Assembly (NCBI GenBank): GCA_018302815.1
Contig: JAGVZE010000018.1
Coordinates: 1 to 44,634, forward strand
Source of the DNA: Candidatus Woesearchaeota archaeon
GTDB taxonomy: Archaea; Nanobdellota; Nanobdellia; Woesearchaeales; ARS49
DNA length: 44,634 bases
Direction of reading: 5' to 3'
Shown: piece by piece, positions 1 through 44,634 of the stretch
Position numbering within the stretch: the first letter of the stretch is position 1
How the letters are laid out: the number at the start of each line of letters is the position of its first letter
The notes under the pieces: model-generated
What the model was told of the DNA's origin: nothing
The model's input: the letters and a program-made list of their open reading frames with translations, nothing else
Databases searched by the model: none
Translations under genes and position numbers: made by a program

Positions 1-1
1 C

Positions 2-586
2 GTTATGTGGCTCTGTCAGGTGATTTTAGGTAATTTTGAGACAATGAATGGTAAAGGGATGCCTCTTGGGAATTTAACATCTCAGTTTTTCGCGAATGTG
101 TATTTGAATGAATTGGACCAATTTGTGAAGCACGTTTTGAAAGAGAGATGTTACGTCAGGTATGTTGACGATTTTATTGTTGTGGGGAGCGACATTCGAC
201 AGTTGCAAGACGTGAAGAGAAGGATAGATGCGTTTCTTAAGGAAAGACTTGCGTTGGACTTGCATCCATGGAAGTCAAGGATAGTGAATGTTAACAGAGG
301 GATTGATTTTCTGGGGTTTCGTGTATTCCCTAAATTTCGACTATTGAGGAAGAAGAACGGTAGAAAGATGAGGAAAAAGTGGAGTGCTCTGAAGGAGGAG
401 TACTTATCACATAGTATTTCTGTTGATACATTATACGCTGGCGTGCAAGGGTGGTGCGCCTATGCATCGAATGCCGCCACGTTCAAGATGAGGAAACAGC
501 TGGTTGAGGAGTTTGATGTATTGAGGGGCGCGGATTTATCAACAATAGAGTTGAATCAACTTCTAAAAAAATCACAGGGCATTTGA
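2..586 (+). CDS. Reverse transcriptase, DGR-like, C-terminal part (cut by window edge)
   Basis: RNA-directed DNA polymerase fragment, open to the left edge; the N-terminal half and the true start lie outside. Visible: motif 4 as GKGMPLGNLTSQ, catalytic YVRYVDDF (the YxDD box, about residues 52-59), motif 7 region IDFLGFRVFP (about residues 100-109), then a basic thumb-like C-terminus containing GWCAYASNAATFKMRK. Group II intron enzymes normally have QGxxxSP in motif 4; LGxxxSQ is the form known from diversity-generating retroelement RTs. No maturase or HNH endonuclease domain follows, also as in DGR enzymes. The stop lies 9 bp from the convergent lipoprotein gene, so no template repeat fits downstream; it would have to be upstream, off-window. 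RT identity is very sure; DGR type is likely. Confidence 0.9.
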   Translation, partial: VMWLCQVILGNFETMNGKGMPLGNLTSQFFANVYLNELDQFVKHVLKERCYVRYVDDFIVVGSDIRQLQDVKRRIDAFLKERLALDLHPWKSRIVNVNRGIDFLGFRVFPKFRLLRKKNGRKMRKKWSALKEEYLSHSISVDTLYAGVQGWCAYASNAATFKMRKQLVEEFDVLRGADLSTIELNQLLKKSQGI

Positions 587-595
587 TTCTGTAGC

Positions 596-1531
596 TTATT
601 CCCCTGAACTCTTTACCGCAAAGCTGCTTTGTATCAATTGTTCATAGTCATATATTGCTTCTAGATTGACCAGCTGTTCAAAGTCAGTGTTCGTATTTAC
701 TTGTTGTGTGCAGCTAAGCGTGTTCGTTCCGCTTCGTAATGTTACGAATCCTTCTGCTCCGTTTGCCGTGCTTTCAAGTCCTGTGCATTGTACGCCGGAA
801 AGTCCTGTGTTAACAACTACGTATACTCGTCCTTCTTTTTGCCGGTCGTCCTTGTTGCATTTGCTGTTTCGCTCAAACACTCCGCCTGTTCCTGAATTTC
901 GAACTTCCACGGTGAATCCTACTCTGTCTTTTGCGCGTGTGTTTTCTTTGAATGTTGCGAACTGCACAGGCGCTCCGCTGTTGTGTAATTGCTTATCCTG
1001 ATTAATCTCACAAATGCCGCCTGCTTCAGGCGTTAGTAAATCCTCTCTAATGCATAATTTACTCACAGCTTTCGTTCTATATAGGTAGCACGCGTTCGCG
1101 CGTACTGTGAACTGCGCGGTAGCGCCGGTTATCAATCCCTTGTGGTTGAGTGCTGTGAATTCGACAAATGTTGAAGGAGGAGCGAGTAGGTTTCCTTGAG
1201 GGTCTTTTCGTAGTTCAATTACGTCGTCCGGCGCGTTCAAGCTGAGCTGTGCTTCAGTCTTGTCAAATTCTGTAGGATTGAATCCTGACAATTTCACAAG
1301 CACGTTCTCTTTGCTCACTAGAGTCTCGCCCTTATTCTCAAGTTTTACGATGATGTCAAAGGGGTCCCCGGCTCCGTCGAATACGTCTTTGCGTAATTCA
1401 GAGAATTCAAGTGATAGTCCTGCTGTTCCGCCTGCGAATGGACTGTCCAAAACAACTCCTTTTGGTTTGGCTGAGCCTCCAGCGCAAGCTACTAGAAGAA
1501 TCAATAATGTGAATGCAATGTATCTCCTCAT
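596..1531 (-). CDS. Putative secreted lipoprotein, paralogue C of three
   Basis: 311 residues. The N-terminus is a short basic stretch, a hydrophobic core and LLVACAGG, a lipobox-like cysteine near residue 16, so it is probably exported and lipid-anchored on the outer face of the membrane. The mature part looks beta-rich. It shares with the two upstream genes an order of elements: an N-terminal VKLENKGETL-like strand, an ACYLYRT motif, a cysteine-bearing ICE element, then NSGAPVQF (NxGAPV in place of SQGAPI/GQGAPV) and a VEVRNSGTGGVF strand. This suggests tandem immunoglobulin-like or CARDB-like modules, but I do not recognise a named family. Last gene of a five-gene minus-strand operon; tail to tail with the RT. 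It is the most diverged of the three copies. Confidence 0.8.
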   Translation of the reverse strand: MRRYIAFTLLILLVACAGGSAKPKGVVLDSPFAGGTAGLSLEFSELRKDVFDGAGDPFDIIVKLENKGETLVSKENVLVKLSGFNPTEFDKTEAQLSLNAPDDVIELRKDPQGNLLAPPSTFVEFTALNHKGLITGATAQFTVRANACYLYRTKAVSKLCIREDLLTPEAGGICEINQDKQLHNSGAPVQFATFKENTRAKDRVGFTVEVRNSGTGGVFERNSKCNKDDRQKEGRVYVVVNTGLSGVQCTGLESTANGAEGFVTLRSGTNTLSCTQQVNTNTDFEQLVNLEAIYDYEQLIQSSFAVKSSGE

Positions 1532-1601
1532 TTTATCTATTTCCTTGTCTGTTTTATGTTATAAATGTATTGTCATACTATCGTATTTTCCTTCCAACTT
1601 C

Positions 1602-2531
1602 CTACGATAATGGCCGTATCTCTACTTGTTTTGAGATGCTTTGTCTGTATCCGTAGCGTAGTATGACGTTGATTGGGGTCAGGTATGGGCTTTGTCCTTG
1701 TATGTTGGAGAGTTCGCAGAATAGTTGCGCTTGTCCGTTGCTTAGTCTTAAATGTCCTGTTGAATCTAGCGGTTTGCAGCTTTGTCTTATGCTGATTCCG
1801 CTTAAGGTTACATCGGCTACTTGAACATAGTCTATTTCGTCGTAGCCTAGGCCGGAGCCGTATGGGCTGCATTTGCTTAAGAACTGGGCGCCGTTCTTGA
1901 AGACGTTTCCGCCTCCTGCATTGGATATTGAGATTACAAATCTTGTTCTTCCTGGCGCGGGTTCTACGCTAATAGAACTAACCGCGATTGGAGCTCCCTG
2001 CGAACCAAGCCCAACTGTTGTTGGCGTGCATATTTTTTCTATGCTTGCAGCTGCGAATGGATTGGGATCTATGCAGGCTTGTCCGGATGCGACTGTTTCG
2101 TAATTGTAGCAGGCGGTTGCAAGGATTGTTGGCTGGTATTTGTCGATTCTTTTGTCGGTTAAGGCAAGTACTGTTCCTTTCCAGTCGAGCATATCGAATC
2201 CTCCTCTTGGAAGGTATGGTCCTCGTCCGTCAAGTATTGGTATTGCTTTGCCGTCTGTTCCTATTCCTGTGATTATGTTGTGGTCGAATCCGGATAGATA
2301 AATGCGGTCCGATCCGCCTCCTATTTTGCTTGTGCCTTTGTTTTCTACTTGCACAACGACGTTGAATGGGTCGCGGTCAAAGAGTCTGTTTGGAGGCAGG
2401 TTTGATAGGAATTCAAGGCTTATCGCTTGTGTTCCTGTTCTAAAGTCCTGTGGTTGTTGTGGCTGCGTTCCGCTTTGGGGTTGGCAGGCTACAAGTAGTA
2501 TGAGTAATGTTATCAGCGCCGCTTTTTTCAT
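1602..2531 (-). CDS. Putative secreted lipoprotein, paralogue B of three
   Basis: 309 residues from the ATG at 2531. The frame is open further upstream to 2717, but that extension runs through the neighbouring gene, while the 2531 start gives MKKAALITLLILLVACQPQ, a clear lipoprotein signal with cysteine at residue 16. The mature protein starts with a Gln/Pro-rich linker, then a FNVVVQVENKGTS strand, ACYNYET, ACIDPNP, SQGAPIAV and a FVISISNAGGGNVF strand, all echoed in the neighbours. Four or more cysteines suggest disulfides outside the cell. Function unknown; the repeated NKG/NxGxG strands suggest immunoglobulin-like folds used for surface display or binding. Confidence 0.8.
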   Translation of the reverse strand: MKKAALITLLILLVACQPQSGTQPQQPQDFRTGTQAISLEFLSNLPPNRLFDRDPFNVVVQVENKGTSKIGGGSDRIYLSGFDHNIITGIGTDGKAIPILDGRGPYLPRGGFDMLDWKGTVLALTDKRIDKYQPTILATACYNYETVASGQACIDPNPFAAASIEKICTPTTVGLGSQGAPIAVSSISVEPAPGRTRFVISISNAGGGNVFKNGAQFLSKCSPYGSGLGYDEIDYVQVADVTLSGISIRQSCKPLDSTGHLRLSNGQAQLFCELSNIQGQSPYLTPINVILRYGYRQSISKQVEIRPLS

Positions 2532-2575
2532 AGCGTGTATTTTTGTTTGGTGATTATTTATAGTTTGTGGTGTGT

Positions 2576-3463
2576 TCATGTGCATTCCTCTTGGCCTGGT
2601 ATCTTTGTGATAGTAATTGGCAATATTGTGTTTGTGACGTATCCGTAGTTTAGCGTTACTGAAAGCAAGGTTTGGTACGTTCCTTGTTCTTTTCCTGAAT
2701 ATCCTTGGGCTGTGCATTTGACTTTGGCTTCTTTTCCTGATTCGAGGGTTATCGCTTCAGGCTGGCAGATTAGCGGTTCTGCTTGCAGGTCCGCCATTAC
2801 TTGCACTGTGCCTTTTAGCGGTTGTTTTGTCGTGCAGGCGGCTTGCGCGTCGTTTGAGCTTATGACTTTTCCGTTGCCAAGGTTGGCAATTGATATTATG
2901 AAGCTTGGGGTGACGCTGTCTTGTATTGGTTCCATGATTGGTTCTACGCGGGTAACCGCTACTGGCGCGCCTTGTCCGCCTACGCTAACGGTAGAAGGTC
3001 TGCAGACTTTGTTTGGATTTGTGTTTTGTACGTCTGGGTCGATGCAAACCGTGGTGGTAGAGAACGTTTCGTATGGATAGCAGGCTTGGAGTATTATTGG
3101 TGTCGAGTAGCTTTCAAGTTGTGGCGGAAGCCCTGTGTTTTTGACGCTAAATTGGAGTTGTTGGATTCCTCCTTGAGGGTTGAACTTGGATTTTCCTTCG
3201 AGTTGGAACGTGTCGCTTTTTTTGGGCGCGTAAAGGACTTGGTCTTCGACTATGAACGTGTAGACTCCGCGCGTAACGTCGCTCGTTCCTTTGTTTGAGA
3301 GTCGTGCGAGTATGTTGGCTTGCTGGCACATGATTATGCTTGATGGTGGGTTGACAAATGATGGTTCAACCGCGATTGTTCCTGTGGCGATGTCTTGCGG
3401 CATAGGCACTCCTTGCTGCCCGCATGCGCAGATTAGTAGAAAGATTAGCGCGAGTTTCTTCAT
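2576..3463 (-). CDS. Putative secreted lipoprotein, paralogue A of three
   Basis: 295 residues. Signal MKKLALIFLLICACGQQ has a cysteine pair suited to lipidation. Mature features: ARLSNKGTSDVTRGVY, ACYPYET, VCIDPDVQ, VCRPSTVSVGGQGAPVAV, FIISIANLGNGKVI, in the same order as in the next two genes downstream. The start ATG overlaps the stop of the upstream membrane protein by 4 bp (ATGA), implying coupled translation. Conservation of Cys spacing and the GQGAPV block across the three genes argues for tandem duplication followed by divergence. No enzymatic motif is visible. Confidence 0.82.
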   Translation of the reverse strand: MKKLALIFLLICACGQQGVPMPQDIATGTIAVEPSFVNPPSSIIMCQQANILARLSNKGTSDVTRGVYTFIVEDQVLYAPKKSDTFQLEGKSKFNPQGGIQQLQFSVKNTGLPPQLESYSTPIILQACYPYETFSTTTVCIDPDVQNTNPNKVCRPSTVSVGGQGAPVAVTRVEPIMEPIQDSVTPSFIISIANLGNGKVISSNDAQAACTTKQPLKGTVQVMADLQAEPLICQPEAITLESGKEAKVKCTAQGYSGKEQGTYQTLLSVTLNYGYVTNTILPITITKIPGQEECT

Positions 3464-5172
3464 ACATTCAGCTCTTTCTTTTTTATGGAAACTCCTGTTT
3501 CTTTGTGGATTCTGAACGTGTATTCTGCTTGTGCTTTGAAGCTTCTGATGGCAAGAGGCGCTTGTCCTAGAAGGTCCTCTGTTGACGCAATTGAGGTTTG
3601 TACGCGTATGGTTTTGAATGGTTTTTTAAGTTCAGAGGGAGGGAATAGTTTTGCGATGATGTCTTCTGCCATTATGATGCAGTTATGTTCTTTTTGTTCT
3701 GTTGTGAAGCAAGATGATATTGGGATTCCATCTACGCTTTTGATTTCGATGCCGGGCGGTGCTGTGATTTCGAGCTGGTTCATTTTGACTACTTGTCCGT
3801 CTTGCCAGTTTCGTTCTAGCGTGATGCTTAGTGATGGTCCGAATTCTGTTCCTGTGACTACTGCGATTGGCTGTGGTCCAACGCCGATTCCTATTCGCAT
3901 GGGTCCTGGCGTGAAGATTGCGGCAGGATTCTTGTCTGTTATTTTGAACGCGTCAAGCGGGTCTATTTGGTCGCGTCGATATGCGCGTATTGAGTCTTGG
4001 TGCATGAAGTATGTCTTTAGGAATGAGTTTGTGGTGAATGTGAACTCTGCTTCGAGGCTTATTTGGGCAGGTCCTCCTTTTTCAGCTTCGACTAGTTTTT
4101 CTGGGTTTATTAGGCAGTCGAGTGATATGCTGTCGTATTCTTCTATTGTGAAGCTTTCGCTTGGTCTGATGTCTCCTTCGTTTGTATCGCACCCGTCAGG
4201 TTTGAACTTGCAGCATTTGAGCGCGATTTCGATGGGTTGTTCTGTTTTGAATGTTTCTGCGCGAAGTGTTGCGAATACGTCGATTGGTTGGTCGTACGGC
4301 ACGACATCGGAGGTGGTATCCATATTATCCAAGAACACTCCTAGTGGTCTTTGTTGCTGTGCTTCGACTCCTTCTTCATAGTTTCCTGTCGCGACAAGGA
4401 TTTGTCTTTCGACTCCTTTTTGCGCGCCTGTTATGAATGAGCTTGCTGTTGAAGTTATGTCGCTCCAAGCTTTTTGTTGTCCTTTTATTGCAAGGTCGAG
4501 CGGCGTTCCCGAAGTTAAAAGCGATGGCGCGAATTCAAAGACTGCGGTTCCTGTGACTGCGAATATTATTAGCACGATAAGAAAAGTTCCTGCTCCTGCG
4601 ATTGCGAGTGTTCCTATTAGGAAGAATACGATGAATATGCTGACGAATATGTGTGATTTACCCGGAAGTGTTGAAAGCAAAAACATAGCCATGATTCCAA
4701 ATGCGCTTATCGCAGCTGCTTTTAGCGCGTGCGCTGAGCCTGTTGGGTTTAGTTTGTGCCAAACTCCCAGTAATATCACGAGCAGAATGACAAGTCCGCT
4801 TGTCATCGTGTTGAGTCCTAGTTTGTTGAGTACAAAATATATTGCGGCTCCAAGCGCGGTGATTAATATTAGTGGCAAAATCAAGTGTCCTGATGTTCCG
4901 CTTGGAGCTCCCGAAGATCCTGGGCTGGCTCCTGCTCCAAAAAGTCTGCTTAAAAGTCCTGATTCTGCGGCAGCGCCTGCAGCTTCAGCTGCCATTCCAA
5001 ACGCGCCTACTACTGCGGCTCCCACAGGAGGGACGAATATGCAGACTAGTATGAATATGATGAACAGCACCAGCATTACAATCCAAACCCAGCCGGGAAG
5101 GAGCCATATTGCGAGTGCGAAGAGTATGAGAAATATTACGCTAATGGAGACAAGTGCTTTGACAATTCCCAT
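3460..5172 (-). CDS. Polytopic membrane protein with large C-terminal extracellular domain
   Basis: 570 residues. About the first 225 residues hold hydrophobic segments in clusters: two close to the N-terminus, then an Ala/Gly/Ser-rich loop, then several more (roughly residues 95-225). The rest is soluble and beta-rich, with cysteines (IALKCCKFKPDGCDTNEG) and a C-terminal KKKELNV tail. It lies 1 bp after its upstream partner and overlaps the downstream lipoprotein gene by 4 bp, so the operon is tightly coupled. It may be the membrane hub that the three lipoproteins and the single-pass protein work with; that is inference from position only. No transporter or protease signature recognised. Confidence 0.8.
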   Translation of the reverse strand: MGIVKALVSISVIFLILFALAIWLLPGWVWIVMLVLFIIFILVCIFVPPVGAAVVGAFGMAAEAAGAAAESGLLSRLFGAGASPGSSGAPSGTSGHLILPLILITALGAAIYFVLNKLGLNTMTSGLVILLVILLGVWHKLNPTGSAHALKAAAISAFGIMAMFLLSTLPGKSHIFVSIFIVFFLIGTLAIAGAGTFLIVLIIFAVTGTAVFEFAPSLLTSGTPLDLAIKGQQKAWSDITSTASSFITGAQKGVERQILVATGNYEEGVEAQQQRPLGVFLDNMDTTSDVVPYDQPIDVFATLRAETFKTEQPIEIALKCCKFKPDGCDTNEGDIRPSESFTIEEYDSISLDCLINPEKLVEAEKGGPAQISLEAEFTFTTNSFLKTYFMHQDSIRAYRRDQIDPLDAFKITDKNPAAIFTPGPMRIGIGVGPQPIAVVTGTEFGPSLSITLERNWQDGQVVKMNQLEITAPPGIEIKSVDGIPISSCFTTEQKEHNCIIMAEDIIAKLFPPSELKKPFKTIRVQTSIASTEDLLGQAPLAIRSFKAQAEYTFRIHKETGVSIKKKELNV

Positions 5173-5173
5173 T

Positions 5174-6319
5174 TCATTCCGCCTTTACCGTTATGCGCAC
5201 TATGTGGAGTTCGGTTAGCGGGTCTAGTTGAAGGTAGTTGTTTCCTTCTTTTATGAGCTCGCTTATGTCTTCTTCGTAGATGTGGTTTTCTTGGTCGATG
5301 ACGTCGTATTTGCCGTTGATGTTTAGGCGCGCTTGTTTGTCTTCGTCGTCATCTACGAATTCTATTCTAAGGACAACGTTTCTTTTGTTGTCTAGTACTG
5401 CGTTGTATAGTGTGCTGTTGATTTTGAAGTAGTCTATGAATGGTTTTACTGGTTTGAGTATGGTGCGTACTCGTATTTGTTCGACGCGGTAGCTTCCTTG
5501 GTTTATTTTGAAGCTGATGGTGTTTTTTCCGTCGCGCAGTTCTTCTTTGTCTAGGTCCGCTCTGTTGAGTCCTTCGCATGCAGGGATTGCGGAATGGATG
5601 ATTCTATCGTTGAGTTCTATTGATAGTGTTCCTACTTCGTTTTGATCGCATAGTGGGTAGAAGTCAAGGAACGCGGTGTCGAGGTTTTCTTTTTCGACAT
5701 CGGATATTGTGAACGTGCTTGTCGCGGCTTGCCGCGCAGCGTCAGTTACTTCTCCGATTACTTTCACGTCGAACAATTCGTAGCGAGTGCGTGAGAAGAA
5801 TCCTCCTTTGACATAGAATTCGAGCTGGTTCGCGCCTGAAATGAGTGTTTTTGGAAGTGTTATTGGCGGCGGGTTTTGTGTGGCTACTGTGCTTTCGTAG
5901 ATTGTTTGCCCGTTGAGTGTTATGACGAGTGTTCCTGCGCGCGTGGGCGCTTGAAGGCTTAAGATGACGTTGTCTGTTTGCGCAAGTGATGGGACTGCGA
6001 ATATTATTGTCTTGCGCTGTTCAGAGAACCAGCCTTTTCGTACTGTGAATGGGTTTTCTGAAGATAGCACGACTGCGTTTTTGGTTTCGCTCAAGAATAC
6101 GCTTGGTATGTCGTGGTCGAATAATGTGCGTTTGGTGAACGATAAAAGTCCGGGTGTTTCATCTAGGAGTGTGGATTTTGTGTCTGAGTCTGTGTAGTTT
6201 TCTCCTTCAAGAAGCTGTTGTCTTTCTTCTGCGGGTAAGAATAGGATGTAGAATATGAATAGTAGGGTGATTATTCCTATCAGCGTGGCTGCGGGGCTTC
6301 CTGTTGGTTTATCTGCCAT
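5174..6319 (-). CDS. Single-pass membrane protein with beta-rich ectodomain
   Basis: 381 residues. A short cytoplasmic head (MADKPTGSPAAT) is followed by one membrane span (about residues 12-29, GIITLLFIFYILFLP) and a long exposed domain. Repeating phrases such as LSLQAPTRAGTLVITLNGQ, LSIELNDRIIHSAIP and ARLNINGKYD look like successive jelly-roll or carbohydrate-binding-like strands with NG turns, with possible internal duplication of a roughly 100-residue unit. First gene of the five-gene operon; AAGGTGA ribosome-binding site 4 nt before the ATG, TATA box at 6357-6365. Function unknown; envelope structural or adhesive role is the best guess. Confidence 0.8.
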   Translation of the reverse strand: MADKPTGSPAATLIGIITLLFIFYILFLPAEERQQLLEGENYTDSDTKSTLLDETPGLLSFTKRTLFDHDIPSVFLSETKNAVVLSSENPFTVRKGWFSEQRKTIIFAVPSLAQTDNVILSLQAPTRAGTLVITLNGQTIYESTVATQNPPPITLPKTLISGANQLEFYVKGGFFSRTRYELFDVKVIGEVTDAARQAATSTFTISDVEKENLDTAFLDFYPLCDQNEVGTLSIELNDRIIHSAIPACEGLNRADLDKEELRDGKNTISFKINQGSYRVEQIRVRTILKPVKPFIDYFKINSTLYNAVLDNKRNVVLRIEFVDDDEDKQARLNINGKYDVIDQENHIYEEDISELIKEGNNYLQLDPLTELHIVRITVKAE

Positions 6320-6356
6320 CGTTCACCTTTTTTCAGGAGTTATTCAGGAATAAGAC

Positions 6357-6365
6357 TATTTAAAG
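6357..6365 (-). promoter_or_regulatory. TATA box for the 6319-596 operon
   Basis: Minus-strand CTTTAAATA about 40 nt before the ATG at 6319, implying a short leader that carries the AAGGTGA ribosome-binding site. Confidence 0.6.
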
Positions 6366-6378
6366 GTTTGGTGCAAGA

Positions 6379-6387
6379 CATATATAC
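6379..6387 (+). promoter_or_regulatory. TATA box for the Pelota gene
   Basis: CATATATAC centred 27-28 nt before the ATG at 6411. The spacing puts transcription start at or next to the ATG, so a leaderless mRNA is expected. Confidence 0.65.
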
Positions 6388-6410
6388 TTAGCGCGTGTTT
6401 TTGAGAGCCG

Positions 6411-7460
6411 ATGAAGATTGTTTTGAAGAATCTTAAGCAGGGTGAAATCAAGCTTGCGGTAGAGACCTCTGATGATGTGTGGTATTTATCGCAGTTAATT
6501 GATGCGGGTGATCGTGTTAGTGGCAAGACTGTGCGTAAGATTAAGGCAACTGAGGAAGCCGACCCGTTAAAACGTGCTGTTTTTATGGCAATTGTTGTTG
6601 AAAAGGTCGATTTTGTGGGTGATGAGCTTCGGGTCGCAGGCAAGGTTATTGACGGTCCAGAGGACGTGGCAAGGGGTAGTTTTCACACTTTTTCGATAGA
6701 GCCGGGCGTGGTTTTTTCGTTGATTAAGGATGAGTGGCTTTCTTATCAGCTTTCGCGTCTTGATGAGGCGTGCGAGCAGAAGCGTTCTAATATTTTGGTT
6801 TGCGTTTTTGATAGGGAGGAGGCGATTTTTGCTTTACTTAAGAAATCAAAGCCGGAGATTATTGCTCATATTAAGGGTGATGTTGAGCGTAAGCGTGTTC
6901 AGACCAATGTGAAGTCGAGTTTTTATGAGCAGGTTGTGAAACAATTGGAGGAGTATGACAAGCGTTATTCTCTTGACGTTATTGTCATCGCAAGTCCTGC
7001 GTTTTGGAAAGAGGAGTTGCTTAAAGTCGTGAAGAATGACGCGTTAAGAAAGAAGCTTGTGCAGGCTACGTGTTCTTCTGTTGATGAGCGCGCAATTGAT
7101 GAAGTGCTTAAGCGTGATGAGATTCGCCACGCGGTTAATAAGGAGCGTTCTGCGCTTGAGATGCAGCTTGTTGATGAGGTTCTTTCAGAGATTGCGAAGA
7201 AGGGCGCTGTTGTTTACGGCGTTGCCGCGTGTGAGTCGTCTGCCGCGCAGGGTGCTGTCTCAAAGCTTCTCATCACTGATTCTTTGATCAAGCGCACGCG
7301 CGAGGAAGGCGCGTTCCAGCGCATCGATTCTATTCTTCGCTGCGTCGATAAATCAAAAGGCGCAGTGATTATTGTTTCCTCCGAGCATATGGGCGGAAAA
7401 CGTTTGGACGGCCTTGGCGGCATCGCTGCTCTGCTAAGATACAAACTTTCGTATGAGTAG
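6411..7460 (+). CDS. pelA: Pelota/Dom34 mRNA surveillance factor
   Basis: 349 residues, the usual archaeal Pelota length. Pelota binds stalled ribosomes in the A site and, with aEF1A and ABCE1, splits them (no-go and nonstop decay). Visible: the N-terminal Sm-like domain beginning MKIVLKNLKQGEIKL, with DDVWYLSQLIDAGD and RKIKATEEAD; the central eRF1 domain 2-like part with VCVFDREEAIFALL and VIASPAFWKEELL; the C-terminal eRF1 domain 3-like part with AKKGAVVYGVAACESSAAQGA, ending SSEHMGGKRLDGLGGIAALLRY. No GGQ motif, as expected for Pelota as opposed to aRF1. Monocistronic, leaderless. Confidence 0.96.
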   Translation: MKIVLKNLKQGEIKLAVETSDDVWYLSQLIDAGDRVSGKTVRKIKATEEADPLKRAVFMAIVVEKVDFVGDELRVAGKVIDGPEDVARGSFHTFSIEPGVVFSLIKDEWLSYQLSRLDEACEQKRSNILVCVFDREEAIFALLKKSKPEIIAHIKGDVERKRVQTNVKSSFYEQVVKQLEEYDKRYSLDVIVIASPAFWKEELLKVVKNDALRKKLVQATCSSVDERAIDEVLKRDEIRHAVNKERSALEMQLVDEVLSEIAKKGAVVYGVAACESSAAQGAVSKLLITDSLIKRTREEGAFQRIDSILRCVDKSKGAVIIVSSEHMGGKRLDGLGGIAALLRYKLSYE

Positions 7461-7511
7461 TTGCGGTATAGTTCTGACGCCTGCGGCTTGCCCTGCGTTT
7501 CGCGTTCGCTT

Positions 7512-7697
7512 CTAAATCAGTTTTAGTTCTTCTGATAGGTCTTCTGTTGAGTAGGACGAGACGAATCCTTTGTCAATAAGGTAGTGTTGGAAGTCCCACA
7601 GGGTGAGGCTTGCGCGGTGGGCGGCTTCGGTGAGCGTTATTTTTCCTTCGCGGTAGAGGTTTGCTGCTCGTTCTTTGTTTATGTTTTTAACGATCAT
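7512..7697 (-). CDS. UPF0175-family small DNA-binding/antitoxin-like protein
   Basis: 61 residues. The core RAANLYREGKITLTEAAHRA followed by LTLWDFQHYLIDKGF is the UPF0175 pattern: a helix, a second helix with TEAA, then a third with WDFxxxL, resembling a small helix-turn-helix. Family members often sit beside PIN-domain toxins as presumed antitoxins. No toxin partner is seen here: its neighbours are Pelota (convergent) and the variable-protein gene (divergent, 96 bp apart). It could be an orphan antitoxin or a local regulator of the neighbouring gene; the latter is speculative. Confidence 0.75.
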   Translation of the reverse strand: MIVKNINKERAANLYREGKITLTEAAHRASLTLWDFQHYLIDKGFVSSYSTEDLSEELKLI

Positions 7698-7761
7698 CAG
7701 TGGATTATGATTTGAATGTTGAAGATAAATCTTTTGTCAAACTTGGTTCGTTTTCTCGAAA

Positions 7762-7770
7762 TGTTTATCT
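7762..7770 (+). promoter_or_regulatory. TATA-like box for the candidate DGR target gene
   Basis: TGTTTATCT centred about 28 nt before the chosen ATG at 7794, matching the leaderless spacing seen at several genes in this window and supporting that start over the upstream in-frame ATG at 7716. Confidence 0.45.
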
Positions 7771-7793
7771 ACTTCTTTGCGGTTTGTTTCATT

Positions 7794-8591
7794 ATGGATG
7801 AGCGTTTGCGTCGTTTGCAGAGGTTGGTTGCGGCGGGTAGTGATCCTGTTTATGTGAGGGAGTTGCGTTCTGAGTTGAAGCGTGTTGGTCAGGGTGCTGT
7901 TTTGGATTTGGGTTTGCCGCACAGTTGGGAGGTTGTTGGTGGGACGAATGTTGCGTATGGTCAGCCGCTTGTCGCGTTGCGTGGTTTGTGCGCGGGTGAT
8001 GATGGTTTGCATCCTTTTGTTCAAGGTTTGGCGCGTCCGCTCACTTTCAAGGAGACTATTCAAGCTAGAATTAACCAATTCGAGTATGAGGGCGTTGCGA
8101 GTTTGTGGTCGTCGTGGCTTGATACGAGCAGTGCTATTGTTTATCAAAAAGGAACGACGAAGTTTCGGATTGTTTCAATGAGTGCTGCTTTGCTCAATGA
8201 TGTTCCTGCTTCGTTCAGGGGCGTGTTTTTGCCGGTGGCGTATGAAGATTTTAGTAGTTTTAGTGAGTTTGACGTTCAGGATGGTGATGATGTGTATAAT
8301 CAGGAGTTGACGCCAGAACAGGTGCTCAAGCATAAGGGTTGGCTTGCGGCGGTCGAGGGTGATAGGAATTTGTTGAGGAGGTATTCTAATATTGTTTTTG
8401 GACAGGTTCAAGGTGGTGTTGCGATGGCTTTTTGGACTGTTCACAGGCAAGATGCGCAAGGAAGATGGGCGTATCCAACGCAGAGTCAATTGCGGGCGTT
8501 GTGCGCCAACGATCTTGTTAACTACTGCAATTGTATTGGCTACAGTTATCTTAACAGCTTTACCCGTTTCGCTCGAGTGCGTCCGCTATGA
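7794..8591 (+). CDS. Candidate DGR target (variable) protein, MDERLR-type N-terminus
   Basis: 265 residues from the ATG at 7794. The frame is open back to 7716, but the TATA spacing and the MDERLRRLQRL start, shared with the protein at 16148-16945, favour 7794. No signal peptide. The middle is beta-rich (TTKFRIVSMSAALL, FRGVFLPVAYEDF). Near the C-terminus, GWLAAVEGDRNLLRRYSNIVF and MAFWTVHRQDAQGRWAYP precede the final hypervariable-looking stretch ending FARVRPL. The last 24 codons before that ending all finish in C or T, the mark of a DGR variable region. Such regions usually sit at the extreme C-terminus of a C-type-lectin-like ligand-binding fold; I cannot confirm that fold by eye. Intracellular location is implied by the lack of an export signal. 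Confidence 0.75.
   Translation: MDERLRRLQRLVAAGSDPVYVRELRSELKRVGQGAVLDLGLPHSWEVVGGTNVAYGQPLVALRGLCAGDDGLHPFVQGLARPLTFKETIQARINQFEYEGVASLWSSWLDTSSAIVYQKGTTKFRIVSMSAALLNDVPASFRGVFLPVAYEDFSSFSEFDVQDGDDVYNQELTPEQVLKHKGWLAAVEGDRNLLRRYSNIVFGQVQGGVAMAFWTVHRQDAQGRWAYPTQSQLRALCANDLVNYCNCIGYSYLNSFTRFARVRPL
8502..8573 (+). other. Putative DGR variable region (VR): uninterrupted NNY codon run
   Basis: Twenty-four consecutive codons end in a pyrimidine, whereas 16 of the 20 codons just before and 4 of the 5 sense codons just after end in a purine. The run encodes 13 of the 15 amino acids that NNY codons can specify (only Pro and His missing) and keeps four AAY codons (8508, 8520, 8529, 8553). Adenine-specific mutagenesis of AAC/AAT codons copied from a template repeat produces exactly this: the first two bases vary, the pyrimidine third base is kept. 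The following bases to 8588 (encoding RVRPL) would be the invariant end where mutagenic homing initiates. No template repeat is seen in the window. Confidence 0.65.
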
Positions 8592-8614
8592 AGTGCGAGT
8601 TCTTGTAGTCCATT

Positions 8615-8670
8615 CGTCGTCCGTCCCACCGTCGTCCGTCCTACTTCCTTCCTACTGCCGTCATCCGTCT
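8615..8670 (+). repeat. Short direct repeats CGTCGTCCGTCC
   Basis: CGTCGTCCGTCC occurs at 8615-8626 and again at 8630-8641, a 15-bp period, with a degenerate third copy CGTCATCCGTCT at 8659-8670. It starts 24 bp after the stop codon of the candidate variable protein. Function not known. Confidence 0.7.
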
Positions 8671-8790
8671 GCCAACTTCAATCTACTCTCTTCAATCACC
8701 AATTTTTCAGACGCTAAAAACTTAAATACTCTTGGCGAAGAAATTCAGCTTACTTCAGAGTAGTAATTCCCCGCTGACGTGCGAGGGACG

Positions 8791-8819
8791 ACAACCAAAA
8801 CATTTTAATATCTGGTTGT
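8791..8819. promoter_or_regulatory. Inverted repeat enclosing a TATA box (TrmB-gene operator/promoter)
   Basis: Perfect 7-bp arms ACAACCA (8791-8797) and TGGTTGT (8813-8819) flank the TATA-like CATTTTAATAT at 8801-8811. A dimeric repressor bound here would block TBP. The next gene encodes a TrmB-type winged-helix regulator, so autoregulation is the simple reading. Confidence 0.55.
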
Positions 8820-8855
8820 TTTACCTCATGTTGATAACAAAAGTGTGTCACTGGT

Positions 8856-8875
8856 GGCGCGCAGTGAATCGCGCC
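8856..8875 (+). other. Leader hairpin before the TrmB-type gene
   Basis: GGCGCG (8856-8861) and CGCGCC (8870-8875) form a perfect 6-bp GC stem with an 8-nt loop, 9 nt before the GGGGGGAGG ribosome-binding site. It may tune translation; no T-run follows, so it is not an obvious terminator. Confidence 0.45.
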
Positions 8876-8897
8876 AAGAAAAAGGGGGGAGGAAACA

Positions 8898-9707
8898 ATG
8901 ATTGTTAAAGATGACTTTTTGAGTAAACTGCGCAGGTATTTTGTCTTGAACTTGTATGAGGTCAAGATTTGGACTGCGCTTCTTTCACGTGGTGTCGCGA
9001 CTGCTGGCGAGCTTTCTGATATTGCGAATGTTCCAAGAAGCAGAAGTTATGATGTTCTTGAAAGCCTTGAGCGGAAGGGTTTTGTCGTGATGAAGCTTGG
9101 AAAGCCCATCAAATATATCGCTGTTCCTCCGTCTGAAGTTCTTGAGCGTGTCAAGAAGAATTTGCACGAGGAAGCATCAGAGCATATCAAGCGCTTAGAA
9201 GATCTGAAGACAACTGAGGTTTTGGGCGAGCTTAATTCTTTGCACACGCAGGGTATCGAGCTTGTCGAGCCAAGTGAGCTTTCAGGTAGTTTGCGTGGAA
9301 GGCATAATCTTTATTCTCATTTGGAGCTTGCGATTCGCAACGCCCAGAGCAGTGTTACGCTTGTGACGACTCCTCAGGGCCTTATGCGTAAGGTTGAGGG
9401 TTTCAAGCCTCTTTTCGAGAAGCTTAAGCGCAAGGGTGTTAAGGTTAGAATTGCAGCTCCGCTCACTAAGGAGACGAAGGATGCTGTTGCTGACCTTGGC
9501 GATGTTGCCGAGATTAGGCATAGTGATCAGAAGGCGCGTTTCTGCATTGTTGATGGCAAGGAATTGGTGTTCATGATTATGGATGACCAGAATGTCCACC
9601 CTACGTATGATGTTGGTATTTGGGTGAACACTCCTTTCTTTGCTTCCGCGCTTGAGAGCATGTTCAACATCGCGTGGAAGAGCATGAAGGCTCCTTCTTT
9701 CAAATAA
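8898..9707 (+). CDS. TrmB-type transcriptional regulator
   Basis: 269 residues. N-terminal winged helix of the TrmB type (about residues 1-75): LNLYEVKIWTALLSRGVATAGELS, then NVPRSRSYDVLESLERKGFV with the recognition helix, and IKYIAVPPSEVLERV as the wing. A helical linker follows (LHEEASEHIKRLEDL), then a PLD-like/effector domain with VTLVTTPQGLM, KGVKVRIAAPL and FCIVDGKELVFMI. TrmB-family proteins sense sugars or other metabolites and repress or activate nearby genes. It is alone behind its own promoter with a palindrome over the TATA box and has an unusually strong ribosome-binding site. Its effector cannot be told from sequence. Confidence 0.88.
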   Translation: MIVKDDFLSKLRRYFVLNLYEVKIWTALLSRGVATAGELSDIANVPRSRSYDVLESLERKGFVVMKLGKPIKYIAVPPSEVLERVKKNLHEEASEHIKRLEDLKTTEVLGELNSLHTQGIELVEPSELSGSLRGRHNLYSHLELAIRNAQSSVTLVTTPQGLMRKVEGFKPLFEKLKRKGVKVRIAAPLTKETKDAVADLGDVAEIRHSDQKARFCIVDGKELVFMIMDDQNVHPTYDVGIWVNTPFFASALESMFNIAWKSMKAPSFK

Positions 9708-9708
9708 G

Positions 9709-9717
9709 TATTTTAAG
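9709..9717 (+). promoter_or_regulatory. TATA box for pheS-pheT
   Basis: TATTTTAAG centred 26 nt before the pheS ATG at 9739 and just after the stop of the TrmB-type gene; implies a leaderless pheST mRNA. Confidence 0.55.
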
Positions 9718-9738
9718 GAGTTCGTTTTTTCTTCTTTT

Positions 9739-11262
9739 ATGGATTTTAAAAAGTTAGCCCAAAGTTTGCATCAGTATGAGCGCAGGGTGCTTCCTGAGCT
9801 TGAGAAGCACGCGCTTGTCTCTGAGTTGGTTTCAGTTACTGGTCTTAAGGAGATTGAGGTAAATAGGGCGTTGCAGTGGCTCGAGAGCAAGAGTGCTGTT
9901 GAGGTTTTGACCGAGCCAAGAGAGCTTATTTTGTTAGGCAAGAATGGTGAGAAATACGCCAAGGATAAGCTTCCTGAGCGGGTTTTTCTTGAGGCGTTAA
10001 GCGATAAACCATTCCCGCTCGATAAGTTGTCAGCAAAGACTGGGCTTTCGAATGAAGAGGTTAATGTTTGTGTCGGCGGTTTGCGTTCTAAATCCGCGAT
10101 TGTTCTTTTGAAGGATAAGGGTTTGCAGGTCAAGATTACTGAACAGGGGTTGCGGATGCGTGATTCTGAGTTGTTAGAGGAGAGTTTTCTTAAGAATTCT
10201 TTTCCGCTTGCGTTTCAATCTTTAAGTCCTCAGGATAAGGGGGCGTTTGAATCTCTTCGAAAGAGGCGTGATATCATTCGTATCGAAGTAGAGAAAGTCA
10301 AGCGTGCTAAGTTGACCGATGTTGGTAAAAAGCTTGTGTCGATGGGTGTGCGCGATGAGGATATGATTGATTCATTGACTCCTCAGATGCTTTCTACTGG
10401 CGCTTGGCAGCAGAAGTCTTTTCGAAGGTATGATGTTTCAGCTCATGTTCCAAATGTGTTTGGCGGCAAGAAACAGCCGTATAGGGCGTTTTTGGATTGG
10501 GTTAGATTCAAGTTCGCATCTTTGGGATTTCAGGAGATGTCAGGGCCGTTAGTAGAAACTGATTTTTGGAATATGGATGCGTTGTACATGCCTCAGTTCC
10601 ATAGCGCAAGGGACATTCATGATGCTTACTACGTCAAGGAGCCTAAGGTTGGAAAGCTCGATCCTGCATTGGTAAAGAGGGTCAAAGAGATGCACGAGAG
10701 CGGCGGTCAAACTGGCAGCAAGGGTTGGCAGTATGATTTTGATGTTGAGAGAACTCATCGTTTGTTGTTGAGAACTCAGGGTACTGCGTGCAGCAGCAGG
10801 ATGTTAGCTTCAAAAGATCTTAAGATTCCGGGTAAATATTTTGGTATTAGTAGGGCGTTTAGGCATGATGTGATTGACGCGACTCACTTGCCTGATTTCA
10901 ATCAGATTGAGGGAATAGTTGTGGAAGAAGGTCTTACTTTTCGTCATTTGATTGGTCTTCTGAAAATGTTCGCGAAAGAGTTCGCGGGAACTGAAGAGAT
11001 AAAACTTGTTCCGGGTTATTTTCCATTCACCGAGCCTAGTGTTGAATTGTACGCAAAGCACCCTCAGCTGGGTTGGATTGAGCTTGGTGGCGCTGGTATT
11101 TTTAGGCCTGAAGTAGTGACTCCGTTGCTTGGGAAAAATGTTAGTGTTTGCGCTTGGGGTCTTGGTATTGATAGGCTTGGAATGTTCAAGCTGGGTATTA
11201 AGGATATAAGGAATTTGTTCTCGCAGGATGTCGCGTTTTTGCGTGATGGGGAGGTGATGTGA
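9739..11262 (+). CDS. pheS: Phenylalanyl-tRNA synthetase alpha subunit
   Basis: 507 residues, the archaeal/eukaryal long form with N-terminal winged-helix modules (about residues 1-150, e.g. VNRALQWLESKSAV, EVNVCVGGLRSKSAIVLL). The class II catalytic core holds motif 2 around TDFWNMDALYMPQFHSARD and LLLRTQGTACSSRML, the Phe pocket region FGISRAFRHDVIDATHLPDF, and motif 3 GLGIDRLGMFKLGI. It charges tRNA-Phe as an alpha2-beta2 tetramer with the next gene, which starts at the base after this stop codon. Confidence 0.97.
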   Translation: MDFKKLAQSLHQYERRVLPELEKHALVSELVSVTGLKEIEVNRALQWLESKSAVEVLTEPRELILLGKNGEKYAKDKLPERVFLEALSDKPFPLDKLSAKTGLSNEEVNVCVGGLRSKSAIVLLKDKGLQVKITEQGLRMRDSELLEESFLKNSFPLAFQSLSPQDKGAFESLRKRRDIIRIEVEKVKRAKLTDVGKKLVSMGVRDEDMIDSLTPQMLSTGAWQQKSFRRYDVSAHVPNVFGGKKQPYRAFLDWVRFKFASLGFQEMSGPLVETDFWNMDALYMPQFHSARDIHDAYYVKEPKVGKLDPALVKRVKEMHESGGQTGSKGWQYDFDVERTHRLLLRTQGTACSSRMLASKDLKIPGKYFGISRAFRHDVIDATHLPDFNQIEGIVVEEGLTFRHLIGLLKMFAKEFAGTEEIKLVPGYFPFTEPSVELYAKHPQLGWIELGGAGIFRPEVVTPLLGKNVSVCAWGLGIDRLGMFKLGIKDIRNLFSQDVAFLRDGEVM

Positions 11263-12900
11263 ATGCCAAGCATCACGTTCTCGTTTGAAGATTTGTGCTC
11301 GCTTGTAGGTCAAAAGCTTGATGATAAGAAGTTAGCTGAGCTTCTTGATAAGGCAAAGGCGGAGCTTGATTCAAAACTATCCTCTGAAATTACTGTCAAG
11401 TATAATGATACCAATCAGCCTTATTTGTGGAGTGTTGAGGGTTTGGCTAGGCATTTTCGCGCGTCATTAGGAAAAGTGAAGGGTATTGCGAAGCTTAAGC
11501 TTGAAAAGCCTGTTGATGGAGTGTCAGTTGACAAGAGCGTCTCTTCAGTGCGTCCTTATATCGCTGTGTTCGTGGCAAAAGGTCCGAAATTAACAGAGTA
11601 TTTGTTGAACCAGCTTATCCAAATGCAAGAGAAGCTTGCTGATAATTTCGGAAGGAAACGGCAGAAAGTGGGCATAGGACTGTTTCCTGCAGGAAAAGTG
11701 GTTTTTCCGATGACGTATAAGGCTGTCGAGCCGGATGCGGTCTCGTTCGTTCCGTTGGGTATGGCGCAGGAGCTTTCACTGAAGGAGATTCTTCAACGGC
11801 ACGAAAAAGGTAAGCAGCACGGTTGGATTCTAAAAGATATGAAGAAGGTGCCGATAATTCTTGATGCAGAAGGTTCTGTTCTTTCATTCCCGCCGATAAT
11901 AAATTCGGATACGACGGGAAAGCTCACTGTGGGTGATAGTGATATTGTATGCGAGGTTTCAGGTACCGACTGGTCCGCGGTCAATCTTGTCTCAGTTATT
12001 TTCGCGTACGCTCTTTCAGAGCGTGATTTTAGCATAACTCCGCTCAAGGTCAAGTCAGGCAAGGAGCAAATCGCAACTCCGGATCTTTCCACAGAAAAGA
12101 TGAAGTTTGATTACAGTTTGGTCGAGTCTTTGCTCGGCTTAAAGCTTTCAGCGTCTGAAATAAAGGGCTTGCTCGAGCGCGCTCAATTTGATGTTTCTGG
12201 TTCGAATGTTGAGGTTCCTGCGTATAGGCGTGATGTTATGCATCAAGTGGATATAGTGGAGGATGTTGGCATTCAGTATGGTTATTCTGATATCGAGCCA
12301 TTGCCTTTGAGCTCTCTTACAACTGGTGGGTTTTTGCCTGTTTCGATGCAGGCGGATACTCATCGTTCTCTTTGGATAGGTCTTGGCTTTCAGGAAGTGA
12401 TGAGCGCTGTGCTTTCGAGCAAAGAATTGCTTTTTGACAGGATGAATGTTGCGGCAGGGGAATTGATCGAGATTGACAATCCTATTTCGCAGACGTATTC
12501 GTGTCTGCGTTCTTGGCTTCTTCCTATTTTGTTGGACGTGCTTTCAAAGAATCGTCATGTTGATTATCCGCAGAAGCTTTTCGAGCAGGGCGTGGTCACC
12601 GTGCGTGATGGTTCTGATGTGCGTGATGAGTCTCATCTTTCGGCGGTTTCTGCTCATTCGCAGGCTTCGTTCACAGAGATGCGTCAATATGTGGAAGCAA
12701 CTCTCAAGAGTATTGGTCTTTCTTGTCAGTTCGAGGAGTTGGAGATGGGTTGTTTCATAGTGGGAAGGTCAGCGAAAGTTCTTGTTGATGGCAAAGAAGT
12801 CGGAATCGTGGGCGAGATTCACCCTGCTGTTCTAAAGAAGCTTAGCGTTCTTGTTCCGATTGTCGGCTGCGAGCTTAACTTGTCTTCCTTGAAGAAATAG
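11263..12900 (+). CDS. pheT: Phenylalanyl-tRNA synthetase beta subunit
   Basis: 545 residues, archaeal-type beta subunit without the extra C-terminal anticodon-binding domain of bacterial PheT. Visible: N-terminal MPSITFSFEDLCSLVGQKL, a B3/B4-like part (VVFPMTYKAVEPDAVSFVPL), the B5 domain with VEVPAYRRDVMHQVDIVED and VGIQYGYSDIEP, and a class II-like core (NPISQTYSCLRSWLLPILL; VLVDGKEVGIVGEIHPAVL). Translation follows GGGGAGGTGATG directly at the pheS stop. The B3/B4 region normally edits mischarged Tyr-tRNA-Phe. Confidence 0.96.
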   Translation: MPSITFSFEDLCSLVGQKLDDKKLAELLDKAKAELDSKLSSEITVKYNDTNQPYLWSVEGLARHFRASLGKVKGIAKLKLEKPVDGVSVDKSVSSVRPYIAVFVAKGPKLTEYLLNQLIQMQEKLADNFGRKRQKVGIGLFPAGKVVFPMTYKAVEPDAVSFVPLGMAQELSLKEILQRHEKGKQHGWILKDMKKVPIILDAEGSVLSFPPIINSDTTGKLTVGDSDIVCEVSGTDWSAVNLVSVIFAYALSERDFSITPLKVKSGKEQIATPDLSTEKMKFDYSLVESLLGLKLSASEIKGLLERAQFDVSGSNVEVPAYRRDVMHQVDIVEDVGIQYGYSDIEPLPLSSLTTGGFLPVSMQADTHRSLWIGLGFQEVMSAVLSSKELLFDRMNVAAGELIEIDNPISQTYSCLRSWLLPILLDVLSKNRHVDYPQKLFEQGVVTVRDGSDVRDESHLSAVSAHSQASFTEMRQYVEATLKSIGLSCQFEELEMGCFIVGRSAKVLVDGKEVGIVGEIHPAVLKKLSVLVPIVGCELNLSSLKK

Positions 12901-13129
12901 TTGGTTTGGCATTCTGAACTGACGTGAGTGCGAGAACGAGTTCTGTTTGTGTGATTAAGAGTCAATGAAGAATTCTATATTGCAGGGCAAAGGTAGTCGT
13001 GTAATCAATGTCGTGTATGCTTAGCAAGTTTTTGATTTATTCATCCTGCCGTGCTTGAAAAGTTCAGGCTTTTGGTGCCTGTTGTCGCAGCAAAGTTTGG
13101 TCTTGAGTTGCTCAAGCATTGACAAAAAA
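12901..13129. other. Intergenic region with possible coding remnants
   Basis: No full gene. A plus-strand stretch near 13051-13122 translates to VLEKFRLLVPVVAAKFGLELLKH and stops; it looks protein-like but has only a GTG start and no ribosome-binding site, so it may be the tail of a decayed gene. Another tiny ATG frame at 12965-13024 shows no recognisable content. Confidence 0.3.
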
Positions 13130-13537
13130 TCAAAGGAGTGTCAAAATCTTTTCTCTCAGAACGGCTAATCGTTCAAGAACTGCTTTTGCTTCAATGACTG
13201 AGACGTCTTTGCCATAATAGTTTATGTCGTTTCTGATGATGCGTAGTTCATCAAATCCTTCGCCGAGGTATGTTTCTTTCATGACTTCTTTTAAGAAACT
13301 GGTGTAGCAGATATGGTTGTAAATTTTGAATCCTTTGCGTAGTGCAATCGCTTCGAGCAGTTCTCGGACAGAATCATAGCTAAGTGATATCTTGGAAGCG
13401 GCAGTTTCTTCTCTCAATTGTAGGAGTTCGGAAGAGATTGCTTTGTTCGCGCTTGTTTTCTCGAGCGAGGAGGCCAGTTCAAGGTCGGCAGTTATTTTCT
13501 TTGCTTCTTTTTCGCGTAGGCATGAAGTCCAGTCCAT
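13130..13537 (-). CDS. HEPN-domain protein of an MNT/HEPN toxin-antitoxin pair
   Basis: 135 residues from the ATG at 13537, preferred over 13543 because it sits 8 nt after AAGGTGA. All-helical, with the HEPN-like C-terminal region FDELRIIRNDINYYGKDV. Canonical HEPN RNases carry R-x4-6-H; here the arginine is followed by Tyr where His is expected (RNDINYYG), a form I recall from archaeal HEPN partners of nucleotidyltransferases. Its ATG overlaps the nucleotidyltransferase stop by 1 bp (TAATG). In known pairs the HEPN protein is the RNase-like toxin and the NTase AMPylates it; whether this Tyr version is catalytically active is open. Confidence 0.85.
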   Translation of the reverse strand: MDWTSCLREKEAKKITADLELASSLEKTSANKAISSELLQLREETAASKISLSYDSVRELLEAIALRKGFKIYNHICYTSFLKEVMKETYLGEGFDELRIIRNDINYYGKDVSVIEAKAVLERLAVLREKILTLL

Positions 13538-14049
13538 TACCATTTCACCTTGCCAAATAATACGATTCCGTTCAGGATGTTGTTGAGTAAATGTTCATTT
13601 TTTACATCTCTTGGTGATTTGAACCATTGGAGCGCGATTTCTCTTCTGAGTGTTTTGTTGAACGGTGTAAGATCAATTTGTTTCTGTTCTGTTGCGAAAA
13701 TGGCGAGGTCAACGTCCGAGTCGGGTGTTGCTTCTGCTTTTGCAAGGGATCCAAATAAGACGGCACTAGCTCCCGTGAGTTTTGCTTGTAGTTCCAATGA
13801 AAGTTTGTTCAACCGTTGTTTCCAATACAATCGGCAAAGGTCAATGATTTCTTCGCTCTCGGCGCGGAGCGTGAAGAGTAAGTGTCCTCGTTCTGGGCGC
13901 TGTTGTAAATATCCTGCGTTGGCAAACTCTTTGAGAAATTTTGATGCGGTAGGTGGGCTTACGTGCACGAGTTTTGCATACTCGCGTACGGAAATCGACC
14001 GGGAGCAATCCTCAAAGAACGGCGCCAATTTGTTAAGTATTTTTAACAT
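13537..14049 (-). CDS. MNT-type nucleotidyltransferase with N-terminal winged helix (antitoxin)
   Basis: 170 residues. Residues 1-65 form a winged helix (ISVREYAKLVHVSPPTASKF, then LQQRPERGHLLFTL as wing). Residues about 90-125 are a minimal nucleotidyltransferase: AVLFGSLAKAEATPDSDVDL holds the GSxAxG-like loop and the DxD metal-binding pair. It pairs with the downstream HEPN gene as a type VII-like toxin-antitoxin module, where the NTase neutralises HEPN by adding AMP. The fused DNA-binding domain and a palindrome lying on its own start codon point to autoregulation. It could alternatively be a general DNA-binding NTase, but the HEPN coupling makes that less likely. Confidence 0.9.
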   Translation of the reverse strand: MLKILNKLAPFFEDCSRSISVREYAKLVHVSPPTASKFLKEFANAGYLQQRPERGHLLFTLRAESEEIIDLCRLYWKQRLNKLSLELQAKLTGASAVLFGSLAKAEATPDSDVDLAIFATEQKQIDLTPFNKTLRREIALQWFKSPRDVKNEHLLNNILNGIVLFGKVKW

Positions 14050-14058
14050 CTGTTAAAA
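14041..14058. promoter_or_regulatory. Palindromic operator over the MNT start codon
   Basis: TTTTAACA (14041-14048) and TGTTAAAA (14051-14058) form a perfect inverted repeat with a 2-bp centre that includes the ATG (14047-14049). A degenerate second copy, TTTTACTGGTGTTAAT, lies at about 14061-14076, and a minus-strand TATA-like TTTATTAAC follows at about 14074-14084, placing the transcript start almost at the ATG. Confidence 0.6.
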
Positions 14059-14118
14059 TTATTTTACTGGTGTTAATAAATCTTTCGGTTATGCGATGTC
14101 GTTCTCGGTGAGAATTGA

Positions 14119-14712
14119 TTAGTTCTGTTCGCACGCAGTTCCGTTCCAGCATTTTGTTGGCCCGCAGTCGCAGTTCCAGGTCATCATATCTCCGCAGACA
14201 TAGCTGAATGGGTCTAGTCGTTCATATTTGCAGTCATCTGCACAAGTATTTCCAAATTCCCTGATGTTTCCTCCAGTAGTGGTACACGCATTTATTTCCG
14301 CGTCTATCTTACGCGCTTTTTCTTTTGTCATGCAGGTCTGAATGTCATTGTGAGGATAGCTAGGGCGAACCGCACAGACGTCTGCAGGGCACCATTCTAG
14401 AAGGCGGAATTGGCGGCAATAATTGACTAAGTCTGTTTCGCGTAATGCGTGGTTTATTAGAGGATAGAATGCGTCAAGTTCGAAACGTCTTTGGTCTTCG
14501 GCAGTGAACTTGTTTTTTGCTATGCACTGCGGAGTAGTTGAGCAATCAGTGCAATCGCGGTAGAGTTCACATGCGTCTTGCGGACAATCAAGTACTCCAT
14601 ACGAGGAGCAATACTTCGATGGATTGCTTGTCTTTAGGTCGTCTTGCGCTGGCGTGTATTGTGAACAACTCAAGAGTGTGATTAAAAGAAAAATAATTGC
14701 AGTTCGTTTCAT
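14119..14712 (-). CDS. Cysteine-rich putative lipoprotein
   Basis: 197 residues. MKRTAIIFLLITLLSCSQY is a lipoprotein-type signal with cysteine at residue 16. The mature part has about 18 cysteines in spaced pairs (CELYRDCTDC, CNxx-free linkers, and a C-terminal NCDCGPTKCWNGTACEQN). The last element resembles the CCPENKCWDGAACRN ending of the secreted protein at 18090-19739, so the two share a small disulfide module. No enzyme motif. Likely an exported, disulfide-stabilised surface protein. Confidence 0.8.
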   Translation of the reverse strand: MKRTAIIFLLITLLSCSQYTPAQDDLKTSNPSKYCSSYGVLDCPQDACELYRDCTDCSTTPQCIAKNKFTAEDQRRFELDAFYPLINHALRETDLVNYCRQFRLLEWCPADVCAVRPSYPHNDIQTCMTKEKARKIDAEINACTTTGGNIREFGNTCADDCKYERLDPFSYVCGDMMTWNCDCGPTKCWNGTACEQN

Positions 14713-14741
14713 ATTGAATAAAAAACAAATAAAGCTTAAAT

Positions 14742-15053
14742 TTATTCCGCTTTCTTCTTCGCGGATTTTCTTACAGCTTTTACTTGCGCCGGTTTTTCAG
14801 CTTTTGGAGCTTTTTGTTTGCGTTCAGTTGTTTCAAAGCCTGCGGAGTTGAGCGCTTTGACAACTTCTGCGTGCGAGGCTCCTTTTTTGATGTCGACGGT
14901 TTTTCCCAAAGGTTCTAAGTGCATTAGGTTGCACTTTTTTCGTCTGGATTGTCCGTCTACGAGAACGAAATTTTTGTCGAGCGTGTCTACGATGACGCAG
15001 ATTTTGCCAGCGTCTCTGCCGGCGATTTTCATGCAGATGTGTCCGATTTTCAT
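14742..15053 (-). CDS. rpl14e: Large ribosomal subunit protein eL14 (L14e)
   Basis: 103 residues. The KOW-like start MKIGHICMKIAGRDAGK, VIVDTLDKNFVLVDG and RRKKCNLMHLEPLGKTVDI are diagnostic of L14e. An Ala/Lys-rich tail (KSAKKKAE) is added after the core. GAGGAG ribosome-binding site before the ATG. Downstream of eL34 on the same strand, a common archaeal pairing. Confidence 0.95.
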   Translation of the reverse strand: MKIGHICMKIAGRDAGKICVIVDTLDKNFVLVDGQSRRKKCNLMHLEPLGKTVDIKKGASHAEVVKALNSAGFETTERKQKAPKAEKPAQVKAVRKSAKKKAE

Positions 15054-15111
15054 TTTTGTTTCTCCTCATCCGTGCAGGTCGTTGCCGATTTCTGCGGGAG
15101 ATGAAAGTGAT

Positions 15112-15390
15112 TTATGCTGCTGCGAGCGCTCGTGCTTTGGCGATGATTACTTTTCGCGTGCACGTGCTGCAGAGTCGTCCGCCGTATGGTCTTTCTGGGC
15201 GTCTTGAGCTTTTTGGTAGTGCGCGAACTTGCGCTTTGGTGCCTCGCGCAACTCCCGGGAGTACTTTTTCGCAGTCTGCGCATTGTGGCGCTGCGTTTCT
15301 TCGTCTTTTGTATAGTATCTTGTTGATTCCGCTTGGCGTTGTGATGTATACTCGCCTGAACGTTCTTGAACGGTATTTTGGTGCTACCAT
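15112..15390 (-). CDS. rpl34e: Large ribosomal subunit protein eL34 (L34e)
   Basis: 92 residues. SRTFRRVYITTPSG, a zinc-ribbon pair CADC...CSTC and RRPERPYGGRLCSTC identify L34e. In many archaea L34e is followed by cytidylate kinase and L14e; here only 58 bp separate it from L14e and no kinase gene is present. TATA box 27 nt upstream implies a leaderless transcript. Confidence 0.95.
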   Translation of the reverse strand: MVAPKYRSRTFRRVYITTPSGINKILYKRRRNAAPQCADCEKVLPGVARGTKAQVRALPKSSRRPERPYGGRLCSTCTRKVIIAKARALAAA

Positions 15391-15412
15391 GCTCGTTTGG
15401 GAAAGGGAGGGG

Positions 15413-15421
15413 TTTATAAAG
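15413..15421 (-). promoter_or_regulatory. TATA box for rpl34e-rpl14e
   Basis: Minus-strand CTTTATAAA centred 27 nt before the eL34 ATG at 15390. It lies over the last codons of the upstream pseudouridine synthase gene. Confidence 0.6.
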
Positions 15422-16124
15422 GTTTCGAGTGCCGTCCTCGTAAGCGTGAGGTTAAGGACTCAATTTCCCTTTGGGTAAGGGGTCTGTATGCTCCTGGTTT
15501 TAGCGTTCCAAGGGATAATGTGGCGACGCGCAGGCGTACGAGTTGTTTGACGTAAAGGCCTAATTCTTCGAAGAGTCTTCGTACTATGTGTTTGCGTCCT
15601 TCGTGTATTACTAGAGTGGCTTTGTTTTGGAAGGCGTTGATTTTGTTGATTTTGACTGGTTTGTCATCGATCATGATGCCTTTTTGGAGTCTTTCGAGCA
15701 TTTTCTCAGTGAGTGTTTTGTCGAGTACTGCTAGGTATTCTTTTTCGACGTTGTATCGTGGGTGTGTCAGAAGATTCGCAAGCTCTCCGTCATTCGTCAA
15801 AATTAGCAGTCCCTCCGTATTTTTATCGAGTCGGCCTACTGGGTACACTCTTTCTTTTGTTTTGACTATGTCCATGACTGTTTTCATGCCGTGTTCTTCG
15901 CTTACCGTCGTGACGACTCCGCGCGGCTTGTTGAGAGCAAGATAGATTTTATGTTCGATATTGACTGGTTTGCCGTACACTGTTATGGTGTCGGTTGTTT
16001 TCGCTTTATCTCCGAGTTTTGCGATTATCCCGTTTACTGTGACTTTTCCTGCTTTGATTAGTTCCTCGCATTTTCTTCTGCTGTCTATGCCTGCTTGTGC
16101 CAGGATTTTCTGTACTCGTTCCAT
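15414..16124 (-). CDS. Bacterial-type pseudouridine synthase, RsuA/RluB/RluE/RluF family
   Basis: 236 residues from the ATG at 16124, where the S4 domain begins (MERVQKILAQAGIDSRRKCE); a 10-residue upstream extension is possible but adds nothing recognisable. S4 RNA-binding domain residues 1-60, then the catalytic domain: LALNKPRGVVTT, VYPVGRLDKNTEGLLILTND with the catalytic aspartate of RLDxxTxG, and EGRKHIVRRLFEELG. The family isomerises uridine in rRNA. Archaea usually rely on TruB/Cbf5-type enzymes, so this gene suggests transfer from bacteria. It is next to two ribosomal protein genes. Which rRNA base it modifies cannot be told. Confidence 0.92.
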   Translation of the reverse strand: MERVQKILAQAGIDSRRKCEELIKAGKVTVNGIIAKLGDKAKTTDTITVYGKPVNIEHKIYLALNKPRGVVTTVSEEHGMKTVMDIVKTKERVYPVGRLDKNTEGLLILTNDGELANLLTHPRYNVEKEYLAVLDKTLTEKMLERLQKGIMIDDKPVKINKINAFQNKATLVIHEGRKHIVRRLFEELGLYVKQLVRLRVATLSLGTLKPGAYRPLTQREIESLTSRLRGRHSKPL

Positions 16125-16147
16125 ATATGGCTTTATGCAGGAGTGGT

Positions 16148-16945
16148 TTAACAATGTAGTGGTCGTAGAGGGAATCTGTAGAGGTATTTTTCGCCTGTTT
16201 CGCGATGAGCAGATACGTATAAGTTACCGTGTCGAACACGTACTTTTTCGGGGATTATTTTGTTCATATCTTCAAGTCGTATCAGTGAGTTACACTCTAG
16301 TTTGGCGTTGAGTTCAATTATGCTGTTCTCAGTTAATGAGAGGGAAGGTTCTAGTGTGGCAAGGTATGTGTTGCCTGTTTCGCGGTCAATGTCTATTCCG
16401 TTGATGAACGCTCCGACGTCGCAGGAGTTTCTTGTTCTGTTCCAGTTGGCATCAAAAACGTTGACGCGCGCTCCGTGCCTAAAGTTCAGGTCTGTTCCGA
16501 TATGTGTTTCTTCATTGTGGCGTACAAGGCATCCTGCGCATGCTCCGCGCATTCCGGTTAGCATTTGGGTGTATAGTTCGTTCCATGCGCGGTGTGTGAG
16601 TTCTTCCAACTCGTCCTGGGCTTGAAAGTCAAGGTCTTTTGTTCGTTTTATTATTTCTACTCGTCTATACCCTGTGAAAGTGAGTCTTTCACTAATTGAC
16701 GGATCAAGGCAGGGTTGATTTAGAAGGCGTGCTGCGTAATGAGCCGCGTTGAAAAATTGCCCTTGAATTAGTAAGTCTTCAAAATATGCATTTTGGACGT
16801 GTTGGTTTTTTCTATGAGGGCGGATAGCAGGATGAGCGTAGCTAATCGGAGTTCCTGCTCGTTTTGATTCTTGCAAAAGCTTGATTGCTGCATCAGAATC
16901 GTTTTCTGTTGATAGTCTTTCAAGCTCTCTTAATCGTTCATCCAT
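16148..16945 (-). CDS. Hypothetical protein with MDERLR N-terminus
   Basis: 265 residues, soluble, not recognised. The first 35 residues (MDERLRELERLSTENDSDAA) match the start of the candidate DGR target at 7794-8591, and the length is the same. After that the sequences diverge: a helical part (residues about 60-130), then a cysteine cluster GACAGCLVRHNEETHIG and strand-rich C-terminus. The C-terminal codons show no NNY run, so it does not look like a DGR target itself. TATA-like box 27 nt upstream. The shared head may be a protein-interaction or targeting module. Confidence 0.75.
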   Translation of the reverse strand: MDERLRELERLSTENDSDAAIKLLQESKRAGTPISYAHPAIRPHRKNQHVQNAYFEDLLIQGQFFNAAHYAARLLNQPCLDPSISERLTFTGYRRVEIIKRTKDLDFQAQDELEELTHRAWNELYTQMLTGMRGACAGCLVRHNEETHIGTDLNFRHGARVNVFDANWNRTRNSCDVGAFINGIDIDRETGNTYLATLEPSLSLTENSIIELNAKLECNSLIRLEDMNKIIPEKVRVRHGNLYVSAHRETGEKYLYRFPLRPLHC

Positions 16946-16965
16946 TGTATGGGTTTTCGGGAGAT

Positions 16966-16977
16966 AGGATTAAAAGA
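16966..16977 (-). promoter_or_regulatory. TATA-like box for the MDERLR protein gene
   Basis: Minus-strand ATCTTTTAATCC, centred about 27 nt before the ATG at 16945. Confidence 0.45.
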
Positions 16978-16998
16978 TTTCGTTGGTGGGCTGCAAAC

Positions 16999-17007
16999 CT
17001 TATAAAT
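16999..17007 (+). promoter_or_regulatory. TATA box for the RNase P p30 gene
   Basis: CTTATAAAT centred about 26 nt before the ATG at 17029, supporting that start over the upstream in-frame ATG at 16885, which lies inside the divergent gene. Confidence 0.6.
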
Positions 17008-17028
17008 GGCTGTTCTTTACTTGGTTCT

Positions 17029-17589
17029 ATGCAGGACATAGTTTTCCCTTCAGGCAACGAGGCTGATTTTATCAGGATGGCAAGGCTTCTTGGCTGGTCG
17101 GGTCTTATTTGCGTGTATTCTGATAAGTCGCAGTTTTCAAAAGACCCGTTCGTGAAGAATGCTTTGTTTGTAGAGCCTATGCGCATTAATAAGGCGCAGG
17201 ACCTTAAGGTTTTTTCAGTTTGCAGGGGGAGTCGTGAGGCGATAGAGCGCGGCGCAAGCATAGCGTTCGATTTTGAGTCATTGGAAGATAAAGATAAGAC
17301 TCATTTCAAGGAGTCCGGGCTTAATCAGGTTCTTTGCAATCTTGCTCGTGAAAAGAATGTTAGGATTGGTTTTTCACTTTTTTCTATTCTTTCAAAAAGC
17401 GGGAAAGATCGTGCTGTTTTGCTTGGCAAGATTATGCAGAACATAATGCTTTGTCGTAAATTCGATGTGACGGCAAAAGTTGCGAGCTTTGCGAAATCTC
17501 CTCTTGATATGAGAAGTCCGAGTGATTTGGGTTCTTTGTTTATGCAGCTTGGAATGTCCGCGAAAGATGTGAAATTCGCTTTGCTCTAA
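17029..17589 (+). CDS. rnp3: RNase P protein component 3 (Rpp30/Rpp1 homologue)
   Basis: 186 residues, somewhat short for the family. PHP-like TIM-barrel fragments are visible: MQDIVFPSGNEADFIRMARL, IAFDFESLEDKD, NLAREKNVRIGFSLF, and the characteristic C-terminal MRSPSDLGSLFMQLGM. In archaea it pairs with Pop5 in RNase P, which trims the 5' leaders of tRNAs. Start chosen from the TATA spacing and the loss of family similarity upstream. Ends 4 bp inside the convergent membrane-protein gene. Confidence 0.85.
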   Translation: MQDIVFPSGNEADFIRMARLLGWSGLICVYSDKSQFSKDPFVKNALFVEPMRINKAQDLKVFSVCRGSREAIERGASIAFDFESLEDKDKTHFKESGLNQVLCNLAREKNVRIGFSLFSILSKSGKDRAVLLGKIMQNIMLCRKFDVTAKVASFAKSPLDMRSPSDLGSLFMQLGMSAKDVKFALL

Positions 17590-18026
17590 ATCCACGGTAT
17601 GTTTGCTGCGTTTTTGCAGGATTCTTTGTTAGGAACGAATGCTTCTGCGTTGAACGTGGCAAGGTTCGTGCAGTAAGTGGGGTCAGAGAGTTCTTGGCAA
17701 TATGATGCATCGCTGCTTGCGAGTGCTTTGCAGATTGGTTCTACGCAAAGGCTGATGTTTTTGCTTGCTATTGCCGTGCAGTCAAGGTCTGCTGGCGCGC
17801 AAAGGGCGGGTTCGTTAGCGATGTATGCGGAGCATCGTTGCTGCATTATTCCCTCGAAAGTTGTGCAAAGCGCAGCGTCTTTCTCTTTTAGCGCGAGGAT
17901 GAATTGTTTTTGTTCTTCTGTGCGCTCAACGCATTGGTCTGTGAATTCATTCACGGCAATGAAGTGTTTGACTATGAAGACTACGAGGATGATCAGTACG
18001 GCTGGAATGATTGGCCAGAGCTTCAT
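17586..18026 (-). CDS. Single-pass membrane protein, cysteine-rich exterior
   Basis: 146 residues. One N-terminal span (IIPAVLIILVVFIVKHFIAV, residues 5-25), then an exposed part with about 13 cysteines in short units of the form C-x(4-9)-C interrupted by Ala-rich loops (ALCTTFEGIMQQRC, ALCAPADLDC, SYCQELSDPTYC), suggesting a helical disulfide array. Not recognised as a named family. Divergent from the 18090 operon and sharing its TATA element, so it may belong to the same envelope programme. Confidence 0.75.
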   Translation of the reverse strand: MKLWPIIPAVLIILVVFIVKHFIAVNEFTDQCVERTEEQKQFILALKEKDAALCTTFEGIMQQRCSAYIANEPALCAPADLDCTAIASKNISLCVEPICKALASSDASYCQELSDPTYCTNLATFNAEAFVPNKESCKNAANIPWI

Positions 18027-18045
18027 GTATTCGTCGAAGAGGAAG

Positions 18046-18055
18046 ATATTTAAAG
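18046..18055. promoter_or_regulatory. Shared bidirectional TATA element
   Basis: ATATTTAAAG reads as a TATA box both ways: on the minus strand (CTTTAAATAT) it is about 25 nt before the ATG at 18026, and on the plus strand about 40 nt before the ATG at 18090. Confidence 0.55.
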
Positions 18056-18089
18056 CTTTTTTGTTATTATTAACGTAAAAAGGGGTATT

Positions 18090-19739
18090 ATGTGGCGGTT
18101 GTTGCTAATAGCGTTGGTTGCGGTGCCGGTATTCGGGCAGGATGTCACTTTCACTCTTGTTCAGGAGCAGGACTTTTCCCAGCAGGTTTTTGGTGATTTC
18201 AGTGAAGGTGTTCCTCGTACTGTCACGTTTGCAGGTTCGACTTTTGTGAGGAGCCTTTCGGCGGATCTATCTATCCAATCAAACGGAGGTTCTGCTGTTC
18301 CGTGTGTTTTTTTCGATTCTGATTCGCAGGTTCAGTTCTGTAATACTTCCTCGCAGTTTTTCTCTGGAAGAGTCACTTTTCCGATAGTTCCAAGGTTTGC
18401 GAGCAGTGTGAGTTTTATCGTAAGGGGATCCACTCAATTCTCTGGGTCTTCTCAGGGGTTTATTCAAAGGGTGTTTTGGCGTGGAGGTGCTGGTCGTTCG
18501 ATAAGCCAGACGTATTCGACTTTGCGTGATGTTCGCGCGAAGAATTTGGGTCTTTTGCGTGCGTTCATTCCGCCAAGTCAGGCGCCTGTTTTCGCGTTCA
18601 GTTCTGACCAGAAAGCGATTATTTGGTTTAACGATCCTGTGGCGCCCAGTTCGACTTCCCGTTCGACTACATCGAACTATAATGATGAGGTTCTGGCGTG
18701 TTTGAATACCGACCTTAATGTCGATGCGCAGGGTAATCCTAAGTGTGATTTCCAAGATGAGGCTGAGTGCGCGGCAAGGGGCAGGGATTGGCTTGATGGT
18801 TCTTGCTGTGGTGATGCGCCGTATACTGATTGCAGGTTGTATTCTGATAAGCAGGCGATTTGCGGTAGGGACGCGCAGCAGCGTTTTAAGTGGGCGGCGC
18901 TGGGTGATATAGGTTTTATTTCTGTTCTTGATGGTTGTCCGAATCTTGAATTAGTTTCAAATGGCGTGAAGTTTTTCACGTGTGGTGATGTGCCTACTGG
19001 TTTTCAGGATGTTGAGCGTTTTGATGGTGTTGTGAATATTGCGGGTCATGATTACGCGTGCGATGGGCGTCGTGTGATCGAATGCGGAGGTGAGTCTCCT
19101 TATACTCCGAATATGCGAAGGACTGGTGCGAAGCTTAACATCACAGGCCAGGCAAGGTATTGTTCATCGCAGGGCAGGTGGCTTGTTTCGCTTGATGGCG
19201 TGAATAGGTTGAGCTGCGAGCGTTCAGGTTTCACGTGGACTGGGTCTAAGTGCTGTGGGGAGCAGGATGACTCGTTGCAGTCATACGAGGATCCTTTTGT
19301 GGCAGGTGGTGATGGAGTTGCAGGCGGTTGTTTCAAGGGGCGTTTTGTCGCTTCAGGTTCATATGTTAGTGGGAGCCGTAATAGTTTGAATTATCGCGGG
19401 CGTTTCGTCGTGTGTCAGGATGAAAATCAAAATGATCGATCGTATGTCCAGTTGTTCAATGGGACGAATCTTTCTCCGCAGGTTAGCGCTCCGTGCGGAG
19501 TTCCGTTGCAGAACGCGTTGCTAACGGGTATTCGTCAGCACGCGCTTTGTTTTCCTGCAGGTTCTTGGGAGTTCACTTCGATCACAGAAGCGCATTTCTC
19601 TAAGTCTACGTTATGGCCTACTCTTGTGAGCCAGCCTAGGAAAGGATGCTGTCCTGAGAATAAGTGTTGGGATGGTGCGGCGTGCCGCAATATTGGTGAA
19701 TATTCTATTGTGGCAGGGAAGGGGTATCGATGTCAATAA
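18090..19739 (+). CDS. Secreted cysteine-rich protein, first gene of envelope operon
   Basis: 549 residues. Sec signal MWRLLLIALVAVPVFGQDV with cleavage likely after GQ. Residues about 20-190 are beta-rich and lack cysteines; residues about 205-549 hold many cysteines, including CAARGRDWLDGSCCGDAPY, SKCCGEQDDS and a C-terminal GCCPENKCWDGAACRNIG. The repeated W-x-G-x-C-C-G units (GRDWLDGSCCG; FTWTGSKCCG; CCPENKCWDG) look like duplicated small disulfide modules. No membrane anchor after the signal. It overlaps the next gene by 10 bp and opens an eight-gene operon ending at 29818. Function unknown. Confidence 0.82.
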   Translation: MWRLLLIALVAVPVFGQDVTFTLVQEQDFSQQVFGDFSEGVPRTVTFAGSTFVRSLSADLSIQSNGGSAVPCVFFDSDSQVQFCNTSSQFFSGRVTFPIVPRFASSVSFIVRGSTQFSGSSQGFIQRVFWRGGAGRSISQTYSTLRDVRAKNLGLLRAFIPPSQAPVFAFSSDQKAIIWFNDPVAPSSTSRSTTSNYNDEVLACLNTDLNVDAQGNPKCDFQDEAECAARGRDWLDGSCCGDAPYTDCRLYSDKQAICGRDAQQRFKWAALGDIGFISVLDGCPNLELVSNGVKFFTCGDVPTGFQDVERFDGVVNIAGHDYACDGRRVIECGGESPYTPNMRRTGAKLNITGQARYCSSQGRWLVSLDGVNRLSCERSGFTWTGSKCCGEQDDSLQSYEDPFVAGGDGVAGGCFKGRFVASGSYVSGSRNSLNYRGRFVVCQDENQNDRSYVQLFNGTNLSPQVSAPCGVPLQNALLTGIRQHALCFPAGSWEFTSITEAHFSKSTLWPTLVSQPRKGCCPENKCWDGAACRNIGEYSIVAGKGYRCQ

Positions 19740-20878
19740 GATGCTTGATGCTGATGTTGATGCTCGCTTCAGTTGCGGCAGCGCAGGTGGAGCCTGGGGC
19801 TAAGTGGGTTCAAGTCGACATAAAGCTGAATTTCCAGCAGACCAGTACGGGTTTTTGCAGGGAGCAGTCTCAGTGTTTGGTGAGCAATGCGTTCAGTGAG
19901 GTCTTTGATAACATTCCGGAGTCTTTTTGGGACGGTCTAACCGATTCGGATTTGGGTCCTAAATGCATTGGTGATGGCCAGTTTATTTTGGATAATTATT
20001 GCGCAAGGGGAGGTTGGTCGTCTAGGACTAGATTGATAGCGACTGAATTGCTGGCGATCGCGCTTCGCGATTCGCCTTCTAACTTTTCGCTGTATTGCGA
20101 TTCGTTTGAGACTGCGCTTAATGAGGTGAATTATCTTTCGCAGGCAGGTCCTGTTCTTAATTTCTTGGGCAAATCGTGTCCTCAGGAGGGGTTCGCAGGT
20201 GCAAGGGTTACAGAAAGGTGTACGAATAGTTTGTGTGTGTTAAAGTATGGGCAGAATGTTGCGTTCGGAACTTCTCTTAACGCGAGGATAGATGGTCCTA
20301 AGAGTTTTTTGAACGCGCTTAATTTGGGTCTTGAGGAGTGCGGCAACGCGCTTAACAGCGACGGGGATTATGATTACTGTGGTGACGCCGTCTGGTTCAA
20401 TCTCAATACTAATTCGATTCTTTACGCGCCTGGCTTGGCAGAGTTGGGTGTTCCAAGCGATCTTGCGAACCAGTTTTTCTTGACTCCGTATAATGAGTTG
20501 AGCGATTATGTGTTTTCAGTGGTTCACAAGCCAGAGGTTGCGCAGTTCAATTATACTTTTTTCAGGCAGATTCCTCAGTTCAGTCAGGTGTATTTCGCAA
20601 AGGACGGGTTTGAGTTTGTCTATGCGTTTAAGCAAAAAAATGTGACTCTTTCTCAGATAGATTATGCGGGCTGGTATTTGTCGAATATTGAGCTGCCAAG
20701 TGATGCGTGCACAAGATTCGTGAAGCGTTTTGATTCTAGGGCGAATTGCGAGTCTCAACCGTCTCCGACAGAGTTTTTCGTTGTGGCGCACAAAACTCCG
20801 CAGGTCGTAGGCAAAACTCCTCAGAACATTGTTGATTCGTGGCATGAGACGACTGGGCGTTTGAGGGTGGTTTCATGA
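19730..20878 (+). CDS. Secreted protein of envelope operon
   Basis: 382 residues. Signal MSIRCLMLMLMLASVAAAQVEP. The mature part has about 13 cysteines and a mixed alpha/beta look; GFCREQSQCLV and TERCTNSLCVLKYGQNVAFG are the clearest blocks. A C-terminal element FFVVAHKTPQVVGKTPQNIV precedes the end. No transmembrane segment follows, so it is probably released or held by partners. Overlaps the flanking genes by 10 and 4 bp. Not recognised. Confidence 0.8.
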   Translation: MSIRCLMLMLMLASVAAAQVEPGAKWVQVDIKLNFQQTSTGFCREQSQCLVSNAFSEVFDNIPESFWDGLTDSDLGPKCIGDGQFILDNYCARGGWSSRTRLIATELLAIALRDSPSNFSLYCDSFETALNEVNYLSQAGPVLNFLGKSCPQEGFAGARVTERCTNSLCVLKYGQNVAFGTSLNARIDGPKSFLNALNLGLEECGNALNSDGDYDYCGDAVWFNLNTNSILYAPGLAELGVPSDLANQFFLTPYNELSDYVFSVVHKPEVAQFNYTFFRQIPQFSQVYFAKDGFEFVYAFKQKNVTLSQIDYAGWYLSNIELPSDACTRFVKRFDSRANCESQPSPTEFFVVAHKTPQVVGKTPQNIVDSWHETTGRLRVVS

Positions 20879-22185
20879 GAGCGCAGGTGACTGTTTTCAT
20901 AATCATTGGAATTTTAGTCATAATAGCATTTGGCATAACGGTGTATGTGGGAAGCGCTGTTCGTGAGAATATTGAATCAAAGCCTACTCAGCAGCGTTTG
21001 GAGCAGGCGGGTGTGCAGCCTATTGTTGATTATGTTTCGACTTGTCTCTCGCTAGCTTCGCAGGATGCGCTCTCGCTCGCCGCTCGTCAGGGAGGGCTCA
21101 TTTATGAGCTGCAGGGCGGTGTGGCAAAGGATTTCACAGAAGGGGAGGGTGTTATTTTTACTAAGTATTCTGATGATGTTTTTGGCGTGATTGATGTTCC
21201 GTTCTTGATTCGTCCGCCGTCAGGCAATGTCGGCCAGCTATTTTTCGCGCAGCCTCCAAGGTATCCATTCGATTCTTTTCCGTACACGGGCGATGGGTTG
21301 TTGTTCACGGGATATTATGGTGTGAGCGATCTTCCTTCGCTGTATAAAACGACTCCTGATGGAGTTCCAGTTGCGGGCTCTATGCAGGAGAGTGTGGAGA
21401 AATATGTGCAGAAGAAAGTTGTTGAGTGCGCTGATTTCAAATCTTTCTTGGATAAGGATTACAGGGTGACTCAGGGCAGTCCCGTGGCTTCTTTGCTTTT
21501 TGCTTCGAAGCAAGAGCAGTTCGCTGGCGAGCAGTTCGTGACTATGGAGCTTAAGTGGCCTCTTGAGGTGAGAACGCCGGGCGGTGATTCGTCCATAGTT
21601 GAGGAGTTCGCTGTGCGTATTCCTGTTCGTTTGGCCGCGATGTATTATATGGTGAAAAAGATTGTTGATACTGACGTGACTGATATTTCTTACGTTCCTG
21701 ATAGCGAGGGGCAGTTTGTTGTGACCAAGCTTCCGTTCGGATCTGACAGTTTCATCTCTGTCTCGGATCAGCAGAGTATTGTTGGAGGAAAGCCCTTTGA
21801 ATTTAGAGTGCTTAGAAAGAATAGGATTCCTGCTTTGTGGAGAATCGACACTGCTCCTCTTGAGCAGGTCGAGTTTCACGTGACTCCTGAAGGCAGGGGC
21901 GCAGTTGTTCGTGCGCAGGGGGATACGCTTCACATTAACGATCCGTGTCAGGAGGCAGGGGTTCAAAATCCATTTTTGTTAGAGCTCAATGCGTCTGATG
22001 CTGATGAGGATGCGGTTGTTTTTGACGTTCACGTTCCTGGAGGAAGTGATGGGCAGATCCCAAGAGATGCGGTTGGTATTGACTTCAGTGTTACTGTTTT
22101 AGTAAAAGATGCTGCGAATTTATCCAGGGAATCTTTTGACTCCCAGGAGATTCCATTGAGGGTTGCTTTATGCGAAGTGAGATAA
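20875..22185 (+). CDS. Pilin-like N-terminal anchor protein with large ectodomain
   Basis: 436 residues. The start MRAQVTVFIIIGILVIIAFG puts a hydrophobic helix directly at the N-terminus with only a 3-residue head, as in proteins inserted like type IV pilins. The ectodomain begins with a helical part (TQQRLEQAGVQPIVDYVSTC), contains IDVPFLIRPPSGNVGQLFF and ends in a beta-rich module with LNASDADEDAVVFDVHV, like a cadherin/PKD strand. I recall this RAQVTVFIIIG head as common in Woesearchaeota surface proteins. Starts in the ATGA overlap with the previous gene. Confidence 0.8.
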   Translation: MRAQVTVFIIIGILVIIAFGITVYVGSAVRENIESKPTQQRLEQAGVQPIVDYVSTCLSLASQDALSLAARQGGLIYELQGGVAKDFTEGEGVIFTKYSDDVFGVIDVPFLIRPPSGNVGQLFFAQPPRYPFDSFPYTGDGLLFTGYYGVSDLPSLYKTTPDGVPVAGSMQESVEKYVQKKVVECADFKSFLDKDYRVTQGSPVASLLFASKQEQFAGEQFVTMELKWPLEVRTPGGDSSIVEEFAVRIPVRLAAMYYMVKKIVDTDVTDISYVPDSEGQFVVTKLPFGSDSFISVSDQQSIVGGKPFEFRVLRKNRIPALWRIDTAPLEQVEFHVTPEGRGAVVRAQGDTLHINDPCQEAGVQNPFLLELNASDADEDAVVFDVHVPGGSDGQIPRDAVGIDFSVTVLVKDAANLSRESFDSQEIPLRVALCEVR

Positions 22186-25100
22186 AAATTTGTTTGCTGC
22201 TTGCGATTGTGTTTTCTCTAGCTTTGCTTTCGATTGGAGCATATGGCCAATCGATTGGTTGTTGCTGCGATCCTGTCGTTAAGAATGGAAGTTTCTCATC
22301 GAAAACAGAGTGTGATCAGAAAGGTTTTATTTTTGCAGGTCCTCCGCCGAGTCTTACTGTTACGTGCAGTGAGCATTGTAACGCTACTTTAGCGCCAACT
22401 CTTGCTGGAACTTGCGGCGATAACATCTGCCAGCCCTCTGAGACTAGTTCCTCCTGTTCTGCGGATTGTCTCCCTCTTGTTGGCGGGTGTGGAAGCCCTA
22501 CTTTCAGGCAGGCTCCATCGAACCTTACAGTGCTTCCTGTTAAAGGTACAAAAGAATTGCGTCTTTCATATGCGGTTCAGTGTCCTGCTGATTTTGTGGT
22601 GATTTCAAGGTGCGAGGGTAACGATTGCGTTAATTTCCAGAAAATCGCCGAAGTTCCTCCTGGCGCGATTTTCATCGATAGAGATGATGCGCTTGAATTT
22701 AACAAAGAGTATACGTATTCGGTCATCGCGCAGTACCGCATTTCAGGTTCAAGCGATGCCGCGACTGCTGTTGGAAGTCCTGGTGATTTGGAGTGTCTTG
22801 GCCAGCGTGATGATATTTTCTGTGTTTCATCATTCTATTACACTCAATTCTCATCGTATCTTTCAAGGTTTGGTTACGGCCAGTTTTCCGCGCAGGAATT
22901 CTTAGTTAACTTTTCAAGGTCTGTTGATTTGACTTTCGCGACAAGGTTCAATCAGGGTTGGCAGTGCGATGCGAGGAATTTACTTTTGCAGCCTTCTCCG
23001 CAGATTAGGTGTGATTTTTCTCAGTTTTGCGTTTCTGATGAGCGCGGGGCGCGTTGCGTGAACAAGGTTCCGTGCGGGACAGGGTTCGATCCGTTCGGTT
23101 TGTATTCGAGTTTGACAGGTTGTGAGGGTCTTGTGTATCGTTATTGCTTTTTTGATAAGAGCACGACTGTGCAGGATAAGTGCTATGGTTGCGATCCGAG
23201 GATGACTTGTTATGATTACAAATCAGAGGACGCGTGCCGAAGGGATAATTGCGGTGCTGGTGATTGCCAGTGGAATTCTGTGTTTGATGATCTTGGTACT
23301 GGCGTGTGCGTTGATAAGCGGTATAACAACTGTCTTCTTTGTGATAAGAAGGGAACTGTTGCCTTGGAGAATGAGAATGCTTCGAGCGCTTTCTGGGATG
23401 CTTGCAGTGAGGAGAAGAGTTCGGCTCTTAGCACTGCGCTCTACCCTTGCTTTTTTGATAAGGATTTGAAGAAGAGCAAGGGATGTGATGAGGCTACTTG
23501 CGCTGATTATACGCAGATTCAATGCAACGCGCCTTCAGGAGGAATAAAGCTTAACGCAGATAATTCGCTCGCTTCAAGCAGCGTCGATGCCTGCAATATC
23601 GGCGTGTGTGAGTTCAGGGATACGACCGGGTGTGTTAAGAATGCTGATGGGAACACTGGTGTTGGCTTCCAGGATTGTAAGTTTGGTAATGAAACGTGCG
23701 AGCTTGACTATTTCCCCGCGCAAACTTCCATAATTCCATCTGGCGCCGCGAACCGTCTTGATTTTTTGAACATCCGAATATTCGATAAATTGAATCGTTC
23801 TGGAGCTCCGTCTGATTTTGCTGGAAAGCAAGGATACACTACTTTTATGTGCATAAAGAGCCCAGCCAATGATTGTGCTGACGCGCGTCTTTTCCCAATA
23901 TCTACGAAATCTACTAGATTGATAGTTAAAAACGGCGTTTTGAAGGAGGGTCAAAAGACGATTGGCAAGTTTGTTGTTGGAAACAACACGTTGATGTTTT
24001 TCAGCAAGGATGCTGCGAGTAATGTTGAGGTTGTTCAGCAAATGGAAGTGTTCGCCTGTGATAATTGCAGCGGTCCAACGTTGCTCAATATAAGTGTTTC
24101 AGGCGGCAGAGTCCTTGATAGGGCGATTTTCACGAGCAATTTAAGGCCTTCATTTGTGTTGGATTTTGATGAGCCTACATTTATCACTTTCTTCGAGATT
24201 AATCGTCCTGAGACTGTTGTGAGGGTTTCGCAGAAAACCGCGGGCTTTTCTTTAAGGCATGAGTTTGCGGTTCTTGATGAGTTGGATGGCGTTTATGAGT
24301 TGAGCTTGAATGGAAATAATGAGCGCAATATTTTCATGGATAGTCCGGGGCTGGTATTTAGTTTGTTGGCTAACGCTTCTCTTGCAGGTGTTACTATAAT
24401 TCCTGCGCATGGTAGTATTTTGCAGTTAAATAAGACTTCGCTGGACGTTCAGCTTGATTTTACTGATCAGGTGACTCTTACAAATATTAGTCTTGTTGCA
24501 GAAAGCTACGCTGACCCATTCGTTAAACGGTTTATTCCAAGGGACATAACTGTTTTGTTCAAGACGTCAAATAATCGTTCGTTCAAAGCTTCAGTGCCTA
24601 ATGTTTCAGGAGGGGGTTATCGTTTGGTTGTGGACGCGCTTGGTTTCAATTCGCTGCAGGTGTATCGTGAGAGCCATTTCTTTATAGCGACGCAAAAGCC
24701 GAGTATGAGGCTGGTGGCTCCAACTTTTGGCGTGACTGCGTTTTCAGTGTTTAATGTTTCAGTTGAGACTCCTCTTCCAAGCGTTTGTTCGTATGTGTAT
24801 GATACTCCGACTCCTCCTAGTTCTGAGGATTTTGATTTTTTCAATAAGATGGACGGTTCCGATGTGATGCATTCAGCCAGTGGTCTTTCAATTCCGTTCG
24901 GTTCTGCAGTTCCTCATCCGCTTCATGTTTATTGCAAGTTCAATCTTTTCGGAGTTGTCCAGCGTTCGTTTAATTTGACTCTTGATCCTGAGCCTGTGGT
25001 CATCAAAACAGGTCTTGCGGCCCCTTCGATTATTAGCGAGCAGTTTATTCCGGGTGAGGAGTTGTTCGTGACGACTCTTAAGGCAGAGTTGGATAAGGAG

Positions 25101-27278
25101 GGGTTTTGCAAGTTTTCAAGGGCGTCAAGTTCGCTTGCGTCAATGGAAGGGTTTTTCCCTGGTTTTGATAGTGTTCCAAAGATTAGTTTGGGAGCTGATG
25201 TGAATGTTTCAGAGCGCAAGTCTTTTTCGTATTTTGTGACGTGTAAGGGTAAGAACGGGCTTGCTTCGATTCCGTATGTTGTGAATTTCAGTATTGATTT
25301 GTCTTTGCCGCTTGTGGCGTCGAGCAGCACTCCAAGGGGTTTTCCCAGCACAAATTTCACGATAGGAATGGTTGCTAACAAGAGGGTATTTTGTTATTTT
25401 GGAGAGCAAGAGGATGATACGACTAGGTGCATGGGTGCGTGTAGGGCGGGTTATACGCACGCTCAGCAGATAACTGTGCCTTCTGAAGGTAGTTATACTT
25501 ATTTCGCGAAGTGCGCTCATGTTTCTGGCGAGCAGTCTGAGATTGTGGAGATTCCTGTTCTTGTTGACACGTCCGCTCCTCAGATGGAATTTGTGGATAG
25601 TTCTAGTAGTCTTGAGGGAAGTCCTGATATTACTTGGTCGCTTTCAAAGATTCGGGTCGCGTTCAGGGGCAAGGATGATGAGAGCGGTATTTCGCATTAT
25701 TTGGTGTCGCTTAAGAGCGCTGCGAGGAACAGGTATGTGTTCAGGGATTTGGTGAGCAATGTGACTGATGGCAGGCCGTTCTACATTTCTCAGTTAGCGA
25801 ATGGTTCTGTATTGCGTTTGAATGATGGTGAGACGTACTCTTTTGAGGTAAAGGCGGTGAATCCGGTTGGCCTTGCGAGCGAGGCGATGGAGAGCGAGCC
25901 TGTTATTGTTGATTCAGCTCAGCGTCCTTTGCCGTGTGGTGATGGTGAAGTTTCAGGCGAAGAGAGTGATGTTGATTGCGGTGGCGCTTGTGAGGGATGC
26001 GTTGATGGGCTTTCTTGTGGCTTGAACAGTGATTGCGCTTCGAACTATTGTGAGTCTGGCAAGTGTGATGTGGCAAGTTGTGAGGATAGTGTTGTGAATG
26101 GGTTGGAGTCGGATGTTGATTGTGGCGGTCAGGCGTGCGCAAAATGTTTGATTGCGAGCGCATGCATTGTTGCAAGTGATTGCGAGACTAATTATTGCGA
26201 TCCTGTTGAGAAATTGTGCGCGAAGGCGCCTCCTTGTGCTGATGGAGCGCTTTCAGAAGGCGAGAGTGATGTTGATTGCGGAGGTTCGTGCGCGAAGTGT
26301 TCAGAAGGCAAGGCGTGCGCTGAGGCAATCGATTGCGATGAAGGGCTTTCGTGTGATAGGGATGCGAAGGCATGTGTGGTTCGTGAGGTGGGAGATAGCG
26401 ATGGTGATGGTGTTTTCGATGATGTTGATGCGTGCCTTGGAAGTCCGTTGGAGGAGACTGTTGATGAGACTGGCTGCGCTCCGTCGCAGACTTTCTCTCT
26501 TGGTGATAGCATATCTGATAAGTGGCGTATGGACTATTTTGGCTGCATTGATTGTCCAGAGGCTGCCGCTTCAGCAGACCCTGATAATGATGGTCTTACG
26601 AATGAGCAGGAGTTTTTCTCGAGCACGAATCCGACTAAGAATGATACTGATGGTGATGGTTGGAATGATGGTTCTGAATTGGATAAGGGTACTGACCCAA
26701 CTGATCCTGCGAGCAAGCCGTCTTCTTTGTTTGTGAGCTTTTTGTATGTCTTGTTTATTGTTTTGGTTCTTGCGGGAGTTGTGTTCGCAGTGTATTTGGG
26801 TGTTAAGGCGCTTGAGGAGAGAAGGAAGAACGCGCCAAAAGAGGAGGAAGAAGAATTGGCAATGGTCAAAGAGGTGAAGAAAGTTCAAGTTGATGAGCTT
26901 TCAAGGCTCAAGGAGTTCGCGGCAAAAGAGGAGCTTGCAGAAGAGGAATGGGTGCCGATAGCTAAACAAATCAAGAAGAAGCCGCTTAGCAAGTCCAAGT
27001 TTGAGCACGTGCTTGAGCGGTTGCGAAAAGTCGCGCAAAAAGAAAAACCGCTTCCATCCGACCCTCTTGAGCGTCTTCGTATTATTGTGGATGAGATGTC
27101 TGTTTCCGAGCGCGAGTCGCTTTTGTCCGAGCTTCGTCGTCTTCACGAGGGCAAGCTTTCAGAGAGCGAGCGCGAGGAATTGTTCAGCAAGCTCAGGATA
27201 ACTTCTGAGTATTATAAGAAACACAAGGATGAGTTGGAAAAGGAGTTGATGTTGTATGGCAAACGGCACAGGCGCTAA
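22170..27278 (+). CDS. Giant cysteine-rich membrane-anchored surface protein
   Basis: 1702 residues, by far the largest gene here. Signal peptide (ICLLLAIVFSLALLSIGAYG), then cysteine-rich modules to about residue 520, then beta-rich repeats (about 520-1240) resembling tandem fibronectin-like domains. Three copies of a DVDCGGxCxxC unit lie near residues 1268, 1315 and 1368, each preceded by a C-x(2-8)-G-E-x-S/N-D approach. Calcium-binding-type motifs follow: DSDGDGVFDDVD (about 1410) and DPDNDGLTNEQE with DTDGDGWNDGSE (about 1470-1510). One membrane span (VSFLYVLFIVLVLAGVVFAV, about 1520-1540) leads to a charged cytoplasmic coiled coil of about 150 residues ending MLYGKRHRR. The sensor or adhesin role is inferred; the internal tail suggests coupling to something inside the cell. 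Confidence 0.88.
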   Translation: MRSEIKICLLLAIVFSLALLSIGAYGQSIGCCCDPVVKNGSFSSKTECDQKGFIFAGPPPSLTVTCSEHCNATLAPTLAGTCGDNICQPSETSSSCSADCLPLVGGCGSPTFRQAPSNLTVLPVKGTKELRLSYAVQCPADFVVISRCEGNDCVNFQKIAEVPPGAIFIDRDDALEFNKEYTYSVIAQYRISGSSDAATAVGSPGDLECLGQRDDIFCVSSFYYTQFSSYLSRFGYGQFSAQEFLVNFSRSVDLTFATRFNQGWQCDARNLLLQPSPQIRCDFSQFCVSDERGARCVNKVPCGTGFDPFGLYSSLTGCEGLVYRYCFFDKSTTVQDKCYGCDPRMTCYDYKSEDACRRDNCGAGDCQWNSVFDDLGTGVCVDKRYNNCLLCDKKGTVALENENASSAFWDACSEEKSSALSTALYPCFFDKDLKKSKGCDEATCADYTQIQCNAPSGGIKLNADNSLASSSVDACNIGVCEFRDTTGCVKNADGNTGVGFQDCKFGNETCELDYFPAQTSIIPSGAANRLDFLNIRIFDKLNRSGAPSDFAGKQGYTTFMCIKSPANDCADARLFPISTKSTRLIVKNGVLKEGQKTIGKFVVGNNTLMFFSKDAASNVEVVQQMEVFACDNCSGPTLLNISVSGGRVLDRAIFTSNLRPSFVLDFDEPTFITFFEINRPETVVRVSQKTAGFSLRHEFAVLDELDGVYELSLNGNNERNIFMDSPGLVFSLLANASLAGVTIIPAHGSILQLNKTSLDVQLDFTDQVTLTNISLVAESYADPFVKRFIPRDITVLFKTSNNRSFKASVPNVSGGGYRLVVDALGFNSLQVYRESHFFIATQKPSMRLVAPTFGVTAFSVFNVSVETPLPSVCSYVYDTPTPPSSEDFDFFNKMDGSDVMHSASGLSIPFGSAVPHPLHVYCKFNLFGVVQRSFNLTLDPEPVVIKTGLAAPSIISEQFIPGEELFVTTLKAELDKEGFCKFSRASSSLASMEGFFPGFDSVPKISLGADVNVSERKSFSYFVTCKGKNGLASIPYVVNFSIDLSLPLVASSSTPRGFPSTNFTIGMVANKRVFCYFGEQEDDTTRCMGACRAGYTHAQQITVPSEGSYTYFAKCAHVSGEQSEIVEIPVLVDTSAPQMEFVDSSSSLEGSPDITWSLSKIRVAFRGKDDESGISHYLVSLKSAARNRYVFRDLVSNVTDGRPFYISQLANGSVLRLNDGETYSFEVKAVNPVGLASEAMESEPVIVDSAQRPLPCGDGEVSGEESDVDCGGACEGCVDGLSCGLNSDCASNYCESGKCDVASCEDSVVNGLESDVDCGGQACAKCLIASACIVASDCETNYCDPVEKLCAKAPPCADGALSEGESDVDCGGSCAKCSEGKACAEAIDCDEGLSCDRDAKACVVREVGDSDGDGVFDDVDACLGSPLEETVDETGCAPSQTFSLGDSISDKWRMDYFGCIDCPEAAASADPDNDGLTNEQEFFSSTNPTKNDTDGDGWNDGSELDKGTDPTDPASKPSSLFVSFLYVLFIVLVLAGVVFAVYLGVKALEERRKNAPKEEEEELAMVKEVKKVQVDELSRLKEFAAKEELAEEEWVPIAKQIKKKPLSKSKFEHVLERLRKVAQKEKPLPSDPLERLRIIVDEMSVSERESLLSELRRLHEGKLSESEREELFSKLRITSEYYKKHKDELEKELMLYGKRHRR

Positions 27279-27774
27279 GAAGGCGCAGATAGTTGAGCAG
27301 GTGTTCATTTTCATACTTGCCGGATTAGTTTTCATCCTTATCATAAGTTATGGCTATCGTGCGATACAATATTTTATTGAGAAGCAAGAGCAGGTTGTGT
27401 TGGTGGATTTTAGAAATGATTTGGAGCTTGCGGTAGAGGGTGTTAGGCGTGATTTTGGAACTGTTAGAAAGGTCACGTTGAAGCTTCCAAGCGATTATGA
27501 TGGAGTGTGTTTTTTTGATCCGAATTCTTGCGCAGAAGGGCAGAATCCTGTTTTGGAGTTGCCGTCGCGTTCTTCTATAAAGGTTGGCTGGGCGCAGGAG
27601 GCGTGTAGGCTTAAGAGCGAGAATGTGTTCCTTGTTCCAAGAGTTGGTGAGAAGCTGTATTTCCCTGACTTGGCGGTTGAAGGATACTTGTGTATTCCTA
27701 ATGTTGAGGGGGTCACTATCCGGTTGGAAGGAACCGGTAAGAAGGCCAAGGTATCGGTGTGGGAGAATGGATAA
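27256..27774 (+). CDS. Pilin-like membrane protein
   Basis: 172 residues. N-terminal head MANGTGAKKAQIVEQ carries AKKAQ before a hydrophobic helix (VFIFILAGLVFILIISYGY), with Glu at the fifth position after KKA, like class III (prepilin-peptidase) signals. The exterior part has three cysteines and a beta-rich stretch (RKVTLKLPSDYDGVCFF, IRLEGTGKKAKVSVW). Overlaps the giant gene by 23 bp and the next by 8 bp. Best described as an archaeal pilin-like minor subunit; no further family recognised. Confidence 0.78.
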   Translation: MANGTGAKKAQIVEQVFIFILAGLVFILIISYGYRAIQYFIEKQEQVVLVDFRNDLELAVEGVRRDFGTVRKVTLKLPSDYDGVCFFDPNSCAEGQNPVLELPSRSSIKVGWAQEACRLKSENVFLVPRVGEKLYFPDLAVEGYLCIPNVEGVTIRLEGTGKKAKVSVWENG

Positions 27775-28810
27775 ACGAGGTATAGAGCTTCAGTTTCATT
27801 GGATTTTTGTGATGGTAGCTGGAGCTTTGATTTTGGTGTTTTTCATCAGCGTGGCGAATAAGCAGAGTGCGCTTAGTCAGGAGCGTTTGCAGTTGACTCT
27901 TGCTAGTGATGTTGAGAATATTTTTACTGGGGCTATTGTGAGCAGGGGCGCAGCTCAGCGTTTGCCTATTCCTCCTCAGGGGCTGTCGTTTGAGTGTAGT
28001 CAGGGGTGTGATTGTAGGTTTATGGTGGGTAAAGCTGCAAGGCCGTTTGGCGATAAGCCTTTGTTCGCGCCTTCAGAACTAAAGGATCAGGACGTGGTTG
28101 TTTGGGCGCTTGAGCTTAAGTTGCCGTATAGGGTGACTAATCTTCTTTACTTGACGAATCCTAATGTCAAATATTATTTGGTTGATCCAAAAGAGGGACC
28201 TTTGCAGTCTTTGCACGCTCAGTTTGTGAAGAGCATTCCTCCGCTTATTCATTATGATAACATAACTCTTGATGAGATTCCTTCTCTTCAAAGCGAGGAT
28301 TATCCGTTCACGAAGTTCATTTTTTTCGATTCGAACCCGTCATTTAGCCCTCCGAGCCTTGATGGTTCGTTTAGGCGTGAGGAGTTCAGTGCGGTCAAGC
28401 TTGATAGTCAGGGGATTAATTTTTATCGTAACTCTGGCTCGAATTTCGTTCAGGATGGGTATGTTCCGTGGACTGGTATGGCGAGCGCTTTTGCTGCGAT
28501 GTTCGCGCAGGATAGGGTTATGTATGAGTGCAGTATGCAGACTGTGTTTAGAAAGCTCAGTTATTTGTCGGGTATTTATAGCGGGCGTGCGAAGGTTTTG
28601 AGTGAGAATGCTGTTGAGACTGGGCGTTTGCTTTGCGCGTATGAGGGTGATGATGCCGTTCTTGGCTTGCTTGAGCGGCAAAATGTTGCGGCTAATAAAG
28701 TGAGGCAGGGTGTTAAATCCAATGATCTTCGTGAGTTGACTGATTTGGCTTCGCGTTTGGAGGCGAAGAATAGGGAGCTTGTGCAGCAGAGCTGTGCAGG
28801 GGTGTTCTGA
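27767..28810 (+). CDS. Pilin-like membrane protein with large ectodomain
   Basis: 347 residues from the ATG at 27767; the frame is open upstream to 27584, but that part is an out-of-frame copy of the previous gene. MDKRGIELQFHWIFVMVAGA shows KRG followed by IELQF and a hydrophobic helix, again class III-like. The exterior domain contains CSQGCDCRFMVG and a TGMASAFAAMFAQDRVMYEC helix with a late cysteine. The 8-bp overlap with the previous stop suggests translational coupling. Function unknown. Confidence 0.78.
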   Translation: MDKRGIELQFHWIFVMVAGALILVFFISVANKQSALSQERLQLTLASDVENIFTGAIVSRGAAQRLPIPPQGLSFECSQGCDCRFMVGKAARPFGDKPLFAPSELKDQDVVVWALELKLPYRVTNLLYLTNPNVKYYLVDPKEGPLQSLHAQFVKSIPPLIHYDNITLDEIPSLQSEDYPFTKFIFFDSNPSFSPPSLDGSFRREEFSAVKLDSQGINFYRNSGSNFVQDGYVPWTGMASAFAAMFAQDRVMYECSMQTVFRKLSYLSGIYSGRAKVLSENAVETGRLLCAYEGDDAVLGLLERQNVAANKVRQGVKSNDLRELTDLASRLEAKNRELVQQSCAGVF

Positions 28811-29331
28811 TGCGGGGCCAAGTTAAAATGTTTGAGACGGTTGGCGTGCTGGTGGTGTTTTTCTTCTTGTTGGGCATTGGTTCTCTTTTTTATTTTGGCG
28901 CTCAGCGAACGTCTCTTGCGCGTGAGCAGGTGGTTGCCGCTGAGCAGCAGGCGTTTCAGATAGTTTTGAAGGCGTTGTATTTGCCTGAGCTTGATTGTTC
29001 GTTTTTAGTCACTCAGAAGGATAATTGTATTGATAAGCTTAAGATGGAGCAGCTTGCGAAGCTTATGGCGCAAAATGATAATGCAAAGCAGGATTATTTC
29101 GCGCAGTTTGGTTTTGCGAAGATAACTGTGGGCCAAAAATACCCTGTTTCTGATGAGTCTGAGCTTGTTTTGTATTCAAACGTTCCTAGCGAGATTAGAA
29201 CTGTTGGCGGTGTTGAGCGGGAAGTGGAGTCGTTTACTAGCAGGCTTGTGACGCAAAGCCCGATACTTCTTTATGATGCTATTCGTGATGAGTATGGTTT
29301 TGGCGTGATTGAGGTGTCAGTTTATGTCTAA
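28810..29331 (+). CDS. Pilin-like membrane protein
   Basis: 173 residues. MRGQVKMFETVGVLVVFFFL: RG followed by QVKMFE and a hydrophobic helix, the arrangement expected of a prepilin-type anchor. The exterior part is short (two cysteines, DCSFLVTQKDNC) with an amphipathic helix LKMEQLAKLMAQNDNAKQDY. Shares one base with the upstream stop and overlaps the next gene by 8 bp. Confidence 0.76.
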   Translation: MRGQVKMFETVGVLVVFFFLLGIGSLFYFGAQRTSLAREQVVAAEQQAFQIVLKALYLPELDCSFLVTQKDNCIDKLKMEQLAKLMAQNDNAKQDYFAQFGFAKITVGQKYPVSDESELVLYSNVPSEIRTVGGVEREVESFTSRLVTQSPILLYDAIRDEYGFGVIEVSVYV

Positions 29332-29818
29332 GGGTCAGATGGAGATTTTTGGTTTGGTGGTGATAGTTATACTGCTCGCAATAGGTCTTCTTTTCGCGAT
29401 TGTGATTCTCACAAAGACTCCGACAAGGGATGTTGCGCGGGTAAAGGAGAGTTTGCAGGCGGCGAATTTTCTGAATACCATGATGGGAACGACTTCTCAG
29501 GGGTGCGGCAAGCGTGCTGTTCGAGAGTTATTGCAGGATTGCGCGGTTGCAGGCGTTGATAATGGAAGATGGATTGGAGCTTCAGCATGCGAAGATGGCA
29601 ACACTTGCGAGCTCGCGCAGGACATGATTCAAACAATGCTTAATCAGACGCTTGGTGATTGGAATAAAAATTACAGGTTTTTCGTGAATGGTACGCGGGC
29701 TGTTGAGCTTATCAAGGTTGAAAGCGGTCCTTGTTCTGGTGAGCGTGAGGGCAGTACTCGTCCGGAGAAGGTGCGTCCTGGTCTTGACATAGTGCTTACT
29801 TTGCATATTTGTCGTTGA
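29324..29818 (+). CDS. Pilin-like membrane protein, last gene of the plus operon
   Basis: 164 residues from the ATG at 29324 (five upstream codons are not favoured because of the 8-bp overlap pattern). MSKGQMEIFGLVVIVILLAI: KG then QMEIF, with Glu near position +3 and a hydrophobic helix. Ectodomain cysteines occur in CGKRAVRELLQDC and ACEDGNTC, plus a late CSG and HICR end. Ends inside the 3' end of the convergent AbrB-PhoU gene (23-bp overlap). Confidence 0.78.
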   Translation: MSKGQMEIFGLVVIVILLAIGLLFAIVILTKTPTRDVARVKESLQAANFLNTMMGTTSQGCGKRAVRELLQDCAVAGVDNGRWIGASACEDGNTCELAQDMIQTMLNQTLGDWNKNYRFFVNGTRAVELIKVESGPCSGEREGSTRPEKVRPGLDIVLTLHICR

Positions 29819-30698
29819 TTGCGAACGTTGATGCGCTAAAGTCCGCTATTTTGAGGACTATGTGTGCGAGATGATTGAGCGATATCGGGTCTTTGGATGT
29901 TTTCAGCTCAGATAATATGGTCGTATGGAGTTTTTTGTATTCGCCTGCGAGTGAGTCGAGTTTGCGTGTTTCGAATTTGTAGAAAATTTCGTAGTATTCG
30001 CGCAAAAGCTTGTTTGTTTCATCGAGTAGTTTGAGTGTTTGTGGTGTGCAGGTTTTCATCGTTGAGGTGTGTTCTGCGAGGTATTTGTAGTCGTCGGCTA
30101 TCTTTTCAAGGTTCCATATTATTACGTAGAGGAATGGTGTTTTTGCTTGTTCTGCGTGTCCTCTTTTGTTGAGGATTCTTTGGCAGAAGTTTGTGAGTTG
30201 GTTGTTGGTTTTTTCAAGTTCTGCTATTTCAGGGAAGTTAAAATCTTTTTTGGAGATTTTTTCGTGCAGTTGGTCTGCCATATTCAGAGTGACTAGGAAT
30301 GCTCTGCGAAGAATGTTTTCGAATTGGTCGTCTAGTTCTTTTGATAGTGAGCGTATCGTGCAGCTGTTTGGGGTTTGGTGTATGATTGCGAATCCAATGA
30401 AGAGGTCCTTTAGGAGTTCGTTTATGATTTTGATGTTTTGAGTTTGTATTTCTATTTCATCGTATCCTTTTTTGTGCATGCTTGAGAGTATCCATCGCAG
30501 TACGCGCTCGTCCGCGTGTGTAGCATCGACTGTCGCCTTTTTTATTTCTCGATTTTCGTCTGTTTTGATTATTATGCTTGGACCGTTCTCGCAAACGTCT
30601 AGTTCATCTCCTTTTTTGACCTTCCATTCCTTGACCCATTTGCTAGGAAGGCTCACGACAAAGGTCTTTCCTGCGAGCTGTATGACTTTTCTTTTCAT
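29796..30698 (-). CDS. AbrB/PhoU-domain regulator
   Basis: 300 residues from the ATG at 30698, chosen because MKRKVIQLAGKTFVVSLPSK starts the fold and a TATA box lies 25-35 nt upstream. Residues 1-48 are a SpoVT/AbrB swapped-hairpin DNA-binding domain (LPSKWVKEWKVKKGDELDV). The rest is all-helical and PhoU-like, with a FENILRRAFLVTLNMADQL helix and repeated acidic positions. In archaea such fusions are found near phosphate transport genes, but none is here; it sits between two pilin-like operons. It may regulate them or respond to phosphate; neither is shown. Confidence 0.85.
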   Translation of the reverse strand: MKRKVIQLAGKTFVVSLPSKWVKEWKVKKGDELDVCENGPSIIIKTDENREIKKATVDATHADERVLRWILSSMHKKGYDEIEIQTQNIKIINELLKDLFIGFAIIHQTPNSCTIRSLSKELDDQFENILRRAFLVTLNMADQLHEKISKKDFNFPEIAELEKTNNQLTNFCQRILNKRGHAEQAKTPFLYVIIWNLEKIADDYKYLAEHTSTMKTCTPQTLKLLDETNKLLREYYEIFYKFETRKLDSLAGEYKKLHTTILSELKTSKDPISLNHLAHIVLKIADFSASTFAINDKYAK

Positions 30699-30721
30699 GA
30701 AGAAGAAGCTCAAAGAATCAG

Positions 30722-30732
30722 CTTATAAATAT
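30722..30732 (-). promoter_or_regulatory. TATA box for the AbrB-PhoU gene
   Basis: Minus-strand ATATTTATAAG, about 29 nt before the ATG at 30698, in the 36-bp gap after the upstream pilin-like gene. Confidence 0.5.
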
Positions 30733-30734
30733 TG

Positions 30735-31040
30735 CTAGATAGTTTCGCAGCAGACGTATATTTTGCCAGCAGTGTTTTTCGCTTGGCAGTCAGGGTATGT
30801 TCCTGGTATTTTCTTGTCAGGAGAGCATCGTCCGTCATCAAGCACGCAACTTTGTCCTTTTATGAGGCTCGCGCAGTTATCTCCTTGGTCAGTGGTTATT
30901 TGTTGTGAGATGTTTGTGTATTGCTGTCCTACGTTTCCTGATTGTCGTATGAAAAGTCCGATTAGGATTACTAGAACAATCATGGATAGCACTGCTATGA
31001 TTATTGTGTTCAGCGCAAGTTCAGCTCCTTTTTTGTTCAT
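30735..31040 (-). CDS. Small pilin-like protein
   Basis: 101 residues. MNKKGAELALNTIIIAVLSM: KKG then AELALNTIII, the best prepilin-like signal of the window, with a 20-residue hydrophobic helix. Exterior part has six cysteines (NCASLIKGQSCVLDDGRC, DCQAK, CCETI). The last gene of the minus-strand group but with its own TATA box (31058-31068), so it may be expressed more strongly, as a major subunit would be. Confidence 0.78.
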   Translation of the reverse strand: MNKKGAELALNTIIIAVLSMIVLVILIGLFIRQSGNVGQQYTNISQQITTDQGDNCASLIKGQSCVLDDGRCSPDKKIPGTYPDCQAKNTAGKIYVCCETI

Positions 31041-31057
31041 GATGGTTCTCGTATTTG

Positions 31058-31068
31058 CCAGTTATTTA
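31058..31068 (-). promoter_or_regulatory. TATA box for the pilin-like gene at 31040
   Basis: Minus-strand ATTTAAATAAC, centred 23 nt before the ATG, in a 32-bp gap. Confidence 0.5.
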
Positions 31069-31072
31069 AATG

Positions 31073-31651
31073 TTACCAGCCTTCACAGTCCCAGGCTAGG
31101 TTCTTGGTGAGCCATAAATAGTAAGAAACCGTGCCATCATCAGCGCAGATGAGGTATTTTCCTGTATCAAGATAGTTCCAGTATTGATTGTCAGCGTCGT
31201 TCCAGTCATCATCAAGCTGCGTTCCTGCGTCATCATCGCGCAGTTTTAGTGAGTCTACAATTTCGGTTCTATGGAGCGGTCCTCGCGCGTTCTGAGGGTT
31301 CACAGGTTCTTCGCTGATCGGCGAAGGTATGTTGTCTTCACCTGTGTACGCGACTTCTATCGTGGCGCATTTGTGTTTTTCAATCTTGCCTCTTTTCATT
31401 TGCAGCCAGCACGTGTTGAGTTCGCTTACGACCTTGGCAAGGACTTCTGCGCGGGTTCCTACTGCGCGAGTGTTGTATCCTGCGCTTGTTTGTGTGGTTG
31501 TGGAACCTTCATTTTCTTTCGGTTCAAATACTCCCCATTGTTCATTCACGTATGTTTTTGTTTTTTGGAACGCGACTGGTCCTGCGATTAGTATGACTAT
31601 TGCTCCTAGAACGAGGGCGATTATTGCTGGGAACGCCATCCCTTTTTTCAT
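31073..31651 (-). CDS. Pilin-like membrane protein
   Basis: 192 residues. MKKGMAFPAIIALVLGAIVI: KKG and a hydrophobic helix. The exterior part has a Thr/Ser-rich linker (NEGSTTTQTSAG), a pair CW...CA and ends LAWDCEGW. Start overlaps the stop of the small upstream gene in ATGA. Pilin-like by its head only. Confidence 0.75.
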   Translation of the reverse strand: MKKGMAFPAIIALVLGAIVILIAGPVAFQKTKTYVNEQWGVFEPKENEGSTTTQTSAGYNTRAVGTRAEVLAKVVSELNTCWLQMKRGKIEKHKCATIEVAYTGEDNIPSPISEEPVNPQNARGPLHRTEIVDSLKLRDDDAGTQLDDDWNDADNQYWNYLDTGKYLICADDGTVSYYLWLTKNLAWDCEGW

Positions 31652-31824
31652 CTAATGCTCCCTAGTTGTCCGACTGTTGTCTTTCCGCTTTTTACTGCGA
31701 GCCAGATGATGAATATGAGCGCGAATAGTCCTATGATTAGAGCTACTACAAAAGCCCAGCCCGGCAGTTCCTGTCCTAGCCTGTTTTCAAAGAGTTGTTT
31801 TAATCTCCGATAATTACTGCGCAT
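31648..31824 (-). CDS. Small single-pass membrane protein
   Basis: 58 residues, short enough to be missed by length filters. Starts MRSNYRRLKQLFENRLGQ, has a membrane span FVVALIIGLFALIFIIWLAV (about residues 25-44) and ends GKTTVGQLGSIR. It overlaps the upstream gene by 25 bp and the downstream gene by 4 bp (ATGA), filling what would otherwise be the only gap between the two. That fit supports it being real. Positive head, so the C-terminus is probably outside. Role unknown. Confidence 0.7.
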   Translation of the reverse strand: MRSNYRRLKQLFENRLGQELPGWAFVVALIIGLFALIFIIWLAVKSGKTTVGQLGSIR

Positions 31825-32807
31825 CGTGCTGTTTTTTCCTCCCGTGTGACTTCTGGTGGTATCAATTCATCTGCAAGTTCATATGCTGTATAGCTGATTG
31901 TTGCTTGGAGAAGTCCTAAACCTGGCGGGGCGAATGTTGAGGCCGCTATGCTCAATATGCCCGCGTCAGTTCTCCCAACTATTCTTTTTTCTACTTTCCA
32001 TCCCAAATCGCTCGTGAGTTTATCGTACGGGAAAAGTCCGACGAATCCTTTGTTCGCGTCTATTTCACTGTTTTCAAGGTTGGTTGATGCGACAAATGCC
32101 ACTGCGTATGGTTGAGTGACGGTGAACAAGTTTGAAAGTTTCAATTGTTTGACTTGGTGTATTTTTGGTTCTGTTCCAAGATATCCTTCGTAAAGCTCAT
32201 CGAGATATGTTTTCCCTGAATTGAACTTGTTTGATTCGAGCCAGGGTTGTATGTGGAAGAATCCTCCTGGGTGATTTGGGAATAGCGCGGTTAATTGAGG
32301 GTCAAAATATATTCTGCTGCAAAGTAGGCATACGTAGTCTGAGCCTGGTTCAGTCACAAGATTTTTTAGGTTTGGCGGTAGTATTGATGGGTCGAGGTCT
32401 AGTTTGCTGTTTCCTGCGCGTTTGTGGCATTCAATCATTTCTTTGGCGATTTGTTTTTCCATCGTCCACGCAAGGTATCCTAACTCATCGTTAGAAAACG
32501 CCGCTCGTGCGGTAGTTCCTTCTTCGTATGAATTCACCGCTCGTTCAGCTTCGATTAAGTCTTGATTCAGTTCTTCAGGTCCGATGGAGATTTTTCGAAC
32601 TTTACACTCAGGCGGTATGCTGAATGTTCCTGCTGTGTATTTTTTGGCAAGGCTTCCTAGTTGTAAGGTGAAGTCGCACGCGCCTTCTTCTCCTGACTGT
32701 TCTAGTAGCGTCCTAAACGCAGGATACACTACGAGCAGCATTACTGCTAGACTCGCCAGTAGTCCTATGATCGTGACTAGCATTGCGGGTGTTACTCCTT
32801 TTTTCAT
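31800..32807 (-). CDS. Pilin-like membrane protein with large ectodomain
   Basis: 335 residues. MKKGVTPAMLVTIIGLLASL: KKG, then a hydrophobic helix to about residue 30. The exterior contains CDFTLQLGSLAKK, a CLLCSRIYFDP cysteine pair and a KQLKLSNLFTVTQPYAVAFV strand; a second hydrophobic-amphipathic part lies near the C-terminus (AASTFAPPGLGLLQATISYT), possibly a second membrane segment. Start overlaps the previous gene by 4 bp. Confidence 0.76.
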   Translation of the reverse strand: MKKGVTPAMLVTIIGLLASLAVMLLVVYPAFRTLLEQSGEEGACDFTLQLGSLAKKYTAGTFSIPPECKVRKISIGPEELNQDLIEAERAVNSYEEGTTARAAFSNDELGYLAWTMEKQIAKEMIECHKRAGNSKLDLDPSILPPNLKNLVTEPGSDYVCLLCSRIYFDPQLTALFPNHPGGFFHIQPWLESNKFNSGKTYLDELYEGYLGTEPKIHQVKQLKLSNLFTVTQPYAVAFVASTNLENSEIDANKGFVGLFPYDKLTSDLGWKVEKRIVGRTDAGILSIAASTFAPPGLGLLQATISYTAYELADELIPPEVTREEKTARCAVIIGD

Positions 32808-32926
32808 GCTAGGCTGAGCACCTTTTTCTGTAAAATGTAGAGTATCGTGAAAAATAGCAAAAGGACGAGTATGATTACGATTGCGTATTCCGCGAAGTGT
32901 GATTCATCCTGTCCTCTTTTATTCAT
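32804..32926 (-). CDS. Tiny pilin-like membrane protein
   Basis: 40 residues from the ATG at 32926. MNKRGQDESHFAEYAIVIIL: KRG, an acidic head and one hydrophobic helix (AIVIILVLLLFFTILYIL), ending QKKVLSLA. Almost nothing but the anchor. Overlap of 4 bp with the following gene supports translation. Upstream codons to 32995 lie over the intergenic sequence and are not favoured. Confidence 0.65.
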   Translation of the reverse strand: MNKRGQDESHFAEYAIVIILVLLLFFTILYILQKKVLSLA

Positions 32927-32964
32927 GAAAAGAAAGAAGAGAAAAAGAGTATAAAAAGGTAAGC

Positions 32965-33270
32965 CTAGCCTGATACTATGCAGCAAGAGTCGCATCTGTA
33001 TCCGGATGGGTCTTGGACGGTTGATGGCATTCCTCTTGGTATGTATGAGCCGCTTAGTTCAGTTTCGAACTCGTTGCAGTCGTTTGTTTGGAAGAGTCCT
33101 GCGTTTTCAGCTGGCGGACTTGCTTTGTAGCATCGTCCTGGGCATTCGCTGGCGGCTCGTCCGAACTTTCCTATTTGGCCGCTGAATATGGCTGCCATGA
33201 CGACAAGGACCATTATTCCTAGTGCTGCGATGATGATTGTACTGATTGGCAAACCTTGTGCTCGTTTCAT
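32965..33270 (-). CDS. Small pilin-like protein, first gene of the minus operon
   Basis: 101 residues from the ATG at 33270, preceded by a GAGAGGTG ribosome-binding site. MKRAQGLPISTIIIAALGIM: AQG then LPISTIIIAALG, a textbook archaeal prepilin-type cleavage context. The exterior part has about six cysteines (ECPGRCYKA, DCNEF, CDSCCIVSG), like the protein at 30735-31040, with which it shares size and cysteine style. Confidence 0.8.
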   Translation of the reverse strand: MKRAQGLPISTIIIAALGIMVLVVMAAIFSGQIGKFGRAASECPGRCYKASPPAENAGLFQTNDCNEFETELSGSYIPRGMPSTVQDPSGYRCDSCCIVSG

Positions 33271-33310
33271 TGATACACCTCTCTTGATTGCTGAGAATAG
33301 CGTTCGCAGG

Positions 33311-33320
33311 TATATAAAGA
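33311..33320 (-). promoter_or_regulatory. TATA box for the 33270-30735 operon
   Basis: Minus-strand TCTTTATATA about 45 nt before the ATG at 33270, leaving a short leader with GAGAGGTG. Confidence 0.55.
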
Positions 33321-33335
33321 TTGCTTCAGCGTATA

Positions 33336-33400
33336 GCACGTCCAGCAAATAGTGGAACGTTTTTAGCGTTTAGAGTTTAAGTGTTTCGAGCTGAACGTGC
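33336..33400. other. Imperfect inverted repeat, hairpin 1
   Basis: GCACGTCCAGC (33336-33346) pairs with GCTGAACGTGC (33390-33400) at 10 of 11 positions, enclosing 43 nt. No T-run follows on either strand. It lies between the Lrp gene and the promoter of the minus operon and could be part of a small RNA or an operator. Confidence 0.45.
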
Positions 33401-33403
33401 TAG

Positions 33404-33446
33404 ATAGCCAATCCATGAACTAATGGAACTTGCATGGATTGGCTAT
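33404..33446 (-). terminator. Perfect 14-bp hairpin at the end of the Lrp gene
   Basis: ATAGCCAATCCATG (33404-33417) and CATGGATTGGCTAT (33433-33446) are perfectly complementary with a 15-nt loop. The Lrp stop codon lies inside one arm. It may act as a terminator or 3' stabiliser, although no T-run follows. Confidence 0.45.
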
Positions 33447-33901
33447 AGTTCATCGGGCGAATCAACGCCTGCAAGGAATGATTCGGTTTTAAGCTCAGCC
33501 AAAACGTAGTGCACTTGTTTCTCTTTAACTGTGAATTTGCTTTCAATGCTGTCCATGAAGAGTTCAAGCGCTCGTAAATCTCGGAACACGCAGTCGAATA
33601 GCGCGTGCCAGCCGTTGTTCACCCTGTAGAGTGAGTTGACGTTTGGGTGTGTGTTCAGATGTGCTATCATTTTGTCTCGTTCAGTGGGCTGCACTGATAA
33701 TAATACGAATGCGTGTGCGCTAAAGCCTATTTTTTCGAAGTTGAGTAGCAGTGCTGGTTTGAAGAGTCCTTCTTTCACTCTTTTCTGCAGTCGGCAGTGT
33801 ATTGTGCTGACCGGAAGTCCTGTTTTTTGTGCGAGTACGGTTAGCGGCATTCTGCCGTTCGCTCGTAGGTTTGATAAAAGTATTGCGTCGTTTTTGTTCA
33901 T
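33443..33901 (-). CDS. Lrp/AsnC-family transcriptional regulator
   Basis: 152 residues from the ATG at 33901, placed just after GAGGTG; a GTG three codons earlier overlaps that site and is less likely. Winged helix: NDAILLSNLRANGRMPLTVL, with LAQKTGLPVSTIHCRLQKRV as the HTH. The C-terminal RAM-like domain has AHAFVLLSVQPTERDKM and VNSLYRVNNGWHALFDC. Family members bind amino acids and form octamers on DNA. It lies 50 bp after the APH-like gene on the same strand and just upstream of the pilin-like operon, so it may regulate that operon. Confidence 0.88.
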   Translation of the reverse strand: MNKNDAILLSNLRANGRMPLTVLAQKTGLPVSTIHCRLQKRVKEGLFKPALLLNFEKIGFSAHAFVLLSVQPTERDKMIAHLNTHPNVNSLYRVNNGWHALFDCVFRDLRALELFMDSIESKFTVKEKQVHYVLAELKTESFLAGVDSPDEL

Positions 33902-33951
33902 TCGATTCACCTCGAAAAGAACAAGGTACGCGCAGGTCTTAGCGTTAATCC

Positions 33952-35703
33952 TTAAGAAGTATAAGCATCCATAAGGTTCGCTGATAGTAAGAGCGAGCTT
34001 TCAAGTGCGTCGTATTGTTGGGAGTGTGTTGAATACCATTCATGGTGTGTGTTCTTGAGCGCTGTTATGGCTTTTGCTCCTTTTCTTAGAGCCAAGCTTC
34101 TTTTTGAGTGAAGGCTTGGCCTAGTAGAGTCTGACCAGGCTGATGCGAAGCATATCATTCGGTGGATGACTGCGTTGTGGTAGTCGCGCAGTGACTTTGT
34201 TTCGTCTATGGTTCCGCCTTTTTCGTTGTAGCGTTGAATATAGCTATCGATGTATCCTTTCTTTTGCTCATCTGTGAAGAAGTCGTCATATTCTAGAAGG
34301 TTTGCTAGATCGCAAAGTACTGGTGATGTGTTTTTGGACTCGCAGTCAATGACGCCTATTTTTTCGCCAATTATCCAATTTTCGGGGTGCGCGTCCTTGT
34401 TCCAAGCCCACGCCGATGCGTTAAGCGATTCAACAACAGGTGCATAGTTCGTGAAAATTTGGCGTACGATTCCGTCAGGAAGATTCATCGCTTGAAGCCC
34501 TGTTTTTACTCGATCTTCAAGGTTGATCGGGTTGAGCTTCTCTGTTGGGAATGTCGCGTGGATTTGCGCGAGTGCAGAGATGACTTCTGGCATAGCTTCA
34601 TAATTTTCTTTTTTCAGTTTTTCATAGAGCGTTTCACCTGATAGCACTCTCATCGCAAGAGTATACTTTCCATTTTCCGGTTCAGTTGAGCAATAGAGTA
34701 CTTTCGGGACAGTTACAGAATCAACACTGTTGCCTATTGTTTCATAGCACTCACGTTCCCACAGCATCGCGTCCAAGGACTCTTTTTGTTTGAACAGGAA
34801 CGTGTTTTTGAAGAACGTGCCGTTCTTGATGACGCGAACTACTGAGCGTGATTCTCCAAGCCTGTCCCATTCTGCTCCTTCGCTGGCAACGCGTATTGCA
34901 TCTTTCCAAGCCTCTCCCTCATCAGAACGTCCCTGCGCGCTCGCAAGCAGCGCATGGCACACGTACATTTCTTTACGAAAAGGACTGTTAAACTCATCCG
35001 CCACCATACGGCCAAGTTCGCTATAATACCACGCTTTCTGAGGGTCGGTTAGGGCAGCGTATGCTGAGGAGAATACGTATGCTTGTGGTACTGCTGGATA
35101 GATAGTGCGCATTAGCCAAGTGCTCCATGTATAATTCCAAGATAATGCTTTTGCTCTGAGTGGAAGAATTTTTCCTTCTGCACTATCCACTGCTAATTTT
35201 ATATAATCAAAAGATTCATCAAAGTTGTCTTTTTCTAATTCTTTTGACGCTTGCATCCACAAAATCACTGGATTTTTGGAGATTTTAGTTTCTTTCTTAA
35301 TACTCACATCAAAAAAACTAAAAAGCGATAAAAGTTCAAAAACCAAATCTCTCGTATGATAATCTGTCTTTTGTGTTCTGCTTATTATTGGAGGAATTTG
35401 TACTTCTTGGAGTCCTTTTTCTAATTGTCTTATTCTTTTGAAGTCACTCAATTTTGTTCTCGGCCTTCGTTCATCCGAATGGAAAAATGCAGAAAATAAT
35501 CTCATTCCGAAATTTGATAAAATATACGCAATAACTGGAGAACCTACGCTGAAGAACGCCGAATTAACTTTCCCGTCACTCACTATTCCCTGAAATAAAT
35601 TGTATGCGTCAGTAGCCGAGCAAGACAAAAATCCTGAGGCAAAGATGGTTGCAACTGAATTAGGATTTTGCAACGCCCAATTATATGCTTCTTTAACGTT
35701 CAT
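33952..35703 (-). CDS. APH/ChoK-like kinase with membrane N-terminus
   Basis: 583 residues. The N-terminus has two hydrophobic stretches (VATIFASGFLSCSATDAYNL; SPVIAYILSNFGMRLFSAFF), the middle (residues about 100-280) is helical and TPR-like, and the last 270 residues are a small-molecule kinase fold: LAMRVLSGETLYEKL, AWNKDAHPENWII as the catalytic loop (D...N) and KIGVIDCES as the metal-binding aspartate. This is the aminoglycoside/choline kinase superfamily; the substrate is unknown. The first 170 codons are visibly more AT-rich than the kinase part. A bidirectional TATA element separates it from the pilin-like operon at 35753. Confidence 0.8.
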   Translation of the reverse strand: MNVKEAYNWALQNPNSVATIFASGFLSCSATDAYNLFQGIVSDGKVNSAFFSVGSPVIAYILSNFGMRLFSAFFHSDERRPRTKLSDFKRIRQLEKGLQEVQIPPIISRTQKTDYHTRDLVFELLSLFSFFDVSIKKETKISKNPVILWMQASKELEKDNFDESFDYIKLAVDSAEGKILPLRAKALSWNYTWSTWLMRTIYPAVPQAYVFSSAYAALTDPQKAWYYSELGRMVADEFNSPFRKEMYVCHALLASAQGRSDEGEAWKDAIRVASEGAEWDRLGESRSVVRVIKNGTFFKNTFLFKQKESLDAMLWERECYETIGNSVDSVTVPKVLYCSTEPENGKYTLAMRVLSGETLYEKLKKENYEAMPEVISALAQIHATFPTEKLNPINLEDRVKTGLQAMNLPDGIVRQIFTNYAPVVESLNASAWAWNKDAHPENWIIGEKIGVIDCESKNTSPVLCDLANLLEYDDFFTDEQKKGYIDSYIQRYNEKGGTIDETKSLRDYHNAVIHRMICFASAWSDSTRPSLHSKRSLALRKGAKAITALKNTHHEWYSTHSQQYDALESSLLLSANLMDAYTS

Positions 35704-35720
35704 TCCTGCGTGCCAACAAG

Positions 35721-35733
35721 GTTTATATATTAA
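35721..35733. promoter_or_regulatory. Bidirectional TATA element between the kinase and pilin operons
   Basis: The stretch with TTTATATATTAA is centred about 27 nt before the ATG at 35753 (+) and about 24 nt before the ATG at 35703 (-), so both transcripts would be leaderless. Confidence 0.6.
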
Positions 35734-35752
35734 CTTTAGCTATTGATGATTT

Positions 35753-36256
35753 ATGAAAAAAGGGGAAATAACATTGGAGTCGTTAATTCTCTTTATTGTA
35801 ACGTTTTCACTATCTGTTGTCCTCATATCTATTCTTGGTTCTTTTATTTACAGTGCATTCTTCGCTAAAGAGAAATCCGTTGACGAGCAGGACTTTAATC
35901 GTATTGTTGAAGAGCTTAAGTCTATGTTAGAAAGACAAAAAGATACAGATTGTATTCGTGTTCCTGTTCGTTCTGGTTCTGCGTTGATGGTGTCAGTTAA
36001 TCCGAAGGGTAGTCTTGCTGCTCCTGCGGGTTGCGCGGGTGATGCGTGTTTGTGCCATACTCCTGTGAAAGAGGGTTCTACTGGTAAGCTGAATTGTGTG
36101 AGGTTTACGAAGATTGTGGATTGTTCGCAAACAAATGCTTGTTTCAAGTTATCAAAAACTTTGTTGATGAATGAAGGCGATACCGTCGTCACTATCATCA
36201 AGGACGTGGCAGGCATCGAACTCGAACCTAACGCGCCGTGTGATGTTCAACCATGA
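35753..36256 (+). CDS. Pilin-like membrane protein
   Basis: 167 residues. MKKGEITLESLILFIVTFSL: KKG then EITLE with Glu at +5 and a hydrophobic helix, a strong prepilin-type signal. The exterior part has about seven cysteines (GCAGDACLCHTPV, NCVRFTKIVDCSQTNAC). First of five overlapping genes and leaderless. Confidence 0.8.
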   Translation: MKKGEITLESLILFIVTFSLSVVLISILGSFIYSAFFAKEKSVDEQDFNRIVEELKSMLERQKDTDCIRVPVRSGSALMVSVNPKGSLAAPAGCAGDACLCHTPVKEGSTGKLNCVRFTKIVDCSQTNACFKLSKTLLMNEGDTVVTIIKDVAGIELEPNAPCDVQP

Positions 36257-37029
36257 AGAAGGGTTCAATCATAGATATCGTCATGCAGCCGTTATTCGTC
36301 ACAATGGTAGCATTGGGTATAGTTCTTGTCATATTGCTTCGTTCAGTCTACTCAATTGGTTCTTCGACTGGTTTTGAGGAGCAATTCTACGCAGTGGATG
36401 CTGCTTTGTTAATTGACAGTATTCAAGCGGTTCGTTCTGATGCTAATTTGGAAGTCAAGTATGGTGTTCCTATGGGTGCGCGTGTCACATCAAGCAAAGT
36501 CGAGGTCGCTAGCAAATCTTTCCCGTTCTCTTCATCCAATTATCAACTAACTGGCGGAACCATCGGTCCTAATTCGAGAATCGTTCGTTCAGGTTCAACA
36601 ATCTCCGTATCAACTGCTCCGTTAGCGTTGCCTTTGCCTATCTGCGTTGACAATCTTGATGTGCGCGGTGTTCACAGTGATAATCTTGAATATTTGAGAG
36701 GTATGGACGTATCGCCTGTTGATGTGGTTACAGGTAACATTAGAGTTCGTGCTTCTTTGAATCCATCTCAAGTAAGAGCGTTAAAAGTCTATGTCAAGGA
36801 TTCTGAATTAAGCAAGCAGTTGGGTTGTAAGATTGCTTCAAGGCTTGTTCCGAAAATTGCAGGGTTGGAATCAGTATCGATAGTTCCAATATATCGAGCA
36901 TTGTTATCATCCTCAGATCCGAAGTCATTTGATGGTGAAGGTATTTTCATTGAAGTGAGTGCACCATCTGACTTGTCCATCAAGGGCGCGATTGTTCAAT
37001 CTATCAATGCAGAGGTCAATAATGAATAA
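36253..37029 (+). CDS. Pilin-like membrane protein
   Basis: 258 residues. MKKGSIIDIVMQPLFVTMVA then VLVILLRSVY: KKG head and a membrane helix. The exterior is beta-rich with two cysteines (PICVDNL; QLGCKIASRL) and includes a Ser-rich region (SKSFPFSSSNYQLTGG). Starts in an ATGA overlap with the previous gene and overlaps the next by 8 bp. Confidence 0.77.
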   Translation: MKKGSIIDIVMQPLFVTMVALGIVLVILLRSVYSIGSSTGFEEQFYAVDAALLIDSIQAVRSDANLEVKYGVPMGARVTSSKVEVASKSFPFSSSNYQLTGGTIGPNSRIVRSGSTISVSTAPLALPLPICVDNLDVRGVHSDNLEYLRGMDVSPVDVVTGNIRVRASLNPSQVRALKVYVKDSELSKQLGCKIASRLVPKIAGLESVSIVPIYRALLSSSDPKSFDGEGIFIEVSAPSDLSIKGAIVQSINAEVNNE

Positions 37030-37456
37030 ACGCGCGACTTGGGTTTGGGCGGATACTTTGTATTGGTTCTTTTACTTGCCGATGACTGCTATTGTGATAA
37101 TCGCGTTAGTCGTGATTCCTAAGAGCGCGATGGAAGCTCCGATTAGTCCTGGTCCGCTTGACGCTGCGATTATGGAGGCGCGTTTGTTGCAGGGTGTTAC
37201 GTTGAATGACCCTGTTTTCGGCGCAAGGCAGGGTTATTATGGCAGCTTGCCGGCACCAGTTCGTTCAGAGAAGCGTTTTGGCTATCGTGTTGAAGCGCAA
37301 GGAAAAGAATCATTTTTCAACAAGGATTTTTACGAGCAGGCTTCGCCGTTAGCGCCCATAGCTTACGATCGTTTTATCCAATCAGAAAAAATGTGGAGGG
37401 GTAGCAGCATTGTCGAAGTCGAAATCGACCAGGTTTACCCGAAGGAATATGGTTAA
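37022..37456 (+). CDS. Membrane-anchored protein of pilin-like operon
   Basis: 144 residues from the ATG at 37022. MNKRATWVWADTLYWFFYLP leads into TAIVIIALVVIP, a membrane helix starting about residue 12. The head is NKRA rather than KKG, so prepilin-type processing is less certain. No cysteines in the exterior, unlike its neighbours. A QGYYGSLPAPVRSEKRFGYR block may be a folded core. Eight-base overlaps on both sides. Confidence 0.74.
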   Translation: MNKRATWVWADTLYWFFYLPMTAIVIIALVVIPKSAMEAPISPGPLDAAIMEARLLQGVTLNDPVFGARQGYYGSLPAPVRSEKRFGYRVEAQGKESFFNKDFYEQASPLAPIAYDRFIQSEKMWRGSSIVEVEIDQVYPKEYG

Positions 37457-37877
37457 CAAGAAAGGAATGGATACGAGGGCGTTGAACATATTATTGTCAG
37501 TTTTCATTCTGATAATTGTCATCGGGGGAGTTTATGCTTGGCTTGCGGTTAAGTTTGCTGGCGCGCAAAAAGAGCCTCTTGCTGCGGCTGCAGGTATTTC
37601 TCGTCTTGATAGGGTTATTTCAGAGTTCGTGAGTGATAACCCTGATCTTTTGGACATTTCAAAAGAGGATGAGCTCGAAACTAAGCTCTCAGAATCGTTC
37701 AAAGAGACATTTTTGGATGCGTCTGTTGATTGCGAGCAAGAATCGGTTCTTGAGTGTGAATTGACCGTTATAGAGCGTAAGGGTGCAGAAAAAATGTCAA
37801 GATACAGTCGTTCTGTTTTTCTTCCAACAAAAGATGGCATAAAGGAGGTTCGTTTCAGTGGGACTCTTCGGCAATAA
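37449..37877 (+). CDS. Pilin-like membrane protein
   Basis: 142 residues from the ATG at 37449. MVNKKGMDTRALNILLSVFI: KKG then MDTRALNILL and a hydrophobic helix to about residue 31. A helical linker AAAAGISRLDRVISEF follows, then acidic stretches and a CEQESVLEC pair. Overlaps the previous gene by 8 bp and the next by 20 bp. Confidence 0.77.
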   Translation: MVNKKGMDTRALNILLSVFILIIVIGGVYAWLAVKFAGAQKEPLAAAAGISRLDRVISEFVSDNPDLLDISKEDELETKLSESFKETFLDASVDCEQESVLECELTVIERKGAEKMSRYSRSVFLPTKDGIKEVRFSGTLRQ

Positions 37878-38589
37878 GAAAGGTATTGATTACGCGGTAT
37901 TGTTGGTCGTTGTAGTTTTTATATCTGTTGGCGCGTTGTATGGTCAGGTTTCTAAGCAGCCGGGCAGTCTTGAAAAATTAGGTGAGGCTCAAACTCCGAT
38001 TCTTCAGGCGAATGTTGAGGCAAGATTGCTCGAAACGTACATGCGTGAATCAGCCAAACTTTCAATAGAAGAAACAAAGCAAAAGATAAGGCACTCAGGG
38101 CCAGATTCGTGCATTGTTTCAAACACGAGGGCGCAGCCTGAAGTAGTATCTTCTATTCTTCCCTTAGTAGAACAAAAATTTACTGAATCATTCGATGTAT
38201 ACCTCTCCCGTTATGAATCTGAGAAAAGCAAGCGTTCTCCTGGCTGGCAGATTCCAAGAAACGCGTTATCCTTGGCAGTTTCCGATTCAAATGTCATAGG
38301 CATATACGAAAAACCAATCCGTATCCCGTTAATTGATGTTGTAGGAAAAGATGCTGGTTCAGTTGTGTTGCGTCCTGCATTTGAAGTACGCTCAGATGCA
38401 TTCAAGTCTCTTTCCGCAGGATTCAAAGAAGTCGAAAGCATAGCATCAAGTTGCAGTCAATCTTCGAATATTTCCGACTGCATTTCTTCCAAAGCGTCGT
38501 TGCGTGTTGAATCAGAAGGAGAATTGTACCGTTTTATCTCTCCAAATGACGAGTTTTGTTTGAGTTTGCATTTTCCCGTAATAGTCTAA
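37858..38589 (+). CDS. Pilin-like membrane protein, GTG start
   Basis: 243 residues starting at a GTG (37858) preceded by AAAGGAGGT, which decides the start. MGLFGNKKGIDYAVLLVVVV: KKG then IDYAVLL and a hydrophobic helix. The exterior has a long helical region (ARLLETYMRESAKLSIEETK) and a CSQSSNISDCISS pair. Last gene of the operon; a promoter for the RPA gene follows. Confidence 0.77.
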   Translation: MGLFGNKKGIDYAVLLVVVVFISVGALYGQVSKQPGSLEKLGEAQTPILQANVEARLLETYMRESAKLSIEETKQKIRHSGPDSCIVSNTRAQPEVVSSILPLVEQKFTESFDVYLSRYESEKSKRSPGWQIPRNALSLAVSDSNVIGIYEKPIRIPLIDVVGKDAGSVVLRPAFEVRSDAFKSLSAGFKEVESIASSCSQSSNISDCISSKASLRVESEGELYRFISPNDEFCLSLHFPVIV

Positions 38590-38607
38590 CTACTACCGAA
38601 TCTAAAT

Positions 38608-38617
38608 CTTTATAAAA
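38608..38617 (+). promoter_or_regulatory. TATA box for the RPA gene
   Basis: CTTTATAAAA about 35 nt before the ATG at 38648. Confidence 0.55.
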
Positions 38618-38647
38618 CACAACACTAAGTTAAAATCGGGGTACAAA

Positions 38648-39616
38648 ATGATTCGAATGCCGCTTCCTGATATGCTTGCTCGTTTGAAAGAGAAGACAGG
38701 TCTTTCTGATCAGCAGTTATTGGAAAAAATCGACGCGAAATGCGTATCATTGTCAGGTCTTATTTCAAAGGAGGGCGCAGCCCATATTATTGCGAATGAA
38801 TTAGGAGTCAAGCTTCTTGAGGGCGGTGGCAAGATTAAGGATCTTCTTCCAGGTATGCGCAGTGTGGAAGTTTTAGGAAGGGTAACTCAAATCTATGAAG
38901 TTAGAGATTTCCAGCGCGCTGATGGTTCTGCGGGAAAGGTTGGTAGTTTTCTTGTTGGCGATGATACTGGCGTTGTAAGAATTGTTTGCTGGGGTTCTCA
39001 GGCTGATGTTCTTAACCAGCTCGCGACAGGAACGCCGATTAAGGTCACAGGCGGTATGGTGCGTGAGAATCAAAGGGGTTACAAGGAAGTTCATCTTAAT
39101 GATGCGAGCAGAATTATTCTCAATCCAACAGAGAAAGTTCCTGAAGTTGGTGTTAAGGTTACAAGAAAGACATTAAGGGAGCTTTCTGAGACTGAAGAGC
39201 AGGTTGAAGTGATGGGCACAATCGTTCAGGTGTTTGACCCGAAGTTTTTCGAGGTGTGTTCGTCGTGCAATGCGAGGTTGAAAGAGGTTGAAGGTCAGTG
39301 GTCGTGTGCGGAGCATGGTGCGATGATGCCGGACTATAGTTATTTGGTGAACGTGTTTTTGGATGATGGCACTGAGAATATGCGTGTTGTTTTGTTCAGG
39401 AACCAAGCTGAGCGTTTGCTGAGTAAGTCTAAGGAGCAGATGGTGGCCTTCCGCGCTTCTCCCGAGACTTTCGAGCCGCTTAAGACTGAACTTCTGGGCG
39501 AGCAGTTCAGGTTCATAGGCAGGGCGAAGAAGAACACGTTTTTCGATAGGTTGGAGTTCATCGCGAACCAAGTTCATAAGGCAGTGGCGGAAGAAGAGAT
39601 TGCTAAACTCAAATGA
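38648..39616 (+). CDS. Replication protein A-like single-stranded DNA-binding protein
   Basis: 322 residues. An N-terminal helical part (about 1-65) is followed by two OB folds: the first around VEVLGRVTQIYEVRDFQRAD with GSFLVGDDTGVVRIVCWG, the second around VEVMGTIVQVFDPKFFEVC with a zinc site CSSCNARL...WSCAEHG (Cys-x2-Cys, Cys-x2-His). This is the archaeal RPA arrangement; the protein coats ssDNA in replication and repair. It leads a run RPA-HIT-SET with 4-bp overlap and a 4-bp gap, and RadA is 2.6 kb downstream. The nine-base-later in-frame ATG (38657) is an alternative start. Confidence 0.9.
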   Translation: MIRMPLPDMLARLKEKTGLSDQQLLEKIDAKCVSLSGLISKEGAAHIIANELGVKLLEGGGKIKDLLPGMRSVEVLGRVTQIYEVRDFQRADGSAGKVGSFLVGDDTGVVRIVCWGSQADVLNQLATGTPIKVTGGMVRENQRGYKEVHLNDASRIILNPTEKVPEVGVKVTRKTLRELSETEEQVEVMGTIVQVFDPKFFEVCSSCNARLKEVEGQWSCAEHGAMMPDYSYLVNVFLDDGTENMRVVLFRNQAERLLSKSKEQMVAFRASPETFEPLKTELLGEQFRFIGRAKKNTFFDRLEFIANQVHKAVAEEEIAKLK

Positions 39617-40032
39617 CTGATTACGCGCAGTTCAAGATTAAGGAGTATTCTTTGTGGGATTTGTACCTTCACGTTCAGCAATATCCGTATGTTGGCAGGT
39701 GTTATGCTGCGGCTAAGCGTAAGAGTGCAGATGTTGTAACTGATATGGCTAGCGATGAAGCGGTAGAACTGTTCAGGACAATCGTTCCTTATTGGGATAA
39801 CGCTGTTCGTCAATTATTTCAGCACGATAGGCCGAATGTGGCGATTTTAGGCAATAATTGGAATCATCTTCACGCGCATCTTATACCTAGGTATAATTCG
39901 CCAAGATTGGTTCATGGAATCGAATTCATAGACCCCAATCCAAATGGAAATTACGCGCCATATGATAAGCTTAAACTCAAAGAGCCGGTTTTGTTCGCGA
40001 TCCGTGATGATTTGAAGCGTCTTCTTAGGTGA
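39613..40032 (+). CDS. HIT-like protein
   Basis: 139 residues. AILGNNWNHLHAHLIPRYNS carries the histidine triad HLHAHLI, with the first two histidines and the active-site third. HIT proteins hydrolyse or transfer nucleotidyl groups (AMP-lysine, ApnA and similar). The rest is short compared with classic HINT proteins and the substrate is not evident. Starts in the ATGA at the RPA stop, so it is probably translated with RPA. Confidence 0.82.
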   Translation: MTDYAQFKIKEYSLWDLYLHVQQYPYVGRCYAAAKRKSADVVTDMASDEAVELFRTIVPYWDNAVRQLFQHDRPNVAILGNNWNHLHAHLIPRYNSPRLVHGIEFIDPNPNGNYAPYDKLKLKEPVLFAIRDDLKRLLR

Positions 40033-40036
40033 AAAA

Positions 40037-40492
40037 ATGGTTGATTATGAGCTTAGGTCTTCAGGAATTCACGGAACGGGTATTTTCGCCAAGAATGACA
40101 TCAAGAAAGGGACAAAGATTGTGGAATATTTGGGTGAAAAAGTTACAAAAGAGGAAGGAACTCATAGAGAACAGGCTCAGCTTAAGAAGGCTAAGCATGG
40201 TGCAGGCCAAGTGTATGTTTTCGAGCTTGATGATGAGTGGGATATTGATGGTGATGTTGAATACAATGATGCGAGGTTCATTAATAATTCATGTGATCCG
40301 AATTGCAAGGTCATTATCAAAGAGGGTCATATTTGGATAGTTACCAAGCGTGACATCAAGGCTGGCGAGGAGCTTTCATACGATTATGGTTTTGATGATG
40401 AGGATTACAAGGATTTTCCGTGCAAGTGCGGTGCGAAGAATTGTTTTGGATTTATGGTTGGTGAAGAGTATAGGCGCAAGATTGTTAAGTGA
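40037..40492 (+). CDS. SET-domain lysine methyltransferase with post-SET motif
   Basis: 151 residues, a minimal SET protein. GIHGTGIFAKNDIKKGTKIV and YLGE form the first half; RFINNSCDPNCK is the NHSC-type AdoMet/active-site motif; GEELSYDYGF carries the ELxYDY catalytic tyrosine; CKCGAKNCFGFM is a post-SET zinc-binding cysteine cluster. All core motifs are intact, so it should be active on a protein lysine. Archaea have few SET proteins and the substrate might be a chromatin protein or ribosomal protein; neither a histone nor Alba gene is in view. GGTGA ribosome-binding site 5 nt before the ATG. Confidence 0.93.
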   Translation: MVDYELRSSGIHGTGIFAKNDIKKGTKIVEYLGEKVTKEEGTHREQAQLKKAKHGAGQVYVFELDDEWDIDGDVEYNDARFINNSCDPNCKVIIKEGHIWIVTKRDIKAGEELSYDYGFDDEDYKDFPCKCGAKNCFGFMVGEEYRRKIVK

Positions 40493-40524
40493 TCGATTGT
40501 TTCTTTTAGTAAAAGGTGATTCTT

Positions 40525-40995
40525 ATGATGGGTCGAACGCATATGGCATTTGGTGCGGGTGCTGGTTTGTTGTTAGCTCCGCTTTTCGGCGCAAGTGTCA
40601 TTCCATTTGTTGCGTTGTCAACATTTGCAAGTTTGCTCCCGGACGTCGACCATCAAAACAGCAAAATCAACCGTATGCTGCCAATCACTCGCTGGATTCC
40701 TGTTCTATTCAAACATCGCGGTTTTTTTCACAGTATTTTCCCTCCGTTGATTTTGTACGCACTTTTTTGGGCGTTGAATCTTCAAACTTTAGGTCTCCCA
40801 TTGATGGTGGGTTATCTTGCGCATTTGGGTTCTGATTGTCTTACTAGGCTTGGCTGCAATCTTTTGCACCCATTTAGCACTTTTAGAATCCAAGGTCCTA
40901 TTTTGACTGATGGTTTGAGGGAGTATGTTTTGTTTGGCTGCGTTATGGTCGCAAATGGCGCATTGGTTCTATCAAGTACTGGAATGTTTGGTTAA
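40525..40995 (+). CDS. YdjM-like membrane-bound putative metal-dependent hydrolase
   Basis: 156 residues from the ATG at 40525, just after AAGGTGAT. Several hydrophobic segments. MGRTHMAFGAGAG, LLPDVDHQNSKI, HRGFFHSIFPP and GYLAHLGSDCLT hold the conserved His/Asp positions of the DUF457/YdjM family (LexA-regulated in bacteria). These are predicted to bind metal at the membrane. Substrate unknown. Ends 4 bp inside the convergent gene. Confidence 0.85.
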   Translation: MMGRTHMAFGAGAGLLLAPLFGASVIPFVALSTFASLLPDVDHQNSKINRMLPITRWIPVLFKHRGFFHSIFPPLILYALFWALNLQTLGLPLMVGYLAHLGSDCLTRLGCNLLHPFSTFRIQGPILTDGLREYVLFGCVMVANGALVLSSTGMFG

Positions 40996-41699
40996 CGTAT
41001 CCTTTTCGCTTTCAAACAAGCAATAGTATTGTACTCGACTTCTCCGAAAAGCACGGGTACAAATGTCTCGCCATCTATTGTAGTTTCGGCGAAATTCTCT
41101 AGGTGCAGTCCTGCTCGGGGCGTGAGCGCATCATAGACTGCAAAAATTTCTTTTTTGTCGTGTGTGGGCATTCCTGACTGTAGTGACTTTATACAATGTT
41201 CTACAAGTTCAGAAACTTGTGCTGGTTTGGTGGTTTTTGGGAATTCGATTGATATTCCACAACGTACGTAATCGATGAGCGCAGCTTCTCGTGCAAGAGC
41301 TCCTCGCATGAGCACGACTTTTGAGAGTGGCATGTGTTTGGCAAGAGACCAATTTAGTTCACTATCTTTTGTCAGGATGATGAATGGTTCAGTTCGCGCG
41401 GTTGTCGCGTGGATATCGATGACAAAGTCGCATTCCTTGAGCTCATCAACTATTCGCGCGGCCAGTCTTTCTTCATGATTTCCGTTCACGTTTCCCGGGA
41501 AGCTTCGGTTCAAATCGCTTTCAAGGAATCGAACGTTTTTCTTTCCTGCTTCTTCATTCGCGATGAGGTAGACTATTTCAGAATCAATATTTTTCTTGAG
41601 CAGAAGTTCAATTGCTTCTTCTCCTAGTGGTTCGTTTCCGTGCAGTCTGCCCACAACTCCCACTGTGAGTCTACCTTCACCTTTCGTCAATATTCTCAT
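40992..41699 (-). CDS. AstE/AspA-type zinc deacylase (succinylglutamate desuccinylase/aspartoacylase family)
   Basis: 235 residues from the ATG at 41699; a TTG four codons upstream is a weaker alternative. GRLHGNEPLGEEAIELL gives the HxxE zinc ligands, then SDLNRSFPG and FVIDIHATT with the third zinc ligand His, and a late IEFPK element with the catalytic-type Glu. The family removes acyl groups from amino acids. Length suits a stripped-down archaeal member; no arginine degradation genes are nearby, so the substrate is open. Confidence 0.87.
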   Translation of the reverse strand: MRILTKGEGRLTVGVVGRLHGNEPLGEEAIELLLKKNIDSEIVYLIANEEAGKKNVRFLESDLNRSFPGNVNGNHEERLAARIVDELKECDFVIDIHATTARTEPFIILTKDSELNWSLAKHMPLSKVVLMRGALAREAALIDYVRCGISIEFPKTTKPAQVSELVEHCIKSLQSGMPTHDKKEIFAVYDALTPRAGLHLENFAETTIDGETFVPVLFGEVEYNTIACLKAKRIR

Positions 41700-41774
41700 A
41701 TTTTTGCTCAAATTCCAATTTTAATGTAAATGTTGCGTTAATCTCACTAGACACTGGACATTCTCCTTAATGGG

Positions 41775-41784
41775 CTATTTAAAC
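41775..41784 (+). promoter_or_regulatory. TATA box for the 41860 gene
   Basis: CTATTTAAAC about 80 nt before the ATG at 41860; the resulting leader of about 50 nt carries GAGGTG at 41846-41851. Confidence 0.5.
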
Positions 41785-41859
41785 AAAACGCAGAATAATT
41801 GGTTTGTTGCGAGCACCTGCCCAAGGTCATTGGGCTGAAAAAGCAGAGGTGCAACGAAA

Positions 41860-42150
41860 ATGGAAACAAACCAAAACGAACAAACAAGCGAGAAACAAAT
41901 GCCAGAGAAGAAGTTCTCCACTGGCGCAATCAGCGCGACTGTGTGGAAGAATTCGAGAACAGGCAAGGACGGCAAGGTCTTTGAGACGCACAGCGTGAAC
42001 TTGCAGCGAAGGTATGCGAACAGGAGCGGTCAGTGGATGACGACCAATTCTTTGCGCATAACGGACCTGCCTAAAGCCGCGCTTGTTATCGATGAGGCCT
42101 ACAAATATTTGGTCCTAAGCGGCAAGGGCGAGGAAGTCCAAGCTGAATAG
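41860..42150 (+). CDS. Conserved small protein, AISATVW type
   Basis: 96 residues, soluble. The core KKFSTGAISATVWKNSRTGK, followed by FETHSVNLQRRY and TNSLRITDLPKAALVIDEAY, matches a short protein I have seen repeatedly in archaea and some bacteria; it has no assigned function. A beta-sheet plus helix with basic and aromatic residues is compatible with single-stranded nucleic acid binding, which would fit RadA 60 bp downstream and RPA nearby, but that is inference. Confidence 0.8.
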   Translation: METNQNEQTSEKQMPEKKFSTGAISATVWKNSRTGKDGKVFETHSVNLQRRYANRSGQWMTTNSLRITDLPKAALVIDEAYKYLVLSGKGEEVQAE

Positions 42151-42210
42151 TCATATTTTTTTGATTTTATTTTTTTAGAATAACACAACAAACAAAACAG
42201 GTGATGACAA

Positions 42211-43257
42211 ATGGCAAAAGCGTACAAAACAGATGATTCGGAAATTTTAGAGATTGAAACTCCAGAAGGAACACTTGAAGTTATCAAAAAATCAACTGAT
42301 GATGGTCAGAAGAAAAAAGTGACGAGTGTTGAGGATTTGCCGGGTGTAGGTCCTGCGTCTATTGAAAAGCTAGCAGCGGCCGGCTTTCAGGACTTGATGA
42401 GTATTGCTGTCGCAACTCCTGGGGAGATTGTTGGAGCAACTGAGCTCTCTGAAGCGACTGCGAAGAAAATCATAGCTATTGCTCGCTCAAATCTGGAGAT
42501 GGAATTCACTTCAGGAGAAGAGATTATGAAAAAGAGGGAGCGCATGATAAAGATTACAACAGGAAGCAAGGAGCTTGACAAGTTAGTCGGCGGCGGGTTT
42601 GAGACTGGCGCCATAACTGAGGCGTATGGTCAGTATGGTTCTGGTAAGTCGCAGATCGCGCATTCGCTGGCCGTGCGGGTACAACTTCCAATAAATAAAG
42701 GCGGCGCGGAAGGCGCAGCGGTCTATATTGATACTGAAGGGACTTTTCGTCCTGAGCGTATTCGTTCGATAGCAGAAGGTTGCGGTCTTGACCCGCAGGA
42801 GGCGCTTAGGAATGTGCGTGTCGCGCGCGCTTTTAACTCAGACCACCAGATGCTGATCACGGAAAAGGTCGATGATCTTATCAAACAGGGCGTGAATGTG
42901 AAAATTGTCATCGTGGATTCGCTCACCGCGCATTTTCGCGCAGAGTTCATCGGCAGGGGCACGTTGGCTGATCGGCAGCAGCGCATCAATAAGCATATGC
43001 ATTCTCTTATGAAGCTTGCCGATAAGCACAATATTGCAGTGTACGTGACTAATCAGGTGATGTCAAAGCCTGACCAGTTCTTTGGCGACCCAACTGAAGC
43101 GATTGGCGGGCACATCGTTGCTCATAACAGCACTTATCGGCTTTACTTGCGCCGTGGCAAGAAGGGAACGCGTGTTGCGAAGATGGTTGATTCGCCTAAT
43201 ATGCCTGAGGCAGAGGCTGTTTTCGAGCTGACAGAAGCTGGCGTTCGCGACGCCTAA
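42211..43257 (+). CDS. radA: DNA repair and recombination protein RadA
   Basis: 348 residues, the usual size. N-terminal helix-hairpin-helix domain ([16 protein letters not shown]), polymerisation/linker region, then the ATPase: Walker [10 protein letters not shown], Walker [19 protein letters not shown], and the L1/L2 region from [15 protein letters not shown] to [16 protein letters not shown]. It forms filaments on ssDNA and drives strand exchange. A 10-residue acidic/Lys segment before the HhH is ordinary. AGGTGATG ribosome-binding site before the ATG. Confidence 0.98.
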
Positions 43258-43265
43258 TTTTTATA

Positions 43266-43309
43266 TTTCCTGTTGGGCCGTGTGCAGACATCCACAAAAC
43301 AACAGGAAA
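43266..43309 (+). other. Hairpin after radA
   Basis: TTTCCTGTTG (43266-43275) pairs perfectly with CAACAGGAAA (43300-43309), with a 24-nt loop. It starts 8 bp after the radA stop codon. Confidence 0.55.
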
Positions 43310-43314
43310 GATAG

Positions 43315-43337
43315 AAATTGCCTTATCGAGGCAATTT
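43315..43337 (+). terminator. Hairpin terminator of radA
   Basis: AAATTGCCT (43315-43323) and AGGCAATTT (43329-43337) form a 9-bp stem with a TATCG loop, followed by TTATATTTTATT. The stem plus T-rich tail fits an intrinsic terminator. Confidence 0.6.
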
Positions 43338-43356
43338 TTATATTTTATTGCATAAG

Positions 43357-43366
43357 TTTTATATAG
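43357..43366 (+). promoter_or_regulatory. TATA box for the TRAM-domain gene
   Basis: TTTTATATAG about 69 nt before the ATG at 43431; leader of about 40 nt with GGTAGGTGA. Confidence 0.5.
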
Positions 43367-43430
43367 TGACTATTGAATAAAAACACTGCACGCAAGAATG
43401 CGCGCAAATACTAGGTAGGTGAAAGAACAT

Positions 43431-43820
43431 ATGTACGGAGCAAATAGATCAGGTGGCTTCCGCCCGCGTGGTGGAGGCATGGGTATGTCAACTGCCCCTG
43501 TTAGAGTTGGCGAAGAATTAGACGTGACCATTGAGGCCGTCGGCGAGAAAGGCGACGGTATTGCCAAGAAGAATGGCTTCGTGCTGTTTATCCCTGGCGT
43601 CAAGGCAGGTCAGCAGGTTCGCATTCGCGTGACTAAGGTCTTGCGAAAGGTTGGATTTGCTGAGGTTGTAAGTGGCAGCGGTTCCGCTTCAGAATCTTCA
43701 GGTGAGCAGTCATCTGAGGAGTCTTCGGAAGCTCCTGCTGAAGAGCAGCCGTCTGAAGAGCCTTCGGAAGAGCAGTCCGATGAGGATTCTGAGAGTTTTG
43801 GCGAAGAAAACCAACAGTAA
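43431..43820 (+). CDS. TRAM-domain RNA-binding protein
   Basis: 129 residues from the ATG at 43431, about 10 nt after AGGTAGGTGA; the upstream GTG overlaps that site. An RG/G-rich head (SGGFRPRGGGMGMS) leads to a TRAM domain: VGEELDVTIEAVGEKGDGIA, GFVLFIPGVKAGQQVRIRV, VLRKVGFAEVV. The tail is a Ser/Glu-rich acidic repeat (SSEESSEAPAEEQPSEE). Archaeal stand-alone TRAM proteins are RNA chaperones or cold-shock-like; the acidic tail is longer than in the short forms I know. Confidence 0.9.
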   Translation: MYGANRSGGFRPRGGGMGMSTAPVRVGEELDVTIEAVGEKGDGIAKKNGFVLFIPGVKAGQQVRIRVTKVLRKVGFAEVVSGSGSASESSGEQSSEESSEAPAEEQPSEEPSEEQSDEDSESFGEENQQ

Positions 43821-43822
43821 TG

Positions 43823-43832
43823 TTTTTAAGTT
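43823..43832 (+). promoter_or_regulatory. TATA box for thpR
   Basis: TTTTTAAGTT centred 26-27 nt before the ATG at 43854, a leaderless arrangement. Confidence 0.5.
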
Positions 43833-43853
43833 CCTTTTTTCTTTTTCTTTTTT

Positions 43854-44375
43854 ATGAGATTGTTTATCGCAGTTGACGTTCCAATAGAGGTTTCTGACGA
43901 GTTGAAGCGAGTACAGCAGTTGTTGCCGCATCAGGGTCTTTCTCTTTCGCATGACTTTCATTGTACGCTTAAATTTCTGGGCGAGGTTGACCCTAAGAAG
44001 ATGGCGCAAGTGGCTGAGCGTTTGAAGGCCGTGAAGGTAAAACCGTTTGAGGCGTTGCTTGCGCAGGTGGGTTTTTTCCCGCTTAATGAGTCGCCGCGAG
44101 TGGTTTGGGTGGGTGTTGATCCAAAAGACAAGATTGTGGTGTTGCAAAAGCAAGTTGATGACTTGCTTGTGGGTTTGTTTTCAAAGGAGAAATCGTTCAT
44201 TCCTCATCTGACGTTGGGCAGGATGCGCGAAGTATTGGACAAAGAATCGCTCAAGGTGTTTGCAAAAACAAGAGTAAACCACGTGAAGTTCTTAGTGGAT
44301 TCATTTGCACTAGTGGAGAGTGTGCTTTCGCCGCAGGGCGCCGTGCATAGAGTGATAGAGCGCTATCCATTATGA
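43854..44375 (+). CDS. thpR: RNA 2',3'-cyclic phosphodiesterase (2'-5' RNA ligase family)
   Basis: 173 residues. Two HxTx motifs: HCTLKFLGEV (about residues 41-50) and HLTLGRM (about 120-126), the paired catalytic histidines of the 2H phosphoesterases. MRLFIAVDVPIEVSDEL is the usual start. It opens 2',3'-cyclic phosphates and can join tRNA halves in vitro. Archaeal thpR is often next to the CCA-adding enzyme gene; that gene is not visible within the remaining 260 bp. Confidence 0.93.
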   Translation: MRLFIAVDVPIEVSDELKRVQQLLPHQGLSLSHDFHCTLKFLGEVDPKKMAQVAERLKAVKVKPFEALLAQVGFFPLNESPRVVWVGVDPKDKIVVLQKQVDDLLVGLFSKEKSFIPHLTLGRMREVLDKESLKVFAKTRVNHVKFLVDSFALVESVLSPQGAVHRVIERYPL

Positions 44376-44634
44376 CTGTTGCTTGCTTTTGGCGAATCTG
44401 ATGAGGATGTCTGCTGCGTCATCGCTTAATGCGAAAGTTCCAACCAACTCATTTAGCGTATCCGAGTTCAAGCTTATGGGGAGTAAATTGACTCAGAAAG
44501 GGCCGGTTCACAAAGTTTGTGCCGTTTTCCCGCTGCAACCGGGTGTGGGACAGAATTGTGCTATCCTAGCCAGTAAAGATTGTGCCACAGGGACGTGAGC
44601 ATGTTGGCGGTGTCTATTCTGTCTGGTCTTTTCT
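44376..44634. other. Unresolved window end
   Basis: No gene can be called. The plus-strand frame 44383-44598 lacks recognisable content and a ribosome-binding site. On the minus strand a short open stretch 44370-44492 translates to a protein-like end (LNSDTLNELVGTFALSDDAA, then ILIRFAKSK), but an in-frame TGA at 44493-44495 closes it. The rest (44496-44620) contains short direct and inverted repeats, including CACAAAGTTTGTG and two copies of ATTGTGC, compatible with a structured RNA or a decayed gene. Confidence 0.3.

Follow-up and report, generated by a model that had tools for sequence, protein, structure and literature searches.

The window, a stretch of 44,634 nucleotides, is the entire contig C20 of the 26-contig, 1.55-Mb genome of a DPANN archaeon (G000), and the assembly holds no sequence to the left of its first base. 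The named organisms closest to this host are Woesearchaeota and other DPANN archaea. At this left end lies the 3' half of a reverse transcriptase (RT) gene of a diversity-generating retroelement (DGR), and further to the right, flanked by unrelated housekeeping genes, lies a gene of the kind that such elements diversify. A DGR copies the transcript of a template repeat (TR) into cDNA, making errors at adenines, and this cDNA then replaces the variable region (VR) of target genes; the mechanism here would be the same. The features are as follows.

1 to 99, no strand: assembly-fork overlap, shared base for base with the start of contig C15; a repeat with the TR and the 5' half of the RT gene, missing from the assembly, would lie to its left
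2 to 586, plus strand: 3' half of the DGR RT gene, 194 aa, from motif 4 (LGNLTSQ) and motif 5 (YVDD) onward; the 5' half is missing past the contig end
7,794 to 8,591, plus strand: target gene, 265 aa, with a predicted C-type-lectin fold like that of AvpA; it belongs to a family with at least nine copies in the genome
8,491 to 8,579, plus strand: VR, with gap-free homology to the TR on contig C34 of a related genome, G013
8,502 to 8,573, plus strand: run of 24 NNY codons, the footprint of adenine-directed mutation of AAY-type codons
8,565 to 8,579, plus strand: 3' end of the VR, CGTTTCGCTCGAGTG, encoding RFARV; candidate IMH region by analogy with known DGRs
8,592 to 8,640, plus strand: site at which sister targets carry a hairpin; the window keeps only the left-flank motif TGCGAG, and the hairpin is gone

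The RT fragment had been noticed initially from its LGNLTSQ and YVDD motifs, and it is real: the reading frame from 2 to 586 is open, contains MPLGNLTSQF and YVDD and matches RVT_1 with an E-value of 3e-11. Its closest sequence match in the PDB is 8ub7 (E 4e-25), a 328-aa reverse transcriptase that equals the product of the BPP-1 brt gene in length and that we take to be this protein, and PHROG 1423 matches the RT at 2e-53. Motif 4, of the [ILV]GxxxSQ form, reads LGNLTSQ in the window RT and its DGR relatives, as opposed to QGGIISP in the group II sequences, whose QGxxxSP form the window lacks. A second RT copy, 78% identical, is found on contig C15, whereas an RVT_1 profile search of the host genome returned neither a third RT nor an RT 5' half. 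In a tree built by quick search, in which the window RT is represented by its 3' half only, the two copies join the C34 RT of G013, a genome of the same family as the host (SH-aLRT 87), and then the C16 RT of G013 (93); BPP-1 and ANMV-1 fall within the clade that holds them, and group II falls outside it. The phylogenetic placement proposed in the initial annotation thus puts the 3' half inside the DGR clade and apart from group II, and the DGR type claimed there is upheld by the motif, the 8ub7 match, PHROG 1423 and the tree. Group II, retron and DRT identities were rejected. The RT at the left end of the window is of DGR type and one of two DGR RTs in this archaeon.

C20 and C15 open with an identical stretch of 99 bases. 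Exactly 99 terminal bases are common to C4 and C21, likewise to C1 and C11 and to C10 and the far end of C15, and at most contig ends of the genome 96-99 bp are shared with another end; we infer that an assembly graph of the k=99 type forked at these shared ends. By our reading, the C10/C15 ends correspond to the N-terminus of a target gene and the C1/C11 ends to a target C-terminal part. C4 and C21 each hold a target gene oriented toward the contig end, and their last 143 nt align to the VR-TR spacer of both G013 cassettes (74-75% and approximately 70%; E 1e-13 to 1e-22), stopping about 56 nt short of the expected TR start. In G013 the DGR cassette is intact with the TR at the orthologous place, and in the relatives the TR ends approximately 515-595 bp ahead of the point equivalent to base 1 of the window. 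The initial placement of the TR to the left of base 1 is probably right, on the strength of sequence homology, although the assembly itself lacks the repeat, which is expected just past the ends of C4 and C21; searches of the host genome with two guessed TRs returned VRs only, and exact patterns from both fork ends had no match in viral contigs. In the simplest picture, the TR would be missing because the assembler collapsed a single repeat that comprised it and the 5' half of each RT gene; C4 and C21 would lead into this repeat, and C15 and C20 out of it. The direct targets of the two cassettes are most likely those on C4 and C21. Ahead of the TR, the spacer (L013:1-147 on the minus strand, L063:7509-7701, L064:6777-6958) is conserved between genera, begins with a run of 8-11 G and has predicted hairpins; it is possibly a structured 5' part of the TR RNA, the covariation being weak in the three sequences folded. 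Two further recurrent contig-end sequences, starting with GGGTGTGGGACAGAA and common to many ends of the host genome, including 44,536-44,634 of the window, are probably insertion sequences with that terminal repeat.

The target gene could start at an alternative upstream ATG at 7,716, while its homologues favour the start at 7,794. That it ends in a run of 24 NNY codons had been reported initially and is correct, the run being longer than any other in all six reading frames of this stretch, where the second longest has 19 codons. A chance origin of the run was rejected, both by this length difference and by the codon-position reversal described below. The further proposal that the 3' end is a DGR variable region is sustained by the gap-free match of 8,491-8,579 to the C34 TR of G013, in which 11 of 26 template adenines but 8 of 63 other bases are mismatched; the test uses the TR of a relative instead of the host's own and is modest for the window VR alone (p 0.003). 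The same TR was compared with the VRs of sister targets on C21 and on C24, a 218-kb contig without RT that holds targets 14 kb (C24_14) and 50 kb (C24_50) from its start. Mismatches amount to 19/26 adenines and 7/63 other bases in C24_14 (p 2e-8), 14/26 and 7/63 in C24_50 (p 5e-5) and 13/26 and 8/63 in C21 (p 4e-4); the C4 VR, which has a one-codon deletion, was left out of this ungapped comparison. When the five sister genes are compared over the 18-codon VR core, they differ at codon positions 1, 2 and 3 in 92, 64 and 20 of 176 codon pairs, compared to 227, 187 and 442 of 1,810 codon pairs upstream of the VR in the same genes (Fisher p 3e-25, with pairs that are not independent). The pattern in the VR core is the reverse of ordinary coding divergence. 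A seeded scan of 168 related loci found TR/VR pairs with adenine mismatches in 114, as opposed to 19 in which the mutable base would be C or G.

A PDB search with the target sequence alone gave nothing useful. The AlphaFold2 model built from 11 sequences (mean pLDDT 68, pTM 0.69) has a sole significant PDB match, AvpA (5ioo; E 1.5e-7, TM 0.69 by target length), the variable protein of a Nanoarchaeota DGR with a C-type-lectin fold (PMC5006420). Since a profile of the 11 target sequences reached AvpA only at E 0.31, with the VR end aligned to AvpA in this weak match, the fold assignment rests on the predicted model, which suggests an AvpA-like C-type lectin. DGR targets are recognised by a C-type-lectin or Ig-like fold with the VR in the binding face, and the model (pLDDT 68) agrees with this; the RFxGV-like beta5 strand encoded by the IMH in AvpA-like proteins has its counterpart in RFARV. 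Such a protein would presumably serve in binding partners, hosts or rivals. A target homologue at L135:4036-5244 carries an apparent J-domain (HPDKGG) fused at its N-terminus.

At least nine genes of the host genome end in a VR; they are spread over eight contigs and fall into two groups, one with C20 (the window), the two C24 copies, C21 and C4, and the other with C15, C3, C1 and C11. Upstream third positions differ by 20-27% among C24_14, C21 and C24_50, while third positions of their VR cores differ at 0-1 of 18; pairwise, these VRs differ at 1-2 of 63 non-adenine sites and at 9-20 of 26 adenine sites. Sequence comparison of this kind suggests that, once the genes had diverged, a single template overwrote their VRs repeatedly. 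The window VR is the odd one out among the group members compared, with about 7-8 of 63 non-adenine differences from its sisters, some of which match the G013 TR (site 5 and CTT). N-terminal deletions or frameshifts occur in the sister targets C4, C21, C24_14 and C24_50 (L013, L014, L061, L062); the 5' ends of C24_14 and C21 are rescuable by an overlapping second ATG (ATGGATGATCG), those of C4 and C24_50 not easily. Among the copies, the one in the window has the best-preserved N-terminus. Two adjacent paralogues of the target N-terminal part, without VR or RFAR end, lie at L058:3450-5002 (approximately 100.4-102 kb on C24).

In C4, C21 and the two C24 genes the stop codon is followed immediately by GCGAGCCCGAAGGGCGAGCC, a GCCC-GAA-GGGC hairpin, and C11 has one there with a compensated stem, GCTC-GAA-GAGC. 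The hairpin pattern has five occurrences in the genome, all at these targets, and is absent after the VR genes of the window, C15, C1 and C3. Nanoarchaeal DGRs have been described with G-purine-A loop hairpins, and efficient retrohoming in BPP-1 seems to depend critically on a hairpin that follows the VR (PMC4372165). The hairpin is an auxiliary feature, and its absence at the window target counts against present activity, not against membership of the family. The link between hairpin loss and drift is not strict, since C15 has no hairpin yet shows no clear drift compared to C11, and the rule was formed on the same data with small numbers. Window positions 8,592-8,700 and similar places in L059 and L060 are intergenic runs rich in CCGTC/CGTCCTAC words, which follow several targets, recur in the genome and occupy the lost-hairpin sites of C20 and C1.

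Taken together, with a probability of roughly 0.85, the window begins with the end of a DGR RT whose 5' half was lost with the TR in a collapsed repeat, and its target gene is a remote, probably retired member of a family of at least nine. The hairpin-bearing copies would be overwritten repeatedly from one template, while the window copy would be a remote target that keeps the DGR footprint, has lost the hairpin, has drifted at non-adenine sites and is served rarely or no longer. As the window VR is odd at non-adenine sites and lacks the hairpin, active targeting by this RT is doubtful; the intact N-terminus of the target is a counterpoint, being odd for a relic. The initial suggestion that the RT and the gene at 7,794-8,591 belong to one DGR is supported only in part: both are of DGR type, but the targets of the cassettes are most likely those on C4 and C21, and the window VR is drifted and without hairpin. 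More tentatively, and with somewhat less than even odds, one or two near-identical cassettes would rewrite the dispersed lectin family in trans at four or more live loci, which lie on three contigs and of which two are at least 14 kb from any RT, and the hairpin after the stop codon would act as a licence whose loss retires a copy, as in the window.

It appears unlikely, though worth weighing, that the window target is still active in trans through this RT or its twin, possibly with a second TR that differs at a few bases. Neither end of the open reading frame is damaged, the NNY core is complete, two RT copies leave room for two TRs, and the agreement of some window differences with the G013 TR fits; a second TR could also explain the differences of the window VR. 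Against this stand the missing hairpin and the non-adenine differences, at 6-8 sites, and as the two visible cassette edges are alike, a very different second TR is not expected. Less probable still is that all unlinked VR genes are fossils, copied when target and cassette were duplicated together, now apart from RT and TR and not rewritten any more. This would account for the N-terminal damage of several copies and for the missing hairpins of C20, C1, C3 and C15, but it is at odds with C24_14, C21 and C24_50, in which the VR core stayed nearly uniform at third positions and at non-adenine sites while the upstream parts diverged. The view that the locus is not a DGR, but a group II or other RT beside an unrelated low-complexity NNY stretch, can point to the top NCBIfam model for the RT, which is a group II model, yet scores 76 against a 300-bit cut-off; with the motif, the tree, the TR/VR pairs of close relatives and the homologous TR against it, this view is already refuted.

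Other genomes add little on remote action. In G013 the remote VRs (C1, C5) misfit its C16 TR at 8-10 non-adenine sites and therefore give no proof of action in trans, and in G038 none of the four VRs is more than 6.5 kb from the TR, so that this genome is no test of it. In the latter (L065, G038:C1:406000-423000, at 806-9256) genes for a MoxR-like AAA ATPase and a vWA-like protein, both named by eye, alternate with the four VR targets of a single TR, an arrangement that recalls conflict-system partners as discussed in multicellular bacteria; a similar vWA-like gene precedes the target in L089. Whether RT-less VR genes of nanoarchaea are fossils or remotely rewritten was left open when they were described (PMC4372165). 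Here one gene family shows both apparent classes, copies with a hairpin and a VR uniform save for adenines, and copies without a hairpin and with a mostly drifted VR, and as both stand side by side in one genome, read data could answer this question directly. The many target copies indicate which genes the element apparently still serves and which seem to be retired. Surveys would undercount such DGRs, as TR and RT are repeats that drop out of short-read assemblies and a large metagenome survey states that remote targets are not detectable by it (PMC8144416).

DGRs abound in DPANN archaea (PMC8421398), as the initial annotation had stated, and two nanoarchaea with at least four DGRs each, plus VR genes without RT, were described in 2015 (PMC4372165). 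A multi-target case like the present one may already be recorded in a 2017 survey of CPR and DPANN DGRs. With the Nanoarchaeota (DUSEL4) DGRs and AvpA (PMC4372165; PMC5006420) the system shares the DPANN host, several DGR loci and RT-less VR genes in one genome, the AvpA-type lectin fold as predicted, a hairpin close to the VR with a loop of three bases, G-purine-A, and variable codons of the AAY type. It differs in that the VR lies at the extreme C-terminus with the hairpin past the stop codon, whereas AvpA has a 46-residue tail after the VR that contains the hairpin, and in that at least nine targets belong to one family, whereas DUSEL4 has four distinct cassettes and two partial ones. As in BPP-1, the order would be target VR, TR and RT on one strand, and the RT motif is [IL]GxxTSQ; in BPP-1, however, avd lies between VR and TR, where the visible spacer here is conserved, non-coding and probably structured, and there is one target instead of many dispersed ones. 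Thiohalocapsa PB-PSB1, a bacterium in which trans diversification was explored with reads (PMC10907252), likewise has many target loci, some of them incomplete and candidates for trans diversification, but its RT belongs to a different group and its diversification was shown by metagenomic reads, whereas the present case is known from genome sequence alone. The element is therefore a DGR of the known DPANN type, whose machinery is not new, and it is the dispersed family and the hairpin contrast within it that are informative.
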